This document shows, piece after piece, positions 1 through 45,882 of a stretch of DNA of 45,882 nt. The stretch lies in assembly GCA_913062955.1 (NCBI GenBank), contig CAJXZP010000003.1, forward strand, positions 1 through 45,882, written 5' to 3'. Each line of letters starts with the position of its first letter. Position 1 is the stretch's first letter. Made by a program: the position numbers and the translations under genes. The notes under the pieces were generated by a model, which saw only the letters and a program-made list of their open reading frames with translations, was not told the origin of the DNA and did no database searches. The stretch comes from an uncultured Flavobacteriales bacterium (lineage in GTDB: Bacteria; Bacteroidota; Bacteroidia; Flavobacteriales_G; Salibacteraceae).

Positions 1-149
1 GAATTGCGGTCGCTTTTGCGACCAGAGCATGGTAAGTGTTTGAACCACGATCTCTTGAGAACCACCTTCCAAAAAGTGTCTTTTTTTTGATTCTTTTTTT
101 GGTCATACAAAAAAAGAATATCAGAAAAAGTGCTGCAATTAAGCTCTCC
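1..149. repeat. Intergenic repeat R1, copy 1 (5' part cut by window start)
   Basis: This stretch matches 294-442 with only a few substitutions, at a constant offset of 293. It begins inside the apical stem of the hairpin that is complete in copy 2: GGTCGC, a TTTT loop, then GCGACC. The rest holds two long T tracts and an A tract. I see no gene in it. The family is probably dispersed in the genome, which is an inference from two copies in 450 bases. Confidence 0.85.
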
Positions 150-278
150 TATTAGCTTTCTAAGAAATCACTAACTATTTAGTTTTTCTTGTGGAATGAA
201 ATCGAGCAATCAATTGATATACAATCAATCAATCAATCGCCAATTTTTTATTGGCGTTGTTCTTTTTGGTCAGTGGTA

Positions 279-442
279 GTGGTTCATCACTTGGAATTGC
301 GGTCGCTTTTGCGACCAGAGCATGGTAAGTGTTTGAACCACGATCTCTTGAGAACCACCTTCCAAAAAGTATCTTTTTTTTGATTCTTTTTTTGGTCATA
401 CAAAAAAAGAATATCAGAAAATGTGCTGTAATGAAGCTATCC
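279..442. repeat. Intergenic repeat R1, copy 2, with a 63-nt hairpin
   Basis: Copy 2 of the R1 repeat. Its start forms a long imperfect hairpin at 279-341. The outer arms GTGGTTCA (279-286) and TGAACCAC (334-341) are exact reverse complements. Next come CACTT and AAGTG, and then a perfect apical stem GGTCGC/GCGACC (301-306/311-316) with a TTTT loop. A T-rich tract follows from about 366. It could be a transposon-derived repeat, an RNA element or an intergenic terminator. The reverse-strand reading frame across it is judged spurious. The remainder of 150-293 and 443-593 shows nothing recognisable. Confidence 0.8.
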
Positions 443-593
443 AACCAATAGGAAACAAGTGTAAGTATAACCACAATAATATTAATGTATTGATATACAA
501 TGAATTAATTATCGTCAACTAAAACTAATGGGATTTAATAGCCGTTATCATTGATTAAAGGTCTAATTATTGCACAGCAGAAAACTAAAAAAT

Positions 594-1319
594 ATGAAAA
601 AAGCAATTTACCTCTCTTTCGGCATGATCCTGTTCACGACATTCACGTCATTGGCTCAATTTGATAAACTCAAAAAAGACCTCGGTAAAAAGATCGAATC
701 CACCGCACCTTCTGTAGGGTTAAGTGAAGAAGAGGTAGGTTCTGGACTGAAAGAAGCGCTCATATTAGGAGTAGAAAAAGGAGTGAATCAACTGTCGCAA
801 CCAGATGGCTTTTTCAAAGACCTTTCTATAAAAATTCCCTTGCCGGAAGAAGCAAACGTGGTGGAATCTAAATTACGTGGCCTGGGGCAAGATAAATTAG
901 TGGACGAGACTATTGAGTCTATTAATAGAGCTGCGGAAGATGCCACTACTGCTGCGAAAGAGATTTTTGTAACAGCCATTAAAGGAATGAGCATCGATGA
1001 TGCGATGAGTATTCTTCGAGGAGAGAAAAATGCAGCCACCCAATTTCTGGATAATGCCACAAGAGCTAGTTTGATCCGTGAATTTAAACCTATCGTTGAA
1101 GAGTCATTGGATAAAGTAGGAGCTACAAAAAACTGGAATACCCTTTTCACGAACTACAACAAAATACCCTTCGTAAAAAAAGTAAATCCAGACCTGGTAG
1201 AATATGCTACCACTAAAGCCATTGATGGATTGTTTATTCAAATTGCAAAAGAAGAATTAAAAATTCGTCAAGACCCTGCTGCACGAGTAACAGACCTCTT
1301 GAAAAAAGTATTTGAGTAG
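594..1319 (+). CDS. DUF4197 family secreted protein
   Basis: Predicted 241-residue protein with an N-terminal signal peptide (Met-Lys-Lys, hydrophobic core, cleavage near Leu-Ala-Gln). The mature part is helical and fits the DUF4197 family along almost its full length. Recognisable features are the early GLKEAL helix, the LSQPDGFF and IPLPEE segments, the GMSIDDA segment and an NAAT stretch. The family is widespread in Bacteroidota and Proteobacteria and has no established function. A TTG-started reading frame begins at 570, but the ATG at 594 places the signal peptide correctly and is preferred. The gene stands alone between repeat-rich intergenic regions, so context says nothing about its role. 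Confidence 0.85.
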   Translation: MKKAIYLSFGMILFTTFTSLAQFDKLKKDLGKKIESTAPSVGLSEEEVGSGLKEALILGVEKGVNQLSQPDGFFKDLSIKIPLPEEANVVESKLRGLGQDKLVDETIESINRAAEDATTAAKEIFVTAIKGMSIDDAMSILRGEKNAATQFLDNATRASLIREFKPIVEESLDKVGATKNWNTLFTNYNKIPFVKKVNPDLVEYATTKAIDGLFIQIAKEELKIRQDPAARVTDLLKKVFE

Positions 1320-1332
1320 GTAAATAGCTAAC

Positions 1333-1382
1333 AGCGAAGACTAAGACTAAGACAAAAACAAAGACAAAGGCTGAGGCCAAAG
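1333..1382 (+). repeat. Degenerate hexanucleotide tract
   Basis: About eight consecutive 6-nt units of the form AAGACT, AAGACT, AAGACA, AAAACA, AAGACA, AAGGCT and so on, starting 14 bases after the DUF4197 stop codon. The units are related but not identical. The tract runs almost directly into a 7-nt periodic array of a different consensus. Confidence 0.7.
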
Positions 1383-1394
1383 CATATGCAAACG

Positions 1395-1484
1395 GCCGAA
1401 AGCCAAAGTCCTTCATCTATCATCCATCATCTATAGTCTATAGTCCATCATCTTTCATCCATAGTCCAAAGCCAACAGCCGACA
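1395..1484 (+). repeat. Degenerate heptanucleotide array (RYCNNNN x13)
   Basis: Thirteen consecutive units in strict 7-nt phase, with one 6-nt unit (GCCAAA). Each starts purine-pyrimidine-C, for example GTCCTTC, ATCTATC, ATCCATC, GTCTATA, GTCCAAA, GCCAACA. The C at the third position is kept in every unit while the last four bases vary. The array ends at an ACTAGG that starts repeat family R2. Comparable arrays occur at 23936-24025, 32590-32659 and, shorter, near 7287-7314, 17834-17873 and 23770-23812. Confidence 0.8.
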
Positions 1485-1645
1485 ACTAGGTTTAAGGTAG
1501 AGAGCTAATGGCTGCTAACCCCCAATCACCTTACCCTACCAAAGCACAGATTAACCTATTTTAGTTTTTCAATCCGCTTTACAGGTTAGTAAACCGTTAT
1601 AGCAACCGTATATCAATCAGAAACATGAATTTAGCTAACTACAAA
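1485..1645 (+). repeat. Dispersed repeat R2, copy 1
   Basis: About 160 bases matching 7315-7485 at roughly 85% by eye. The best conserved part runs from CACCTTACCCTACCAAAGCA to AACATGAATTTAGCTAACTA. It contains an inverted pair TAACC/GGTTA enclosing about 28 bases. It immediately follows an RYCNNNN array, as does the other copy. I see no coding capacity. Confidence 0.8.
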
Positions 1646-1705
1646 CCATAAATACCGATTATTGGTTTACTATTTGCAAAACCAGAATACCTTAGAAAAC
1701 CACCT

Positions 1706-2590
1706 ATGAAATGCAATCTCGTTCTTTTTTCCATTTTTGTTCTAATCGGGTTTAGAGCACAAAGCCAAGAAAATTATTCCGTAGTTGCAGAAAATGGATT
1801 GATTGTAAGAGCGCAACCTAGTTTTGATTCTCCTCGTTTAGGAAAGTTTTTATGTGGTGAACCTTTGAAACTACTTAAAAAAACGGATATCCAGATTGAA
1901 ATCCCTGTAGATAGCCAATCCATTAAGGGCTATTGGTATTATGTGATATCTAAATCAAGAGTAAGCCCAGAACTGAAAGGATATGTTTTTAGTGCTTTTT
2001 TATTGAAATTCAATGCCCCAGAAAGGACGGGCATGACGTGTGAGGAAAATGAAATAGTATGTAGTATTCAAATAGCTACGAAACAAACTCAAATTGAAAT
2101 ATTCAATTATCAAATTGAGGCTCAAGACAAAAAGCATGATACGCTTATGTTACATGAGGCCGTGTTTTATGAACTAGGAGATAAACTATTAAAAGTCAAA
2201 CCCAAAAACGACATTAAAAAAATAGAGGTGTTTTATACGCTATTAGAAACTTTAAACGAGTGGGGCAATGAAAGAAACGAAGCAGGGGTAATTCCTAAAT
2301 GGAAAGGTTACCAACCTTACCAAAAACTGGAGGTGGTCAACCAATGGTTTTACAGAATACCGCTAATAAATGATGAAAATAGAAGAGAGGCTACTGCTAA
2401 GAGAATGAAATTAAAACGTTCTCCCCATTGGGATCACATAGGCGAAGGATGGTGGGTTCCTATGTATCTATACGAGGGTTTAATTGTTCCTTACGAAATC
2501 AGTTCGGCCATTCTAAAAATTGTGATTACCGATCAAAACAATGAAACTAAAACGGAGTTTATAGAAATCGGATTTTCCTATGGATGTTAA
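1706..2590 (+). CDS. Secreted protein with bacterial SH3 domain
   Basis: 294 residues with a signal peptide (residues 1-20, cleavage near RAQSQ). Residues about 24-95 form a bacterial SH3 (SH3b) fold: the stretch VVAENGLIVRAQPSFDSPRL is the typical opening, followed by G-K-F, a hydrophobic strand, GYWYYVI and a closing GYVFSAFLL. SH3b domains usually bind cell-wall peptides or act as extracellular modules. The remaining ~200 residues have no domain I recognise; they include KGYQPYQKLEVVNQWFYRIP and an acidic, Trp-rich segment. No enzymatic motif is visible. The gene is single, with a bidirectional terminator about 200 bases downstream. Confidence 0.75.
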   Translation: MKCNLVLFSIFVLIGFRAQSQENYSVVAENGLIVRAQPSFDSPRLGKFLCGEPLKLLKKTDIQIEIPVDSQSIKGYWYYVISKSRVSPELKGYVFSAFLLKFNAPERTGMTCEENEIVCSIQIATKQTQIEIFNYQIEAQDKKHDTLMLHEAVFYELGDKLLKVKPKNDIKKIEVFYTLLETLNEWGNERNEAGVIPKWKGYQPYQKLEVVNQWFYRIPLINDENRREATAKRMKLKRSPHWDHIGEGWWVPMYLYEGLIVPYEISSAILKIVITDQNNETKTEFIEIGFSYGC

Positions 2591-2781
2591 GGGAAAGAAT
2601 GAAATGACGGAGATTCCCCGCAAATAATAATAATTGGCTAACGATTTCATTCGGGGGTGTTTCCAAATCCTCAAAAAGCACAAACAGCCATGTGTTTTAC
2701 AAGAAAGAGATATTATCTGTAAAGAATTATGAAGCGACATGTTGATGGGGGCGTGAGGCAATACTACAATCCACACCCTAC

Positions 2782-2823
2782 AAAAAAGCGATATAGAAAT
2801 TAATCTATACCGCTTATTTTTTT
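2782..2823. terminator. Bidirectional intrinsic terminator
   Basis: A hairpin GCGATATAGA / TCTATACCGC (2788-2797/2804-2813, one mismatch) is flanked by an A6 tract on the left and a T7 tract on the right. It can end transcription in both directions: the SH3b gene from the left and the LamG-like gene, whose stop codon is only about 35 bases away, from the right. Confidence 0.8.
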
Positions 2824-2855
2824 ACAGATTTATGGTCTATAATAAATAGAGAAAA

Positions 2856-3950
2856 TTAAAGATGAGTTAAAGCCCTAGCATCCTCTGGTCGTAATGGTAT
2901 ATTGTAAATGCGGACTTCCTCCATGGTTACACTAACCGAACCTTCTGGATTTGTTGTGTTTCCTTGTAAATGCCGGGTGCCTATTAAAATAATAGGATCT
3001 ATATAGGAGGGAAGCTTTGAAGCTGCGTTACCGGAGCATGCAGTACCTTTAATTTCTCCTTGTTTATTTTCAAATGAGTAGAGGAGGGATCCATCCATAA
3101 AAACAGTTATTTTAAAGGTTTGAGGGTTAACTTGGTGGTAGGTGATGGCAATTTGTACCTCTTTCCCGTTTTCGAATTTACCTTTGTCACTGTTTTTTGT
3201 TCTACACCAGTATCCACTTCCTGCTAAAAGTTTCCCTTTTTCTAGTTCTCCCATAACAATACCATCAAAATCAGAATTATCCGATTGATCTACACTGACT
3301 AATGCTCCCCCTCTAACATTGATATTATTGACTCTAGCTCTGGCGTAAATTGTTTTTTCGGTCAAAGTGATGTTGCCCGTGGCTTTCAGGTATTGACCCG
3401 TACGAAGCGTTAAACCAGTTGTGTCGGCTTCAGGAGCCCCTTTCATTCGTACTAGTTTACCAAAGTTTCCTTGTTTGTCGGTCATTGGATGACTGCCGGT
3501 GAAATCCCAGTGGGCTACCAATGCGCCTGCCGATTCTGAAACGGAAAACCAGGGGGATGCAATGGTAACATTGGCATTGACATAGGAACGATGAGAAACG
3601 CCAAATCCCTTATTGACATCTAAATAGGTTTTGCCACAAGTTCCTTTATAGATTTTCCATTGGGATCCCAGGTTTTCAATATTTGCCAGGCAATACTTAG
3701 TTTCATTGCTAGAAGTGGTTACCTTATTATAACACGGACAATCCTTGGTATACATTGTATTTGTGGTGGTACTGGTTTTTATCCATGCACCTGCAAATTT
3801 AGGGTGGTATTGTTTTGGGCCGAACTCTGTATCCGCATTGACATAAAATACGTTTTCGGGGTAGTATTTGTTTTGTGCAAATATGGAGATAGAGGCCCAA
3901 CTTAAAATGGTAAATACCAATAGAATACTTTTTTTGTTTACGAGGTTCAT
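2856..3950 (-). CDS. Secreted LamG-like (concanavalin A-like) domain protein
   Basis: 364 residues with a signal peptide (cleavage after SIFAQ). The C-terminal half, from about residue 155 (ALVAHWDFTGS) to the end (MEEVRIYNIPLRPEDARAL), matches the LamG/pentraxin-like jelly roll: an opening W-D-F strand, a central VFMDGSLLYSF strand and the closing 'E-V-R-I-Y' strand. Such domains bind carbohydrates or surface ligands. The N-terminal half has Cys pairs, including a CPC motif, and is unassigned. There is no T9SS tail, so export is probably by Sec to the periplasm or surface. It is divergent from the signalling operon starting at 4291. Confidence 0.75.
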   Translation of the reverse strand: MNLVNKKSILLVFTILSWASISIFAQNKYYPENVFYVNADTEFGPKQYHPKFAGAWIKTSTTTNTMYTKDCPCYNKVTTSSNETKYCLANIENLGSQWKIYKGTCGKTYLDVNKGFGVSHRSYVNANVTIASPWFSVSESAGALVAHWDFTGSHPMTDKQGNFGKLVRMKGAPEADTTGLTLRTGQYLKATGNITLTEKTIYARARVNNINVRGGALVSVDQSDNSDFDGIVMGELEKGKLLAGSGYWCRTKNSDKGKFENGKEVQIAITYHQVNPQTFKITVFMDGSLLYSFENKQGEIKGTACSGNAASKLPSYIDPIILIGTRHLQGNTTNPEGSVSVTMEEVRIYNIPLRPEDARALTHL

Positions 3951-4254
3951 AAAATTAATTTATATGTATATACCTACTCTTTTTCGGATTTTCAGCAATC
4001 TCCTGCTAAGAAAATGTTTATGGTTTTTTAGCACTGTAAAACTATTTGGAGCTTATAAATATGGACGGTGTGTTTCTACGTGAAATGAACACGTAGTTTT
4101 ACGTAAAGTGGAAAATTGAAGTGTTTCATTGGGTTTTAGGGAGTGGAATGTGTTGGAAATCGGTATTTTATGTACGGATAGGTTGGTGGCTTAATAAATG
4201 ACGATACCGTATTTCCCCTTTAAGTTTTCAGGTATAAATACGTTTGTCTAGCAT
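3951..4254. promoter_or_regulatory. Divergent intergenic region with clustered ACGT palindromes
   Basis: The ~340-base region between the LamG-like gene and the signalling operon. CTACGTG (4076-4082) and CACGTAG (4090-4096) form a perfect inverted repeat with a 7-nt spacer. One base later comes the 10-base palindrome TTTACGTAAA (4098-4107). Three ACGT cores within about 30 bases suggest a binding site for a dimeric regulator, which is an inference. Otherwise only AT-rich sequence is seen. Confidence 0.5.
4239..4246 (+). promoter_or_regulatory. Putative -7 box of the signalling operon (TACGTTTG)
   Basis: TACGTTTG fits the Bacteroidota -7 consensus TAnnTTTG. No clear TTG -33 element is visible. 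Transcription would begin near 4253, which puts the inverted repeat at 4255-4286 at the extreme 5' end of the mRNA. Confidence 0.45.
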
Positions 4255-4286
4255 TAATTATTTCATTGTTTTGGAAGAAATAATTA
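4255..4286 (+). promoter_or_regulatory. Perfect 10-bp inverted repeat before the operon start codon
   Basis: TAATTATTTC (4255-4264) and GAAATAATTA (4277-4286) are exact reverse complements with a 12-nt spacer, ending 4 bases before the ATG at 4291. The element is either a 5' leader hairpin that would cover the ribosome binding region (GGAAGAAA) or an operator just downstream of the -7 box. Confidence 0.6.
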
Positions 4287-4290
4287 TACT

Positions 4291-5142
4291 ATGAAAAATC
4301 AAATTTTAACCATTTTAATTCTGTCAATTGTTCTAATAGGATGTTCAAACTCCTTTCAACCAAACTCAATAAACCCTGCAACAGATTGTGCCGAAGTAAA
4401 AGATCATAAAGTTTTTACAATAACGGCTAATGTATGGGTGAACTCTTGGGCTTTTTTACTAAAAGAAATTTATAATGAAGATCAGCTTGTAAATGATTCA
4501 TCTGATTTTTTATTAAAACGCTCCTTTGACCCTTCGGAAGTTTTAGAATATTTAAATATATGCGAAGGTTGTGAAGGTTGTGAAGGTGGTGAAGACTGTT
4601 CAGAATGTGTGGATTGTAGAGATTGTACGAATTGTGGAGATGTACGTATTTATTTCGTGGATTTGCATGACTCCCCTAATTTGTGGTTAGTTAATGATTT
4701 GATGATGGTAAATGTGAAGGATTGTAAAGATCAATTAGGTGCCACCTTTCTGGTGGCGGATAGCTCTGGATCTTATTATATTTCTGAAGAGCAAGCAAAA
4801 CATGCGGTTAGAAGAAAGGTTAATAATGATACGGTTGTAAATTACGCTTTTATAAAAAATGTTTATTCGTATACATTTGAAAAATGTACCATTAAAAAAC
4901 AGGCACAAAATGCCTTGGAATCACATAAAAAATTGGATTTTGAATTTGCCATTCATGATACTGACCCTTCCAAGTCTACCACTCCAAATATTATGAATTC
5001 TAAGGGATTGTTGGCGATTGATTTACTGGTGACAACTCCTACTAATGGTCAGAAAGAATATACAGATTTTGCACGTCCTTGCCCGGAGTTATGTGGTACA
5101 GAAAGTCCGTTCTACTATTTAGCTATACAAAGTAATGAATGA
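4291..5142 (+). CDS. Lipoprotein with Cys-x-x triplet repeat; first gene of a sensor operon
   Basis: 283 residues. The lipobox LIGC gives lipidated Cys18, so the protein is anchored in a membrane, probably facing outward or the periplasm. Residues 91-117 are nine consecutive triplets, eight of them beginning with Cys (CEG CEG CEG GED CSE CVD CRD CTN CGD), rich in acidic residues. This is a highly regular spacing that would suit metal binding or a disulfide-laced turn structure; function is inferred only. The rest is unrecognised, with further Cys at residue 33 and in the C-terminal PCPELCGTE motif. The gene overlaps the next by 8 bases (ATGAATGA), so translation is probably coupled, and it heads an operon ending in a histidine kinase and response regulator. 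Confidence 0.8.
   Translation: MKNQILTILILSIVLIGCSNSFQPNSINPATDCAEVKDHKVFTITANVWVNSWAFLLKEIYNEDQLVNDSSDFLLKRSFDPSEVLEYLNICEGCEGCEGGEDCSECVDCRDCTNCGDVRIYFVDLHDSPNLWLVNDLMMVNVKDCKDQLGATFLVADSSGSYYISEEQAKHAVRRKVNNDTVVNYAFIKNVYSYTFEKCTIKKQAQNALESHKKLDFEFAIHDTDPSKSTTPNIMNSKGLLAIDLLVTTPTNGQKEYTDFARPCPELCGTESPFYYLAIQSNE
4561..4644 (+). repeat. 9-nt tandem repeat encoding the Cys-x-x triplets
   Basis: Nine in-frame 9-nt units. The first three are nearly identical (TGCGAAGGT, TGTGAAGGT, TGTGAAGGT), the next is GGTGAAGAC, and the later ones are diverged but keep TGT at the first codon. The pattern suggests growth by tandem duplication followed by divergence under selection for Cys. Confidence 0.75.
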
Positions 5143-5800
5143 AGCAATAAATGAAATATTAATCCATGTAACCAAATGGGCGCAACTAGCACCGTTAAGT
5201 CCTCTTATTGTTGGGATTATTAGGTACAAGAAGCTTTCATTTGCACAACAATTTTTTGTAGGATTCCTACTATTGATAGGTTTAAATCAGTTAGCTGCTG
5301 CTATTGTTTCGGATGTACTGTTAAAGTCAAATTTACCGCTTTATCATTTATATATTTTAATGGAAGGCATCTGTATTTTTTTGTTGTACACAAAAAGATT
5401 TCAAGGTTCACTAAAAACCAATAAAACAGTGATTTGGGCTATTGGGGGATTTGCATCCGTTGTGGTAGTAAATGGAATCTTTATTCAAGGAATTTTTGCA
5501 TTACCCAATTGGTCCAGAAGTCTAGAAAGTATTCTCATAATTGGAGTTTCTTTATATTATTTCTACTTCATTTTTAAAGAAGGAAAGATCAAGTACTTGG
5601 ATCGTAGTTTTTGGTTTTGGATGAGTTCCGGTTTATTGATATATTTTAGTTCCAATTTAATGTTGTTTGTTTTTACCAATATGCTTACTCATCGTAACGA
5701 CCAACTCTTTTTGGGTGTTTGGTCTATTCATGCAGTATTAAATGTAGTGTTGTATGGATTTTATACCCTAGCCTTATTATGTCAGGATCAGGAATCTTAA
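5135..5800 (+). CDS. Seven-helix membrane protein of the sensor operon
   Basis: 221 residues with about seven hydrophobic segments (roughly 14-31, 38-60, 68-87, 98-119, 129-147, 157-181 and 190-215) and short polar loops, so an inner-membrane protein. No transporter signature is visible. It lies between the Cys-x-x lipoprotein and the kinase, overlapping both by a few bases (8 upstream, 22 downstream). A 7-helix membrane unit directly before a sensor-less kinase resembles the 7TM sensor parts of 7TMR-DISM kinases but as a separate polypeptide. Its likely role is to relay a signal from the lipoprotein to the kinase (inference). Confidence 0.75.
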   Translation: MNEAINEILIHVTKWAQLAPLSPLIVGIIRYKKLSFAQQFFVGFLLLIGLNQLAAAIVSDVLLKSNLPLYHLYILMEGICIFLLYTKRFQGSLKTNKTVIWAIGGFASVVVVNGIFIQGIFALPNWSRSLESILIIGVSLYYFYFIFKEGKIKYLDRSFWFWMSSGLLIYFSSNLMLFVFTNMLTHRNDQLFLGVWSIHAVLNVVLYGFYTLALLCQDQES

Positions 5801-6567
5801 TGCTTTTTTTAGCGAGCTCTATTATATTCTTACTGATGGGTTTAGCATTGGTTCTATTTATTATGCAATACCAAAAAAAAACAATTTTACAATCGGAAGA
5901 ATTGCAAAATTCTAAGGTGAATCATCAAAAGCAAATGCTCGATGCTACCATTGAAAGTCAAGAATCTGAGCGGAGCAGAATTGCGTCAAATCTTCATGAT
6001 AGTTTAGGGGCTCAACTTAGTACCATTCGTTTGTTTATGTTGATGCAAGGCGAAGAAAAAAAAGAGTTAAAAGCGTTTGCAGATGAATCTGCCGAAATGT
6101 TATTAGAAAGTATCCAAGAAGTTCGTGAAATAGCTCAGGACTTGCTTCCTGGAGCATTAAAATATGGCGGATTAGTATCTGCATGTACGCAGTTTTTTAA
6201 TTCCATTGAAAAATCAACGGCCATTCAATTAAATGCGGCATTCACTGGGGATATCATTAGGCTTTCTGAGAAAAGTGAACTGTCCGTCTTTCGGGTGATT
6301 CAGGAGTTGGTTAACAACACATTAAAGCATGCGGATGCTAATGTAATTGAGGTGGATCTAAACTTTCGGGATTCAATGCTAAGGGTAACCTATAAAGATA
6401 ATGGAGTTGGCCTACCCAAGAATATTAATAATCACGGTTTGGGACTGTATAATATTGAGTCTAGAATTCAATCACTTAAGGGAGAATATTCTGTTCATAG
6501 TAATCCCGGAAAGGGAGTGGAGTTCAGCATTGAAATTCCCTTAACCAGGAACATATTTTCTAATTAA
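5779..6567 (+). CDS. Sensor histidine kinase, NarL/LiaS type (HisKA_3), no sensor domain
   Basis: 262 residues from the ATG at 5779, which places the single membrane helix (about residues 5-29) at the very N-terminus; a longer frame opens at 5719 but would run further into the upstream gene. Then come a coiled coil, a HisKA_3 dimerisation box ESERSRIASNLHDSLGAQL with phosphoacceptor His73, and an HATPase_c domain with an N box (ELVNNTLKHA), a G1 box (DNGVGL) and a G2 box (GLGLYNIESR). There is no periplasmic input domain, so input must come from elsewhere, most simply from the two proteins encoded just upstream. It ends 10 bases before its cognate regulator. Confidence 0.92.
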   Translation: MSGSGILMLFLASSIIFLLMGLALVLFIMQYQKKTILQSEELQNSKVNHQKQMLDATIESQESERSRIASNLHDSLGAQLSTIRLFMLMQGEEKKELKAFADESAEMLLESIQEVREIAQDLLPGALKYGGLVSACTQFFNSIEKSTAIQLNAAFTGDIIRLSEKSELSVFRVIQELVNNTLKHADANVIEVDLNFRDSMLRVTYKDNGVGLPKNINNHGLGLYNIESRIQSLKGEYSVHSNPGKGVEFSIEIPLTRNIFSN

Positions 6568-6577
6568 ATTAAAATTT

Positions 6578-7234
6578 ATGCGATTAGCGTTAGTAGATGA
6601 TCATCAGCTTTTCAGGAAAGGAATGGCATCTTTATTGGATAAAATGGAAGGTGTTCAGTTAGTTTTTGAAGCATCTAATGGAAGGGAGTTTTTAGATCGA
6701 TTGCATAATAGCAAAATTGATTTGGTGTTATTGGACATGAAAATGCCTGTTTTGGATGGCGTTAATACTTTGGCTGAACTTAAAAAGCGAAAATCAGAAG
6801 TGAAGGTTGTTTTTCTAACCATGGAAGCCGATGATGAAACCATACTTCACTGCTTAGAGGAAGGGGCAAATGGCTTTTTAACTAAGGATGCGCATCCTAA
6901 GGATGTAAAAGATGCCATTTTCTCTATTCGGGATTCTGGTTTCTATTCGAGCCCTAAAACAACCCAGGTAATGATGAAGGGACTCTCTAAATGGAAGAAT
7001 GGAATAAGGAAACCTCAAATATCATTTACCGATCGTGAAATGACGGTTTTGAAATTAATTTGCTTGCAAAAAGCAACCATAGATATTGCCGATGAAATGT
7101 GTTTGAGTCCACGTACCATTGAGGGATATAGAAGAACCCTGTTAGAAAAAATGGGGGTAAACAATAGCGTTGGGTTGGTTTTATTTGCATCACAAAAAGG
7201 TTGGCTTGAGAAATGGGAGAACGGTCTAAATTAA
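6578..7234 (+). CDS. NarL/LuxR-family response regulator
   Basis: 218 residues. The receiver domain (1-120) has the acidic pair Asp7-Asp8, phosphoacceptor Asp53 (LVLLDMKMP) and Lys103 (LTKDA). The C-terminal GerE/LuxR helix-turn-helix lies at about 148-210 (ISFTDREMTVLKLI, IADEMCLSPRTIEGYRR). It is the evident partner of the kinase 10 bases upstream and the last gene of the operon. Probable targets include its own operon, where inverted repeats lie at 4076-4107 and 4255-4286 (inference). Confidence 0.93.
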   Translation: MRLALVDDHQLFRKGMASLLDKMEGVQLVFEASNGREFLDRLHNSKIDLVLLDMKMPVLDGVNTLAELKKRKSEVKVVFLTMEADDETILHCLEEGANGFLTKDAHPKDVKDAIFSIRDSGFYSSPKTTQVMMKGLSKWKNGIRKPQISFTDREMTVLKLICLQKATIDIADEMCLSPRTIEGYRRTLLEKMGVNNSVGLVLFASQKGWLEKWENGLN

Positions 7235-7314
7235 TTTAAAGCTGTTTTTTTTCCACGAAAGGTGTTACAAACATTCCAGGCCATTCATCCATAGTCTTTC
7301 ATCCAAAGCCAACA

Positions 7315-7485
7315 ACTAGGGCTACGGTAGGTAGCTAATGGCCAATAGCTGCTACCTCTCCAACCACCTTACCCTACCAAAGCACAGATTAACCTATTTT
7401 AGTTTTCCAATCCGCTTTACCGGTTAGAAAACTTTTATAACAACCGTATCATCAATCAGAAACATGAATTTAGCTAACTAATTTC
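7315..7485 (+). repeat. Dispersed repeat R2, copy 2
   Basis: The second copy of the repeat seen at 1485-1645, in the same orientation. It starts at ACTAGG immediately after a short RYCNNNN array and ends at the shared AACATGAATTTAGCTAACTA. The conserved core includes CCAAAGCACAGATTAACCTA and the TAACC/GGTTA inverted pair. A small insertion near 7340 distinguishes it from copy 1. Confidence 0.8.
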
Positions 7486-7527
7486 ACCAATCCAATCCAA
7501 TCCAATTCATAGCCATTCCATTTTTCT

Positions 7528-7605
7528 CCTCCGGCCCCTTATTAAACTAAAGTGCAAATTGGCAAATGTAGAAAGCCCTTGCCTTCGCCAAGCCCCCCCC
7601 CAGCA
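7528..7605 (+). repeat. Repeat R3, copy 1: resembles the 3' end of the gene at 9370
   Basis: From CCTCC through GCCCCTTATTAAACTAAA to GCCTTCGCCAAGCC this matches 9957-10030, which covers the last codons, the stop codon and the downstream flank of the gene at 9370. The similarity is about 80% by eye. Here no gene precedes it. Confidence 0.65.
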
Positions 7606-7927
7606 CCTTACCCTAAAAGCGTCTGTTGTGGTAGTATATCTTTTCAATTACAAAGCCATTTCAACTTCGGTTTTTTTGACTCTCAGTTCCTGTTATGAGT
7701 GTATTAATTGTGAAAAGTGAAGTTCATAAAACTACCCATTTACGCATTCGTTTTTGCTCCTTTTTAAGTAGGTGATTAATTTGTTTTTGTAAAAAAACAA
7801 CGCTCTTTACTAACGGAAGGTGAAATAATTACGTGTTTATTATTACTTGAGGCATGAAGAAGCAATTGCCGGCAGACTAGCTTCATGTGTTTGACCACAA
7901 ATTTTATTCATTCTTAAAACTTACGCT

Positions 7928-9040
7928 ATGAAAAATTTTAGTATCCTATTTTTTTTGATGATTTGCATCCAAGGTAATTCTCAATCTCCCGATAATTTTA
8001 GAACCGTTAATCCTGTTAATTTTGAAAGTGTTAGAAGCCTAAATGAAATTAATGATGACAATCTGGCGGATGCCTATCCTTGGATTAGTTCAGATGGCTT
8101 ACGTATTTATTATACAAAAGAGTATAGTGATGGGCAAGAGTTAGTTTTTACCGAACGAGAAAATTATGATTCTGATTTTAGTGCTCCTGTTATCGTTCCA
8201 ACAGGAAATATAAGGCCTACTTCGTGTTGGTTGTCAGCAAATGAGCTAACGGCATATGTAACCGAAATTAATCACCTGTATTTTTTGAAACGTTCCAGTC
8301 GTAACTCAGACTTTGAACCGCCAGTAGAAATACATTTGGATGGCGCTCCTAGTTACACCTTCCTTACTAGGGCTTCTCTTGATTTATCTCAAAATGAGTT
8401 ATTTATTAGCATCGATGCAGTGGGCATGAAACGTTTAAACATGGCCCAATTTAAACGGACTTCTGAAAGTTCTTTTTCATTTGAAAAATATATTTATCTA
8501 CCATTTGATTTTATTCCAGTTTTGGGGCAATTATCAAAAGATGGACGTAGCCTGTGTATCTCTGTAGAGAATAATGATGAGCCTGCAAAATTTTATAAAT
8601 TGTCTAGAACCAGTGCAACAGAAAATTTTGATTTAAAGTCATTTCAAGAATTGAAAGGCTTGAATAGCTTGGGTGGACTTATGAGTCAACCATCTACCTC
8701 AAATAATATGGAGTGGGTAGTTGGAGTCCGAAATTCAGGAGGGTACTGGGAAAACAATGATTTATTTATTGCTCATAAAGAATTTTCTATCGATTTTTAT
8801 GAACACCAGCAGCCGTTAAATGGGATGGTGTATCCAAACCCTACTACCGGTAGAATTACAATAGTATGTGGCGCTTCTGATGTTAACGTGGAGATTTTCA
8901 GTGTTATGGGACTGCAAATAGATCGTTTTATTTCTTCCTCGGCACGGGTTAATTATCAAATAGAGGAGGAGGGAGTGTATATAATACGCATGTTCACGGA
9001 GCATGGGGTTCAAAGTCAAAAGCTTATAGTGAGTCATTAA
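7928..9040 (+). CDS. T9SS type A substrate with WD40-like (PD40) propeller
   Basis: 370 residues. Signal peptide at the N-terminus (cleavage near GNSQS). Residues about 45-285 look like PD40/TolB-type propeller blades (AYPWISSDGLRIYYT, SQNELFISIDAVGMK, LSKDGRSLCISVENN). The last ~75 residues are a type A T9SS sorting domain: YPNPTTGRITI, then the 'EIFSVMGLQ' strand, GVYIIRMFTEHG and a basic Q-K-L-I-V end. The protein is predicted to cross the outer membrane by T9SS and be attached to the surface or released. No catalytic residues are recognised. A strong stem-loop follows the stop codon. Confidence 0.85.
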   Translation: MKNFSILFFLMICIQGNSQSPDNFRTVNPVNFESVRSLNEINDDNLADAYPWISSDGLRIYYTKEYSDGQELVFTERENYDSDFSAPVIVPTGNIRPTSCWLSANELTAYVTEINHLYFLKRSSRNSDFEPPVEIHLDGAPSYTFLTRASLDLSQNELFISIDAVGMKRLNMAQFKRTSESSFSFEKYIYLPFDFIPVLGQLSKDGRSLCISVENNDEPAKFYKLSRTSATENFDLKSFQELKGLNSLGGLMSQPSTSNNMEWVVGVRNSGGYWENNDLFIAHKEFSIDFYEHQQPLNGMVYPNPTTGRITIVCGASDVNVEIFSVMGLQIDRFISSSARVNYQIEEEGVYIIRMFTEHGVQSQKLIVSH

Positions 9041-9050
9041 TAAATAATTT

Positions 9051-9085
9051 AAGTTCTCTTTGGGTTAGGAACTCAAAGAGAACTT
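9051..9085 (+). terminator. Strong stem-loop after the PD40 gene
   Basis: AAGTTCTCTTTG (9051-9062) and CAAAGAGAACTT (9074-9085) pair perfectly over 12 bases with an 11-nt loop, starting 10 bases after the stop codon. No T tract follows, so it may be an mRNA 3' stabiliser as well as, or in place of, an intrinsic terminator. Confidence 0.6.
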
Positions 9086-9369
9086 TGTCATCTCAAAATT
9101 CAGGAGATGGTTCATTCGTGCAATTCCAACGGCTAAACGGATAAAGATGGAAGGGCAATCGGTTTGTTAAGTTTAACCGTAATGACTAATTAACGCTTGT
9201 CATAGAGCCATTCTCTTCTAATACATTATTAATAACACTAGAATTGGTCAAGTGGTATCATGGGTAGTTTGAGAAGCATCTTTACGTAGTTGAAATTAAA
9301 TCCTATGTTTAGAACAAAAGTAGAAGGCCTTCAAGTTACCTAGGTCAATCCCATCAAAAAATAATTAAT
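9086..9369. other. Intergenic region without recognised features
   Basis: About 284 bases between the stem-loop and the next gene. I see no gene, no repeat shared with other loci beyond the short word GAAGCATCT, and no convincing promoter box. Confidence 0.5.
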
Positions 9370-9981
9370 ATGAAACCATTTCTTTTTTTGAGTTTCCTAT
9401 TTCTGAACCAATGTGCAATGAGTCAAACAGATAGTTTACCTGTAAATCTACAAATAGGAGATACGCTAGGCATCGTTATTTCCAAGGAGAGCTGTCATAT
9501 TAGTTACAAGCAATACGTACAGATTTATGCTTCAAATGATTCTCAGATGGTGATTAATTATTCTTCGTATCATTTTTCTTCTTACTTCTTTTCAAATGAC
9601 AAAAAGCCATTTATTCATCATAGGAAAAATAGACAATTCTTAAAAACCAATAATATTAATCGAAACATTAGGTATCAGGAGGAGGAACTTCCATGGGATA
9701 GTTTAAAAGGGGAGTGCCCAGGTTTAATTTCTCACAGGTTCCTGAAAATTAAGCAAGACTCCTTTCGAGTTCTTCCCATTCATGACTTCTCTTTAGTTCA
9801 TCATCTATTTACGGAGGTTTGTAAGGAAACCCTTCGTCCAAAAGGTCTCATATTTGCAGGCAACTATACCTATTTCAATTTCACATTCTATAGACACGGA
9901 ATATTAACGACCCATGTCGTTGATAAAAGAATAAAAGGCTGGTATGATTTCATTGTACCTCCTAGCCCCTTACTAAACTAA
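9370..9981 (+). CDS. Hypothetical secreted protein
   Basis: 203 residues with a signal peptide (MKPFLFLSFLFLNQCAMSQT). Cys15 in LNQCAMS is a poor lipobox, so Sec cleavage after MSQ is likelier. The mature chain is rich in Tyr, Phe, His and Ser and has no domain I recognise. A central QEEELPWDSLKGECPG segment and the C-terminal GWYDFIVPP are the most distinctive parts. The last codons and downstream flank belong to repeat R3, also found at 7528-7605, where no gene precedes it. It may be a fast-evolving lineage-specific gene. Confidence 0.6.
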   Translation: MKPFLFLSFLFLNQCAMSQTDSLPVNLQIGDTLGIVISKESCHISYKQYVQIYASNDSQMVINYSSYHFSSYFFSNDKKPFIHHRKNRQFLKTNNINRNIRYQEEELPWDSLKGECPGLISHRFLKIKQDSFRVLPIHDFSLVHHLFTEVCKETLRPKGLIFAGNYTYFNFTFYRHGILTTHVVDKRIKGWYDFIVPPSPLLN

Positions 9982-10030
9982 ATCGAAAATTGGCAAAAGC
10001 AGAAAGACTTAGCCTTCGCCAAAAGCCCCC
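9957..10030 (+). repeat. Repeat R3, copy 2, spanning a gene 3' end
   Basis: The second copy of R3. It covers the last eight codons and stop of the gene at 9370 and about 50 bases downstream, up to GCCTTCGCCAAAAGCC. It shows that copies of gene tails with flanking DNA occur in this region (see also 37549 and 39830). Confidence 0.65.
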
Positions 10031-10191
10031 AAAAAAAGCCAATCCTTTGCCATCTCTAAATCAAGTTAGATGAAGGGTTTTAGCTTATCAAACAGGGTAG
10101 TGCTCTAATTCCATTTTTTTTGACTTTCGGATCCGGTCTTTTTCTGATCCATTAAACGGAGCGGAAAAACAGAATCTAGGTGTAGCTCCTT

Positions 10192-11172
10192 TTATTTGTA
10201 ATTGCCCACTTTTTCTCCCGCTACGTTTATATAGTAGAATTCTTTCCCTTTTTGAACCAAAGCGGTATTTGTTTCTAGGTCAAATTCATGTACAGAATCA
10301 TAGATAGTCGGAATTATTTCTTTTCCCTCTGTATTCAGAAATCCCCATAAACCATCTCTTTGAACCATCGCAATGCCATTTTTAAAATAGGAAATCGTAG
10401 AATATAGTTGCTGGCAAATTACCTTCCCGGTACAATCTATAAAACCATATTTTGAACTATCGCTAACATAAATTAACCCTTGATTAAAGAAAAACATGTA
10501 GGTATACCTACGAGAGATAATTTCCTGAAAATCAATATCTGTTAATCTAGTTTCATTATTTTCTGTAAGTAAAAATAGCGTGTCTCTCGATTTAATATCT
10601 TCATATAGGGGTTCCAAAAGAAGGGTTCCTAAACTATCAATTAGGCCTATCCCATTTTCGGAATGAATAATTAACCCTGTTTTCTTAGGGGTGTAGGTGT
10701 CATTAATATTTTTTAAGCTCCCATTCTCACATGATCGGTAAACCGGAACAAAAGGACTGTAGGTATACCTTTCTATTTCTCCATACCCTCTTTGGCAACA
10801 TAAAAATGTGTTCTCTACCTTATTGGGTGCTGTAAAATCCGAGTTTTTAAACGGATGATCAAATACATTGAATTGAGAAACTATCTCCCCGTTTTCATCT
10901 CTAAAAATGTACGGATTAGCGATCGGTGATGGATAAGTCATTGACCAGGATAAACCCTTTGGATACTGAGCCTCAAGAGTGCCTATTTGAAATTTCCAAT
11001 TGCTTAAACTATCCACGGTAATCATCTGAATGCCATTGTAAAAAGGATGATATATTACTTGGGCACTTTTTTTATAAGATTGTGCATCGGTATGGAATGT
11101 AATTAAGAGAAACACAACACCTAACAGTTTCCATCTATTCACCTCACTAACCGTAAAACGTAGGTCTTTCAT
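10192..11172 (-). CDS. WG-repeat protein with signal peptide
   Basis: 326 residues from the ATG at 11172. Longer frames open at 11199 and 11358, but the 11358 extension runs through low-complexity intergenic repeats, while the Met at 11172 puts the hydrophobic signal segment (WKLLGVVFLLITFHTDAQS) in a normal position. The C-terminal half holds WG repeats (KLxGKWGfI-like): GIGLIDSLGTLLLEPLYEDI, then KYGFIDCTGKVI, then LWGFLNTEGKEIIPTIYDSV and a degenerate last one. WG repeats form a beta-rich fold common in Bacteroidota surface or periplasmic proteins; the ligand is unknown. It is followed, about 230 bases upstream in its reading direction, by another minus-strand gene. Confidence 0.75.
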   Translation of the reverse strand: MKDLRFTVSEVNRWKLLGVVFLLITFHTDAQSYKKSAQVIYHPFYNGIQMITVDSLSNWKFQIGTLEAQYPKGLSWSMTYPSPIANPYIFRDENGEIVSQFNVFDHPFKNSDFTAPNKVENTFLCCQRGYGEIERYTYSPFVPVYRSCENGSLKNINDTYTPKKTGLIIHSENGIGLIDSLGTLLLEPLYEDIKSRDTLFLLTENNETRLTDIDFQEIISRRYTYMFFFNQGLIYVSDSSKYGFIDCTGKVICQQLYSTISYFKNGIAMVQRDGLWGFLNTEGKEIIPTIYDSVHEFDLETNTALVQKGKEFYYINVAGEKVGNYK

Positions 11173-11283
11173 CACAGGAATATCTAAATTTCTTATCATA
11201 AGAATTAATTGTTTATTTGAAGCCCCCTCCAACACATGGCCATCAAAAAGCGAAGTCGTAGGTTTCTTATTGTTAAAGAAAAA

Positions 11284-11372
11284 AACAGGTACAGTGAAGT
11301 TTGAGTTAGCCTTAGTCAAAAGCCTTAGCCTTAGCTTTGGCCAAAAGCCAAAAGCCAAAGCTAATAACCCTC
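11284..11372 (-). repeat. Hexad/heptad low-complexity tract
   Basis: On the minus strand this reads as repeated GGCTTT(T) and GGCTAA units of 6 or 7 bases, like the AAGACT hexads at 1333 and the GCCTAAGCCTAAGCC run at 16193. It sits upstream of the WG-repeat gene and makes its apparent N-terminal extension spurious. Confidence 0.6.
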
Positions 11373-11405
11373 CTATATAACGATCTCCGAATGCATACGC
11401 ATTCC

Positions 11406-12416
11406 TTACAAGTTCAATTTATTGATTTTCCCTTCTGGAGATACAAAATAGACTTCTTTCACTATTTTCGTTTTTATGATTTCCTGTACTGGTGCAGACT
11501 GTACCGGAGCTAATGGCTTATCCACTAAGCGGAGTTGGATTTCATATTCCACCTGCACCACGGGTTCTAGAATAGAGGTGTTAATCACAAAATCGTAACC
11601 TCTATTGGCAAGCGGCATGTAAAACTGAGAGCTTACTTTTTGATACGTTTTTACATTTTCCGTTTTCGAGAAACTCAAGGCATTGGAGCAATAGGCGGTG
11701 TATGTTTTGTATTGCTCTAAAGGATAATGCACCGCAAATCCATCCGCTAAAATTCGGTTTTTATCCGTAAAATCATTCCCCATTAAAGCACCGTATCGTG
11801 CCATTTTTTTCTTTAGAGCGATTTCCGATTTGGCAATTAATTCGGCCCGTTTTTTATCCATATCCTCAATAAAGTAATCTACTTTCACCAAGTCATAAAT
11901 TTCGTTTTCGGAACAAATAGCTACTAAGGCTTCTAATACCGCAGGGTCAGAATATTTAAAATGAAGATTCTTTTTTAACTCAAACCCCATCGGGATTTCA
12001 TTATAGGTCGTTTTAGAAAATCGCCTTTTTTCTTTGACCACCTCATACAAAGGCATAAACGAAATCATGTCCACATACATCTTTGTTTCGGGCGATTGTT
12101 CCTTTAAACTTTTACGAATAGCTTCCATTTTGGTTCTCAATAAATCGTTCGTTTCCTTTTGGTTTATCCCCACCTGGGTAGTTGTAAAAATGGCGAGGTA
12201 TGAATCGGCTGTGGCATTATATAAGCCCTTTATTGAAAAAGTAAGATCACCCAAAGGCCGAAGTGGAATTCTTGGAGCTGCTTGTTGTGCTCTGGTGGGT
12301 AGTTGGTAAAAAATGTTGGCATCTGCTCTATAATCATAGTTTCCCTTTACCTGGGCATTTAATTGAATGGTTAAAAAGAGGCATGTGATTGCGACTAATG
12401 TGTTTTTAATAAGCAT
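11406..12416 (-). CDS. SIMPL/DUF541-like periplasmic protein
   Basis: 336 residues with a signal peptide (cleavage after QLNAQ). The chain resembles SIMPL (DUF541) proteins: an early strand-rich part (GLYNATADSYLAIFTTTQVG), a helix with regularly spaced charges (ETNDLLRTKMEAIRKSLKEQ), a central segment with the switch from strand to helix, and a second helix rich in Lys and Ala (AELIAKSEIALKKKMARYGA). SIMPL proteins are periplasmic with poorly defined roles. The similarity is only moderate by eye. The gene is divergent from the membrane-anchored protein at 12551 with repeated TTTGTAA/TTTACAA sites between them. Confidence 0.5.
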   Translation of the reverse strand: MLIKNTLVAITCLFLTIQLNAQVKGNYDYRADANIFYQLPTRAQQAAPRIPLRPLGDLTFSIKGLYNATADSYLAIFTTTQVGINQKETNDLLRTKMEAIRKSLKEQSPETKMYVDMISFMPLYEVVKEKRRFSKTTYNEIPMGFELKKNLHFKYSDPAVLEALVAICSENEIYDLVKVDYFIEDMDKKRAELIAKSEIALKKKMARYGALMGNDFTDKNRILADGFAVHYPLEQYKTYTAYCSNALSFSKTENVKTYQKVSSQFYMPLANRGYDFVINTSILEPVVQVEYEIQLRLVDKPLAPVQSAPVQEIIKTKIVKEVYFVSPEGKINKLNL

Positions 12417-12494
12417 ACGATATAGTTTTTTAAATTGTTTTATTCAAAGCACCACCATTAGGGGTTATTTTAGCTGCATGTTACTCGTAAAGGG

Positions 12495-12525
12495 TTTGTA
12501 ACTTACTTTACAACCGTTTTACAAA
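12495..12525. promoter_or_regulatory. Cluster of TTTGTAA / TTTACAA half-sites in a divergent promoter region
   Basis: TTTGTAA (12495-12501), TTTACAA (12507-12513) and TTTTACAAA (12517-12525) lie within 31 bases. The first forms a 6-7 bp inverted repeat with either of the other two. The cluster sits in the 134-base gap between divergent genes at 12416 and 12551, one of which encodes a possible membrane-tethered DNA-binding protein. Confidence 0.5.
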
Positions 12526-12550
12526 GGGTTAATCGTATATATATTTAGAT

Positions 12551-13453
12551 TTGAATTCAAACCAAACACCAGAGCGTATCTATTTTCAGAAACTCAAAAT
12601 AAGAGTGAAGCATGAAGTTGAAATCCAGTTAAAAATTCGGAAAGAATTTAAGGATTGGAGTGGTTATGATATTCAAAATTTTCAAGATGACTTAGAAGTA
12701 AAATGTAAGAGTACCGTCAGTGAAAAATGGTTTTACAATCATTTCAAAAATGAAAACGAGAAATTACCGCGTGTAGATGTATTGAATTTGTTGAGTTTTT
12801 ATTGTGGGTATAAAAATTGGGACGATTTTAAATTTCAGAATGAAACAAAAACGCCATCCATAAAAGGAAGTCGTTCTATTTGGCTACTAACGGTTTTGAT
12901 CCTAGTTATGGGAGCGAGTACTGCTTTTTGGATGTCGTCCGGTACAAAAAACAGGATTATTATTTGTCACGATGCCTATACGCATGAACCCATTCTTGCA
13001 AAAAACGTACAGTTGGAATGGGGGGGAGTAAACGCTAAGATATCAAATACCACCTCTGTTATCTGGAGTATAAAGGTGAATGAAAAAGATACGCTGTTTG
13101 TGGATGGGGCTTATTACAAAGCTAAAAAAGTGGTTTTGAATCCAGATCTAATGGGGGACACTTTAATTATTGAATTGCTTCCGGATGATTACGCTTTAAT
13201 GCTTAATTATTTTTCAAGAGCTACAAGTTCCAACTGGGAGAAAAGAAGTAAGCAACTGCGAGAGGCGATCCATGATGACGCAAAATTATTTCAAGTTCAT
13301 GAAGATTTAAACGGGATTGAAATGTTGAATAAACAAGAATTTATTGACCGTTTAATCCTGCCCGTAAATAGTTTAAAAAATTTAGAAATTCTGCATATCG
13401 TTTATAAAGACAATCAAATTTACAGATTGCGATTTGTACAAAAAATTAAATAA
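12551..13453 (+). CDS. Membrane-anchored protein with putative N-terminal DNA-binding region
   Basis: 300 residues, apparently starting at TTG (12551): no ATG lies between the upstream in-frame stop at 12530 and the conserved-looking N-terminus. Residues 1-100 are cytoplasmic, charged and helical, with the motif KWFYNHFK followed by LLSFYCGYKNWDDF, a pattern I associate with small helical regulatory domains of Bacteroidota transmembrane proteins. One membrane helix spans about 109-128. The periplasmic part (about 130-300) starts with strands that could be a carboxypeptidase-regulatory-like fold (CHDAYTHEPILAKNVQLEW). The orientation suggests a one-component transmembrane regulator (inference). 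The next gene begins one base after its stop (TAACATG). Confidence 0.6.
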   Translation: MNSNQTPERIYFQKLKIRVKHEVEIQLKIRKEFKDWSGYDIQNFQDDLEVKCKSTVSEKWFYNHFKNENEKLPRVDVLNLLSFYCGYKNWDDFKFQNETKTPSIKGSRSIWLLTVLILVMGASTAFWMSSGTKNRIIICHDAYTHEPILAKNVQLEWGGVNAKISNTTSVIWSIKVNEKDTLFVDGAYYKAKKVVLNPDLMGDTLIIELLPDDYALMLNYFSRATSSNWEKRSKQLREAIHDDAKLFQVHEDLNGIEMLNKQEFIDRLILPVNSLKNLEILHIVYKDNQIYRLRFVQKIK

Positions 13454-13454
13454 C

Positions 13455-13964
13455 ATGAGAATTAAAACACTTTACCTATTTCTATTTTTGGTTACAGGTA
13501 TGCATCAATTGAGCGCCCAAAACACCAGTAGTTATGCCGATATAGAAAATCGATTTACCAAAACAGAACTGTCCCAAACCGATAGTTTAGCGTTTAAGAA
13601 AGCGGGGTTTCAAAAAGCAAAATCATTGTTTGAATTTGGGGATGTGTATATGAGTAACTCGAGTAATGTATCGAACCAAGCCTTTGTAATTAAACATGTA
13701 CCCGATTTATTTTATATTCCAGAAGGAGATACTCTAAATACAGATTCGGTGATGTTTTTGGTGAATACCATGATCACGAACGAAAAACCAAATTCTATTG
13801 ATTTAACATTAGTGGATAAAGACGGTACTTTGGGACATGTGTTTACTTCTACAAAAAAACTAAATTTTAAAGCAGATATCATTATTGTCAAAGTACCCAA
13901 GAACTTTGGAAATAGCGAAGAAAAAATATGGCAAGTTTTCTTAACGAATCCATTGTTCTGGTAG
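13455..13964 (+). CDS. Hypothetical secreted protein coupled to the membrane-anchored protein
   Basis: 169 residues from the ATG at 13455, with a signal peptide (MRIKTLYLFLFLVTGMHQLSAQ). The mature part has no recognised domain; helical segment SYADIENRFTKTELSQTDSL, then strands including FVIKHVPDLFYIPEG, and a C-terminal IIIVKVPKNFG. It starts one base after the stop of the membrane-anchored protein, so the two are almost certainly translated together. It may be the periplasmic partner or effector of that protein (inference). Another reading would be a substrate protein whose level is set by its neighbour. Confidence 0.65.
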   Translation: MRIKTLYLFLFLVTGMHQLSAQNTSSYADIENRFTKTELSQTDSLAFKKAGFQKAKSLFEFGDVYMSNSSNVSNQAFVIKHVPDLFYIPEGDTLNTDSVMFLVNTMITNEKPNSIDLTLVDKDGTLGHVFTSTKKLNFKADIIIVKVPKNFGNSEEKIWQVFLTNPLFW

Positions 13965-14122
13965 TCTTCAGCACCTGGGTATCTTTAAATATGGTGGATT
14001 AAGTATTTTAGCTTTTCAACGTCTAAGGTTAGAGAAAAGGGAATAGCCAGCGGTTTTAAAAGAACCAAGATTCATCGGGTTTCCTTATTTTAGCTACTCC
14101 TAATTCTAATGGAAAATTAACT

Positions 14123-14791
14123 ATGAAAAATAACTACTTAGCTTTTATGATATTTATTGTAATGGGTTTTCCGACCATAAATCAAGCCCAAGAGGTAACG
14201 CATGAAATAGGAATAAAAACAGGAATCAACTATTTTGTTTGGACGAATGAATTTTATACTGGACTTTTTAAGTCGCAAATACGACCAAATATTGGGGTGG
14301 AATATCAAGTCAATTTGATGAAACGGTTTTCATTGAAAACGAGTGTTAATTATCAAAAGAATGTTTTTACCCAAGATTATTCTCCTTGGAGTCCTATGGA
14401 CGGATATGAAATAGATATTTCTACTCCTTATAATTCAAAATTAATTTATAAAAATGAGCATCTGTTTATTCCTATTTTGGCGAATTGGTCGTTTGGAAAT
14501 AAAATCAAATTTTTTATGAATATTGGGCCATCGTTAAACTATGAATATAATTTCACAGGAGAATTCGATTATAATACCAACAAGGAGATTAGTGGGTTCG
14601 GATATACTAATTTCTCCCTTAAATATGCTTTTGGCTTTGGTTTTGCTACCCCATTAGGCGAAAAAATGGTATTTAAAGGAGAGCTTATGGGCAATATAGG
14701 ATTTCCAAATCATAGTCATGGTTATAATCAAGTGGAGGGTTTGAATACCATGCTATTATTAGGCGTAAATTACAAGTTACCTTCTTCGTAG
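14123..14791 (+). CDS. Outer membrane beta-barrel protein
   Basis: 222 residues with a signal peptide (cleavage near INQAQ). The mature chain alternates amphipathic strands and turns typical of the PorT/OMP_b-brl_2 group: EIGIKTGINYFVW, IRPNIGVEYQVNLMKRFSLK, LFIPILANWSFGNKIKFFMNIG, LKYAFGFGFATPLGEKM and a final strand MLLLGVNYKL. This is a small 8-strand-type barrel in the outer membrane, function unknown. It stands alone; TATTTTAG at about 14085 could be a degenerate -7 box. Confidence 0.75.
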   Translation: MKNNYLAFMIFIVMGFPTINQAQEVTHEIGIKTGINYFVWTNEFYTGLFKSQIRPNIGVEYQVNLMKRFSLKTSVNYQKNVFTQDYSPWSPMDGYEIDISTPYNSKLIYKNEHLFIPILANWSFGNKIKFFMNIGPSLNYEYNFTGEFDYNTNKEISGFGYTNFSLKYAFGFGFATPLGEKMVFKGELMGNIGFPNHSHGYNQVEGLNTMLLLGVNYKLPSS

Positions 14792-14926
14792 GTTTTAGGT
14801 AACAAGTGGAGAGTAAAGCATCCCAAGCCTTTTGCGTTCAAGTAATACAAAAAAAGCATGAATTTAAGTCTCCCGTTATTCCTCCTACACCAACACATTT
14901 ACCATTGAATAATGCACATTAAAAAA

Positions 14927-15880
14927 ATGAAAGCCGCTATACGTAGAAGATATGGTTCGCCCAAGCAGATAAAAATAGAAGAGGTGGATACTCGAGTTCC
15001 AACAGCGCAGGAAGTAGTTATTCGGGTTCATGCCACTACGGTGAACCGGACCGATTGCGCAAACCTCAGCGCCAAACCCTTTATTATGCGCTTTATCTTA
15101 GGTTTATTCAAACCCAGGAAAATTATATTGGGAACCGATTTTGCAGGAGAAGTCATCACCATCGGAACGGAAGTGAGCTCATTTAAGGTAGGAGATAAGG
15201 TATTTGGTTTTGTGGATACGGGGGGCGAATCTCAAGCGGAGTACGTAACCACCGCTATAGAAAACGTTTTTCCAATTCCCGCAAACTGTGATTATACACC
15301 AGCTGCCGCAAGTTTAGAAGGGGCGCATTACGCGTATTCTTTCGTACATAAAGTAAATTTAAAATCGGGTCAGCATATTCTAATCATTGGGGCAACGGGG
15401 GGGATTGGTTCTGCGTTGTTACAATTTGTCAAGCAATATGATGTGAAAATTACCGCCACCTGTAATACGAAGAACATCGAACTCATCCGATCTTTAGGCG
15501 CCCACAAAATTATTGATTACACCCAAGAAGACTTTACAGATTCCCAGGATACCTACGATTTTGTTTTTGATACGGTAGGTAAAAGTACATTTGGAGCGTG
15601 TAAACCTGTATTAACCGAAAATGGGATGTATATTTCTTCGGAGTTAGGCCCTTATTCACAGAACATTTTTTATCCGTTATTAACTTCCATGGCCGCTAAG
15701 AAGGTCATCTTTCCTATCCCGTTTAACACTCAGAAAACAATACCGTATATCAGTCATCATTTAGCGACCGGGAAATTTAAACCTGTCATTGACCGAACCT
15801 ATGCATTAGAAGATATAACCAAGGCGTACGAATATGTCATGAAAGGACAGAAAATGGGTAATGTTGTCATTCATATTTGA
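14927..15880 (+). CDS. Medium-chain dehydrogenase/reductase, quinone oxidoreductase-like
   Basis: 317 residues from the ATG at 14927; a second possible ATG lies at 14912. N-terminal GroES-like domain (IKIEEVDTRVPTAQEVVIRV, NRTDCA, GTDFAGEV, GDKVFGF) and a Rossmann domain with the NADPH loop GATGGIGSALLQF at about residues 158-170. The structural-zinc cysteines of true alcohol dehydrogenases are not apparent, which fits the zinc-free quinone oxidoreductase/reductase branch. It probably reduces a quinone or an activated double bond with NADPH in the cytoplasm. The gene is single and the substrate cannot be predicted from context. Confidence 0.85.
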   Translation: MKAAIRRRYGSPKQIKIEEVDTRVPTAQEVVIRVHATTVNRTDCANLSAKPFIMRFILGLFKPRKIILGTDFAGEVITIGTEVSSFKVGDKVFGFVDTGGESQAEYVTTAIENVFPIPANCDYTPAAASLEGAHYAYSFVHKVNLKSGQHILIIGATGGIGSALLQFVKQYDVKITATCNTKNIELIRSLGAHKIIDYTQEDFTDSQDTYDFVFDTVGKSTFGACKPVLTENGMYISSELGPYSQNIFYPLLTSMAAKKVIFPIPFNTQKTIPYISHHLATGKFKPVIDRTYALEDITKAYEYVMKGQKMGNVVIHI

Positions 15881-16281
15881 AAATAAGAGCTGTAATCTCA
15901 ACTTAGCAATAGGTGAAGCCCATAGTTTTTAATCTTTGTTGGATACTACGTGTCTGGTCGGGAATACTTTAGTCTTTCGACTATTACATGCCTTCCTAAA
16001 AATTGCAGATTGAGCATTTTAGCTTTTCAAGCTGTGTAGCAGCTTAGAAAAACTTAATGGCAATCAAGTACCAAATATGTTGCATTGTAGTTGGCCCAAG
16101 TTCCATCATCCCAAGTTGCAACCTCAACTTAGGCAATAAGCAAAAGCTTTAACTCTCTATTGAATAATAAGGGTCCGGTCCAGAAAAAGTTGGCCTAAGC
16201 CTAAGCCTTAGCCTAGAGCCTTGGCCTATTTTAGAGTGGGAGCCCAAGTTCTTTCACCTTCGGACTCCCAACTCCAATTTT
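15881..16281. other. Intergenic region with two copies of repeat R4
   Basis: No gene seen. It holds a diverged partial copy of R4 (about 15896-15962), then GAGCATTTTAGCTTTTCAA, a phrase also seen near 14000, and then a fuller R4 copy at 16130-16254 with a hexad run of GCCTAA/GCCTTA units. Confidence 0.6.
16130..16254 (+). repeat. Dispersed repeat R4, copy A
   Basis: It shares with 17723-17831 and 23811-23932 the order CAATAAGC..., TTGAATAATAA, GTCCAGAA, a GCCTAAGCC-type hexad run, GCCTTGGC and TATTTTAGAGTGGGAGCCCA followed by AGTTCTTTC. This copy has a longer hexad run than the others. Confidence 0.75.
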
Positions 16282-17496
16282 TTATAATTTTGTTACTTTT
16301 TCCTCTATGATTTGGCCCGAATAGGTTTCTATTTTTAATAAATACATTCCACGGTTAAGAAAAGACAAGTCGATTTCCTGGTTTTTAAAGTTCACCGATG
16401 AATACACCACGGTGCCTAGGATCGAGTAAATTTTCAATGTTTTGATATCTTCAGAAGAATCGATCATTAAGTTATTCTGAAATGGGTTTGGAAAAACTTT
16501 CACACGAGCGTTAAATAAGGGATCGCTTACTGAGGTAAAGAGATCGCCAAGTACCCAAAGGTCATCGGTCACATTCGTTTCAGTACCTCCAGTTTGCCCA
16601 GTGCCATAATAAACTTCTCCACCCAGAGCAAAAGAAATCGCATTTCTTCGGGGGGTACCCGGGAAACTTGTCAGGGGTTTCCATTCGTTGGTACTTGCCG
16701 TGTATTCCCAAACCTTGTCCGTATACACATGGTCTTGAAATTCACCCCCAAGGATATAGGCCTTGTTACCTAAAGTAACCACGGATACAAAGGACATCGA
16801 AGTAGAAGGGAAGCCCGTTAATAGTGTCCAAGAATCATTGGAAGGGTCATATTCGTGAAAATCCCAATGGAAAAAACCAGAACTCTCTCCGTAGCCCATG
16901 TAGCCTTTGCCTGCTTCTCCAAAAGCAATGGTTCCAGCTCTGACACCGCCAAGGTAATCACTCTTTTGGGTCCAGGTGTCTAAGGCAGGATCGTATTCCC
17001 AAAAATCTTTAAGATAGATCACATTACCGCCTACAAATTTAACACCTCCACCTATATAACCTTTCGAATTAATGGTCATAGCCGATGCATAAACCCTTCC
17101 CTCACCTGGGAAATTTGCGATGGTACTCCAAACCTTTGTATTCATATTGTAAGCCCAAAATTGGGTGCTTAAATTCCCGAATTGATTCGAACCAGTTCCG
17201 ACATAAGCAATACTATCTACAACAAATGAAATATGGGCGTATTTAGAGCCTCCCGGGAAATTAGGCTTTTGGGTCCAAGAATCGTCAACCGCATTGTATT
17301 GCCAGAAATCATTAATAACGGTATTCCCATATAAACCTCCTAATACAAAAGCAGAGCCTTGGCTGTTTGAGAACGATATAGATGCCATTCTAACTTTACT
17401 CCCTCCCCCTGGGATGCTTTGTTTGGGCGACCACACCTGGGCGATGGAGGAAAAGAATATTAAATTTAAAAAAGTGCAAAAAAGTAATTTTTTCAT
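16282..17496 (-). CDS. Kelch-repeat T9SS type A substrate
   Basis: 404 residues from the ATG at 17496; an upstream extension to 17553 precedes the signal peptide and is dropped. Signal peptide with cleavage near SSIAQ. About six Kelch blades follow, with the recurring pattern 'D-x-W-x-Y-[DN]-...-D-x-W-T' and 'FPGG/FPG': NDFWQYNAVDDSW, TQFWAYNMNTKVW, KDFWEYDPALDTW, FHEYDPSNDSW and DKVWEYTASTNEW. The C-terminus is a type A sorting domain (VKVFPNPFQNNLMI, LKIYSILGTVV, LNRGMYLLKIET, EEKVTKL). The protein is predicted to be a surface-attached beta-propeller. R4 repeats flank both ends. Confidence 0.88.
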   Translation of the reverse strand: MKKLLFCTFLNLIFFSSIAQVWSPKQSIPGGGSKVRMASISFSNSQGSAFVLGGLYGNTVINDFWQYNAVDDSWTQKPNFPGGSKYAHISFVVDSIAYVGTGSNQFGNLSTQFWAYNMNTKVWSTIANFPGEGRVYASAMTINSKGYIGGGVKFVGGNVIYLKDFWEYDPALDTWTQKSDYLGGVRAGTIAFGEAGKGYMGYGESSGFFHWDFHEYDPSNDSWTLLTGFPSTSMSFVSVVTLGNKAYILGGEFQDHVYTDKVWEYTASTNEWKPLTSFPGTPRRNAISFALGGEVYYGTGQTGGTETNVTDDLWVLGDLFTSVSDPLFNARVKVFPNPFQNNLMIDSSEDIKTLKIYSILGTVVYSSVNFKNQEIDLSFLNRGMYLLKIETYSGQIIEEKVTKL

Positions 17497-18002
17497 GTGT
17501 GTGATTTTAGTATGTGATTTTTTGTAGCTGCTTACTTTCCGTATTCCATTCAATGGTCTAATAAAAGAAACTCTTTTTGGACATCATTTTATCAAAATGA
17601 GAAAGCTGTGATAAGAATCTTTTTTTAGATTACGTAATAATTTAGGCGTCCGTTGGTATCGAAGTAGAAAAAAGACTGCTGTACTCAAAGTTTGTTCTTT
17701 ACTCTCCAGTTTCAACCGCTATTACGCAATAAGCCAAGGCTTTAATTATCCGTTGAATAATAATTGTCTAGTCCAGAACAGTTTTGCCTTAGCCCATGCC
17801 TTGGCGCATTTTAGAGTAGGAGTCCAAATTCTTTTATCCATCCTCTTTCGTCTTTCCTCCATCGTCCATCTTCTCCTTAATTTTATATTTTCACCAAAAT
17901 AAAATTTTGGTTAGATTCGTGCACTTCTGATGAGCGGCTTGTTCTGCCTACACGGAGCGGAGTTGAAGTATCTCAGATGAAATAGAATAGTAAGAAAAGA
18001 GA
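17497..18002. other. 506-bp divergent intergenic region with R4 and an AT-rich palindrome
   Basis: No gene seen. R4 copy B occupies about 17723-17831, followed by a short RYCNNNN-like array (17834-17873). Then ACCAAAA/TTTTGGT form a perfect 7-bp inverted repeat with a TAAAA loop (17893-17911), about 90 bases before the lectin gene, a possible operator. Confidence 0.6.
17723..17831 (+). repeat. Dispersed repeat R4, copy B, with long-range stem
   Basis: The best example of R4. GCCAAGGC (17733-17740) and GCCTTGGC (17798-17805) are exact reverse complements enclosing 57 bases, which themselves contain an imperfect AATTAT/ATAATAATT hairpin and the shared GTCCAGAACAGTTT. It ends with GCATTTTAGAGTAGGAGTCC, also in copy C. 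Confidence 0.8.
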
Positions 18003-18842
18003 ATGAAAACAATGACATTAAAAACTGCCGTAATCGCAATTATCTTCCTCGTAAGCCATTATTTAGTAAGCGCACAATGTTCGGATCCTTCCACTATTTA
18101 CTCCTTCGTGTATAACGGAAAAACCTATGAAGTCGTTAAGGAAAATAAAACGTGGGTGGACGCAGCTTTATGCGCAGTAGAAAGAGGTGGGATTTTAATT
18201 GAAATAAATGATGTTTCCGAACAAAATGCAATTTATACGGAACTAACTACACTTGCGAATATTACGGTAAGTAATACCGTTGCACCAGATGGAGGGGGAG
18301 GTTCGTATGTTTGGATAGGTGGAAACGATTTATCTATGGAAGGTAATTGGGTTTGGAATGGTAATAATGATAGCAATAGCACACCGTTTTGGATGGGGAC
18401 CGCATCGGGAAATCCTGTGGGTGGACTGTATAATAATTGGGGAAATGAACCCGATGATTTTGGTGGACAAGATGCGCTGGGTCTATCTCTGAATGGTTGG
18501 CCTTTAGGATCAGCTGGTCAATGGAATGATGTAAACCATAATAATACGCTGTATTATGTTATTGAGTACGCATCTGTACTTTCAATGGACCAAATTGATT
18601 TCCAAACTCAAATTAAACTATTTCCAAATCCAGTAGTCGATTTTTTAAACTTGGAAACCAACGGGATCAATGTACGTGATATTGTTATTCTTAATTCATT
18701 CGGACAAATAGTAAAAAGGATGACTTTAGAAGAGGGGCTGACTTCGGTGAAAATTGATTTATCCCATCTAAATAGGGGCATCTATTTTATTAAAATGAAC
18801 ACGAAAAATGGCACGTCAATCCTTAAAAAAATCATTAAGTAA
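18003..18842 (+). CDS. C-type lectin domain T9SS type A substrate
   Basis: 279 residues. Signal peptide (cleavage near LVSAQ). Residues about 32-195 are a C-type lectin fold: W..A...C, YVWIGGNDLSMEGNWVW, the glycan/Ca-loop motif NEPDD followed by GGQD, GQWNDVNHNNTLYYVIEY. EPD/WND are the usual Ca2+ and sugar ligands and are present. The C-terminal ~80 residues are a type A sorting domain (IKLFPNPVVDFLNLE, VILNSFGQIV, LNRGIYFIKMNTKNG, KKIIK). It is likely a surface-bound carbohydrate-binding protein. Its stop lies 22 bases before the next gene, which has an unrelated function. Confidence 0.88.
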   Translation: MKTMTLKTAVIAIIFLVSHYLVSAQCSDPSTIYSFVYNGKTYEVVKENKTWVDAALCAVERGGILIEINDVSEQNAIYTELTTLANITVSNTVAPDGGGGSYVWIGGNDLSMEGNWVWNGNNDSNSTPFWMGTASGNPVGGLYNNWGNEPDDFGGQDALGLSLNGWPLGSAGQWNDVNHNNTLYYVIEYASVLSMDQIDFQTQIKLFPNPVVDFLNLETNGINVRDIVILNSFGQIVKRMTLEEGLTSVKIDLSHLNRGIYFIKMNTKNGTSILKKIIK

Positions 18843-18864
18843 CGTGACACAAAGTTCCCGAGAA

Positions 18865-19791
18865 ATGGCTTCCTATCCAATAGTGTGTTCTTTTTTACCC
18901 GCAGCAACTAATATTTTAGTGGCTTTAGGTTTGGAACATTTAGTCCATGCGGTAACCTTTGAATGCCCCATGGACCGTCCTCGGATTATTCATTCATCCT
19001 TGCATGAAAAAGACTTATCCGCAGATGAAATTAATACGTTGATTGCACAACACAAACAGGAAAGTACTACCGTCAATACGATTGATGAGGAATTACTTTT
19101 GAAAATAAAACCCGACATCATTTTTACGCAAGCCATTTGTAATGTGTGTCAGATAGGGGAGGATGATGTGAATAAAGCCTTGAAGAAATATCCATTACAA
19201 ACCCAGGTGTATTCCTTAAATCCAAAATCGTTGGAGGATGTTTTTGAAACCATCCATACGGTTGCAAAGGCGTGTGGGTATCCTGAAAAGGGTGATATGC
19301 TTATTTCTTCCTTGAAAGAAATTAATAGGGGGATAGAAGAGAAATTAAGCCAGCATCATAGAGCATTAAAAAAATGTTCGTTCTTTGAGTGGATGGAGCC
19401 CACCTTTAATTGTGGGCACTGGATTCCAGATCAGCTCAAAATAGCTGGAGGCTATGATGAATTGGCCAATCCGAATGGATATTCTTATCCGGTAGCGATC
19501 AAAGAAAAGAAAAATTACAATCCGGAGATTATTATTTTCTCTGCCTGTGGAATGAGTTTACACCAAAGTTTAGAGGAAGTAGAAAAGGTATTGTCCGACC
19601 CTTTTTGGAAGAGTTTATCTGCGTATCAGAATGGCAAAATATGGATAGTGGATGGCAACCTATTTACGCAACCAGGGCCTGAGCTAGTAAACGGAGTACT
19701 TCTGTTGGCCGCTCTATTTAATCCCGATCTATTTGAGTTCTCTCCGGAATTGGATGGGAAATATGTTCAATTTCGTGAGCCAGCTAAATAG
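18865..19791 (+). CDS. Cobalamin-type ABC substrate-binding protein without signal peptide
   Basis: 308 residues from the ATG at 18865; a frame opening at 18808 overlaps the upstream gene and is unlikely. It fits the COG0614 (BtuF/periplasmic binding) group of proteins annotated as cobalamin-binding: VCSFLPAATNILVALGLEHL at the start, a VTFECPMDRPRI segment, PDIIFTQAICNVC, FEWMEPTFNCGHWIPDQLKIAGG, and IIIFSACGMSL. There is no signal peptide or lipobox, so the protein is predicted to be cytoplasmic, as in other members of this subgroup. No transporter genes are next to it. Ligand binding to B12 or a corrinoid is an inference from family naming. Confidence 0.75.
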   Translation: MASYPIVCSFLPAATNILVALGLEHLVHAVTFECPMDRPRIIHSSLHEKDLSADEINTLIAQHKQESTTVNTIDEELLLKIKPDIIFTQAICNVCQIGEDDVNKALKKYPLQTQVYSLNPKSLEDVFETIHTVAKACGYPEKGDMLISSLKEINRGIEEKLSQHHRALKKCSFFEWMEPTFNCGHWIPDQLKIAGGYDELANPNGYSYPVAIKEKKNYNPEIIIFSACGMSLHQSLEEVEKVLSDPFWKSLSAYQNGKIWIVDGNLFTQPGPELVNGVLLLAALFNPDLFEFSPELDGKYVQFREPAK

Positions 19792-19865
19792 GTACATCCC
19801 ACATTTAGACGAAGTAGAGTACATTACTTCTACGGGAACAGGTAATAATTTTTATCCCCATTGAA

Positions 19866-21689
19866 TTAACCTTTTGTCGAATTTACAAAATAAGATGGCG
19901 TAATGCCTGTAAACTTTTTAAATGCACTGTTAAATGCGGACTTAGATTTAAACCCAACCGAGTTAGCTATTGCCTCAATAGTGAAATTTTGACTCTCTTG
20001 TTCCAATAAAATTCTACTCGCCTCTTTCACCCTATATTCATTTACAAATGTGCTAAAATTCTTTCTGAAATTTTCATTTATAGCTTGCGATAAATAGGAT
20101 TTATTAGTACGCAATCTTTCTGCCAAAACAAACAGGGTGAGATCATTCTCTAGAAATATTTTTTCAACTTCGAATGCGTACTTAATTCTAAGTAACAAAT
20201 CTTCCTTTTGTTCATCTAGCAATGGGGAAGTCGTGTATTTATTTTGAGATGGATCATCCTCTTCATGAAGTACTATTTTACCCTCCTCTTCAAGACTATC
20301 CTCGAAACGGGTGAGTATTTTATCCGAATTAATAATTTCTAGATTTTTATGTACCAAAAAGTCATTTGCACTCTTTAATTTGGCTTTTTGTTTTATCGTA
20401 ATTAATGAAACCGTAATAATTCCTAACAAGCCTACGACTAGTACAATTATCCATTTTTTTGTCACTCCAATTTGAAGATCTTTTAATTTATTTTCAGTAT
20501 TTAATACTTCAATTTCTTTTTCTTTCTTTTCTGCCTCATAAACCATTTCAAGATTTGAAATTCGTTTATCACTTTCTTCATTAAAAATACGGTCTTTCAA
20601 TATTACATATTTACTAAACCAGGAATATGCCTTAACGGTGTCTCCCATTTCTAAATATAATCCATTGAATGCTAGGTAGCTGTCTTTAATGCTTGCCCCT
20701 CCCACTTTATTAAACATATTTAAACCTAATAAAATATAATTTTCAGCGGCTTTATAGTTCCTTAGCTTAGTATGAGTTATTCCAAGATTATTATAACATT
20801 TACCAATACCTACTTTTCGATCAATCTTCCTGTTCAATTCTAAAGATCTATTGTAATAATCTAGCGCCTCTTGATAATTCCCCATGGTATGGTGAAGTTG
20901 TCCAATATTGGATAAAGTACTCGCAACACTTAATGTATTTCCAAGCTTTTCCTTCTCCTTTAAGGCACGCTGATAATGTGTCAATGCCGCCTTGTATTGT
21001 TTTAAATCGGTTAATATCATTCCGATATTATTATGCACCCCACCCAAGTTAACCTCTTCGTCAGAATTTTCAAAATGATCAATAACTTCCAAAAAGTAGT
21101 CCATTGAACGGTTGTACTTCCCTAGTTTATAGTAAATTAATCCGATGTCATTTTTTATGATTCCTTTCTCGTATTCTTTATCAGTCCTATTAAAAACATT
21201 CAGTGCCTCGTGTAAAAAGTCTAATGACTTCTGGTAATTACCCAATGCCCAATAAATTTTACCAAAACTGCTCTTAATATTTCCTACCCCCTCCTTATCA
21301 TCAATAATTTCATACAATGAAAGTGCCTTATTTAAATAAATAAATGCGGAATCATAAGAATCTTGGAAAATAAAGGAATTACCAATTAACCTTTGAGCAT
21401 TTGCCATACCCTCAGAATTGTTTTTTAGGGAAGAGAGGATAAAAGATTCTTTAGCGTATGTTCTAGATTTATCAAAAGAAATGAAATAATATTCTTTAGC
21501 TAAAATTTGGAGGGTAAACACCCGATCCAGCCCCAATACTTTTTCAAGAGAATTTTCAAGACTATCTATCTTATTATTTTTCTGAAATGCAAATACATTC
21601 AAGTTAATAAGTAAAAGAAGTAATAATGAACGGAATGATTTTGAAATTAACGACACGGTATTATTTATAAGGGCCGTAATATCCGACAA
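19866..21689 (-). CDS. TPR-transmembrane-AraC regulator
   Basis: 607 residues. A hydrophobic N-terminal signal/anchor (about 15-35) leads to a periplasmic solenoid of roughly seven TPR units (for example GNYQKSLDFLHEALNVFNRT, GKYNRSMDYFLEVIDHFENS, GNYQEALDYYNRSLELNRKI). A coiled coil precedes a membrane helix at about 414-434 (WIIVLVVGLLGIITVSLI). The cytoplasmic C-terminus is an AraC-type double HTH (LRTNKSYLSQAINENF, then IANSVGFKSKSAFNSAFKKFTGITPSYF). This is the Bacteroidota membrane-tethered AraC architecture that couples periplasmic signals to transcription. Targets are unknown; the neighbouring T9SS gene is a candidate. Confidence 0.9.
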   Translation of the reverse strand: MSDITALINNTVSLISKSFRSLLLLLLINLNVFAFQKNNKIDSLENSLEKVLGLDRVFTLQILAKEYYFISFDKSRTYAKESFILSSLKNNSEGMANAQRLIGNSFIFQDSYDSAFIYLNKALSLYEIIDDKEGVGNIKSSFGKIYWALGNYQKSLDFLHEALNVFNRTDKEYEKGIIKNDIGLIYYKLGKYNRSMDYFLEVIDHFENSDEEVNLGGVHNNIGMILTDLKQYKAALTHYQRALKEKEKLGNTLSVASTLSNIGQLHHTMGNYQEALDYYNRSLELNRKIDRKVGIGKCYNNLGITHTKLRNYKAAENYILLGLNMFNKVGGASIKDSYLAFNGLYLEMGDTVKAYSWFSKYVILKDRIFNEESDKRISNLEMVYEAEKKEKEIEVLNTENKLKDLQIGVTKKWIIVLVVGLLGIITVSLITIKQKAKLKSANDFLVHKNLEIINSDKILTRFEDSLEEEGKIVLHEEDDPSQNKYTTSPLLDEQKEDLLLRIKYAFEVEKIFLENDLTLFVLAERLRTNKSYLSQAINENFRKNFSTFVNEYRVKEASRILLEQESQNFTIEAIANSVGFKSKSAFNSAFKKFTGITPSYFVNSTKG

Positions 21690-21782
21690 AATTTCTCAAG
21701 AACGAAAAAAAAGTCACGTACAATAAATCGCCATATTGGACGGGGTTCAATAAGGAGATGGTAAGGGGATGAACAAGGTCTT

Positions 21783-21798
21783 AACCTTTAAAAAGGTT
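21783..21798. promoter_or_regulatory. 16-bp inverted repeat upstream of the tethered regulator
   Basis: AACCTTT and AAAGGTT (21783-21789/21792-21798) flank a 2-nt centre, lying about 95 bases before the start of the TPR-AraC gene and just outside a terminator. It could be an operator for autoregulation. Confidence 0.35.
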
Positions 21799-21800
21799 CA

Positions 21801-21841
21801 AAAAAATAGGGTCTCATATTTATATGAGACCCTATTTTTTT
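21801..21841 (-). terminator. Strong intrinsic terminator of the PCMD-like T9SS gene
   Basis: ATAGGGTCTCATAT (21806-21819) and ATATGAGACCCTAT (21822-21835) are exact reverse complements with an A-tract on the left and a T-tract on the right. On the minus strand it ends in a T6 run about 30 bases after the stop of the gene at 21866. It may act in both directions. Confidence 0.9.
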
Positions 21842-21865
21842 TTGAACACTTAATGACTAAACGAG

Positions 21866-23305
21866 TTACCGTTTAAAAACTTTATACGTACTGGTATTTT
21901 TGTCATTATGAAGGGTTAAGAAATAAACCCCACTACTTTCAGATCCCAAATCAATACTAATTTTGTTAGTAGCTGTTTTACCTGTCTTAATAATTCGGCC
22001 ATCTATAGTTCTCATGGTGTAAGAACTAACACCAATAACAACTCCTAAATCAATCCATAAAATACCCTCTGTAGGATTAGGATAGAGAAGAAATTTCTGA
22101 CCAAATTTATTATCTATGTCAGTAGTTAATAAAACAGAAAAACAAATGGATGTATCCGAACATCCATTTTTAGTGACCATTACGGCATAATCACCATCAA
22201 TAGTTGCGGTATAAGATTGTGCATTTGCGCCACTAATTGCCGTCATTGCAGGGCAATCAAGCCACTGATAGGTAGCTCCGTTTTCATTAGCAGTCAATAC
22301 TTCTCCAACTTGAGTTACATTAGAATTTGCCTGGTTGATTGTTAAATCTAAGGTAACCACCGAATCACAGCCTACGGAGTTTGTGAAGACTTGACTTGCG
22401 GTTGTATTACTCGAAGTATACGTATTTCCATCTATCCATTTAAAGGAATTACACGCTACTTGTATATCGGTAGAGGCACTACTCGTATTAATGGTAAGGT
22501 TTAAGGTAACAATCGAATCAATACCATTTGTGTTTACCAAAGTATCCGTTGCCGTGTTATTACTAACGGTATACGTATTCCCGTCAATCCATGTATAAGA
22601 ATTACAAGCTATTTGAGTATCAGTCCCATAGGTTACAGCCACGGGTATTTCTAAACTATCCAAATACAAATCAGCAAATACGCCAAAAGCGCCTACGGTA
22701 GCAGGGTTGGATGAATAGAATATCGTGGTTATGGAATCAGGAATTACACCTGGCATTAAATCTACCAATGGTATTGTAAAAGAAGCATAATTAAAATTTG
22801 TTGAAAAATTGTACTCTGTATAACTTACCGTATCTCGGGAATTTGTTATCCCATTATACTTTGTTAATAGAATTTTTGCAAATGGCAAATTTCCTATTGT
22901 ATTTGTAGGAGCCTTATAATATCCTTTTAATTCATTTGGTTTATGGGATATTGGGGAACCTCCACCTGATTGAAGTTCAACAGAATTATTTCCTCCTCCT
23001 CCTCCATAAGAGAAAGTTCCAATTCCATTAACCAATACTCCTACCGTAGAATATTGAACAAAACCGAAAGGGGCAGTGGATAAATGAATGGCATTACTCC
23101 CTTGATAAGGATTAACATCTTCTTTACGTAAAGATACTACCGGATACAATACCACAGAATTACTCGAAGACCACCCAATTAGTGAATCTGTTCTTCCTGC
23201 AACGGTCCAATTTTCACAATTTGAATTTGGAAGTTGCGCTTTCACACTACTACAAGTAGAGATGGCAAACAATGCATACAGAATTAGACTTTTGCTTTTT
23301 ATCAT
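21866..23305 (-). CDS. PCMD-like, repeat-containing T9SS type A substrate
   Basis: 479 residues with a signal peptide (cleavage near SVKAQ). Residues about 25-230 resemble the PCMD (putative carbohydrate metabolism) domain: NCENWTVAGRTDSLIGW, GSNAIHLST, NELKGYYKAPTN, a VFADLYLDSLEI end. Then come two copies of an extracellular repeat (about 233-275 and 278-320) beginning ACNSYTWIDGNTYT / ACNSFKWIDGNTYT and ending in DSIVTLNLTIN / DSVVTLDLTIN, a shorter Ig-like segment with YQWLDCP, and a type A sorting domain (FLLYPNPTEGILWI, GVYFLTLHNDKN, YKVFKR). It is predicted to be surface-exposed. Confidence 0.85.
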   Translation of the reverse strand: MIKSKSLILYALFAISTCSSVKAQLPNSNCENWTVAGRTDSLIGWSSSNSVVLYPVVSLRKEDVNPYQGSNAIHLSTAPFGFVQYSTVGVLVNGIGTFSYGGGGGNNSVELQSGGGSPISHKPNELKGYYKAPTNTIGNLPFAKILLTKYNGITNSRDTVSYTEYNFSTNFNYASFTIPLVDLMPGVIPDSITTIFYSSNPATVGAFGVFADLYLDSLEIPVAVTYGTDTQIACNSYTWIDGNTYTVSNNTATDTLVNTNGIDSIVTLNLTINTSSASTDIQVACNSFKWIDGNTYTSSNTTASQVFTNSVGCDSVVTLDLTINQANSNVTQVGEVLTANENGATYQWLDCPAMTAISGANAQSYTATIDGDYAVMVTKNGCSDTSICFSVLLTTDIDNKFGQKFLLYPNPTEGILWIDLGVVIGVSSYTMRTIDGRIIKTGKTATNKISIDLGSESSGVYFLTLHNDKNTSTYKVFKR

Positions 23306-23578
23306 TTTTTTTATTTTGGATAATTTAATTATTGCTGATTAACAAAGTGTTTTTGGCTAAAATCGTAGAAATTTACATGGCGACAAGAACTACTTGACAA
23401 CACTTTTCTGAAATTAAAACCGATGTTTTTTATTCATTCGTTTTACAAATGAAGTCATTATTATTGATTTAGAAGTTCTGATTTATCAATCCGAACTTAA
23501 TAGTTAGAATAGTGGTGTGGATTTATAAATCAGGACTTAAGTTTAGCTGATAATCAAACTATCACTCACAAAATGAAG

Positions 23579-23586
23579 CAAAGTTA
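23579..23586 (-). promoter_or_regulatory. Putative -7 box TAACTTTG for the PCMD-like gene
   Basis: Read on the minus strand, TAACTTTG fits TAnnTTTG exactly. It would give a leader of about 265 bases for the gene starting at 23305. The inverted repeat 23590-23632 lies immediately upstream and could be a regulator site. Confidence 0.35.
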
Positions 23587-23810
23587 TATTTCATTTTACC
23601 TGAATATTAGAAGTGTGAAAAGGTGAAATGAACGAAAAAAACCAAATAATTTGATGATCTGTCGTTAAATTTTCTTCGTTGAAAAGGGTCAATCTCCATT
23701 ATTACATTTTTACAGAACCAAGCTAAAGGTGCATTTTTACTTTTCAAGTAGAGTAGAAGCCCAGTTCTTTCCTCTTTCATCTATCCTCTCAATCTTCCAT
23801 CTCCACTCCG

Positions 23811-23932
23811 GCAATAAGCCAAGGCCAAGGCTTTAATTATCTGTTGAATGATAATTGTCTTGTCCAGAACAGTTTGGCCTAAGCCCAAAGCCTATAAGCT
23901 TTGGCGCATTTTAGAGTAGGAGTCCAAGTTCT
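23811..23932 (+). repeat. Dispersed repeat R4, copy C
   Basis: Matches copy B closely: AATAAGCCAAGGC (here GCCAAGGCCAAGGC), TTTAATTATCTGTTGAATGA, TTGTCCAGAACAGTTT, hexad-like GGCCTAAGCC, then GGCGCATTTTAGAGTAGGAG. The terminal stem is partly degenerate (GCCAAGGC against GCTTTGGC). Confidence 0.8.
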
Positions 23933-23935
23933 TTC

Positions 23936-24025
23936 GTCTATTGTCTTTCATCCATCATCTATAATCTCATGCCAACAGCCGCAAGCCGACAGCCAAAGTC
24001 CATGATCCACCGTCTTTAGTCTATC
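23936..24025 (+). repeat. Degenerate heptanucleotide array (RYCNNNN x13)
   Basis: Units GTCTATT, GTCTTTC, ATCCATC, ATCTATA, ATCTCAT, GCCAACA, GCCGCAA, GCCGACA, GCCAAA (6 nt), GTCCATG, ATCCACC, GTCTTTA, GTCTATC. The third base is C throughout. The 6-nt GCCAAA followed by GTCC also occurs in the array at 1395. Confidence 0.85.
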
Positions 24026-24144
24026 ATTGATTTCTTCCAACTCAAGCTGTAACCTTTTGATACGAGTGGTTAGCATACACGTGGTACAATACCTAAGGTC
24101 AACCTACAACTTTCCGGAAAAAAAATGAATAGAGAAAGCGATAT

Positions 24145-24181
24145 AAAAAAGGGACCAGTTATTCCGTTTTGGAAGCTGGTC
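24145..24181 (-). terminator. Intrinsic terminator of alkB
   Basis: GACCAG (24153-24158) pairs with CTGGTC (24176-24181), and inside TTCC pairs with GGAA around a GTTTT loop. Read on the minus strand, the hairpin is followed by CCC and a T6 run. It starts 16 bases after the alkB stop codon. Confidence 0.8.
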
Positions 24182-24196
24182 AGGTGAAATGGAGAA

Positions 24197-25270
24197 TTAA
24201 AAAGAGGCATCAATAAATTCTTTATTTTCTGCTTGAATTTTTTTCACCTTGGGGTTCATTACCCAAAACCAAAGGGGTGGAAACAAGGCCAAAACAATCA
24301 TTCCTGGATAACCCGTAGGCATTTGAGGGGATTCATTAAAGTGCCGAAGTATTTGGTATTTTCTATTGGCTCGGTAATGATGGTCGGAATGCCGACTTAA
24401 TTCAAATAAAATGCCTCGACCCAATAAATGGTTTGAATTCCAACTATGTATAGGTAATACTTTCTTGAAAGATCCTGCTTCGGTTTTAGACCTTTTCAAT
24501 CCGTAATGTTCAATGTAATTAACCGTCTCCAATAAAAGGATTCCAATCATAGCACTTGCCCAATACAACAGCATGGTTTGCCAATCAAAAACTATGAAAA
24601 TGGACCATAGTAAAGCACTTTGGCCGAGGAAATAAAAGACCATTTCATTCCTCCAATGGAATTTCTGTAAGCCCTTTTTTTCCAACTTATAAAACTCCAA
24701 GCTCCATGCCGAAAAGTACCCTCTAAATATGGAACGAATCCAGAACTGATAAACCCCTTCCCCATATCTAGAAGAAGCTGGGTCAATATCCGTACCTATA
24801 TGTTTATGATGGCCTCTATTGTGTTCAATAAAGAAATGCATGTACTGAGAGGTCAATAACAATGCTTTGGACATCCACTGTTCGTGTTTTTTTGTTCTAT
24901 GTCCGAGTTCATGGGCCACATTGATCCCAAATACTCCGCAGGCTATGCCAAAGGTAAATATCCTACCCATTAATTCGTTTAGGGATAATTCTCCTTGAAT
25001 TGAAAATAAAAATAATACCAGTAAGCCCCATTGGAAGGGAACAATAAGGTATATCATCCAATCGTACCACTTCGAATGCAATCTTTTTTGTTCCTCCGTT
25101 TTCGAAAAGTTCTCTTCACTACTCGGAATTAGAAACTCGAATCCCGGTATGAGCACAAATGCATAAATAGGTAATGCCCAGGTGAACCACCCATCACATG
25201 TTAAACCCACTATACCTAGTCCTATGGATATATAGGCGAGTAGGTAGCCAACGTCTTTTTTTAATTGCAT
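24197..25270 (-). CDS. alkB: Alkane 1-monooxygenase (AlkB-type di-iron membrane hydroxylase)
   Basis: 357 residues with about six membrane helices. All His motifs for the di-iron site are present: H120-ELG-H124, H150-NRG-H154-H155 and H294-SD-H297-H298, plus the AlkB signature NYIEHYGL at 251-258. The family adds oxygen to terminal carbons of medium-chain alkanes, needing rubredoxin and its reductase. Neither is encoded nearby, so electron donors must be elsewhere or the substrate may be a lipid rather than an alkane. The gene is single, with its own terminator. The length and motifs are normal for the family. Confidence 0.93.
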   Translation of the reverse strand: MQLKKDVGYLLAYISIGLGIVGLTCDGWFTWALPIYAFVLIPGFEFLIPSSEENFSKTEEQKRLHSKWYDWMIYLIVPFQWGLLVLFLFSIQGELSLNELMGRIFTFGIACGVFGINVAHELGHRTKKHEQWMSKALLLTSQYMHFFIEHNRGHHKHIGTDIDPASSRYGEGVYQFWIRSIFRGYFSAWSLEFYKLEKKGLQKFHWRNEMVFYFLGQSALLWSIFIVFDWQTMLLYWASAMIGILLLETVNYIEHYGLKRSKTEAGSFKKVLPIHSWNSNHLLGRGILFELSRHSDHHYRANRKYQILRHFNESPQMPTGYPGMIVLALFPPLWFWVMNPKVKKIQAENKEFIDASF

Positions 25271-25617
25271 GCTTAATTAATGAGTATCAAAAATAAACAA
25301 GTTTTAACTTTTAGTTTCCCTCCGTACCTTACCTGTTCAAAAACTGGGCAGGCTAATTCTAATCAGAATAATTTAAAAAAAAACGATACACCACAAAGGC
25401 TATAATATTTAACCCGTCTGCCTAACAATGGAATTCCATTTTAGCGAAACGTGGACCAAAACTGTAACCGCATCATTTTGGTTATAAAATTTTCTTAAAA
25501 ACACGGATTTTGTTAGTTGTTTTTAATAATCAACCCCAATAGGAATGGTCTCTGTCACATGGGTGCCACATAAATAACGTTAAGAAGTCTACATTCATGT
25601 AGCTATTTTTTTTACCC
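25271..25617. other. Intergenic region before two small genes
   Basis: 347 bases with no recognised gene. It contains the perfect palindrome AATGGAATTCCATT (25427-25440) and, at its right end, TTTACCCTTGCA, which resembles a degenerate -7 box (TACCCTTG) overlapping the proposed TTG start of the next frame. Confidence 0.5.
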
Positions 25618-25842
25618 TTGCATACATATTCACCACAAAAAGAAAAATTGAAATCATTTTTTACTAAGGCTGCGACCTTATTAATTGTTCCATTAATACT
25701 GATTACGGAAGCTTTGGAAGAACCAAGTAATTGGTCTTCTTTTTGGGTGGTTTTAATTTATACTTCCTATTTCTTGTGGCTTTCAGCTAATGAAATTTTT
25801 TCCTGGTCGGATAAGATAAAAAGGGCCTTAATTAATAATTAG
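25618..25842 (+). CDS. Small putative membrane protein (uncertain)
   Basis: 74 residues from a TTG start. Two hydrophobic stretches (about 19-30 and 39-55) and a basic C-terminus would make a small two-helix inner-membrane protein. The start is doubtful because the TTG falls in a possible promoter box and no in-frame ATG follows. No homology is recognised. It is 14 bases upstream of the next small frame. Codon use looks ordinary. It may be spurious. Confidence 0.35.
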   Translation: MHTYSPQKEKLKSFFTKAATLLIVPLILITEALEEPSNWSSFWVVLIYTSYFLWLSANEIFSWSDKIKRALINN

Positions 25843-25856
25843 ATTAATATAAATGT

Positions 25857-26138
25857 TTGCCAAAACCTAGTGTCTATAACTCTCTAAAAGAGGTGATGTC
25901 GTATAGTTATCGTCAAGGCAACGAGTATGTGTTTCGTAATATTCCCATCGGCATGAAAATTAAAGTGATTGGTTTGTATAAAAACGAAAAACAAAAACAG
26001 TATTATTTAGCCGCTAAAATGGGAGTGATTCATACGGGTAAAATGTGCCAATTACCCCTGAAGAAAGGTTCTAAACAAGACGTTAAAAATAGGATAGCGA
26101 GTTTATTATTGAGGGGGAGGGCGATTCCAGTGTTTTAG
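25857..26138 (+). CDS. Small hypothetical protein
   Basis: 93 residues from TTG at 25857, or 80 residues from the in-frame ATG at 25896. It is basic and predicted cytoplasmic with a strand-rich core (EYVFRNIPIGMKIKVIGLYK, QYYLAAKMGVIHTGKM) and no cysteine cluster or membrane segment. I do not recognise the family. Being close behind the small putative membrane protein suggests co-transcription. Confidence 0.55.
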   Translation: MPKPSVYNSLKEVMSYSYRQGNEYVFRNIPIGMKIKVIGLYKNEKQKQYYLAAKMGVIHTGKMCQLPLKKGSKQDVKNRIASLLLRGRAIPVF

Positions 26139-26240
26139 TTGTTTAGCGGGTTACTACTTGAGGTAGAAACGGAATGAGCTTTAATTTATTGACCGGAATT
26201 TGGGGATGGGACAAACTCAGGTTTTTGTGGATACAGCGTG

Positions 26241-26248
26241 TATTTTTG
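26241..26248 (+). promoter_or_regulatory. Putative -7 box TATTTTTG
   Basis: An exact fit to TAnnTTTG, 20 bases before the ATG at 26269, giving a leader of about 14 bases. A TTTTTG run lies upstream at 26222-26227 but at a shorter spacing than usual for the -33 element. Confidence 0.45.
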
Positions 26249-26268
26249 TCCAATACAAGTAAAACACT

Positions 26269-26844
26269 ATGGGTAAGATCCTAAAGAAGACATTCATTAT
26301 ATTGATTTCCTTTTTTCTAATGCATCAAATATCAATTATCATTGATGGCTTGCATGATGATTCCAACCCAAGTGCAACGGTTGCTATTGTACTAGGCTCT
26401 AAAGTGAATACGGACGGTACATTGTCCAAACGTCTCAAAGCACGATGCGATAGAGGACTCAAATTATATACGGATTCCTTGGTTAAAGAAATATACGTTA
26501 GCGGAGGTTTGGGTAAAGAAGGGTATTATGAAGGAACGGTAATGGCTACCTATTTAATCTCCCAGGGGATTCCCGAAAAATATATTAAAATAGATAATCA
26601 GGGAGTTAACACCCGAGCTTCTGCTTTAAATTTCAGGACTGATTATCCAAATGAATCTTCCGTAATAGTGGTGAGTCAGTTTTTTCATATTAGTAGATGT
26701 AAATTGGCATTTAAACAGGTAGGTATCGGAAATGTTTTTGGTGTTTCATGTGATCACTTTACAATACGAGACCCCTATTCTTTATTGCGTGAATTTTTTG
26801 GGTATTACAAATATTTACTTTTTTATGAATTCGATTCCTGGTAA
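26269..26844 (+). CDS. SanA/YdcF (DUF218) family membrane-anchored protein
   Basis: 191 residues. One N-terminal membrane helix (about 6-27) is followed by the DUF218 fold: VAIVLGSKVNTDGTLSKRLK, RCDRGLKLY, EIYVSGGLG, YEGTVMATYLISQGIP, VNTRASALN and VIVVSQFFHISRCKLAF. These proteins face the periplasm and are linked to envelope barrier function in enterobacteria (SanA, ElyC); the biochemical activity is not settled. It is a single gene. The size is typical. Confidence 0.85.
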   Translation: MGKILKKTFIILISFFLMHQISIIIDGLHDDSNPSATVAIVLGSKVNTDGTLSKRLKARCDRGLKLYTDSLVKEIYVSGGLGKEGYYEGTVMATYLISQGIPEKYIKIDNQGVNTRASALNFRTDYPNESSVIVVSQFFHISRCKLAFKQVGIGNVFGVSCDHFTIRDPYSLLREFFGYYKYLLFYEFDSW

Positions 26845-27020
26845 AACATATTTTTTTGCGGTAAATGGCCCATTTTAGGATTTCAAGCTTTTTTTGCATG
26901 CTATTTCGAAAACTTCTTTAAATCTTTTTTATTTTTCGCTTTTTCACAAAAGAGGGGATAAGCTAACCCGATCAAAAGGGAGCGAGTTAAAGGACCAATT
27001 TCGAACATTAAGCACAGCGT

Positions 27021-28004
27021 ATGTATACTAAAAAGAACTATAGTTTTTGGATGACTTTTAATTGGACGAAAGAACCATTTCTATATGGTCTTCTTTACTC
27101 TGGGGTTATTATTGGACTGTTCAATTTTTTTAATTTGGATTTAACGATTCCGTGGCAACCCATTGGTGTGATTGGTATTTCTGTGGCTTTTTATCTCGGC
27201 TTTAAAAACAATAGTGCCTATGATAGAACTTGGGAAGCTCGAAAAATATATGGGGGTATTGTAAACGATAGTCGGTCTTTTGGTGCGGCAGTTGTTTCTT
27301 TCCCGAAAGGAGATAATGTCGATGCGATTAAAAAAGAATTAATCTACCGGCAAATTGCTTGGCTCACTACCCTCAGACACCAATTAAGACTAGGTAGATC
27401 TTGGGAACATTCGGAAGAACGACTCAACGGGTTATATACACCGACTATTTGTGAAGACTATACGAGGAAACTAGACAACGAATTAACAAAGTACTTGTCC
27501 GATCAAGAATTGGCGCAATTGGAGAATAAATCTAATAGAGCCTCCCAAATATTAAAAAGTCAATCCGTGCGCTTACAAGAGTTAAGAGATCAAGGGTATT
27601 TTGATGATTTTAGACATATGGAGTTTCACAAATTATTGGTCCACTTATTTGCGGGACAAGGCAAAGCGGAACGTATAAAAAACTTTCCCTTCCCTAGACA
27701 GTACGCTTCTACCGCCTTGTGGTTAACGTTTGTGTTTTGTGCGTTTGTTCCTTTTGGACTTTTAGAATTGTTTAAAGGCAGTATTTGGACCGAGACGGTT
27801 TGCATGATTATTTCAGCAACGATTATTTGGATCTTTTTTTTAATGGAAAAAATTGGAGATTACTCAGAAAATCCTTTCGAAGGTACCTATAACGATGTTC
27901 CCATTACATCTATCTCTAGGGGTATTGAAATTGATTTAAGAGAAATGATTAATGATGAAAATATACCCGCTCCAATTGAGTCCGAAAATGGATTCTTAAT
28001 GTAA
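27021..28004 (+). CDS. Bestrophin-family ion channel
   Basis: 327 residues with about four membrane segments (about 20-40, 48-62, 228-246 and 255-273). The conserved bestrophin elements are visible: F-K-N-N-SAYDRTWEAR (61-74) after the first helices, and MEKIGDYSENPFEGTYNDVPIT near residues 274-295. Bacterial members form pentameric channels, cation-selective in the studied KpBest. Physiological role is unknown. The gene is single and ends in a hairpin. Confidence 0.9.
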   Translation: MYTKKNYSFWMTFNWTKEPFLYGLLYSGVIIGLFNFFNLDLTIPWQPIGVIGISVAFYLGFKNNSAYDRTWEARKIYGGIVNDSRSFGAAVVSFPKGDNVDAIKKELIYRQIAWLTTLRHQLRLGRSWEHSEERLNGLYTPTICEDYTRKLDNELTKYLSDQELAQLENKSNRASQILKSQSVRLQELRDQGYFDDFRHMEFHKLLVHLFAGQGKAERIKNFPFPRQYASTALWLTFVFCAFVPFGLLELFKGSIWTETVCMIISATIIWIFFLMEKIGDYSENPFEGTYNDVPITSISRGIEIDLREMINDENIPAPIESENGFLM

Positions 28005-28022
28005 AATACGAAGCATCTCGGA

Positions 28023-28058
28023 ATCCTCTAAAATTAGAGGATAGCGGATTTTGCTTTT
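28023..28058 (+). terminator. Probable terminator of the bestrophin gene
   Basis: ATCCTCTAA (28023-28031) and TTAGAGGAT (28034-28042) are exact reverse complements with a tiny AA centre, 19 bases after the stop codon. The following bases are T-rich (ATTTTGCTTTT) rather than a clean T run. Confidence 0.55.
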
Positions 28059-28167
28059 CGAGCGGAGTAACTAAGAAAACCGGGATGGAAATTGAGTGGG
28101 TAAATTAATACTTGGAATTTGGGTATCCGCTCGTACTCAGGTGGTATCCATAATTCTTGCCCTGTAT

Positions 28168-28584
28168 TTATTGCTTCATAAATTGATTTAAAGTACCCTC
28201 TCTATCTGCTTCAAGGTTTTTAGCAAATTGCTTTGCGGGTTCCGCTATATGCTCATTCAAGTACCTATTACTCCATTTTACATACTCTGCAATTACCGGG
28301 AATAGGTCCATTCCCTTTGGAGTAAGGGAATACAAAAAGACTTTTTTATTGGTGGGGTGATTCAATTTGTTCAAGAGTTTCAAAGCCTCCAGTTTGCATA
28401 AACGATCGGATAAGCGTGCGCTAGAAATTTTTTCAGCGGCTCCGGAGAAATCTTTAAAGGTACGTTCTCCAAAATATACTAAGTCACGGATTATTAACAA
28501 GGACCATTTGTCACCAAATAAATCCAAAGCGGAACTGATCGGACAATCGGATCGAAAATTATTTTTTATGTTTTTCACTTTCAT
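28168..28584 (-). CDS. HxlR-family transcriptional regulator
   Basis: 138 residues with the HxlR winged-helix pattern: Cys14-Pro, ALDLFGDKWSLLIIRDLVYF, RTFKDFSGAAEKISSARLSDRLCKLE and the wing region VFLYSLTPKGMDLFPV. HxlR proteins are small dimeric regulators, often of a divergent neighbour and often responsive to electrophiles through the N-terminal Cys, which is present here. The two SRPBCC genes to the right are divergent and the intergenic gap is only 67 bases, with repeated palindromes, so they are the likely targets. Confidence 0.9.
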   Translation of the reverse strand: MKVKNIKNNFRSDCPISSALDLFGDKWSLLIIRDLVYFGERTFKDFSGAAEKISSARLSDRLCKLEALKLLNKLNHPTNKKVFLYSLTPKGMDLFPVIAEYVKWSNRYLNEHIAEPAKQFAKNLEADREGTLNQFMKQ

Positions 28585-28589
28585 AACGG

Positions 28590-28629
28590 AAGTAATATTA
28601 TATTTGCTTTCAAATCGAAAGTAATATTA
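28590..28629. promoter_or_regulatory. Putative HxlR operator: two AAGTAATATTA sites
   Basis: AAGTAATATTA occurs at 28590-28600 and 28619-28629, 29 bases (almost three helical turns) apart, and each contains the palindrome TAATATTA. Between them CTTTC/GAAAG form another inverted pair (28607-28611/28617-28621). The sites flank or overlap the promoter boxes of both divergent genes. Confidence 0.65.
28599..28606 (+). promoter_or_regulatory. Putative -7 box TATATTTG of the SRPBCC genes
   Basis: An exact TAnnTTTG match giving a start near 28613 and a leader of about 40 bases. It overlaps the first TAATATTA site by two bases, so a regulator bound there would block it. Confidence 0.55.
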
Positions 28630-28651
28630 GTTACGCATAAAAACAAGAAAA

Positions 28652-29143
28652 ATGAATACATCGGAATTTAAAGAAGTTGTTAACGCCTCTAAAGAAAGAA
28701 CGTGGGAAGTATTATTTAATCAATTTGGAGATATTCATGTACATAATCCCACGATGGTTTCTTCAAATTACTTGAACAATGCCTCCATCGGGGAGTTAAA
28801 TTGTGTGAGGCACTGTATGTTTAATGAAAAATTATTTTTAGATGAAAAAATATCCGAAGTAAATAAAATGGAGCGCTTTACCGTGGAGGTGATTAACCAT
28901 AACCTCCCCTTTGTGAAGGAGATGGCCGCTACCTATGAGCTGGTCGCTATTGGAAAAGATATGACCGAGGTAAGAATGACCTCCTCTACCTCATTTTCTA
29001 TTGGGTTTATGAAATATTTGATGAGAGGTCAAATGGGTAAATCATTAGTTAAACACCTTTTTGGTTTAAAGTATTACCTGGAAACGGGGAAGACCGTAAA
29101 CGCAAAGAACTATTCAGAGGTTTATAAAAATTACAATAGGTAA
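28652..29143 (+). CDS. SRPBCC-family protein 1
   Basis: 163 residues with the START/SRPBCC layout: an initial strand EFKEVVNASKERTWEVLFNQFGDIHVHNP, a central sheet (ELNCVRHCMF) and a long C-terminal helix. These proteins form a hydrophobic pocket for lipids or polyketide-like ligands. There is no signal peptide, so it is cytoplasmic. It is divergent from the HxlR gene and about 100 bases upstream of a second SRPBCC gene; the two may act on one hydrophobic ligand (inference). Confidence 0.8.
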   Translation: MNTSEFKEVVNASKERTWEVLFNQFGDIHVHNPTMVSSNYLNNASIGELNCVRHCMFNEKLFLDEKISEVNKMERFTVEVINHNLPFVKEMAATYELVAIGKDMTEVRMTSSTSFSIGFMKYLMRGQMGKSLVKHLFGLKYYLETGKTVNAKNYSEVYKNYNR

Positions 29144-29241
29144 AAATGAGCAATGGAGTTTTCATCCATGCTTAGCCTGGTAATTCATTTTGAATTGCCA
29201 GATGGAATACAAAACCAATTAACCATTAAAAAAAGGGAATC

Positions 29242-29718
29242 ATGATTGAAATAAAAGAGAAAAGAGTAATTAGTAAACCCATTGATGAGGTGTGGAAGGT
29301 AATAAATAATAGTTTTTTAGAGGGACACTTATGGGCTAGAGGAGTGGTTAGTTGCAGAAAGGGCAATGCATCCGAAGGAAATGCAGACCGAGTAAGTTAT
29401 ACGGAGTCGGGCAAGTTAATGGATAAAATCACTAAATTGGACCATGAGAATTACAGGTTGCAATTTGTTGTTTTGGGATTACCATTTTTTGTGAAATCTG
29501 TATTGGCCACCTGGGAATTAAGGGAGGTTTCTAGCTCCCAAACAGAAATTACTATTGGACCTAAAATTGAAGTGATGCCTGTCATTGGAACGGTCCTTCA
29601 AATTCCAATGAAAATGCAATTAAAAAAAATATATCCAAGGATATTAGAGGATTTTGCTATTTATGTAGAAACGGGTAAAGCATCACCGGCCAAACAAAAA
29701 GAATTGGATAAATCATAA
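29242..29718 (+). CDS. SRPBCC-family protein 2
   Basis: 158 residues. Polyketide-cyclase/START-like pattern: opening KRVISKPIDEVWKVINN, then a loop with Trp, KGNASEGNADRVSYTESG, strands with KLDHENYRLQFVVLG, TWELREV, and a long C-terminal helix (KMQLKKIYPRILEDFAIYVE). No signal peptide. Sequence similarity to the preceding gene's product is limited to the fold and a shared 'VETGK' / 'LETGK' close to the end. An AAAGGGAATC ribosome-binding-like stretch precedes the ATG. Confidence 0.8.
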   Translation: MIEIKEKRVISKPIDEVWKVINNSFLEGHLWARGVVSCRKGNASEGNADRVSYTESGKLMDKITKLDHENYRLQFVVLGLPFFVKSVLATWELREVSSSQTEITIGPKIEVMPVIGTVLQIPMKMQLKKIYPRILEDFAIYVETGKASPAKQKELDKS

Positions 29719-29731
29719 TAAAAACAAAGTA

Positions 29732-29790
29732 TTCCCCTAGCGCTTAGTGTCTTGGGAATAACGGATGGGCCCACTACGGCTTACCCATTA
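29732..29790 (+). terminator. Two consecutive hairpins after the SRPBCC genes
   Basis: ATTCCC/GGGAAT and then ATGGG/CCCAT pair in succession in the gap between the SRPBCC genes and the two-component genes. Neither has a T tract, so they could be terminator-like or leader structures. Confidence 0.3.
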
Positions 29791-29943
29791 ATAGACCTAG
29801 GCAAGCGATAACCTTATTGTTAAGGAAAGGGTAAAGTGGTTGCATCCATTTCATAGATAAATACCCACCATTCGCAGATTACTATTGCTAGGTATTCATA
29901 AATAATGTAACCTTTGGTTCACATTTATGAGCTACCATTTTTT

Positions 29944-30993
29944 ATGAAAAAAACCATTATTGTTTTACTCCATATCGGCTTTTGGTTATCCTTTGCTTTG
30001 GTTATTCTGACCATGTTATCCATTAAGTTAGAGAACAATGCTGATTGGGAACCCGCACAATACCACCATTTTTTGCAGGTGGTGGGCTCCATGGTGGTAT
30101 TACCGGCCGTAATTTCGTTTTACTCCTTCTATTTGTTTCTATTTCCAAAGTTTCTAAAACAGAAAAAAGTGGTGCCCTCCATCCTATATGGAGCTTTAAT
30201 TGTGCTGCTCTCCGTGGCTATAGCTTTCGTATTTATTCCGCAATCATTTATAGGTACCTGTGGGACTGAAAATGGATCGCAAACGCTTTTTGCCCTCTTG
30301 GTGTTTATGTGTTTTGTGACTTTAATATGTGGTATCATAGCCATGGTTATTCTGGGCTTCATTACGTGGTTTGAAGAAATTCAAGTAAAAGAAACCCTTC
30401 GAAATCAGAATAAAGAAACGGAAATGGCTTTACTCAAGTCGCAGTTAGATCCGCACTTTTTGTTCAATACGATTAACAATATTGATGTGTTAATCTTAAA
30501 AGATGCACAACAAGCATCTTCGTATTTAAACAAGCTATCTGAAATTATTCGATTTGTACTCTACGAAACGAAATCTGAAAATATTGCGCTACGTAAAGAA
30601 ATCGAATACATTGAAAAATACATTGAACTGCAACGCATCCGAACCTCAAATCAAAGTTATGTGAACTTTGAAGTCATTGGAAGTACTGATGATTTAACGA
30701 TTGCTCCTGTACTTTTTATTCCATTTATTGAAAATGCGTTTAAGTATACCACCAATAAAAAATTGAAAAACGCCATCACTATTGTAATCCATATATCCAA
30801 TGGACGGATGACCTTCACCTGTGAAAATAGATTTGATCCGACTAGAAAATCGCCTCAAGGAAGTAAGGGATTAGGGCTATCGTTAATCAAAAAACGACTG
30901 CACTTACTTTATCCGGATTCACATACCCTAAAGGTGGATACCAAGAATGATTTGTTTCGTATACATTTGACTATTGCAGATGATAAATTATAG
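29944..30993 (+). CDS. LytS-type sensor histidine kinase
   Basis: 349 residues from the ATG at 29944; a TTG-led extension at 29914 is less likely. Four membrane helices (about 5-25, 48-68, 78-98, 115-140) with no soluble sensor, then a coiled coil and a His_kinase domain with QSQ-free box LLKSQLDPHFLFNTINNID, phosphoacceptor His171. The HATPase part has the PFIENAFKY N box and a GSKGLGLSLIKKRL G box. These 4-helix kinases of Bacteroidota often sense envelope states. It overlaps its response regulator by 14 bases. Confidence 0.92.
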   Translation: MKKTIIVLLHIGFWLSFALVILTMLSIKLENNADWEPAQYHHFLQVVGSMVVLPAVISFYSFYLFLFPKFLKQKKVVPSILYGALIVLLSVAIAFVFIPQSFIGTCGTENGSQTLFALLVFMCFVTLICGIIAMVILGFITWFEEIQVKETLRNQNKETEMALLKSQLDPHFLFNTINNIDVLILKDAQQASSYLNKLSEIIRFVLYETKSENIALRKEIEYIEKYIELQRIRTSNQSYVNFEVIGSTDDLTIAPVLFIPFIENAFKYTTNKKLKNAITIVIHISNGRMTFTCENRFDPTRKSPQGSKGLGLSLIKKRLHLLYPDSHTLKVDTKNDLFRIHLTIADDKL

Positions 30994-31672
30994 TTGCATT
31001 ATTATTGAGGACGAACCGCTGGCATTGGAGCGAACCCAAAGTTTTGTGGAAAAGATTCCATACCTGCATTTAGTAGCCACCTTCGATAACGCATTGAGTG
31101 GGCTTGCATACTTGAATACCCATAAAGTAGATATTCTATTTTTAGATATCCATATGGATGAATTGTCAGGAATTGAATTGCTGGAAAATTCCAAACTCAG
31201 TAGTCAGGTAATTATAACCACCGCTTATTCAGAATATGCATTAAAGGGGTACGAATTGGATGTGGCAGACTATCTTTTAAAGCCTTTTACTTTTGAAAGA
31301 TTGGTGAAAGCAGTCGGAAAAGCACAAGAAAACATAGGACGAAGAAGTGTGCTTGAACCAGGATACATTTTTATAAAAACAGAAAATAGACTTGAAAAAA
31401 TTAATTTAGAGGACATTATTTTTATTGAAGGAATGCGAGATTACCTACGAATCCATACATCAGATAAAAAGGTAATGACTCTGCAAAATTTTAAAGAACT
31501 CGAACAATTGATCCCAAATCATCTGGTGTGTAGGGTACATAAGTCCTATATGGTTGCCATACGTAAAATTGAGTCTATTGAGCGGAGAAGAATAAAAATT
31601 GCCAATCAACTGATTCCCATTTCGGATACCTATAAAACCCAGTTTTACCAATTAATCAATAAGGAACCTTAG
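30980..31672 (+). CDS. LytTR-family response regulator
   Basis: 230 residues from the ATG at 30980. Receiver domain with the acidic pair Glu10-Asp11, phosphoacceptor Asp56 (ILFLDIHMD) and the conserved Lys of DYLLKPF. The C-terminal LytTR DNA-binding domain spans about 128-228 (YIFIKTENRLEKINLEDIIFIEG, DYLRIHT, CRVHKSYMVAI, PISDTYK). It is translationally coupled to the LytS-type kinase. Targets are unknown; the downstream beta-barrel gene is the nearest candidate. Confidence 0.93.
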   Translation: MINYSCIIIEDEPLALERTQSFVEKIPYLHLVATFDNALSGLAYLNTHKVDILFLDIHMDELSGIELLENSKLSSQVIITTAYSEYALKGYELDVADYLLKPFTFERLVKAVGKAQENIGRRSVLEPGYIFIKTENRLEKINLEDIIFIEGMRDYLRIHTSDKKVMTLQNFKELEQLIPNHLVCRVHKSYMVAIRKIESIERRRIKIANQLIPISDTYKTQFYQLINKEP

Positions 31673-31781
31673 TACTTGCAGATGCTTCGTATTATTTGGC
31701 AGAGGGTTTTAATTACTTGATCTATCGCTTTTTTTTTATGCTACCCTAAGATCCAAATTTGTACATCTAAACACAAAAAGG

Positions 31782-32441
31782 ATGAAACAATTCAAAGGAA
31801 TATTACTAGTGCTATTAAGTATGAACGGTGCCATTTTATGGGGGCAAACGACAGGTATAGATGCCAACACCCCAATTTATGTTGGGGCAAATGAAACCAA
31901 ATCGCAAGAAGTGAATAAACGATTTTTTGTGGGTAGTTCATTTTTTATGCTGGGCAATTTAATGGAAGATTCACCCAAGTATTACCGAATAGATTTTGGG
32001 TATAGAATTACTTCAAAAGATGCCATTATTATTCAACCCCTCACATGGGCATACCACGCACCTCTGGGTATTCCTTTCGGTGATTCGTGGGAACTGGAGC
32101 AGGAGGATTATCCCGGTTCGATTCAATCTTTTGGAATTGGGGTAGGGTACAATCGGACCCTTTGGAAAGGCCTATTTACTGGGGTATATGTCACCCCTTT
32201 TAAAATCAACTATTTGGATTTAAATGAAAACGTCATTCAAAGTGGATTTCAGCTGTTTTTACAATTCCAATTGGATTATCATGTAGAATTTTTTAATAAT
32301 AGATTTTACATAGAGCCGGGAATCACCTGTAATTATTGGCCCATAACCACTAATATGCCCCAATCGTTTACAGAGGTAGAAGATAAGTGGCCAAATTATT
32401 TCTTGTTCGAGCCGGTTCTGAACTTTGGGTTTAATTTTTAA
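31782..32441 (+). CDS. Putative outer membrane beta-barrel protein
   Basis: 219 residues, with a signal peptide (cleavage near LWGQT). Alternating strands typical of a small barrel: RFFVGSSFFMLG, YYRIDFGYRITSKDAIIIQP, IQSFGIGVGYNRTLWKGLFTGVY, FQLFLQFQLDYHVEFFNNRFYIEPG, with a final strand LNFGFNF ending in Phe, the usual outer-membrane insertion signal. The family is not recognised. It follows the LytTR regulator by about 110 bases, and GATG is preceded by an AAAAAGG ribosome-binding-like stretch. Confidence 0.6.
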   Translation: MKQFKGILLVLLSMNGAILWGQTTGIDANTPIYVGANETKSQEVNKRFFVGSSFFMLGNLMEDSPKYYRIDFGYRITSKDAIIIQPLTWAYHAPLGIPFGDSWELEQEDYPGSIQSFGIGVGYNRTLWKGLFTGVYVTPFKINYLDLNENVIQSGFQLFLQFQLDYHVEFFNNRFYIEPGITCNYWPITTNMPQSFTEVEDKWPNYFLFEPVLNFGFNF

Positions 32442-32869
32442 TAAAACGTTCAACCAGGGGAGTGCCTATCTAGTTTGATTCCGTGTTTCGACCAGCCTCT
32501 TATCACCTAGTTAAATTATAGTTGAAAAATGTTATTCTAGCTTTAAAAGTGAAGAAGCCTCCTAACGTATTCCGAATCCACCCGCAATCATCTATCATCC
32601 ATTATTCATTGTCCTTCATCCATTATCCTTCATCCATTATCCATCTTCCATTGTCTATCATTTTAGTTTTTCTAGCTAATTAATAGTCGAGGAGCCTAAA
32701 AACAAAAAATCATAAGCGTTTAAAGTCTTAAGCGTATTTTTGTTTTTAATCGGCAACGAATAAAAAATGGGAGATGGTTCGTGTCTACCCAGAAATTAAA
32801 ATTTCAAGGCCACACCACTAATTGTAAGGTGTTGTGCGAATTAAAAACAAGTTAAATCAGTAGATTAAT
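32442..32869. other. Intergenic region with a heptad array
   Basis: 428 bases without a gene. It contains an RYCNNNN array at 32590-32659, the TATTTTTG box at 32735-32742 (an exact TAnnTTTG, but about 130 bases before the next start codon), and CATTTTAGTTTTTCTAGC, which echoes part of repeat R2. Confidence 0.6.
32590..32659 (+). repeat. Degenerate heptanucleotide array (10 units)
   Basis: Units in strict phase: ATCTATC, ATCCATT, ATTCATT, GTCCTTC, ATCCATT, ATCCTTC, ATCCATT, ATCCATC, TTCCATT, GTCTATC. They are less diverse than in the arrays at 1395 and 23936 but have the same consensus. No R2 or R4 repeat adjoins this one. Confidence 0.8.
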
Positions 32870-33451
32870 ATGAAAAGAATTACCGTTTTTTGCGCTTCAA
32901 GTATTGGGATCGAGACAATTTATGAAACCCAAGCCACACTCCTTGGACAAACATTGGCCAAGCAAAATATAGAATTAGTGTATGGAGGTGCCAATATTGG
33001 ATTGATGGGGGCGGTAGCTAATGGTGCATTAATGGAACATGGGAAGGTTATTGGAGTTTTGCCCCAATTCTTAGCCGCCAAAGAAATCGCACATGAAAGC
33101 CTAACCGAACTCATTATTGTGGAGAGTATGCACGAAAGAAAAACCAAAATGAATGAATTGTGTGACGGGGTCATTTCTTTACCCGGTGGACTTGGAACAT
33201 TAGAAGAGTTTTTCGAAATGATGACTTGGGCGCAATTGGGGCTTCATAAAAAACCAATGGGACTCCTGAATGTGGATGGATATTTTGATTCTTTGATACA
33301 TATGATCCAGACCATGGTAGCTAAAGGTTTTCTAAAACCATCCGACCAAAATTTATTAATAGTCAGTAACACCGTGGACGACCTACTGCAAAAAATGAAA
33401 AATTATGTCGCTCCAACCACTATTCAATGGATCGATAAAGAAACGGTTTGA
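32870..33451 (+). CDS. LOG-family (TIGR00730) Rossmann-fold protein
   Basis: 193 residues matching the LOG / lysine-decarboxylase-like family throughout: RITVFCASS at the start, ELVYGGANIGLMGAVANGAL, VIGVLPQFL, MHERKTKMNELCDGVISLPGGLGTLEEFFEMMTWAQLGLHKKP. The catalytic PGGxGTxxE motif is intact (LPGGLGTLEE). Members hydrolyse cytokinin riboside 5'-monophosphates or other nucleotide 5'-monophosphates to the base and ribose phosphate. Cytoplasmic; single gene. Confidence 0.92.
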   Translation: MKRITVFCASSIGIETIYETQATLLGQTLAKQNIELVYGGANIGLMGAVANGALMEHGKVIGVLPQFLAAKEIAHESLTELIIVESMHERKTKMNELCDGVISLPGGLGTLEEFFEMMTWAQLGLHKKPMGLLNVDGYFDSLIHMIQTMVAKGFLKPSDQNLLIVSNTVDDLLQKMKNYVAPTTIQWIDKETV

Positions 33452-33547
33452 TACTAAGAGTCTTCAGCACATGGATAGAATGTTTATTGTACCCGTAAGG
33501 TGTAGGCGCAAGAAATAAATCAAAGAAGATATTTTTTTTGAGTGTCA

Positions 33548-34201
33548 TTATTCAATATGATAATCGACAAGAGTTCCGATTAGTTTTATACCCGATAAAT
33601 ATCCGTAGCTTCTTTGCAGCATTCCAATAGAAGAAAAGTAGTTTGTATCTGCCGTAAGTATAGCGCCAAATGCGGGCCAAGTGTTATGATTCGCTGTCAT
33701 TTGAATACCATTGAACGTATCTCCGAAGACCGTATTAACGCCTTCAAATACGGAAAACTCTTCCCAATAATGATACGCGGTATCCCTGTCCGAAAAACCA
33801 TAATGACTATTATACAATCCTGAATAATAATTGTTTGCAGGGCATATTAATCGACCGCTCTGAGATACGACTTCACCTTCATTGATCCTTCGGTAATAAA
33901 TAGCGTTGGGTGTTGGCACATTTGATTTGAAAACAAAATAGGTATCCTCATTCATCAAAGTATCACCAATTATTTTTACGGTATCTATTGTATTATTATC
34001 GATGATCGCCCCATTTGGTTGATGGGTATCAAATTCATATACCCAAAATGAACCGATGGACATTGGGAAATAGATATTGGAAATAGTGCCTACGTTTACG
34101 GGGGGAGTTTCGGGGGGAACTATGGGATGAATAGTAGAATCTTTTTTGCAGGAATAAAGTCCAAGGAGCAGTATGTTGAATAATACAATACTTTTTTTCA
34201 T
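33548..34201 (-). CDS. Hypothetical lipoprotein
   Basis: 217 residues. Lipobox GLYSC-KKD gives lipidated Cys18. After a Pro-rich linker the chain begins ISNIYFPMSIGSFWVYEFDT, an opening seen in many Bacteroidota lipoproteins of unknown function, and continues with strands and aromatic residues. It probably sits on the inner face of the outer membrane, since no surface-export signal of the Lys-(Asp/Glu)2 type follows the Cys clearly. It ends about 100 bases from the convergent LOG-family gene. Confidence 0.7.
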   Translation of the reverse strand: MKKSIVLFNILLLGLYSCKKDSTIHPIVPPETPPVNVGTISNIYFPMSIGSFWVYEFDTHQPNGAIIDNNTIDTVKIIGDTLMNEDTYFVFKSNVPTPNAIYYRRINEGEVVSQSGRLICPANNYYSGLYNSHYGFSDRDTAYHYWEEFSVFEGVNTVFGDTFNGIQMTANHNTWPAFGAILTADTNYFSSIGMLQRSYGYLSGIKLIGTLVDYHIE

Positions 34202-34361
34202 AGGTGAATAACGACTAGAAATTGGAAATATTATTCTGTGTCCGTATTCAGGTGGATACCCAAATATTAGATGGGTAGGTTTTAATATGATTTATAGTAT
34301 AAGCTTCCAGAATATTGGCTTTTGTATACCTGTTTTCTATGCATGTAAGGTTCCTCCATCA

Positions 34362-35375
34362 TCAAACCTCCGGATTCAATTCCCGCATAATTTCAGCAAA
34401 CAGTGTATAGGACTTAATTCGATCCTGCGCATCAAATACATGGGTAATGGCTATGAGTTCATCTACTTGAGTGGTTTCCATAAAAGTCTTAACTTTCTTT
34501 TTAACGGTCTCTTTACTGCCAATAAATGCATATTTAGTCATTTGCTGAATGGCCGGTTGTTGAATGATTTGTTGAAGCCGAGCGGTCATATCCGTTGGCG
34601 CTTCAAGTGGACCTCTGTCTCCCGTAAGAATCCCAATTACTCGACCATAGTAAGAGGTCGAAATACGTTCCGCTTCGGCATCGGTATCGGCAATAATGAG
34701 ACTCACCCCTGCTAAGGTATAGGGTTTAGCTAAAGCGTTAGTGGACTGGAATTCGCGGTGGTAAATTTCCAAAGCCGGCATTAATTGAGCGGTAGCAAAA
34801 TGACTCGCAAATGCGTAGGGTAATCCCTTTTTTGCAGCTAGGTGGGCACTATCGGTACTAGAACCCAAAATATATATAGGTACCTCCACACCTTCGGCCA
34901 CCTGAGCCCGTACGGGTTGGGTGATGTTGTCGGTAGAAAAGTAGTTTTGAATTTTTTGGACTTCCTCCGGAAAATTCATGGCTGCTTGGTAAAAATCAGA
35001 CCGTATGGCACTGGCCGTAGCTTGGTCGGTTCCGGGCGCTCTACCTACACCCAAATCAATTCGGTTGGGGTAGAGGGTGCCTAAAGTGCCAAATTGCTCG
35101 GCAATAATTAAGGGGGAATGATTGGGTAGCATTATCCCTCCAGATCCCACTCGGATGCGCTGGGTTCCTTCGGCAATTTTACCGATCAAAATAGCCGTAG
35201 CGCTACTTCCAATGGCATCTGAATTATGGTGCTCAGCCAACCAATATCGGGTATATCCTTCGGTATCGGCTAATTGGGCCAATGCGACTGAATCAGCGAG
35301 AGTTTGACCCAAAGTTTTCCCTTTGGATATCACAGCTAAATCTAAAATGGAGTACGCGGTTTTTTTGTTTCCCAT
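34362..35375 (-). CDS. LLM-class flavin-dependent oxidoreductase (luciferase-like, YhbW/MsnO8 type)
   Basis: 337 residues with the bacterial luciferase-like barrel: SILDLAVISKGKTLGQTLADSV at the N-terminus, YWLAEHHNSDAIGSSATAILIG, RIRVGSGGIMLPNHSPLIIAEQFGTL, NRIDLGVGRAPGTD and IYILGSSTDSAHLAAKKGLPYAFASH. This is the group that includes E. coli YhbW and MsnO8-like proteins. Expected to use reduced flavin supplied by a separate reductase; the substrate is unknown. The gene is single. Confidence 0.92.
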   Translation of the reverse strand: MGNKKTAYSILDLAVISKGKTLGQTLADSVALAQLADTEGYTRYWLAEHHNSDAIGSSATAILIGKIAEGTQRIRVGSGGIMLPNHSPLIIAEQFGTLGTLYPNRIDLGVGRAPGTDQATASAIRSDFYQAAMNFPEEVQKIQNYFSTDNITQPVRAQVAEGVEVPIYILGSSTDSAHLAAKKGLPYAFASHFATAQLMPALEIYHREFQSTNALAKPYTLAGVSLIIADTDAEAERISTSYYGRVIGILTGDRGPLEAPTDMTARLQQIIQQPAIQQMTKYAFIGSKETVKKKVKTFMETTQVDELIAITHVFDAQDRIKSYTLFAEIMRELNPEV

Positions 35376-35667
35376 AATTTCAGTATTGAAAGATGCAAAA
35401 ATAACTAGGAAATTGGATCCCTATTTTTAAGCCATAAATATTAATGGAAAGAATAACCTTTCTTGATTATGAGAGGTGTTCAAGTACTTGGAATTGAAGT
35501 GCCCACTAGCCCTTGATATATCCTAATTTTTTTGAATTGGGTGGTTTGATTCATTTATTGTTCTCTATTCTGCTGTGGAGGGAATTAGGAAAGTTTAGGA
35601 CAACCGTAATTAAAACCAATAGTTAGGTAACGGGTAAAGTGTAATTTTCGCTTTTCTAATTAGGTAA

Positions 35668-36465
35668 ATGAAAACAAAGGCACGAATAGCATCCATACGG
35701 CAAGCACATACGTTAGACGAGTCCATTACCGGTATACCCACCTTTAAAATATCCACTTTAAAGGGAGTTACCGACTTAGCGTTTCCATTACCCACCAATT
35801 TACGCTTGGGTCATTTGGTAGAACGGATAGTTTCTGAATGGATTAAAACCTCTAGTAACTACTGCTTATTGCATGAAAATGTGCAGTTACTCGAAGGGAA
35901 AATTACCATTGGGGAACTTGATTTTTTGATGGAAGAAATAGATTCAAAGCAGCTTATCCATATGGAACTGGCTTATAAGTTTTATCTATTTGATCCGAGT
36001 ATTTCTAATAAACCGATGCACAACTGGATCGGTCCGAATCGGAATGATTCGTTGAGAGAGAAATTAGAGAAATTAAAAACCAAACAATTTCCGTTGTTGT
36101 TTGATAAGCGTAGTCAAACACAATTACGAACTTTAAACCTAGTAGATGTAAAACAACAGCTATGTTTTTTGGTTTCCTTGTTTATTCCGTATCAAAATAA
36201 AGTGCGTTTTAACGCAAGTTATAAAAAAGCCATCGTAGGTTATTATTTGAATTGGGAGCGTTTTAAGCGTCTGGATCATGCGAATATTTCCTACCATATC
36301 CCTTCCAAAAAGGAATGGGGCATCGATCCGTCTGAAAACGACCAATGGACCGATTTTTATGGGGTAGAAGAGGATATTGCCATTTGTATAGTTGAAAAAC
36401 AAGCCCCCTTGGTTTGGCGTAAATTTGGAGAGAGGTTTGAGGTGTTTTTTGTGACGTGGTGGTAA
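35668..36465 (+). CDS. DUF1853 family protein
   Basis: 265 residues. It fits DUF1853: LRLGHLVERIVSEWI, LLHENVQLLEGKITIGELDFLM, HMELAYKFYLFD, HNWIGPNRNDSLREKLEKLK, and a C-terminal HIPSKKEWGI segment. The E-L-D-F-L and H-x-E-L-A-x-K-F motifs suggest a nuclease-like fold, as proposed for related families, but activity is not established. Predicted cytoplasmic. A TAATTTTCG stretch (35642) is a one-mismatch -7 box about 25 bases before the ATG. Confidence 0.8.
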   Translation: MKTKARIASIRQAHTLDESITGIPTFKISTLKGVTDLAFPLPTNLRLGHLVERIVSEWIKTSSNYCLLHENVQLLEGKITIGELDFLMEEIDSKQLIHMELAYKFYLFDPSISNKPMHNWIGPNRNDSLREKLEKLKTKQFPLLFDKRSQTQLRTLNLVDVKQQLCFLVSLFIPYQNKVRFNASYKKAIVGYYLNWERFKRLDHANISYHIPSKKEWGIDPSENDQWTDFYGVEEDIAICIVEKQAPLVWRKFGERFEVFFVTWW

Positions 36466-36762
36466 GAATAAAGTGTCTTAGGTTAACCCTAGGAATTCCT
36501 CACTGGCGATTGGCTTCAACTATAAATTAATGTGTAGCATACCCCCATACCTTAAATACCTTGGTATTTATTTTTAGAAAATAAATTCAGTTAGGTAGTC
36601 CGGATGTATTTATACGGAAATTGAATTCATTAATGGGGCCTGATCTTTTGATTTCTGCTAGTAAATTATACAAGAAATTGGAAACGATAATTTATCCAAC
36701 GATAGAACAGGTTTATTATGTATTATTGGTTTCAAAATCACACAGGAATTAAATCAGTAAAA

Positions 36763-37611
36763 ATGATCAAAGTAACTAATGCCATAGGGTTTTTGGCAAT
36801 AATACTAGCAGTAAGCTGTGCCACTCCAGAAGAAAAAACGGTAGCAGACTCCCCCCAAGAAAAGGGGATAGAAGAGTCGCCAAAAGAGCTTTTGAAACAA
36901 GCCTATCAGCTTTTTAAAGAGGGGGATGATGAACAATCCATCCAATTAGCCAATCGGGTTTTAGAAATAGGTAGGGAAACCCAAAACGATACATTAATTG
37001 GTCGTGCGCTAACTTCTTTATGTCGCAATTCTCAGCGTAAACTAGATACTACTCGCCTGGCGGAGTTAAGTGTGGAATTACGTGATTTGGCCGTTTCATC
37101 GGGTAATGAACAATGGTTAATGTACATGGCGCATATGAATGCGGAGATGTGGCGACTTATTGGAGATATGGATCGGGCGGAAGAATTTTACAACGAAAGT
37201 ATGCGCATTAGTTCTGAAACAGGTGCAATGGGAATGTATACCATCGATCATTTTAACAAGTCGTTTGTATCCATAGCGAAAGGTGATTTTGAATCCGCAA
37301 ATGCATCAATTCAAAAGTATTACCAACTCAGAAAAGAAGATGATCCAGAATCGGAAGACGCTTACGGCTTGATTGCGTTGGCTTATTTATTAGAACAACA
37401 AAGTAATTACGTAGGAGCCCACGAAGTAGCGGTAGTAACGCGTAGATTGTTTGAAGAACAAAACCTGTTTCCAGAACCACCCGATGAGAAACCATTGTTA
37501 CTCGTGGAGCGAAAAGTAAAAGAAATGTTGGCCCCATCCATATTTGAAGAAATACGTGAAAATTCTGCCTCCGAATCGGTTTCCAGTCTGTTGGATAAAT
37601 ATTTGAAATAA
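36763..37611 (+). CDS. TPR-containing lipoprotein
   Basis: 282 residues from the ATG at 36763, which puts the lipobox LAVSC in the right place (Cys18 or so); a longer frame from 36718 would push the hydrophobic segment inward. After an acidic linker the chain is all-helical with TPR-like pairs (LLKQAYQLFKEGDDEQSIQLANRVLEIG, GDMDRAEEFYNESMRISSE, FESANASIQKYYQLRKED). No C-terminal HTH follows, unlike the tethered regulators with a similar solenoid. Its last 63 bases with the stop codon are repeated exactly at 39830-39894, beyond the next gene. Confidence 0.75.
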   Translation: MIKVTNAIGFLAIILAVSCATPEEKTVADSPQEKGIEESPKELLKQAYQLFKEGDDEQSIQLANRVLEIGRETQNDTLIGRALTSLCRNSQRKLDTTRLAELSVELRDLAVSSGNEQWLMYMAHMNAEMWRLIGDMDRAEEFYNESMRISSETGAMGMYTIDHFNKSFVSIAKGDFESANASIQKYYQLRKEDDPESEDAYGLIALAYLLEQQSNYVGAHEVAVVTRRLFEEQNLFPEPPDEKPLLLVERKVKEMLAPSIFEEIRENSASESVSSLLDKYLK

Positions 37612-37613
37612 AC
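37549..37613 (+). repeat. 65-bp perfect direct repeat R5, left copy (inside gene 3' end)
   Basis: This stretch covers the last 21 codons of the TPR lipoprotein gene including the stop. It is identical, base for base, to 39830-39894. The match ends abruptly on both sides. Confidence 0.97.
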
Positions 37614-37787
37614 CATAAGGAGGTGAACTTCCAGATTTTCATGCGCCTTTTGTCGTTAGATATCTGCCGTTTGTCTTTATCGTGTAAACGATAGAAAAAC
37701 TAAAGAAAAATCACAAAATATCCAATTGAATCCAAAAAGAACAACCGTATTAACTTCTATATTCGTAATACTAAAAGATACTACTTC

Positions 37788-39704
37788 ATGAAAAAAACAA
37801 TGATTTTGGGGGTGCTCATTTTAGGGCTAATCCTACTAGGTGTGAGCTGCAAGAAAGAGAAAGTGCCTGAAAGTTCTTTGACTTCAAATAAAAGCGTTTA
37901 CAAGGAATTAGAAATGGTATTGATAAATGGTCACCATATTGATTTTAAATCTTCCAATTACATTGCAAAAATGGGGAGTGAAGACATTAACTTATTAAAG
38001 GTTAATGATCAGTTGGTTTTTATTATTCCTGAACTAGGATTTGGAAACCATACATTAGAAGTAACAATAGAAGGAACAGATTTTAGTCTTGATTTGAAGG
38101 TCGATCCTAGCGAAACTGTTGCTGATCCAGAAGTTTATTTGGAGTTTATTAGTTCAACTGTTTTGTTGGGTGATTTGAAGGTGTCTGAAATACAGGTGTT
38201 AACATACGGAATGAGTGATACACTGGAAGAGAAGGCCAATAAAAATATTTTAGCAGGTTATTATTCCGAATACACAGCCGCTTATGTGGGAATGAATGGT
38301 CTGGAAAGAGCGTCATTAGCCAAATTTGTAAAGGCCAATGAGGATCTGTTTACATATGAAATGGACTTGACATCGCATGTCGATTCTTTTAATGTAAATA
38401 GGTTTGGAACGGCCAATGTGATACGGTTAAAAGATGCGGTACAAAATATTAGTTCATCCAAGGTGAAACTAGTTGCCTTAGTTGCCATAACAGCCCTAGC
38501 CATTGATGCATGTGTAACCGTACCTAGCCCTTGGACATGTGGTGCGGCAGCGCTTTCAGGCGCAGCCTTAGCGGGGAAAATATATCATCATAATAGTATG
38601 ATTAAAACCTATGTTGATAAGGTTTTTACTCCCGTGTCAATTGAACTGGATGGGATGAACCAAAGGAGTAATGGGATCTTATCTGGGCAGTTATATGCGT
38701 TGAGTGCAATGGTAGAACGTAGAACGTTTTACAATGCAGATATGGGAAGTAAGAATGTGGCTGTGAATGACTTGATCTTAGAGTTGAATGAAAGTGAAAC
38801 TACATGGGCTAAAATAATGTCTATACTACCCATAAGTTTACAAGGAACGTCTGCTCATATAAAAAATACGTACTCCTTCAAAGCGCAATTTATGATGGAA
38901 AAAGGAACGTATTTAAGTATTGGCAATATAAGTAATTCAAAAATTAGTCTAGCTACTCAAAATCAAGTAGATAACGAGCTGCAAGTGACGTTTACGACCA
39001 ACGAGATCACGGATCAATATTTCTCTTTTGATTTATTGTATGACGATGGTGAATTTCAGTTTGCTAAAACCATAAATAAAACCCTAGAAGTACCGGTAAA
39101 TTGTACTTCATCGTTTATTGACACCAGAGATGGTGAAGAATATTGTAAGGTGATCATTGGGAGTCAAACTTGGATGGCAGAAAATCTTCGATTTAATGCC
39201 TATGGTTCTGTTGTAAATCCCAATAATCCAACTTCTAGATATGGACGTTTATACGATTTCCCAACTGTAATGAACGGTGAAACTACAAGTAATACCATTC
39301 CAAGTGGCGTACAAGGTATTTGCCCAAATGGCTGGCATTTACCATCGGATGATGAATGGAAAATTTTGGAGATGAGTTTAGGTATGAGTCAGGTGGATGC
39401 AGATGATTATGGCGGGAATCGGGGAACCAATCAAGGTGTACAAATGAAGTCTGCCACAGGATGGAATAACAATGGAAATGGGACGAATAGTAGTGGGTTT
39501 AATGCTTTACCCGCTGGGGCATTCAATTCATTGGCGAGCCATCAATTCAGACATCTTGGGGAAAGAACCGTTTTTTGGTCTTCCACCAAATACAATATGA
39601 TACCAGGTATTTGTTACCGTTTTTTTCAAGATGTTGAGTTGACATCCAGTCGTTATTTTACACAGACCTACCCGGGCCAATCATGTCGTTGTGTGCAAGA
39701 CTAG
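37788..39704 (+). CDS. FISUMP-domain lipoprotein
   Basis: 638 residues. The lipobox LLGVSC gives lipidated Cys21, followed by KKEK. Residues about 25-110 look like an IPT/Ig-type strand domain; about 125-290 are mostly helical with a hydrophobic Gly/Ala-rich stretch (about 229-262) that might be membrane-active. The C-terminal ~200 residues are a FISUMP domain (TIGR02145-like): DTRDGEEYCKVIIGSQTWMAENL, YGRLYDFPTVM, GICPNGWHLPSDDEWKILE, and FWSSTKYN. Such domains are extracellular with unknown ligands. The gene is the only one between the two 65-bp repeats. Confidence 0.85.
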   Translation: MKKTMILGVLILGLILLGVSCKKEKVPESSLTSNKSVYKELEMVLINGHHIDFKSSNYIAKMGSEDINLLKVNDQLVFIIPELGFGNHTLEVTIEGTDFSLDLKVDPSETVADPEVYLEFISSTVLLGDLKVSEIQVLTYGMSDTLEEKANKNILAGYYSEYTAAYVGMNGLERASLAKFVKANEDLFTYEMDLTSHVDSFNVNRFGTANVIRLKDAVQNISSSKVKLVALVAITALAIDACVTVPSPWTCGAAALSGAALAGKIYHHNSMIKTYVDKVFTPVSIELDGMNQRSNGILSGQLYALSAMVERRTFYNADMGSKNVAVNDLILELNESETTWAKIMSILPISLQGTSAHIKNTYSFKAQFMMEKGTYLSIGNISNSKISLATQNQVDNELQVTFTTNEITDQYFSFDLLYDDGEFQFAKTINKTLEVPVNCTSSFIDTRDGEEYCKVIIGSQTWMAENLRFNAYGSVVNPNNPTSRYGRLYDFPTVMNGETTSNTIPSGVQGICPNGWHLPSDDEWKILEMSLGMSQVDADDYGGNRGTNQGVQMKSATGWNNNGNGTNSSGFNALPAGAFNSLASHQFRHLGERTVFWSSTKYNMIPGICYRFFQDVELTSSRYFTQTYPGQSCRCVQD

Positions 39705-39771
39705 AAATTAGTTTTGTGCCATGGTGTATTAAGAGAAAATAATCCATCTTTCTTGAAACCCGTTAGTTATA

Positions 39772-39800
39772 TATTAACCAGATTAAAGGTTAATAGTTTT
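39772..39800 (+). terminator. Probable terminator of the FISUMP gene
   Basis: TATTAACC (39772-39779) and GGTTAATA (39788-39795) are exact reverse complements around an 8-nt loop, followed by GTTTT. It lies within the segment bounded by the 65-bp repeats. Confidence 0.5.
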
Positions 39801-39829
39801 GGGTTAAGTTGGACGGATCGTTGTTCGTG

Positions 39830-39894
39830 GAAATACGTGAAAATTCTGCCTCCGAATCGGTTTCCAGTCTGTTGGATAAATATTTGAAATAAAC
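39830..39894 (+). repeat. 65-bp perfect direct repeat R5, right copy (gene-tail relic)
   Basis: An exact copy of 37549-37613, including a TAA in the original frame, but with no gene body in front of it. The 2216 bases between the copies (37614-39829) hold just the FISUMP gene and its terminator. Confidence 0.97.
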
Positions 39895-40141
39895 GGATAG
39901 GGAAGTAAAATCTCCCGTTTGCCCATCAGCGAAATGAAATTTCAGGTTGAAAAATGAGGGAGAACATGTATTTAAAGAATGTATAGTTTAAAATATTGAA
40001 TCTGAGATTAAAAAAAACGGACCTGAAAATGTTTAAAATTGAATAGCGTAAAAAGAATTTATTTTCCGGATACTTAGCTGGTTTACAATACGGTATAGCC
40101 AGAGGACCATACAGATGCAGAGACTAGGATGTTATTTAAAA
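39895..40141. other. Intergenic region before the PKD adhesin
   Basis: Together with 39705-39894 this makes a 437-base gap. After the 65-bp repeat, a weak GGGA/TCCC hairpin and a GAAAT/ATTTC hairpin are visible. I see no clear promoter box before the adhesin gene. Confidence 0.5.
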
Positions 40142-43100
40142 ATGAGGGGGGTAAGGTTTGTTGCGGCACTCGTATTTATTTTATTTTCTGTTTCATCCCA
40201 AGCCCAATGTTTTCAAGCTTTTGATGGTTTGGGTGTTTTGCAGAATACGCCTTATTATATTGGATGTAGTGGAGGTGATTACGCCATTTTTGTTCAAACA
40301 GATCTAGCCCTTGGAAATTATACCATTGTGTGGGGAGATGGTACGGCAAATGCTACCGGAGCCTCGTTAACTCCACCTACTTACGTTCAACATACCTATT
40401 CGGCCACCGTAGATACCTTCAATATTACCATTACGGATAACTCCAATGGATGCGTAATCAATGGAGTGGTGGTGATGGAAGAAGCCGTAAATGCCTCTAT
40501 TCAAATACCTGTTGGGGGCGTTACCGTGGTATGCGCCCCATCTCCGATTACATTTATCAATTCGACCACCAATGTTTCTGCCACTACAATTTTTACGTGG
40601 GATTTTGGGGATGGTACCCCTCCGGCTATTTTTAACTCTACTAATGCAGGGTTACCTGTCATTCATGCCTACCAGCGTAATGCGGTAAGTTGTGAAACCG
40701 TAGTTACGCTAACAGCTGAAAATTATTGTAGTTTCGGTAATCCCACCGCAGCCAATTTTTCGCCATTAATGGTATTCGATTTAGATACTGCGGTTATTAA
40801 TGCAAGTGCGAATACCCTCTGTTATCCCGATACCGTAGTGACTTTTGATAATGCAACCATCAAAAACTGTTTGCCTCAAGGAAATGTACAACAACGATAC
40901 GAATACTGGAATTTAGGGGATTACTGGGGTTTAGGATATGATTCCATTATTCCTTGGATTCCCTTTGACCCACCTGCGCAACCTGGACATGCTATTGCCT
41001 TTCCTGGAATTGGTAGCTATACCATCATGATGATTGATAGCAATATGTGTGGACGAGATACTGCTTATAGCACCGTAAATATTATTCCTCCTCCAACTGC
41101 CGGGTTAAATTTGGCCTTTGATTCGGCTTGTGTCGGAGAATTGATAACGATAACCAATAATTCAGGTTCAGGAGCAAATATATATTATTGGGATTTTGGA
41201 GATGGAAATGGGTATAACCAATATGCGGGAAATCCAACTTTTACTTTTCAGGATACAGGCGTAAATTCCATTTCGGTAATTGCAGGAATAAGCGGGACAT
41301 TTGGGGTTTGCCAAGATACAAATCAAACCAATATTTATATTAAATCTTCCCCCGTTGCTTCTTTTGGGTTAGATACGGATCAAGCCTGCGACTCATTAGC
41401 CGTAACCATATCCGATTCCACTTCGGGTGCAGTGGCATGGTCATGGAATTTGGGAAATGGAAATACCTCCGTGGTGGCTAATCCACCCGTTCAATACTAT
41501 AATTCACCGGGTTCTTATTCTATCCTTTTGGATGTCACCCATGCGAATGGCTGTACCGATACCGAAACCAATGTGGTAAATGTATATCCAACGCCAACGG
41601 CAAATTTTATGGCGAATAGTGTTTGTCAAAATGCAGTGGCTTCGTTTACAGATATTTCAGGTTCTCCCGCATCCGACCCTATTAGTTCATGGACCTGGGA
41701 TTTTGGAGATGGAAATTCATATATCGGGCAACATGGTAGCCATATTTATCCAAATGTGGGCGGATTTGCCGTGACATTAATTGTGGCTACTCCCCATTGT
41801 TCAGATACTATTGTTGATTCCGTTTCGGTGGAAACTAAACCAACGGCCATTTTCACGGTTAACGATACCATCGGGTGTAGCCCATTGCTAGTATCCACTA
41901 CAAATTCATCCATTGGGGCTACCAGCTATTCTTGGGATTTTGGGAATGGGTATGGATCCAATCAGATGAATAGTACTTTGTCTTATCTAAATTCAGATAC
42001 GGTGGATACCAATTATACTTTAACTTTAGTAGCCTCCACCACCTTTGGTTGCTTGGATACAGTCACCCTACCTATAACCGTTTATGGAGGTCCAAATTCT
42101 AGTTTTACTAGTAATTCCATTCCCGAATGTGGTCCCGTTGCAGTCCATTTTCAAAATACGTCAACGGGAACAGTCAGTTATTTGTGGGATTTTGGCGATT
42201 CAACCACCACCAGTAATTTAGAAGATCCATCGCATATTTTTGGAAATACAACTTTATTCATTAGCCATTATACCGTAAGTCTAATCGCGACCAATGCAAA
42301 TGGTTGTACAGATACCTCCACACAAGTCATTACCATTTATCCAGAACCTGTTTTTCCATTTTCTACTATTCCGGATTCCGGATGCTCCCCTTTAAAGGTG
42401 ACATTTCCTGCAATAGTTGGGGCGGTTTCTTACGCTTGGGACTTTGGTGATGGTACCACCGCAACAGGGCAATCTCCAACGCATGTTTTTATTAATAATA
42501 CCACCAATAATCAGTTTTTTAATGTGCAGTTAATTGCCGCTTCTCCGTTTGGTTGTTCCGATACAACTATAGAAATTGTAACGGTTTTTCCGGAACCAAC
42601 TTCTGCTTTTTCGGTAAACGACTCCATCGGTTGTGGGCCACTTTCCATAACCATCACCAATAACTCGTTAAATGCAAATTCCTATTTCTGGGATTTTGGG
42701 GATGGGGATACCTCATTAACTAATGCAGGGATTTTAACGCATACCTTTCAAAATATCACTCCCGGACAAGCTATTTATTCGACTCAATTGATAGCCATGA
42801 CCCCAAATGGTTGCTCTGATACCATAACACACAATATCACCGTGCATGAACCGGTTTCCGCTGGATTTATTACTAATACGGCAGGGTGTTCACCCTTAGC
42901 AGCCACTTTTATCAATACCACCCAAGGGGCATCCACCTATTTGTGGAATTTTGGTGATGGTAGTATTTCTTCTTCTGCAAATCCAGCACATTCATTTTTT
43001 AGCGGATCAGTTACCGATACAATTTATCAGGTAACTTTAATCGCATCCTCTTCTTTTGGATGTGCAGATACCTTGATAGATTCTGTTTCTGTGTATCACA

Positions 43101-45154
43101 ATGCAGTTGCCTCCGTGAGTACGAGTGCCCTTTCAGGGTGTACTCCTGTTAATATTATGTTGACCAATAACAGTTTTGGATACGATAATGTATTTCTGGA
43201 TTATGGAGATGGAAATTTTTTAAATACCGGATTTTCAAATAGCCTCCATACGTATATTAATAATTCGGTTAATCCTCAAAATAATGTAGTGGAGCTTATT
43301 GCCACTACCCAATATGGATGTAACGATACCACTCTTCAAAACATTACTATTCACCCATCGGTTCAAGCGAGTTTTAGTGGGGATCCAGATGGGTGTAGCC
43401 CCTTAGTCAATAATTTTCAAAATACAAGCTCGGGGAGTACCAGTTATCAATGGGATTTTGGCAATGGAAATCAGTCGAATTTAATAAATCCATCCGAAAA
43501 TTTTATAGCTGTAGGAACCACTCAGAACTACACGGTATCCCTATTAGCTACCTCTAGTTATGGATGTACGGATTCGGTGCTATTAAATGTAACCGTTCAT
43601 CCATCGGCAGTGGCCTCTTTTACCTCCAATTCCAATTCGGGATGTACCCCTTTAAGCGTGGGATTTACCAATGCGAGTTTCGATTTTGATAATTTGTTTT
43701 GGGACTTTGGAGATGGTCTTTTTTCCACCGATACCTTCTCCTTGATTCATCATACTTTTGTGAATAGCACTTCTAATTCCCTGTTTTATGAGGTAGAATT
43801 AATAACAAGTACCATTCATGGATGTAATGACACTTCCGCAATTCAAATAGAAGTATATCCTCCTATTTCGGCCTCTGCCGATATGGATTCCATTGGCTGT
43901 AGTCCGTTTTTTGTTTCCTATCAAAACAATAGTACGGGTGCCAACGGGTATCTATGGGATTTGGGGAACGGTATTATTAGCACCAATCCAACCCCAAATG
44001 AAACCTATTTGAATAATGGGAATTCGGTTATTACAGTACCCGTGGAGTTAACCGCTACCTCTGCATTTGGATGTACCGATGTGTTTTCTAGAAATATAAC
44101 CATCTATCCAAAACCCATTGCGAGTTTTGTGGCTACCCCAATGGTACAGTCTTTTCCTCTTACAGTAGTGAATATTACCAATACCACTTCGGGTACTTGG
44201 GACTATAATTGGAGCTTTGGGAATAACTCGTTTTCGTCCGTACAAAACCCTCCCGTTATTGATTACATTAATATAGGTGATTATACCATTCAGCTAATAA
44301 TCTCCAATTCGTATTGTGCGGATACCGTATCACACCTAGTTCAAATTTTACCGCCCCCTCCCATATCCAGTTTTAGTGGTTCACAAGCAGGGTGTTCTCC
44401 TGTTTCTGTTGCTTTTGTAAACGAATCGGAATACGGAACCGATTATTTATGGGATTTTGGCGATGGGAACACCTCCGTACAACAAGATCCCGTATATACC
44501 TATTTTTTTCCAGGAGTATATTCGGTAACACTTACCGTAAATGGAATCAGTGGAACCGATACTAAAATAATATCCAATGCGGTGGAGGTTTACCCTAATG
44601 CCATTGCTAATTTTGATTACCAACCCATAAAAGTTTCTTCCACAGGTGATAAAACCTTTTTTTATAACCAGTCGGCTAATGCCACTCTTTTTGATTGGAG
44701 TTTTGGAGATGGAAATTACTCGAACGATGAGAATCCAATTTACCAATATTCCGAAGTAGGAGATTATCCTATTACTTTGATTGCAAATAACGAATTTAAC
44801 TGTCCAGATACCCTAACCCACTTTACTTACATTAAGGTAGAAGCCTCCGGAGAATTAACGTTTCCGAATGCATTTGTACCTAGTTCGGGCGGACCAACTG
44901 GAGGAATGTACGAACAGGGAGTGGTAGATAATAGTATTTTCCATCCCATCTCTCATGGGGTAGATACCTACCATTTAGTCATTTTTAATCGTTGGGGAGA
45001 GTTGGTTTTTGAAACCTTTGATGTCAACCAAGGTTGGGATGGATATTACCGAGGTGAATTATCTGCTCAGGATGTATATGCATGGAAAGTAGACGTGATA
45101 TTGGTCAGTGGTGAGGAGAAAATGTTCACTGGAGATTTAACGCTTCTCAGATAA
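40142..45154 (+). CDS. Giant PKD-repeat adhesin with T9SS type B sorting domain
   Basis: 1670 residues from the ATG at 40142 (another Met is at 40115). Signal peptide with cleavage near SSQAQ. About 18 PKD-like modules of 75-90 residues follow, counted by the motif WDFGDG or its variants (TIVWGDG, YYWDFGDG, YSWDFGNG, VFLDYGDG, YNWSFGNN, YLWDFGDG, FDWSFGDG). Most modules begin 'GCSPL' and end '(F/Y)GC.DT', a Cys pair that probably forms a disulfide. The C-terminal ~95 residues are a type B (CHU_C, gliding-motility-associated) sorting domain (LTFPNAFVPSS, HLVIFNRWGELVFET, GWDGYYRGELSAQDVYAWKV). Predicted to be secreted and surface-attached as a long flexible adhesin. It overlaps the PorP/SprF gene by one base (TAATG). 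Confidence 0.93.
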   Translation: MRGVRFVAALVFILFSVSSQAQCFQAFDGLGVLQNTPYYIGCSGGDYAIFVQTDLALGNYTIVWGDGTANATGASLTPPTYVQHTYSATVDTFNITITDNSNGCVINGVVVMEEAVNASIQIPVGGVTVVCAPSPITFINSTTNVSATTIFTWDFGDGTPPAIFNSTNAGLPVIHAYQRNAVSCETVVTLTAENYCSFGNPTAANFSPLMVFDLDTAVINASANTLCYPDTVVTFDNATIKNCLPQGNVQQRYEYWNLGDYWGLGYDSIIPWIPFDPPAQPGHAIAFPGIGSYTIMMIDSNMCGRDTAYSTVNIIPPPTAGLNLAFDSACVGELITITNNSGSGANIYYWDFGDGNGYNQYAGNPTFTFQDTGVNSISVIAGISGTFGVCQDTNQTNIYIKSSPVASFGLDTDQACDSLAVTISDSTSGAVAWSWNLGNGNTSVVANPPVQYYNSPGSYSILLDVTHANGCTDTETNVVNVYPTPTANFMANSVCQNAVASFTDISGSPASDPISSWTWDFGDGNSYIGQHGSHIYPNVGGFAVTLIVATPHCSDTIVDSVSVETKPTAIFTVNDTIGCSPLLVSTTNSSIGATSYSWDFGNGYGSNQMNSTLSYLNSDTVDTNYTLTLVASTTFGCLDTVTLPITVYGGPNSSFTSNSIPECGPVAVHFQNTSTGTVSYLWDFGDSTTTSNLEDPSHIFGNTTLFISHYTVSLIATNANGCTDTSTQVITIYPEPVFPFSTIPDSGCSPLKVTFPAIVGAVSYAWDFGDGTTATGQSPTHVFINNTTNNQFFNVQLIAASPFGCSDTTIEIVTVFPEPTSAFSVNDSIGCGPLSITITNNSLNANSYFWDFGDGDTSLTNAGILTHTFQNITPGQAIYSTQLIAMTPNGCSDTITHNITVHEPVSAGFITNTAGCSPLAATFINTTQGASTYLWNFGDGSISSSANPAHSFFSGSVTDTIYQVTLIASSSFGCADTLIDSVSVYHNAVASVSTSALSGCTPVNIMLTNNSFGYDNVFLDYGDGNFLNTGFSNSLHTYINNSVNPQNNVVELIATTQYGCNDTTLQNITIHPSVQASFSGDPDGCSPLVNNFQNTSSGSTSYQWDFGNGNQSNLINPSENFIAVGTTQNYTVSLLATSSYGCTDSVLLNVTVHPSAVASFTSNSNSGCTPLSVGFTNASFDFDNLFWDFGDGLFSTDTFSLIHHTFVNSTSNSLFYEVELITSTIHGCNDTSAIQIEVYPPISASADMDSIGCSPFFVSYQNNSTGANGYLWDLGNGIISTNPTPNETYLNNGNSVITVPVELTATSAFGCTDVFSRNITIYPKPIASFVATPMVQSFPLTVVNITNTTSGTWDYNWSFGNNSFSSVQNPPVIDYINIGDYTIQLIISNSYCADTVSHLVQILPPPPISSFSGSQAGCSPVSVAFVNESEYGTDYLWDFGDGNTSVQQDPVYTYFFPGVYSVTLTVNGISGTDTKIISNAVEVYPNAIANFDYQPIKVSSTGDKTFFYNQSANATLFDWSFGDGNYSNDENPIYQYSEVGDYPITLIANNEFNCPDTLTHFTYIKVEASGELTFPNAFVPSSGGPTGGMYEQGVVDNSIFHPISHGVDTYHLVIFNRWGELVFETFDVNQGWDGYYRGELSAQDVYAWKVDVILVSGEEKMFTGDLTLLR

Positions 45155-45882
45155 TGAAGGAACAAATTGCAATATTGATTCTGGGACTGCTATCGGTATG
45201 GAATGCGTGTTTTTCACAGGATATCCAATATTCACAATTTTATGCATCTCCTATGTATTTAAACCCCGCATTCGCAGGTACATCGGATCAGCATAGAGTA
45301 GTCGGTAATTTTCGAGATCAATGGCCATCTATTCAGGGAGCTTTTGTATCCTATTCTTTGGCTTATGATGTGAATATTCAAGACGCAAACAGTGGATTGG
45401 GCTTTTTTGTACAAAGAGATCAAGCAGGTTCTGGCGGATTAAATACCACAAATATTGGGGGTGTTTATGCCTATGACATAAAAGTGAAACGTAAACTATC
45501 GTTCCGTCCCGCAATTGGAATAGCATACGGTAGGAAAGCTATAAATGCGTCAAAACTCAGGTTTGGTGATCAACTACTTTCTGGGAGCGGAATTTCGATC
45601 CAATCCAATACTTTAAATGAAAGTGTGGGCTACGTTGATATTTCAGCAGGAGGAATTTTATACTCCAATGATTTTTGGGCGGGGTATTCCGTATTTCATA
45701 TAAACAGACCCAATAACTCCCTTCTTGGACGAGATAATTATTTAGACGCTTTTCATTCCATTCATGTGGGCTATCGCTTACCTATGACCCGGACGGTAAA
45801 ACGTGAAATAGTGAGTGCATTTATTGTAGCTGCCAATTATAAGTCTCAAGGAAAATGGGATCAGTTTGATATTGGAATGTAC
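45154..45882 (+). CDS. PorP/SprF-family T9SS outer membrane protein (partial, runs off window)
   Basis: The first 243 codons, from the ATG of the TAATG overlap with the adhesin gene; the 3' end lies beyond the window. Signal peptide (ILILGLLSVWNACFSQ), then the family's start DIQYSQFYASPMYLNPAFAG, the conserved NFRDQWPSI and alternating barrel strands such as SGLGFFVQRDQ, RPAIGIAYG and FWAGYSVFHINRPNNS. PorP/SprF proteins are 14-strand barrels that secrete or hold type B T9SS substrates such as SprB at the surface. Direct coupling to the adhesin points to a dedicated partner. Confidence 0.93.
   Translation, partial: MKEQIAILILGLLSVWNACFSQDIQYSQFYASPMYLNPAFAGTSDQHRVVGNFRDQWPSIQGAFVSYSLAYDVNIQDANSGLGFFVQRDQAGSGGLNTTNIGGVYAYDIKVKRKLSFRPAIGIAYGRKAINASKLRFGDQLLSGSGISIQSNTLNESVGYVDISAGGILYSNDFWAGYSVFHINRPNNSLLGRDNYLDAFHSIHVGYRLPMTRTVKREIVSAFIVAANYKSQGKWDQFDIGMY

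Follow-up and report, generated by a model that had tools for sequence, protein, structure and literature searches.

How does a single lipoprotein gene come to stand between the end of its upstream neighbor and an exact second copy of that end? The locus that raises this question lies in a 45,882-nucleotide stretch of DNA from an uncultured Flavobacteriales bacterium of the Salibacteraceae (contig CAJXZP010000003.1; hereafter the window), where a gene for a TPR lipoprotein is followed by one for a FISUMP lipoprotein and then by one for a PKD/CHU_C secreted protein. An earlier note on this DNA had offered two explanations: a cassette, possibly a non-autonomous element, that inserted into the TPR gene end while rebuilding it, or recombination between paralogous loci.

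The duplicated TPR gene end

Positions 37549-37613 and 39830-39894 of the window are identical on the same strand at 65 of 65 bases, which is the full extent of the exact match, confirming the earlier note's report of a perfect duplication of the TPR 3′ end 2281 bases downstream. The intervening DNA is 2216 bases long. Because the base composition of the window predicts only ∼5e-29 exact 65-mer pairs, the repeat is not a product of chance. Copy 1 (37549..37613, +) is made up of the terminal 63 bases of the TPR lipoprotein gene (36718..37611, +), including the stop codon, followed by AC. Copy 2 (39830..39894, +) lies outside any long gene, and to its left the TPR reading frame runs on for some codons, reading LDGSLFV in place of the LAPSIFE of the TPR gene. 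The direct repeats enclose the FISUMP segment, with one of them restoring the end of the TPR gene.

In the whole of the bacterium's own genome (3.91 Mb in 131 contigs), the 65-mer is present at these two places only; it is not, as the earlier note had considered, a widespread intergenic repeat unrelated to the TPR gene. A structured RNA was likewise rejected, since Rfam and tRNA matches are absent and the RNA around either copy folds no better than shuffled sequences. The initial 31 bases of the 65-mer gave no match when searched for in viral contigs. Among exact repeats in the 487 kb of this genome that were surveyed, the 65-base repeat ranks second by length. The longest, of 77 bases, is located at a terminus of this contig, within a 149-base direct repeat (window positions 1-149 and 294-442, 97% alike) at the contig's very start that may be an assembly-end effect. 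Other repeats in the window include one of ∼120 bases (1522-1641 and 7360-7480, 92-100% alike) upstream of the different genes at 1706 and 7928, which may have a promoter region in common, and an intergenic family found at four places, 61-92% alike (15919-16282, 17733-17862 and 23824-23962). Further along the contig, a spacer at positions 8081-8343 of locus L045 (contig C3, 53880-54142) holds two exact repeats of 42-44 bases, each occurring again after 176 bases and with a terminator-like hairpin included.

The only large gene between the two copies is the FISUMP gene (37788..39704, +), with spacers of 174 bases before it and 125 bases after it. It encodes a protein of 638 aa whose C-terminal part matches PF09603 in a profile search (residues 455-636, E 9e-32, 111 bits against a cut-off of 33.9), and residues 30-98 give a weak TIG-like match. 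The earlier note had described the intervening DNA as one FISUMP gene plus a terminator. The first part of this description holds, but the terminator is doubtful: the possible candidate 3′ of the gene is a weak AT-rich hairpin of 8 pairs (about 39772..39795, +) in a stretch with a fold z of −1.7, and a terminator consensus scan did not detect it. The GC content of the FISUMP gene is 0.38, like that of its neighbors, and therefore gives no sign of foreign origin. On the right-hand flank, the PKD/CHU_C gene (40115..45154, +) begins 220 bases after copy 2 and is followed by a PorP-like gene (45154-46155), named from its sequence rather than by profile search. About 1 kb past the PorP-like gene (L045, 1323-2135) is a gene for an OAA-family lectin with four sugar-binding repeats (PF17882).

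The TPR locus in related genomes

We compared the locus with the TPR loci of 15 relatives, two of them from genomes of the same genus (G001 and G002) and 13 from public genomes. Identity of the TPR protein to its counterparts in the two same-genus genomes is 71% and 67%, and the block to its left, comprising genes for a luciferase-like monooxygenase, DUF1853 and the TPR protein itself, is common to all three. What lies to the right of the TPR gene differs in each: this genome has FISUMP and PKD, G001 an exonuclease/UvrC-like region and G002 a photolyase, the latter two named from sequence. At the 13 loci from public genomes the neighbors are varied, and neither FISUMP nor PKD adjoins the TPR gene. 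The organisms named for these TPR relatives, together with the CHU_C, PorP-like and FISUMP genes, mark the genome as one of Bacteroidota type. Across all 15 loci, none has FISUMP beside the TPR gene or a comparable duplication of its tail, so that single-tailed TPR genes without FISUMP beside them exist in relatives, as distinct from the strains named in the earlier note, and the refuting case of that note, in which all related genomes carry both copies, was not found. At one locus (L036), a 29-base partial repeat directly follows the TPR gene. Because the relatives have neither feature, the FISUMP gene and the second tail copy look derived in this genome.

The right-hand neighbors are placed elsewhere in two relatives. 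In G001 and in G003, a genome of another genus, the PKD-PorP pair stands behind MauG-type genes, which places the 65-base repeat at a synteny breakpoint. Among the genomes compared, the join between the TPR block and the PKD block is, from the gene orders, specific to this genome, and FISUMP and copy 2 are situated at that join. The best MauG match in the bacterium's own genome, on contig C98, is directly followed by a second PorP-like gene without a PKD gene (L066, 5146-7438); in G001 and G003, PKD lies between the two. A MauG-PorP place such as this one may be where the PKD-PorP pair of the window originally stood. Since the pair is displaced relative to G001, more than one event is indicated.

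The FISUMP gene itself has no orthologue within the genus; G001 has a match at a different place, and it covers only the C-terminal domain. Relatives of its N-terminal part were found, at 23-24% identity, in 3 of the 395 genomes sampled from the class, a distribution that, judged from these genomes, is sporadic. No comparable repeat encloses the gene at these three loci, and none of the other FISUMP genes examined is enclosed by a tail duplication. Only one locus (L014) has long repeats, and these were rejected as enclosing tail repeats because they are internal repeats of a long open frame that encodes several FISUMP domains. Matches on plasmids and phages are likewise confined to the C-terminal domain, at ∼29-34% identity.

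Origin of the second tail

The sequence just beyond the repeat edges bears on the nature of the donor. When the residues to the left of copy 2 were compared with the TPR family, excluding the window's own gene, P was 0.004-0.005 over 7-8 residues and 0.016-0.07 over longer stretches. At the DNA level, anchored tests of the left edge gave P of 0.03-0.05, and an ungapped comparison over 22 bases, a length picked after seeing the match, gave P of 0.002. For the alignment at the right edge, P was 0.006 with random window DNA as the null and 0.016 with regions that follow other stop codons. Overall the flank similarity is weak, with P of about 0.004-0.05 per side that varies with the null and with a test length chosen post hoc. 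It suggests that a longer, diverged match between related TPR tails has the 65 bases as its identical core, and it is compatible, although not securely, with a donor that had a diverged TPR gene.

We favor, at a probability of roughly one half, a model in which one-sided or Campbell-like homologous recombination at the TPR 3′ end brought in a FISUMP-bearing segment and left a second TPR tail behind. RecA-type recombination, with the TPR tail as its anchor, would have joined the FISUMP-carrying DNA to that end, either with a circular or tandem intermediate entering by a single Campbell-like crossover or with homologous recombination at one end and illegitimate recombination at the other. The outcome would be a complete TPR end (copy 1), then FISUMP, then, at the join on the right, a piece of the tail (copy 2). 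Should the donor have had a diverged TPR tail, the 65 identical bases would represent the crossover or conversion tract. What the data show is the repeat, its uniqueness, its absence from the relatives and the synteny break; the mechanism, the donor and the order of events are what we infer here. In favor of the model are the exact and unique repeat, the 15 TPR loci that have neither a comparable duplication nor FISUMP beside TPR, the left block common to the same-genus genomes with different genes downstream, the sporadic N-terminal part of FISUMP and the flank similarity. The weakness of that similarity, the displaced PKD-PorP pair and the GC content of FISUMP count against it. A recent event or ongoing gene conversion is possible. 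Recombination between paralogous loci, as proposed in the earlier note, agrees with this model when understood as recombination between related TPR tails. Its other proposal fares less well: insertion at a gene end that is left intact fits the locus, as do the single-tailed relatives without FISUMP beside the TPR gene, but the mobile cassette is not supported.

The strongest competitor, clearly less probable than the recombination model, is that template switching or a small duplication placed a local copy of the 65 bases in the FISUMP-PKD spacer, independently of the arrival of FISUMP. The surveyed 487 kb contain other exact, local direct repeats (42-77 bases), so duplications of this short, local kind are not rare in this genome, and the flank similarity may be due to chance. 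However, most of those repeats are 20-460 bases apart and lie in or near spacers, whereas the 65-base pair is 2.3 kb apart, ends at the gene's stop codon and encloses a gene that is absent beside TPR in relatives. We consider it unlikely that the arrangement is instead a misassembly across an overlap of 65 bases. The draft genome is fragmented into 131 contigs, assemblers err at exact overlaps, and the TPR-FISUMP-PKD join is absent from all relatives compared; yet the contig that contains both copies is 117 kb long, their flanks are unique and different on all four sides, and a true repeat would likewise give an assembly path that runs through the two copies.

When an element integrates in the 3′ end of a gene and rebuilds that end, direct repeats remain, usually of 8-60 bases (PMC5704250), which invites a comparison with a decayed or non-autonomous CIME-like site-specific element, with the 65-mer as attL and attR and a tyrosine recombinase acting in trans. 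As in such IME/CIME elements, the gene end is kept here and a copy is found at the far end, and tyrosine integrase genes are present on other contigs of the genome. Unlike them, the segment has no integrase, core symmetry or other copies; a site-specific recombinase lies within or next to an IME and is lost from a CIME. The contig has no tyrosine integrase, and no recombinase family was found among the neighbors scanned, with FISUMP alone inside the repeats, in agreement with the earlier note that integrase and transposase are absent. The inverted-repeat core is missing as well, the best candidate of 7 of 11 pairs being the commonest value in random 65-mers. The earlier note had suggested a search of the genome for the cassette with other gene tails; no other copy of the cassette or of the 65-mer is present. 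These results, together with the other FISUMP genes that are free of tail repeats, speak against a non-autonomous element. We regard the CIME-like origin as improbable, and slightly more so the narrower proposal of a minimal one-gene element that entered the TPR 3′ end, rebuilt it and owed its mobility to a trans-acting recombinase from another part of the genome. A diversity-generating retroelement, with the two copies as TR and VR and the FISUMP-type domain as target, comes to mind because Fib_succ_major domains are found among DGR variable proteins (PMC4159848). It is refuted in practice and its probability is negligible: the reverse transcriptase domain RVT_1 (PF00078) is absent from the whole genome, the copies are identical at 65 of 65 bases with no adenine-biased differences, and the repeat belongs to the TPR gene rather than to FISUMP.

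Precedents and significance

Known analogues of the locus exist. Homology-facilitated illegitimate recombination has been described in Acinetobacter, Streptococcus pneumoniae and Pseudomonas stutzeri (reviewed in PMC3240628 and PMC2884548), where foreign DNA enters through homology on one side and illegitimate joining on the other without mobile-element genes, as proposed here; the present case differs in that a tail duplication remains and in that the event is deduced rather than observed. Direct repeats flank 10-18% of the short variable segments in E. coli, S. aureus and S. pyogenes (PMC2884548). These segments resemble ours in being enclosed by direct repeats and free of mobile genes, but their repeats are mostly <30 bases and the segments <500 bases, compared with 65 and 2216 bases here. 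In pneumococcal transformation, repeat-anchored alternative pairing produces duplications (PMC3784515). Together, these three sources provide precedents for the ingredients of the favored recombination account.

The locus is a clean case of how a single surface-protein gene may become spliced behind a conserved gene without mobile-element machinery. Its value is that of a single synteny breakpoint that has been mapped and whose scar can still be read, and otherwise it changes little. The case looks like ordinary genome plasticity, with the second TPR tail as the scar of ordinary recombination rather than the mark of a new kind of mobile element.
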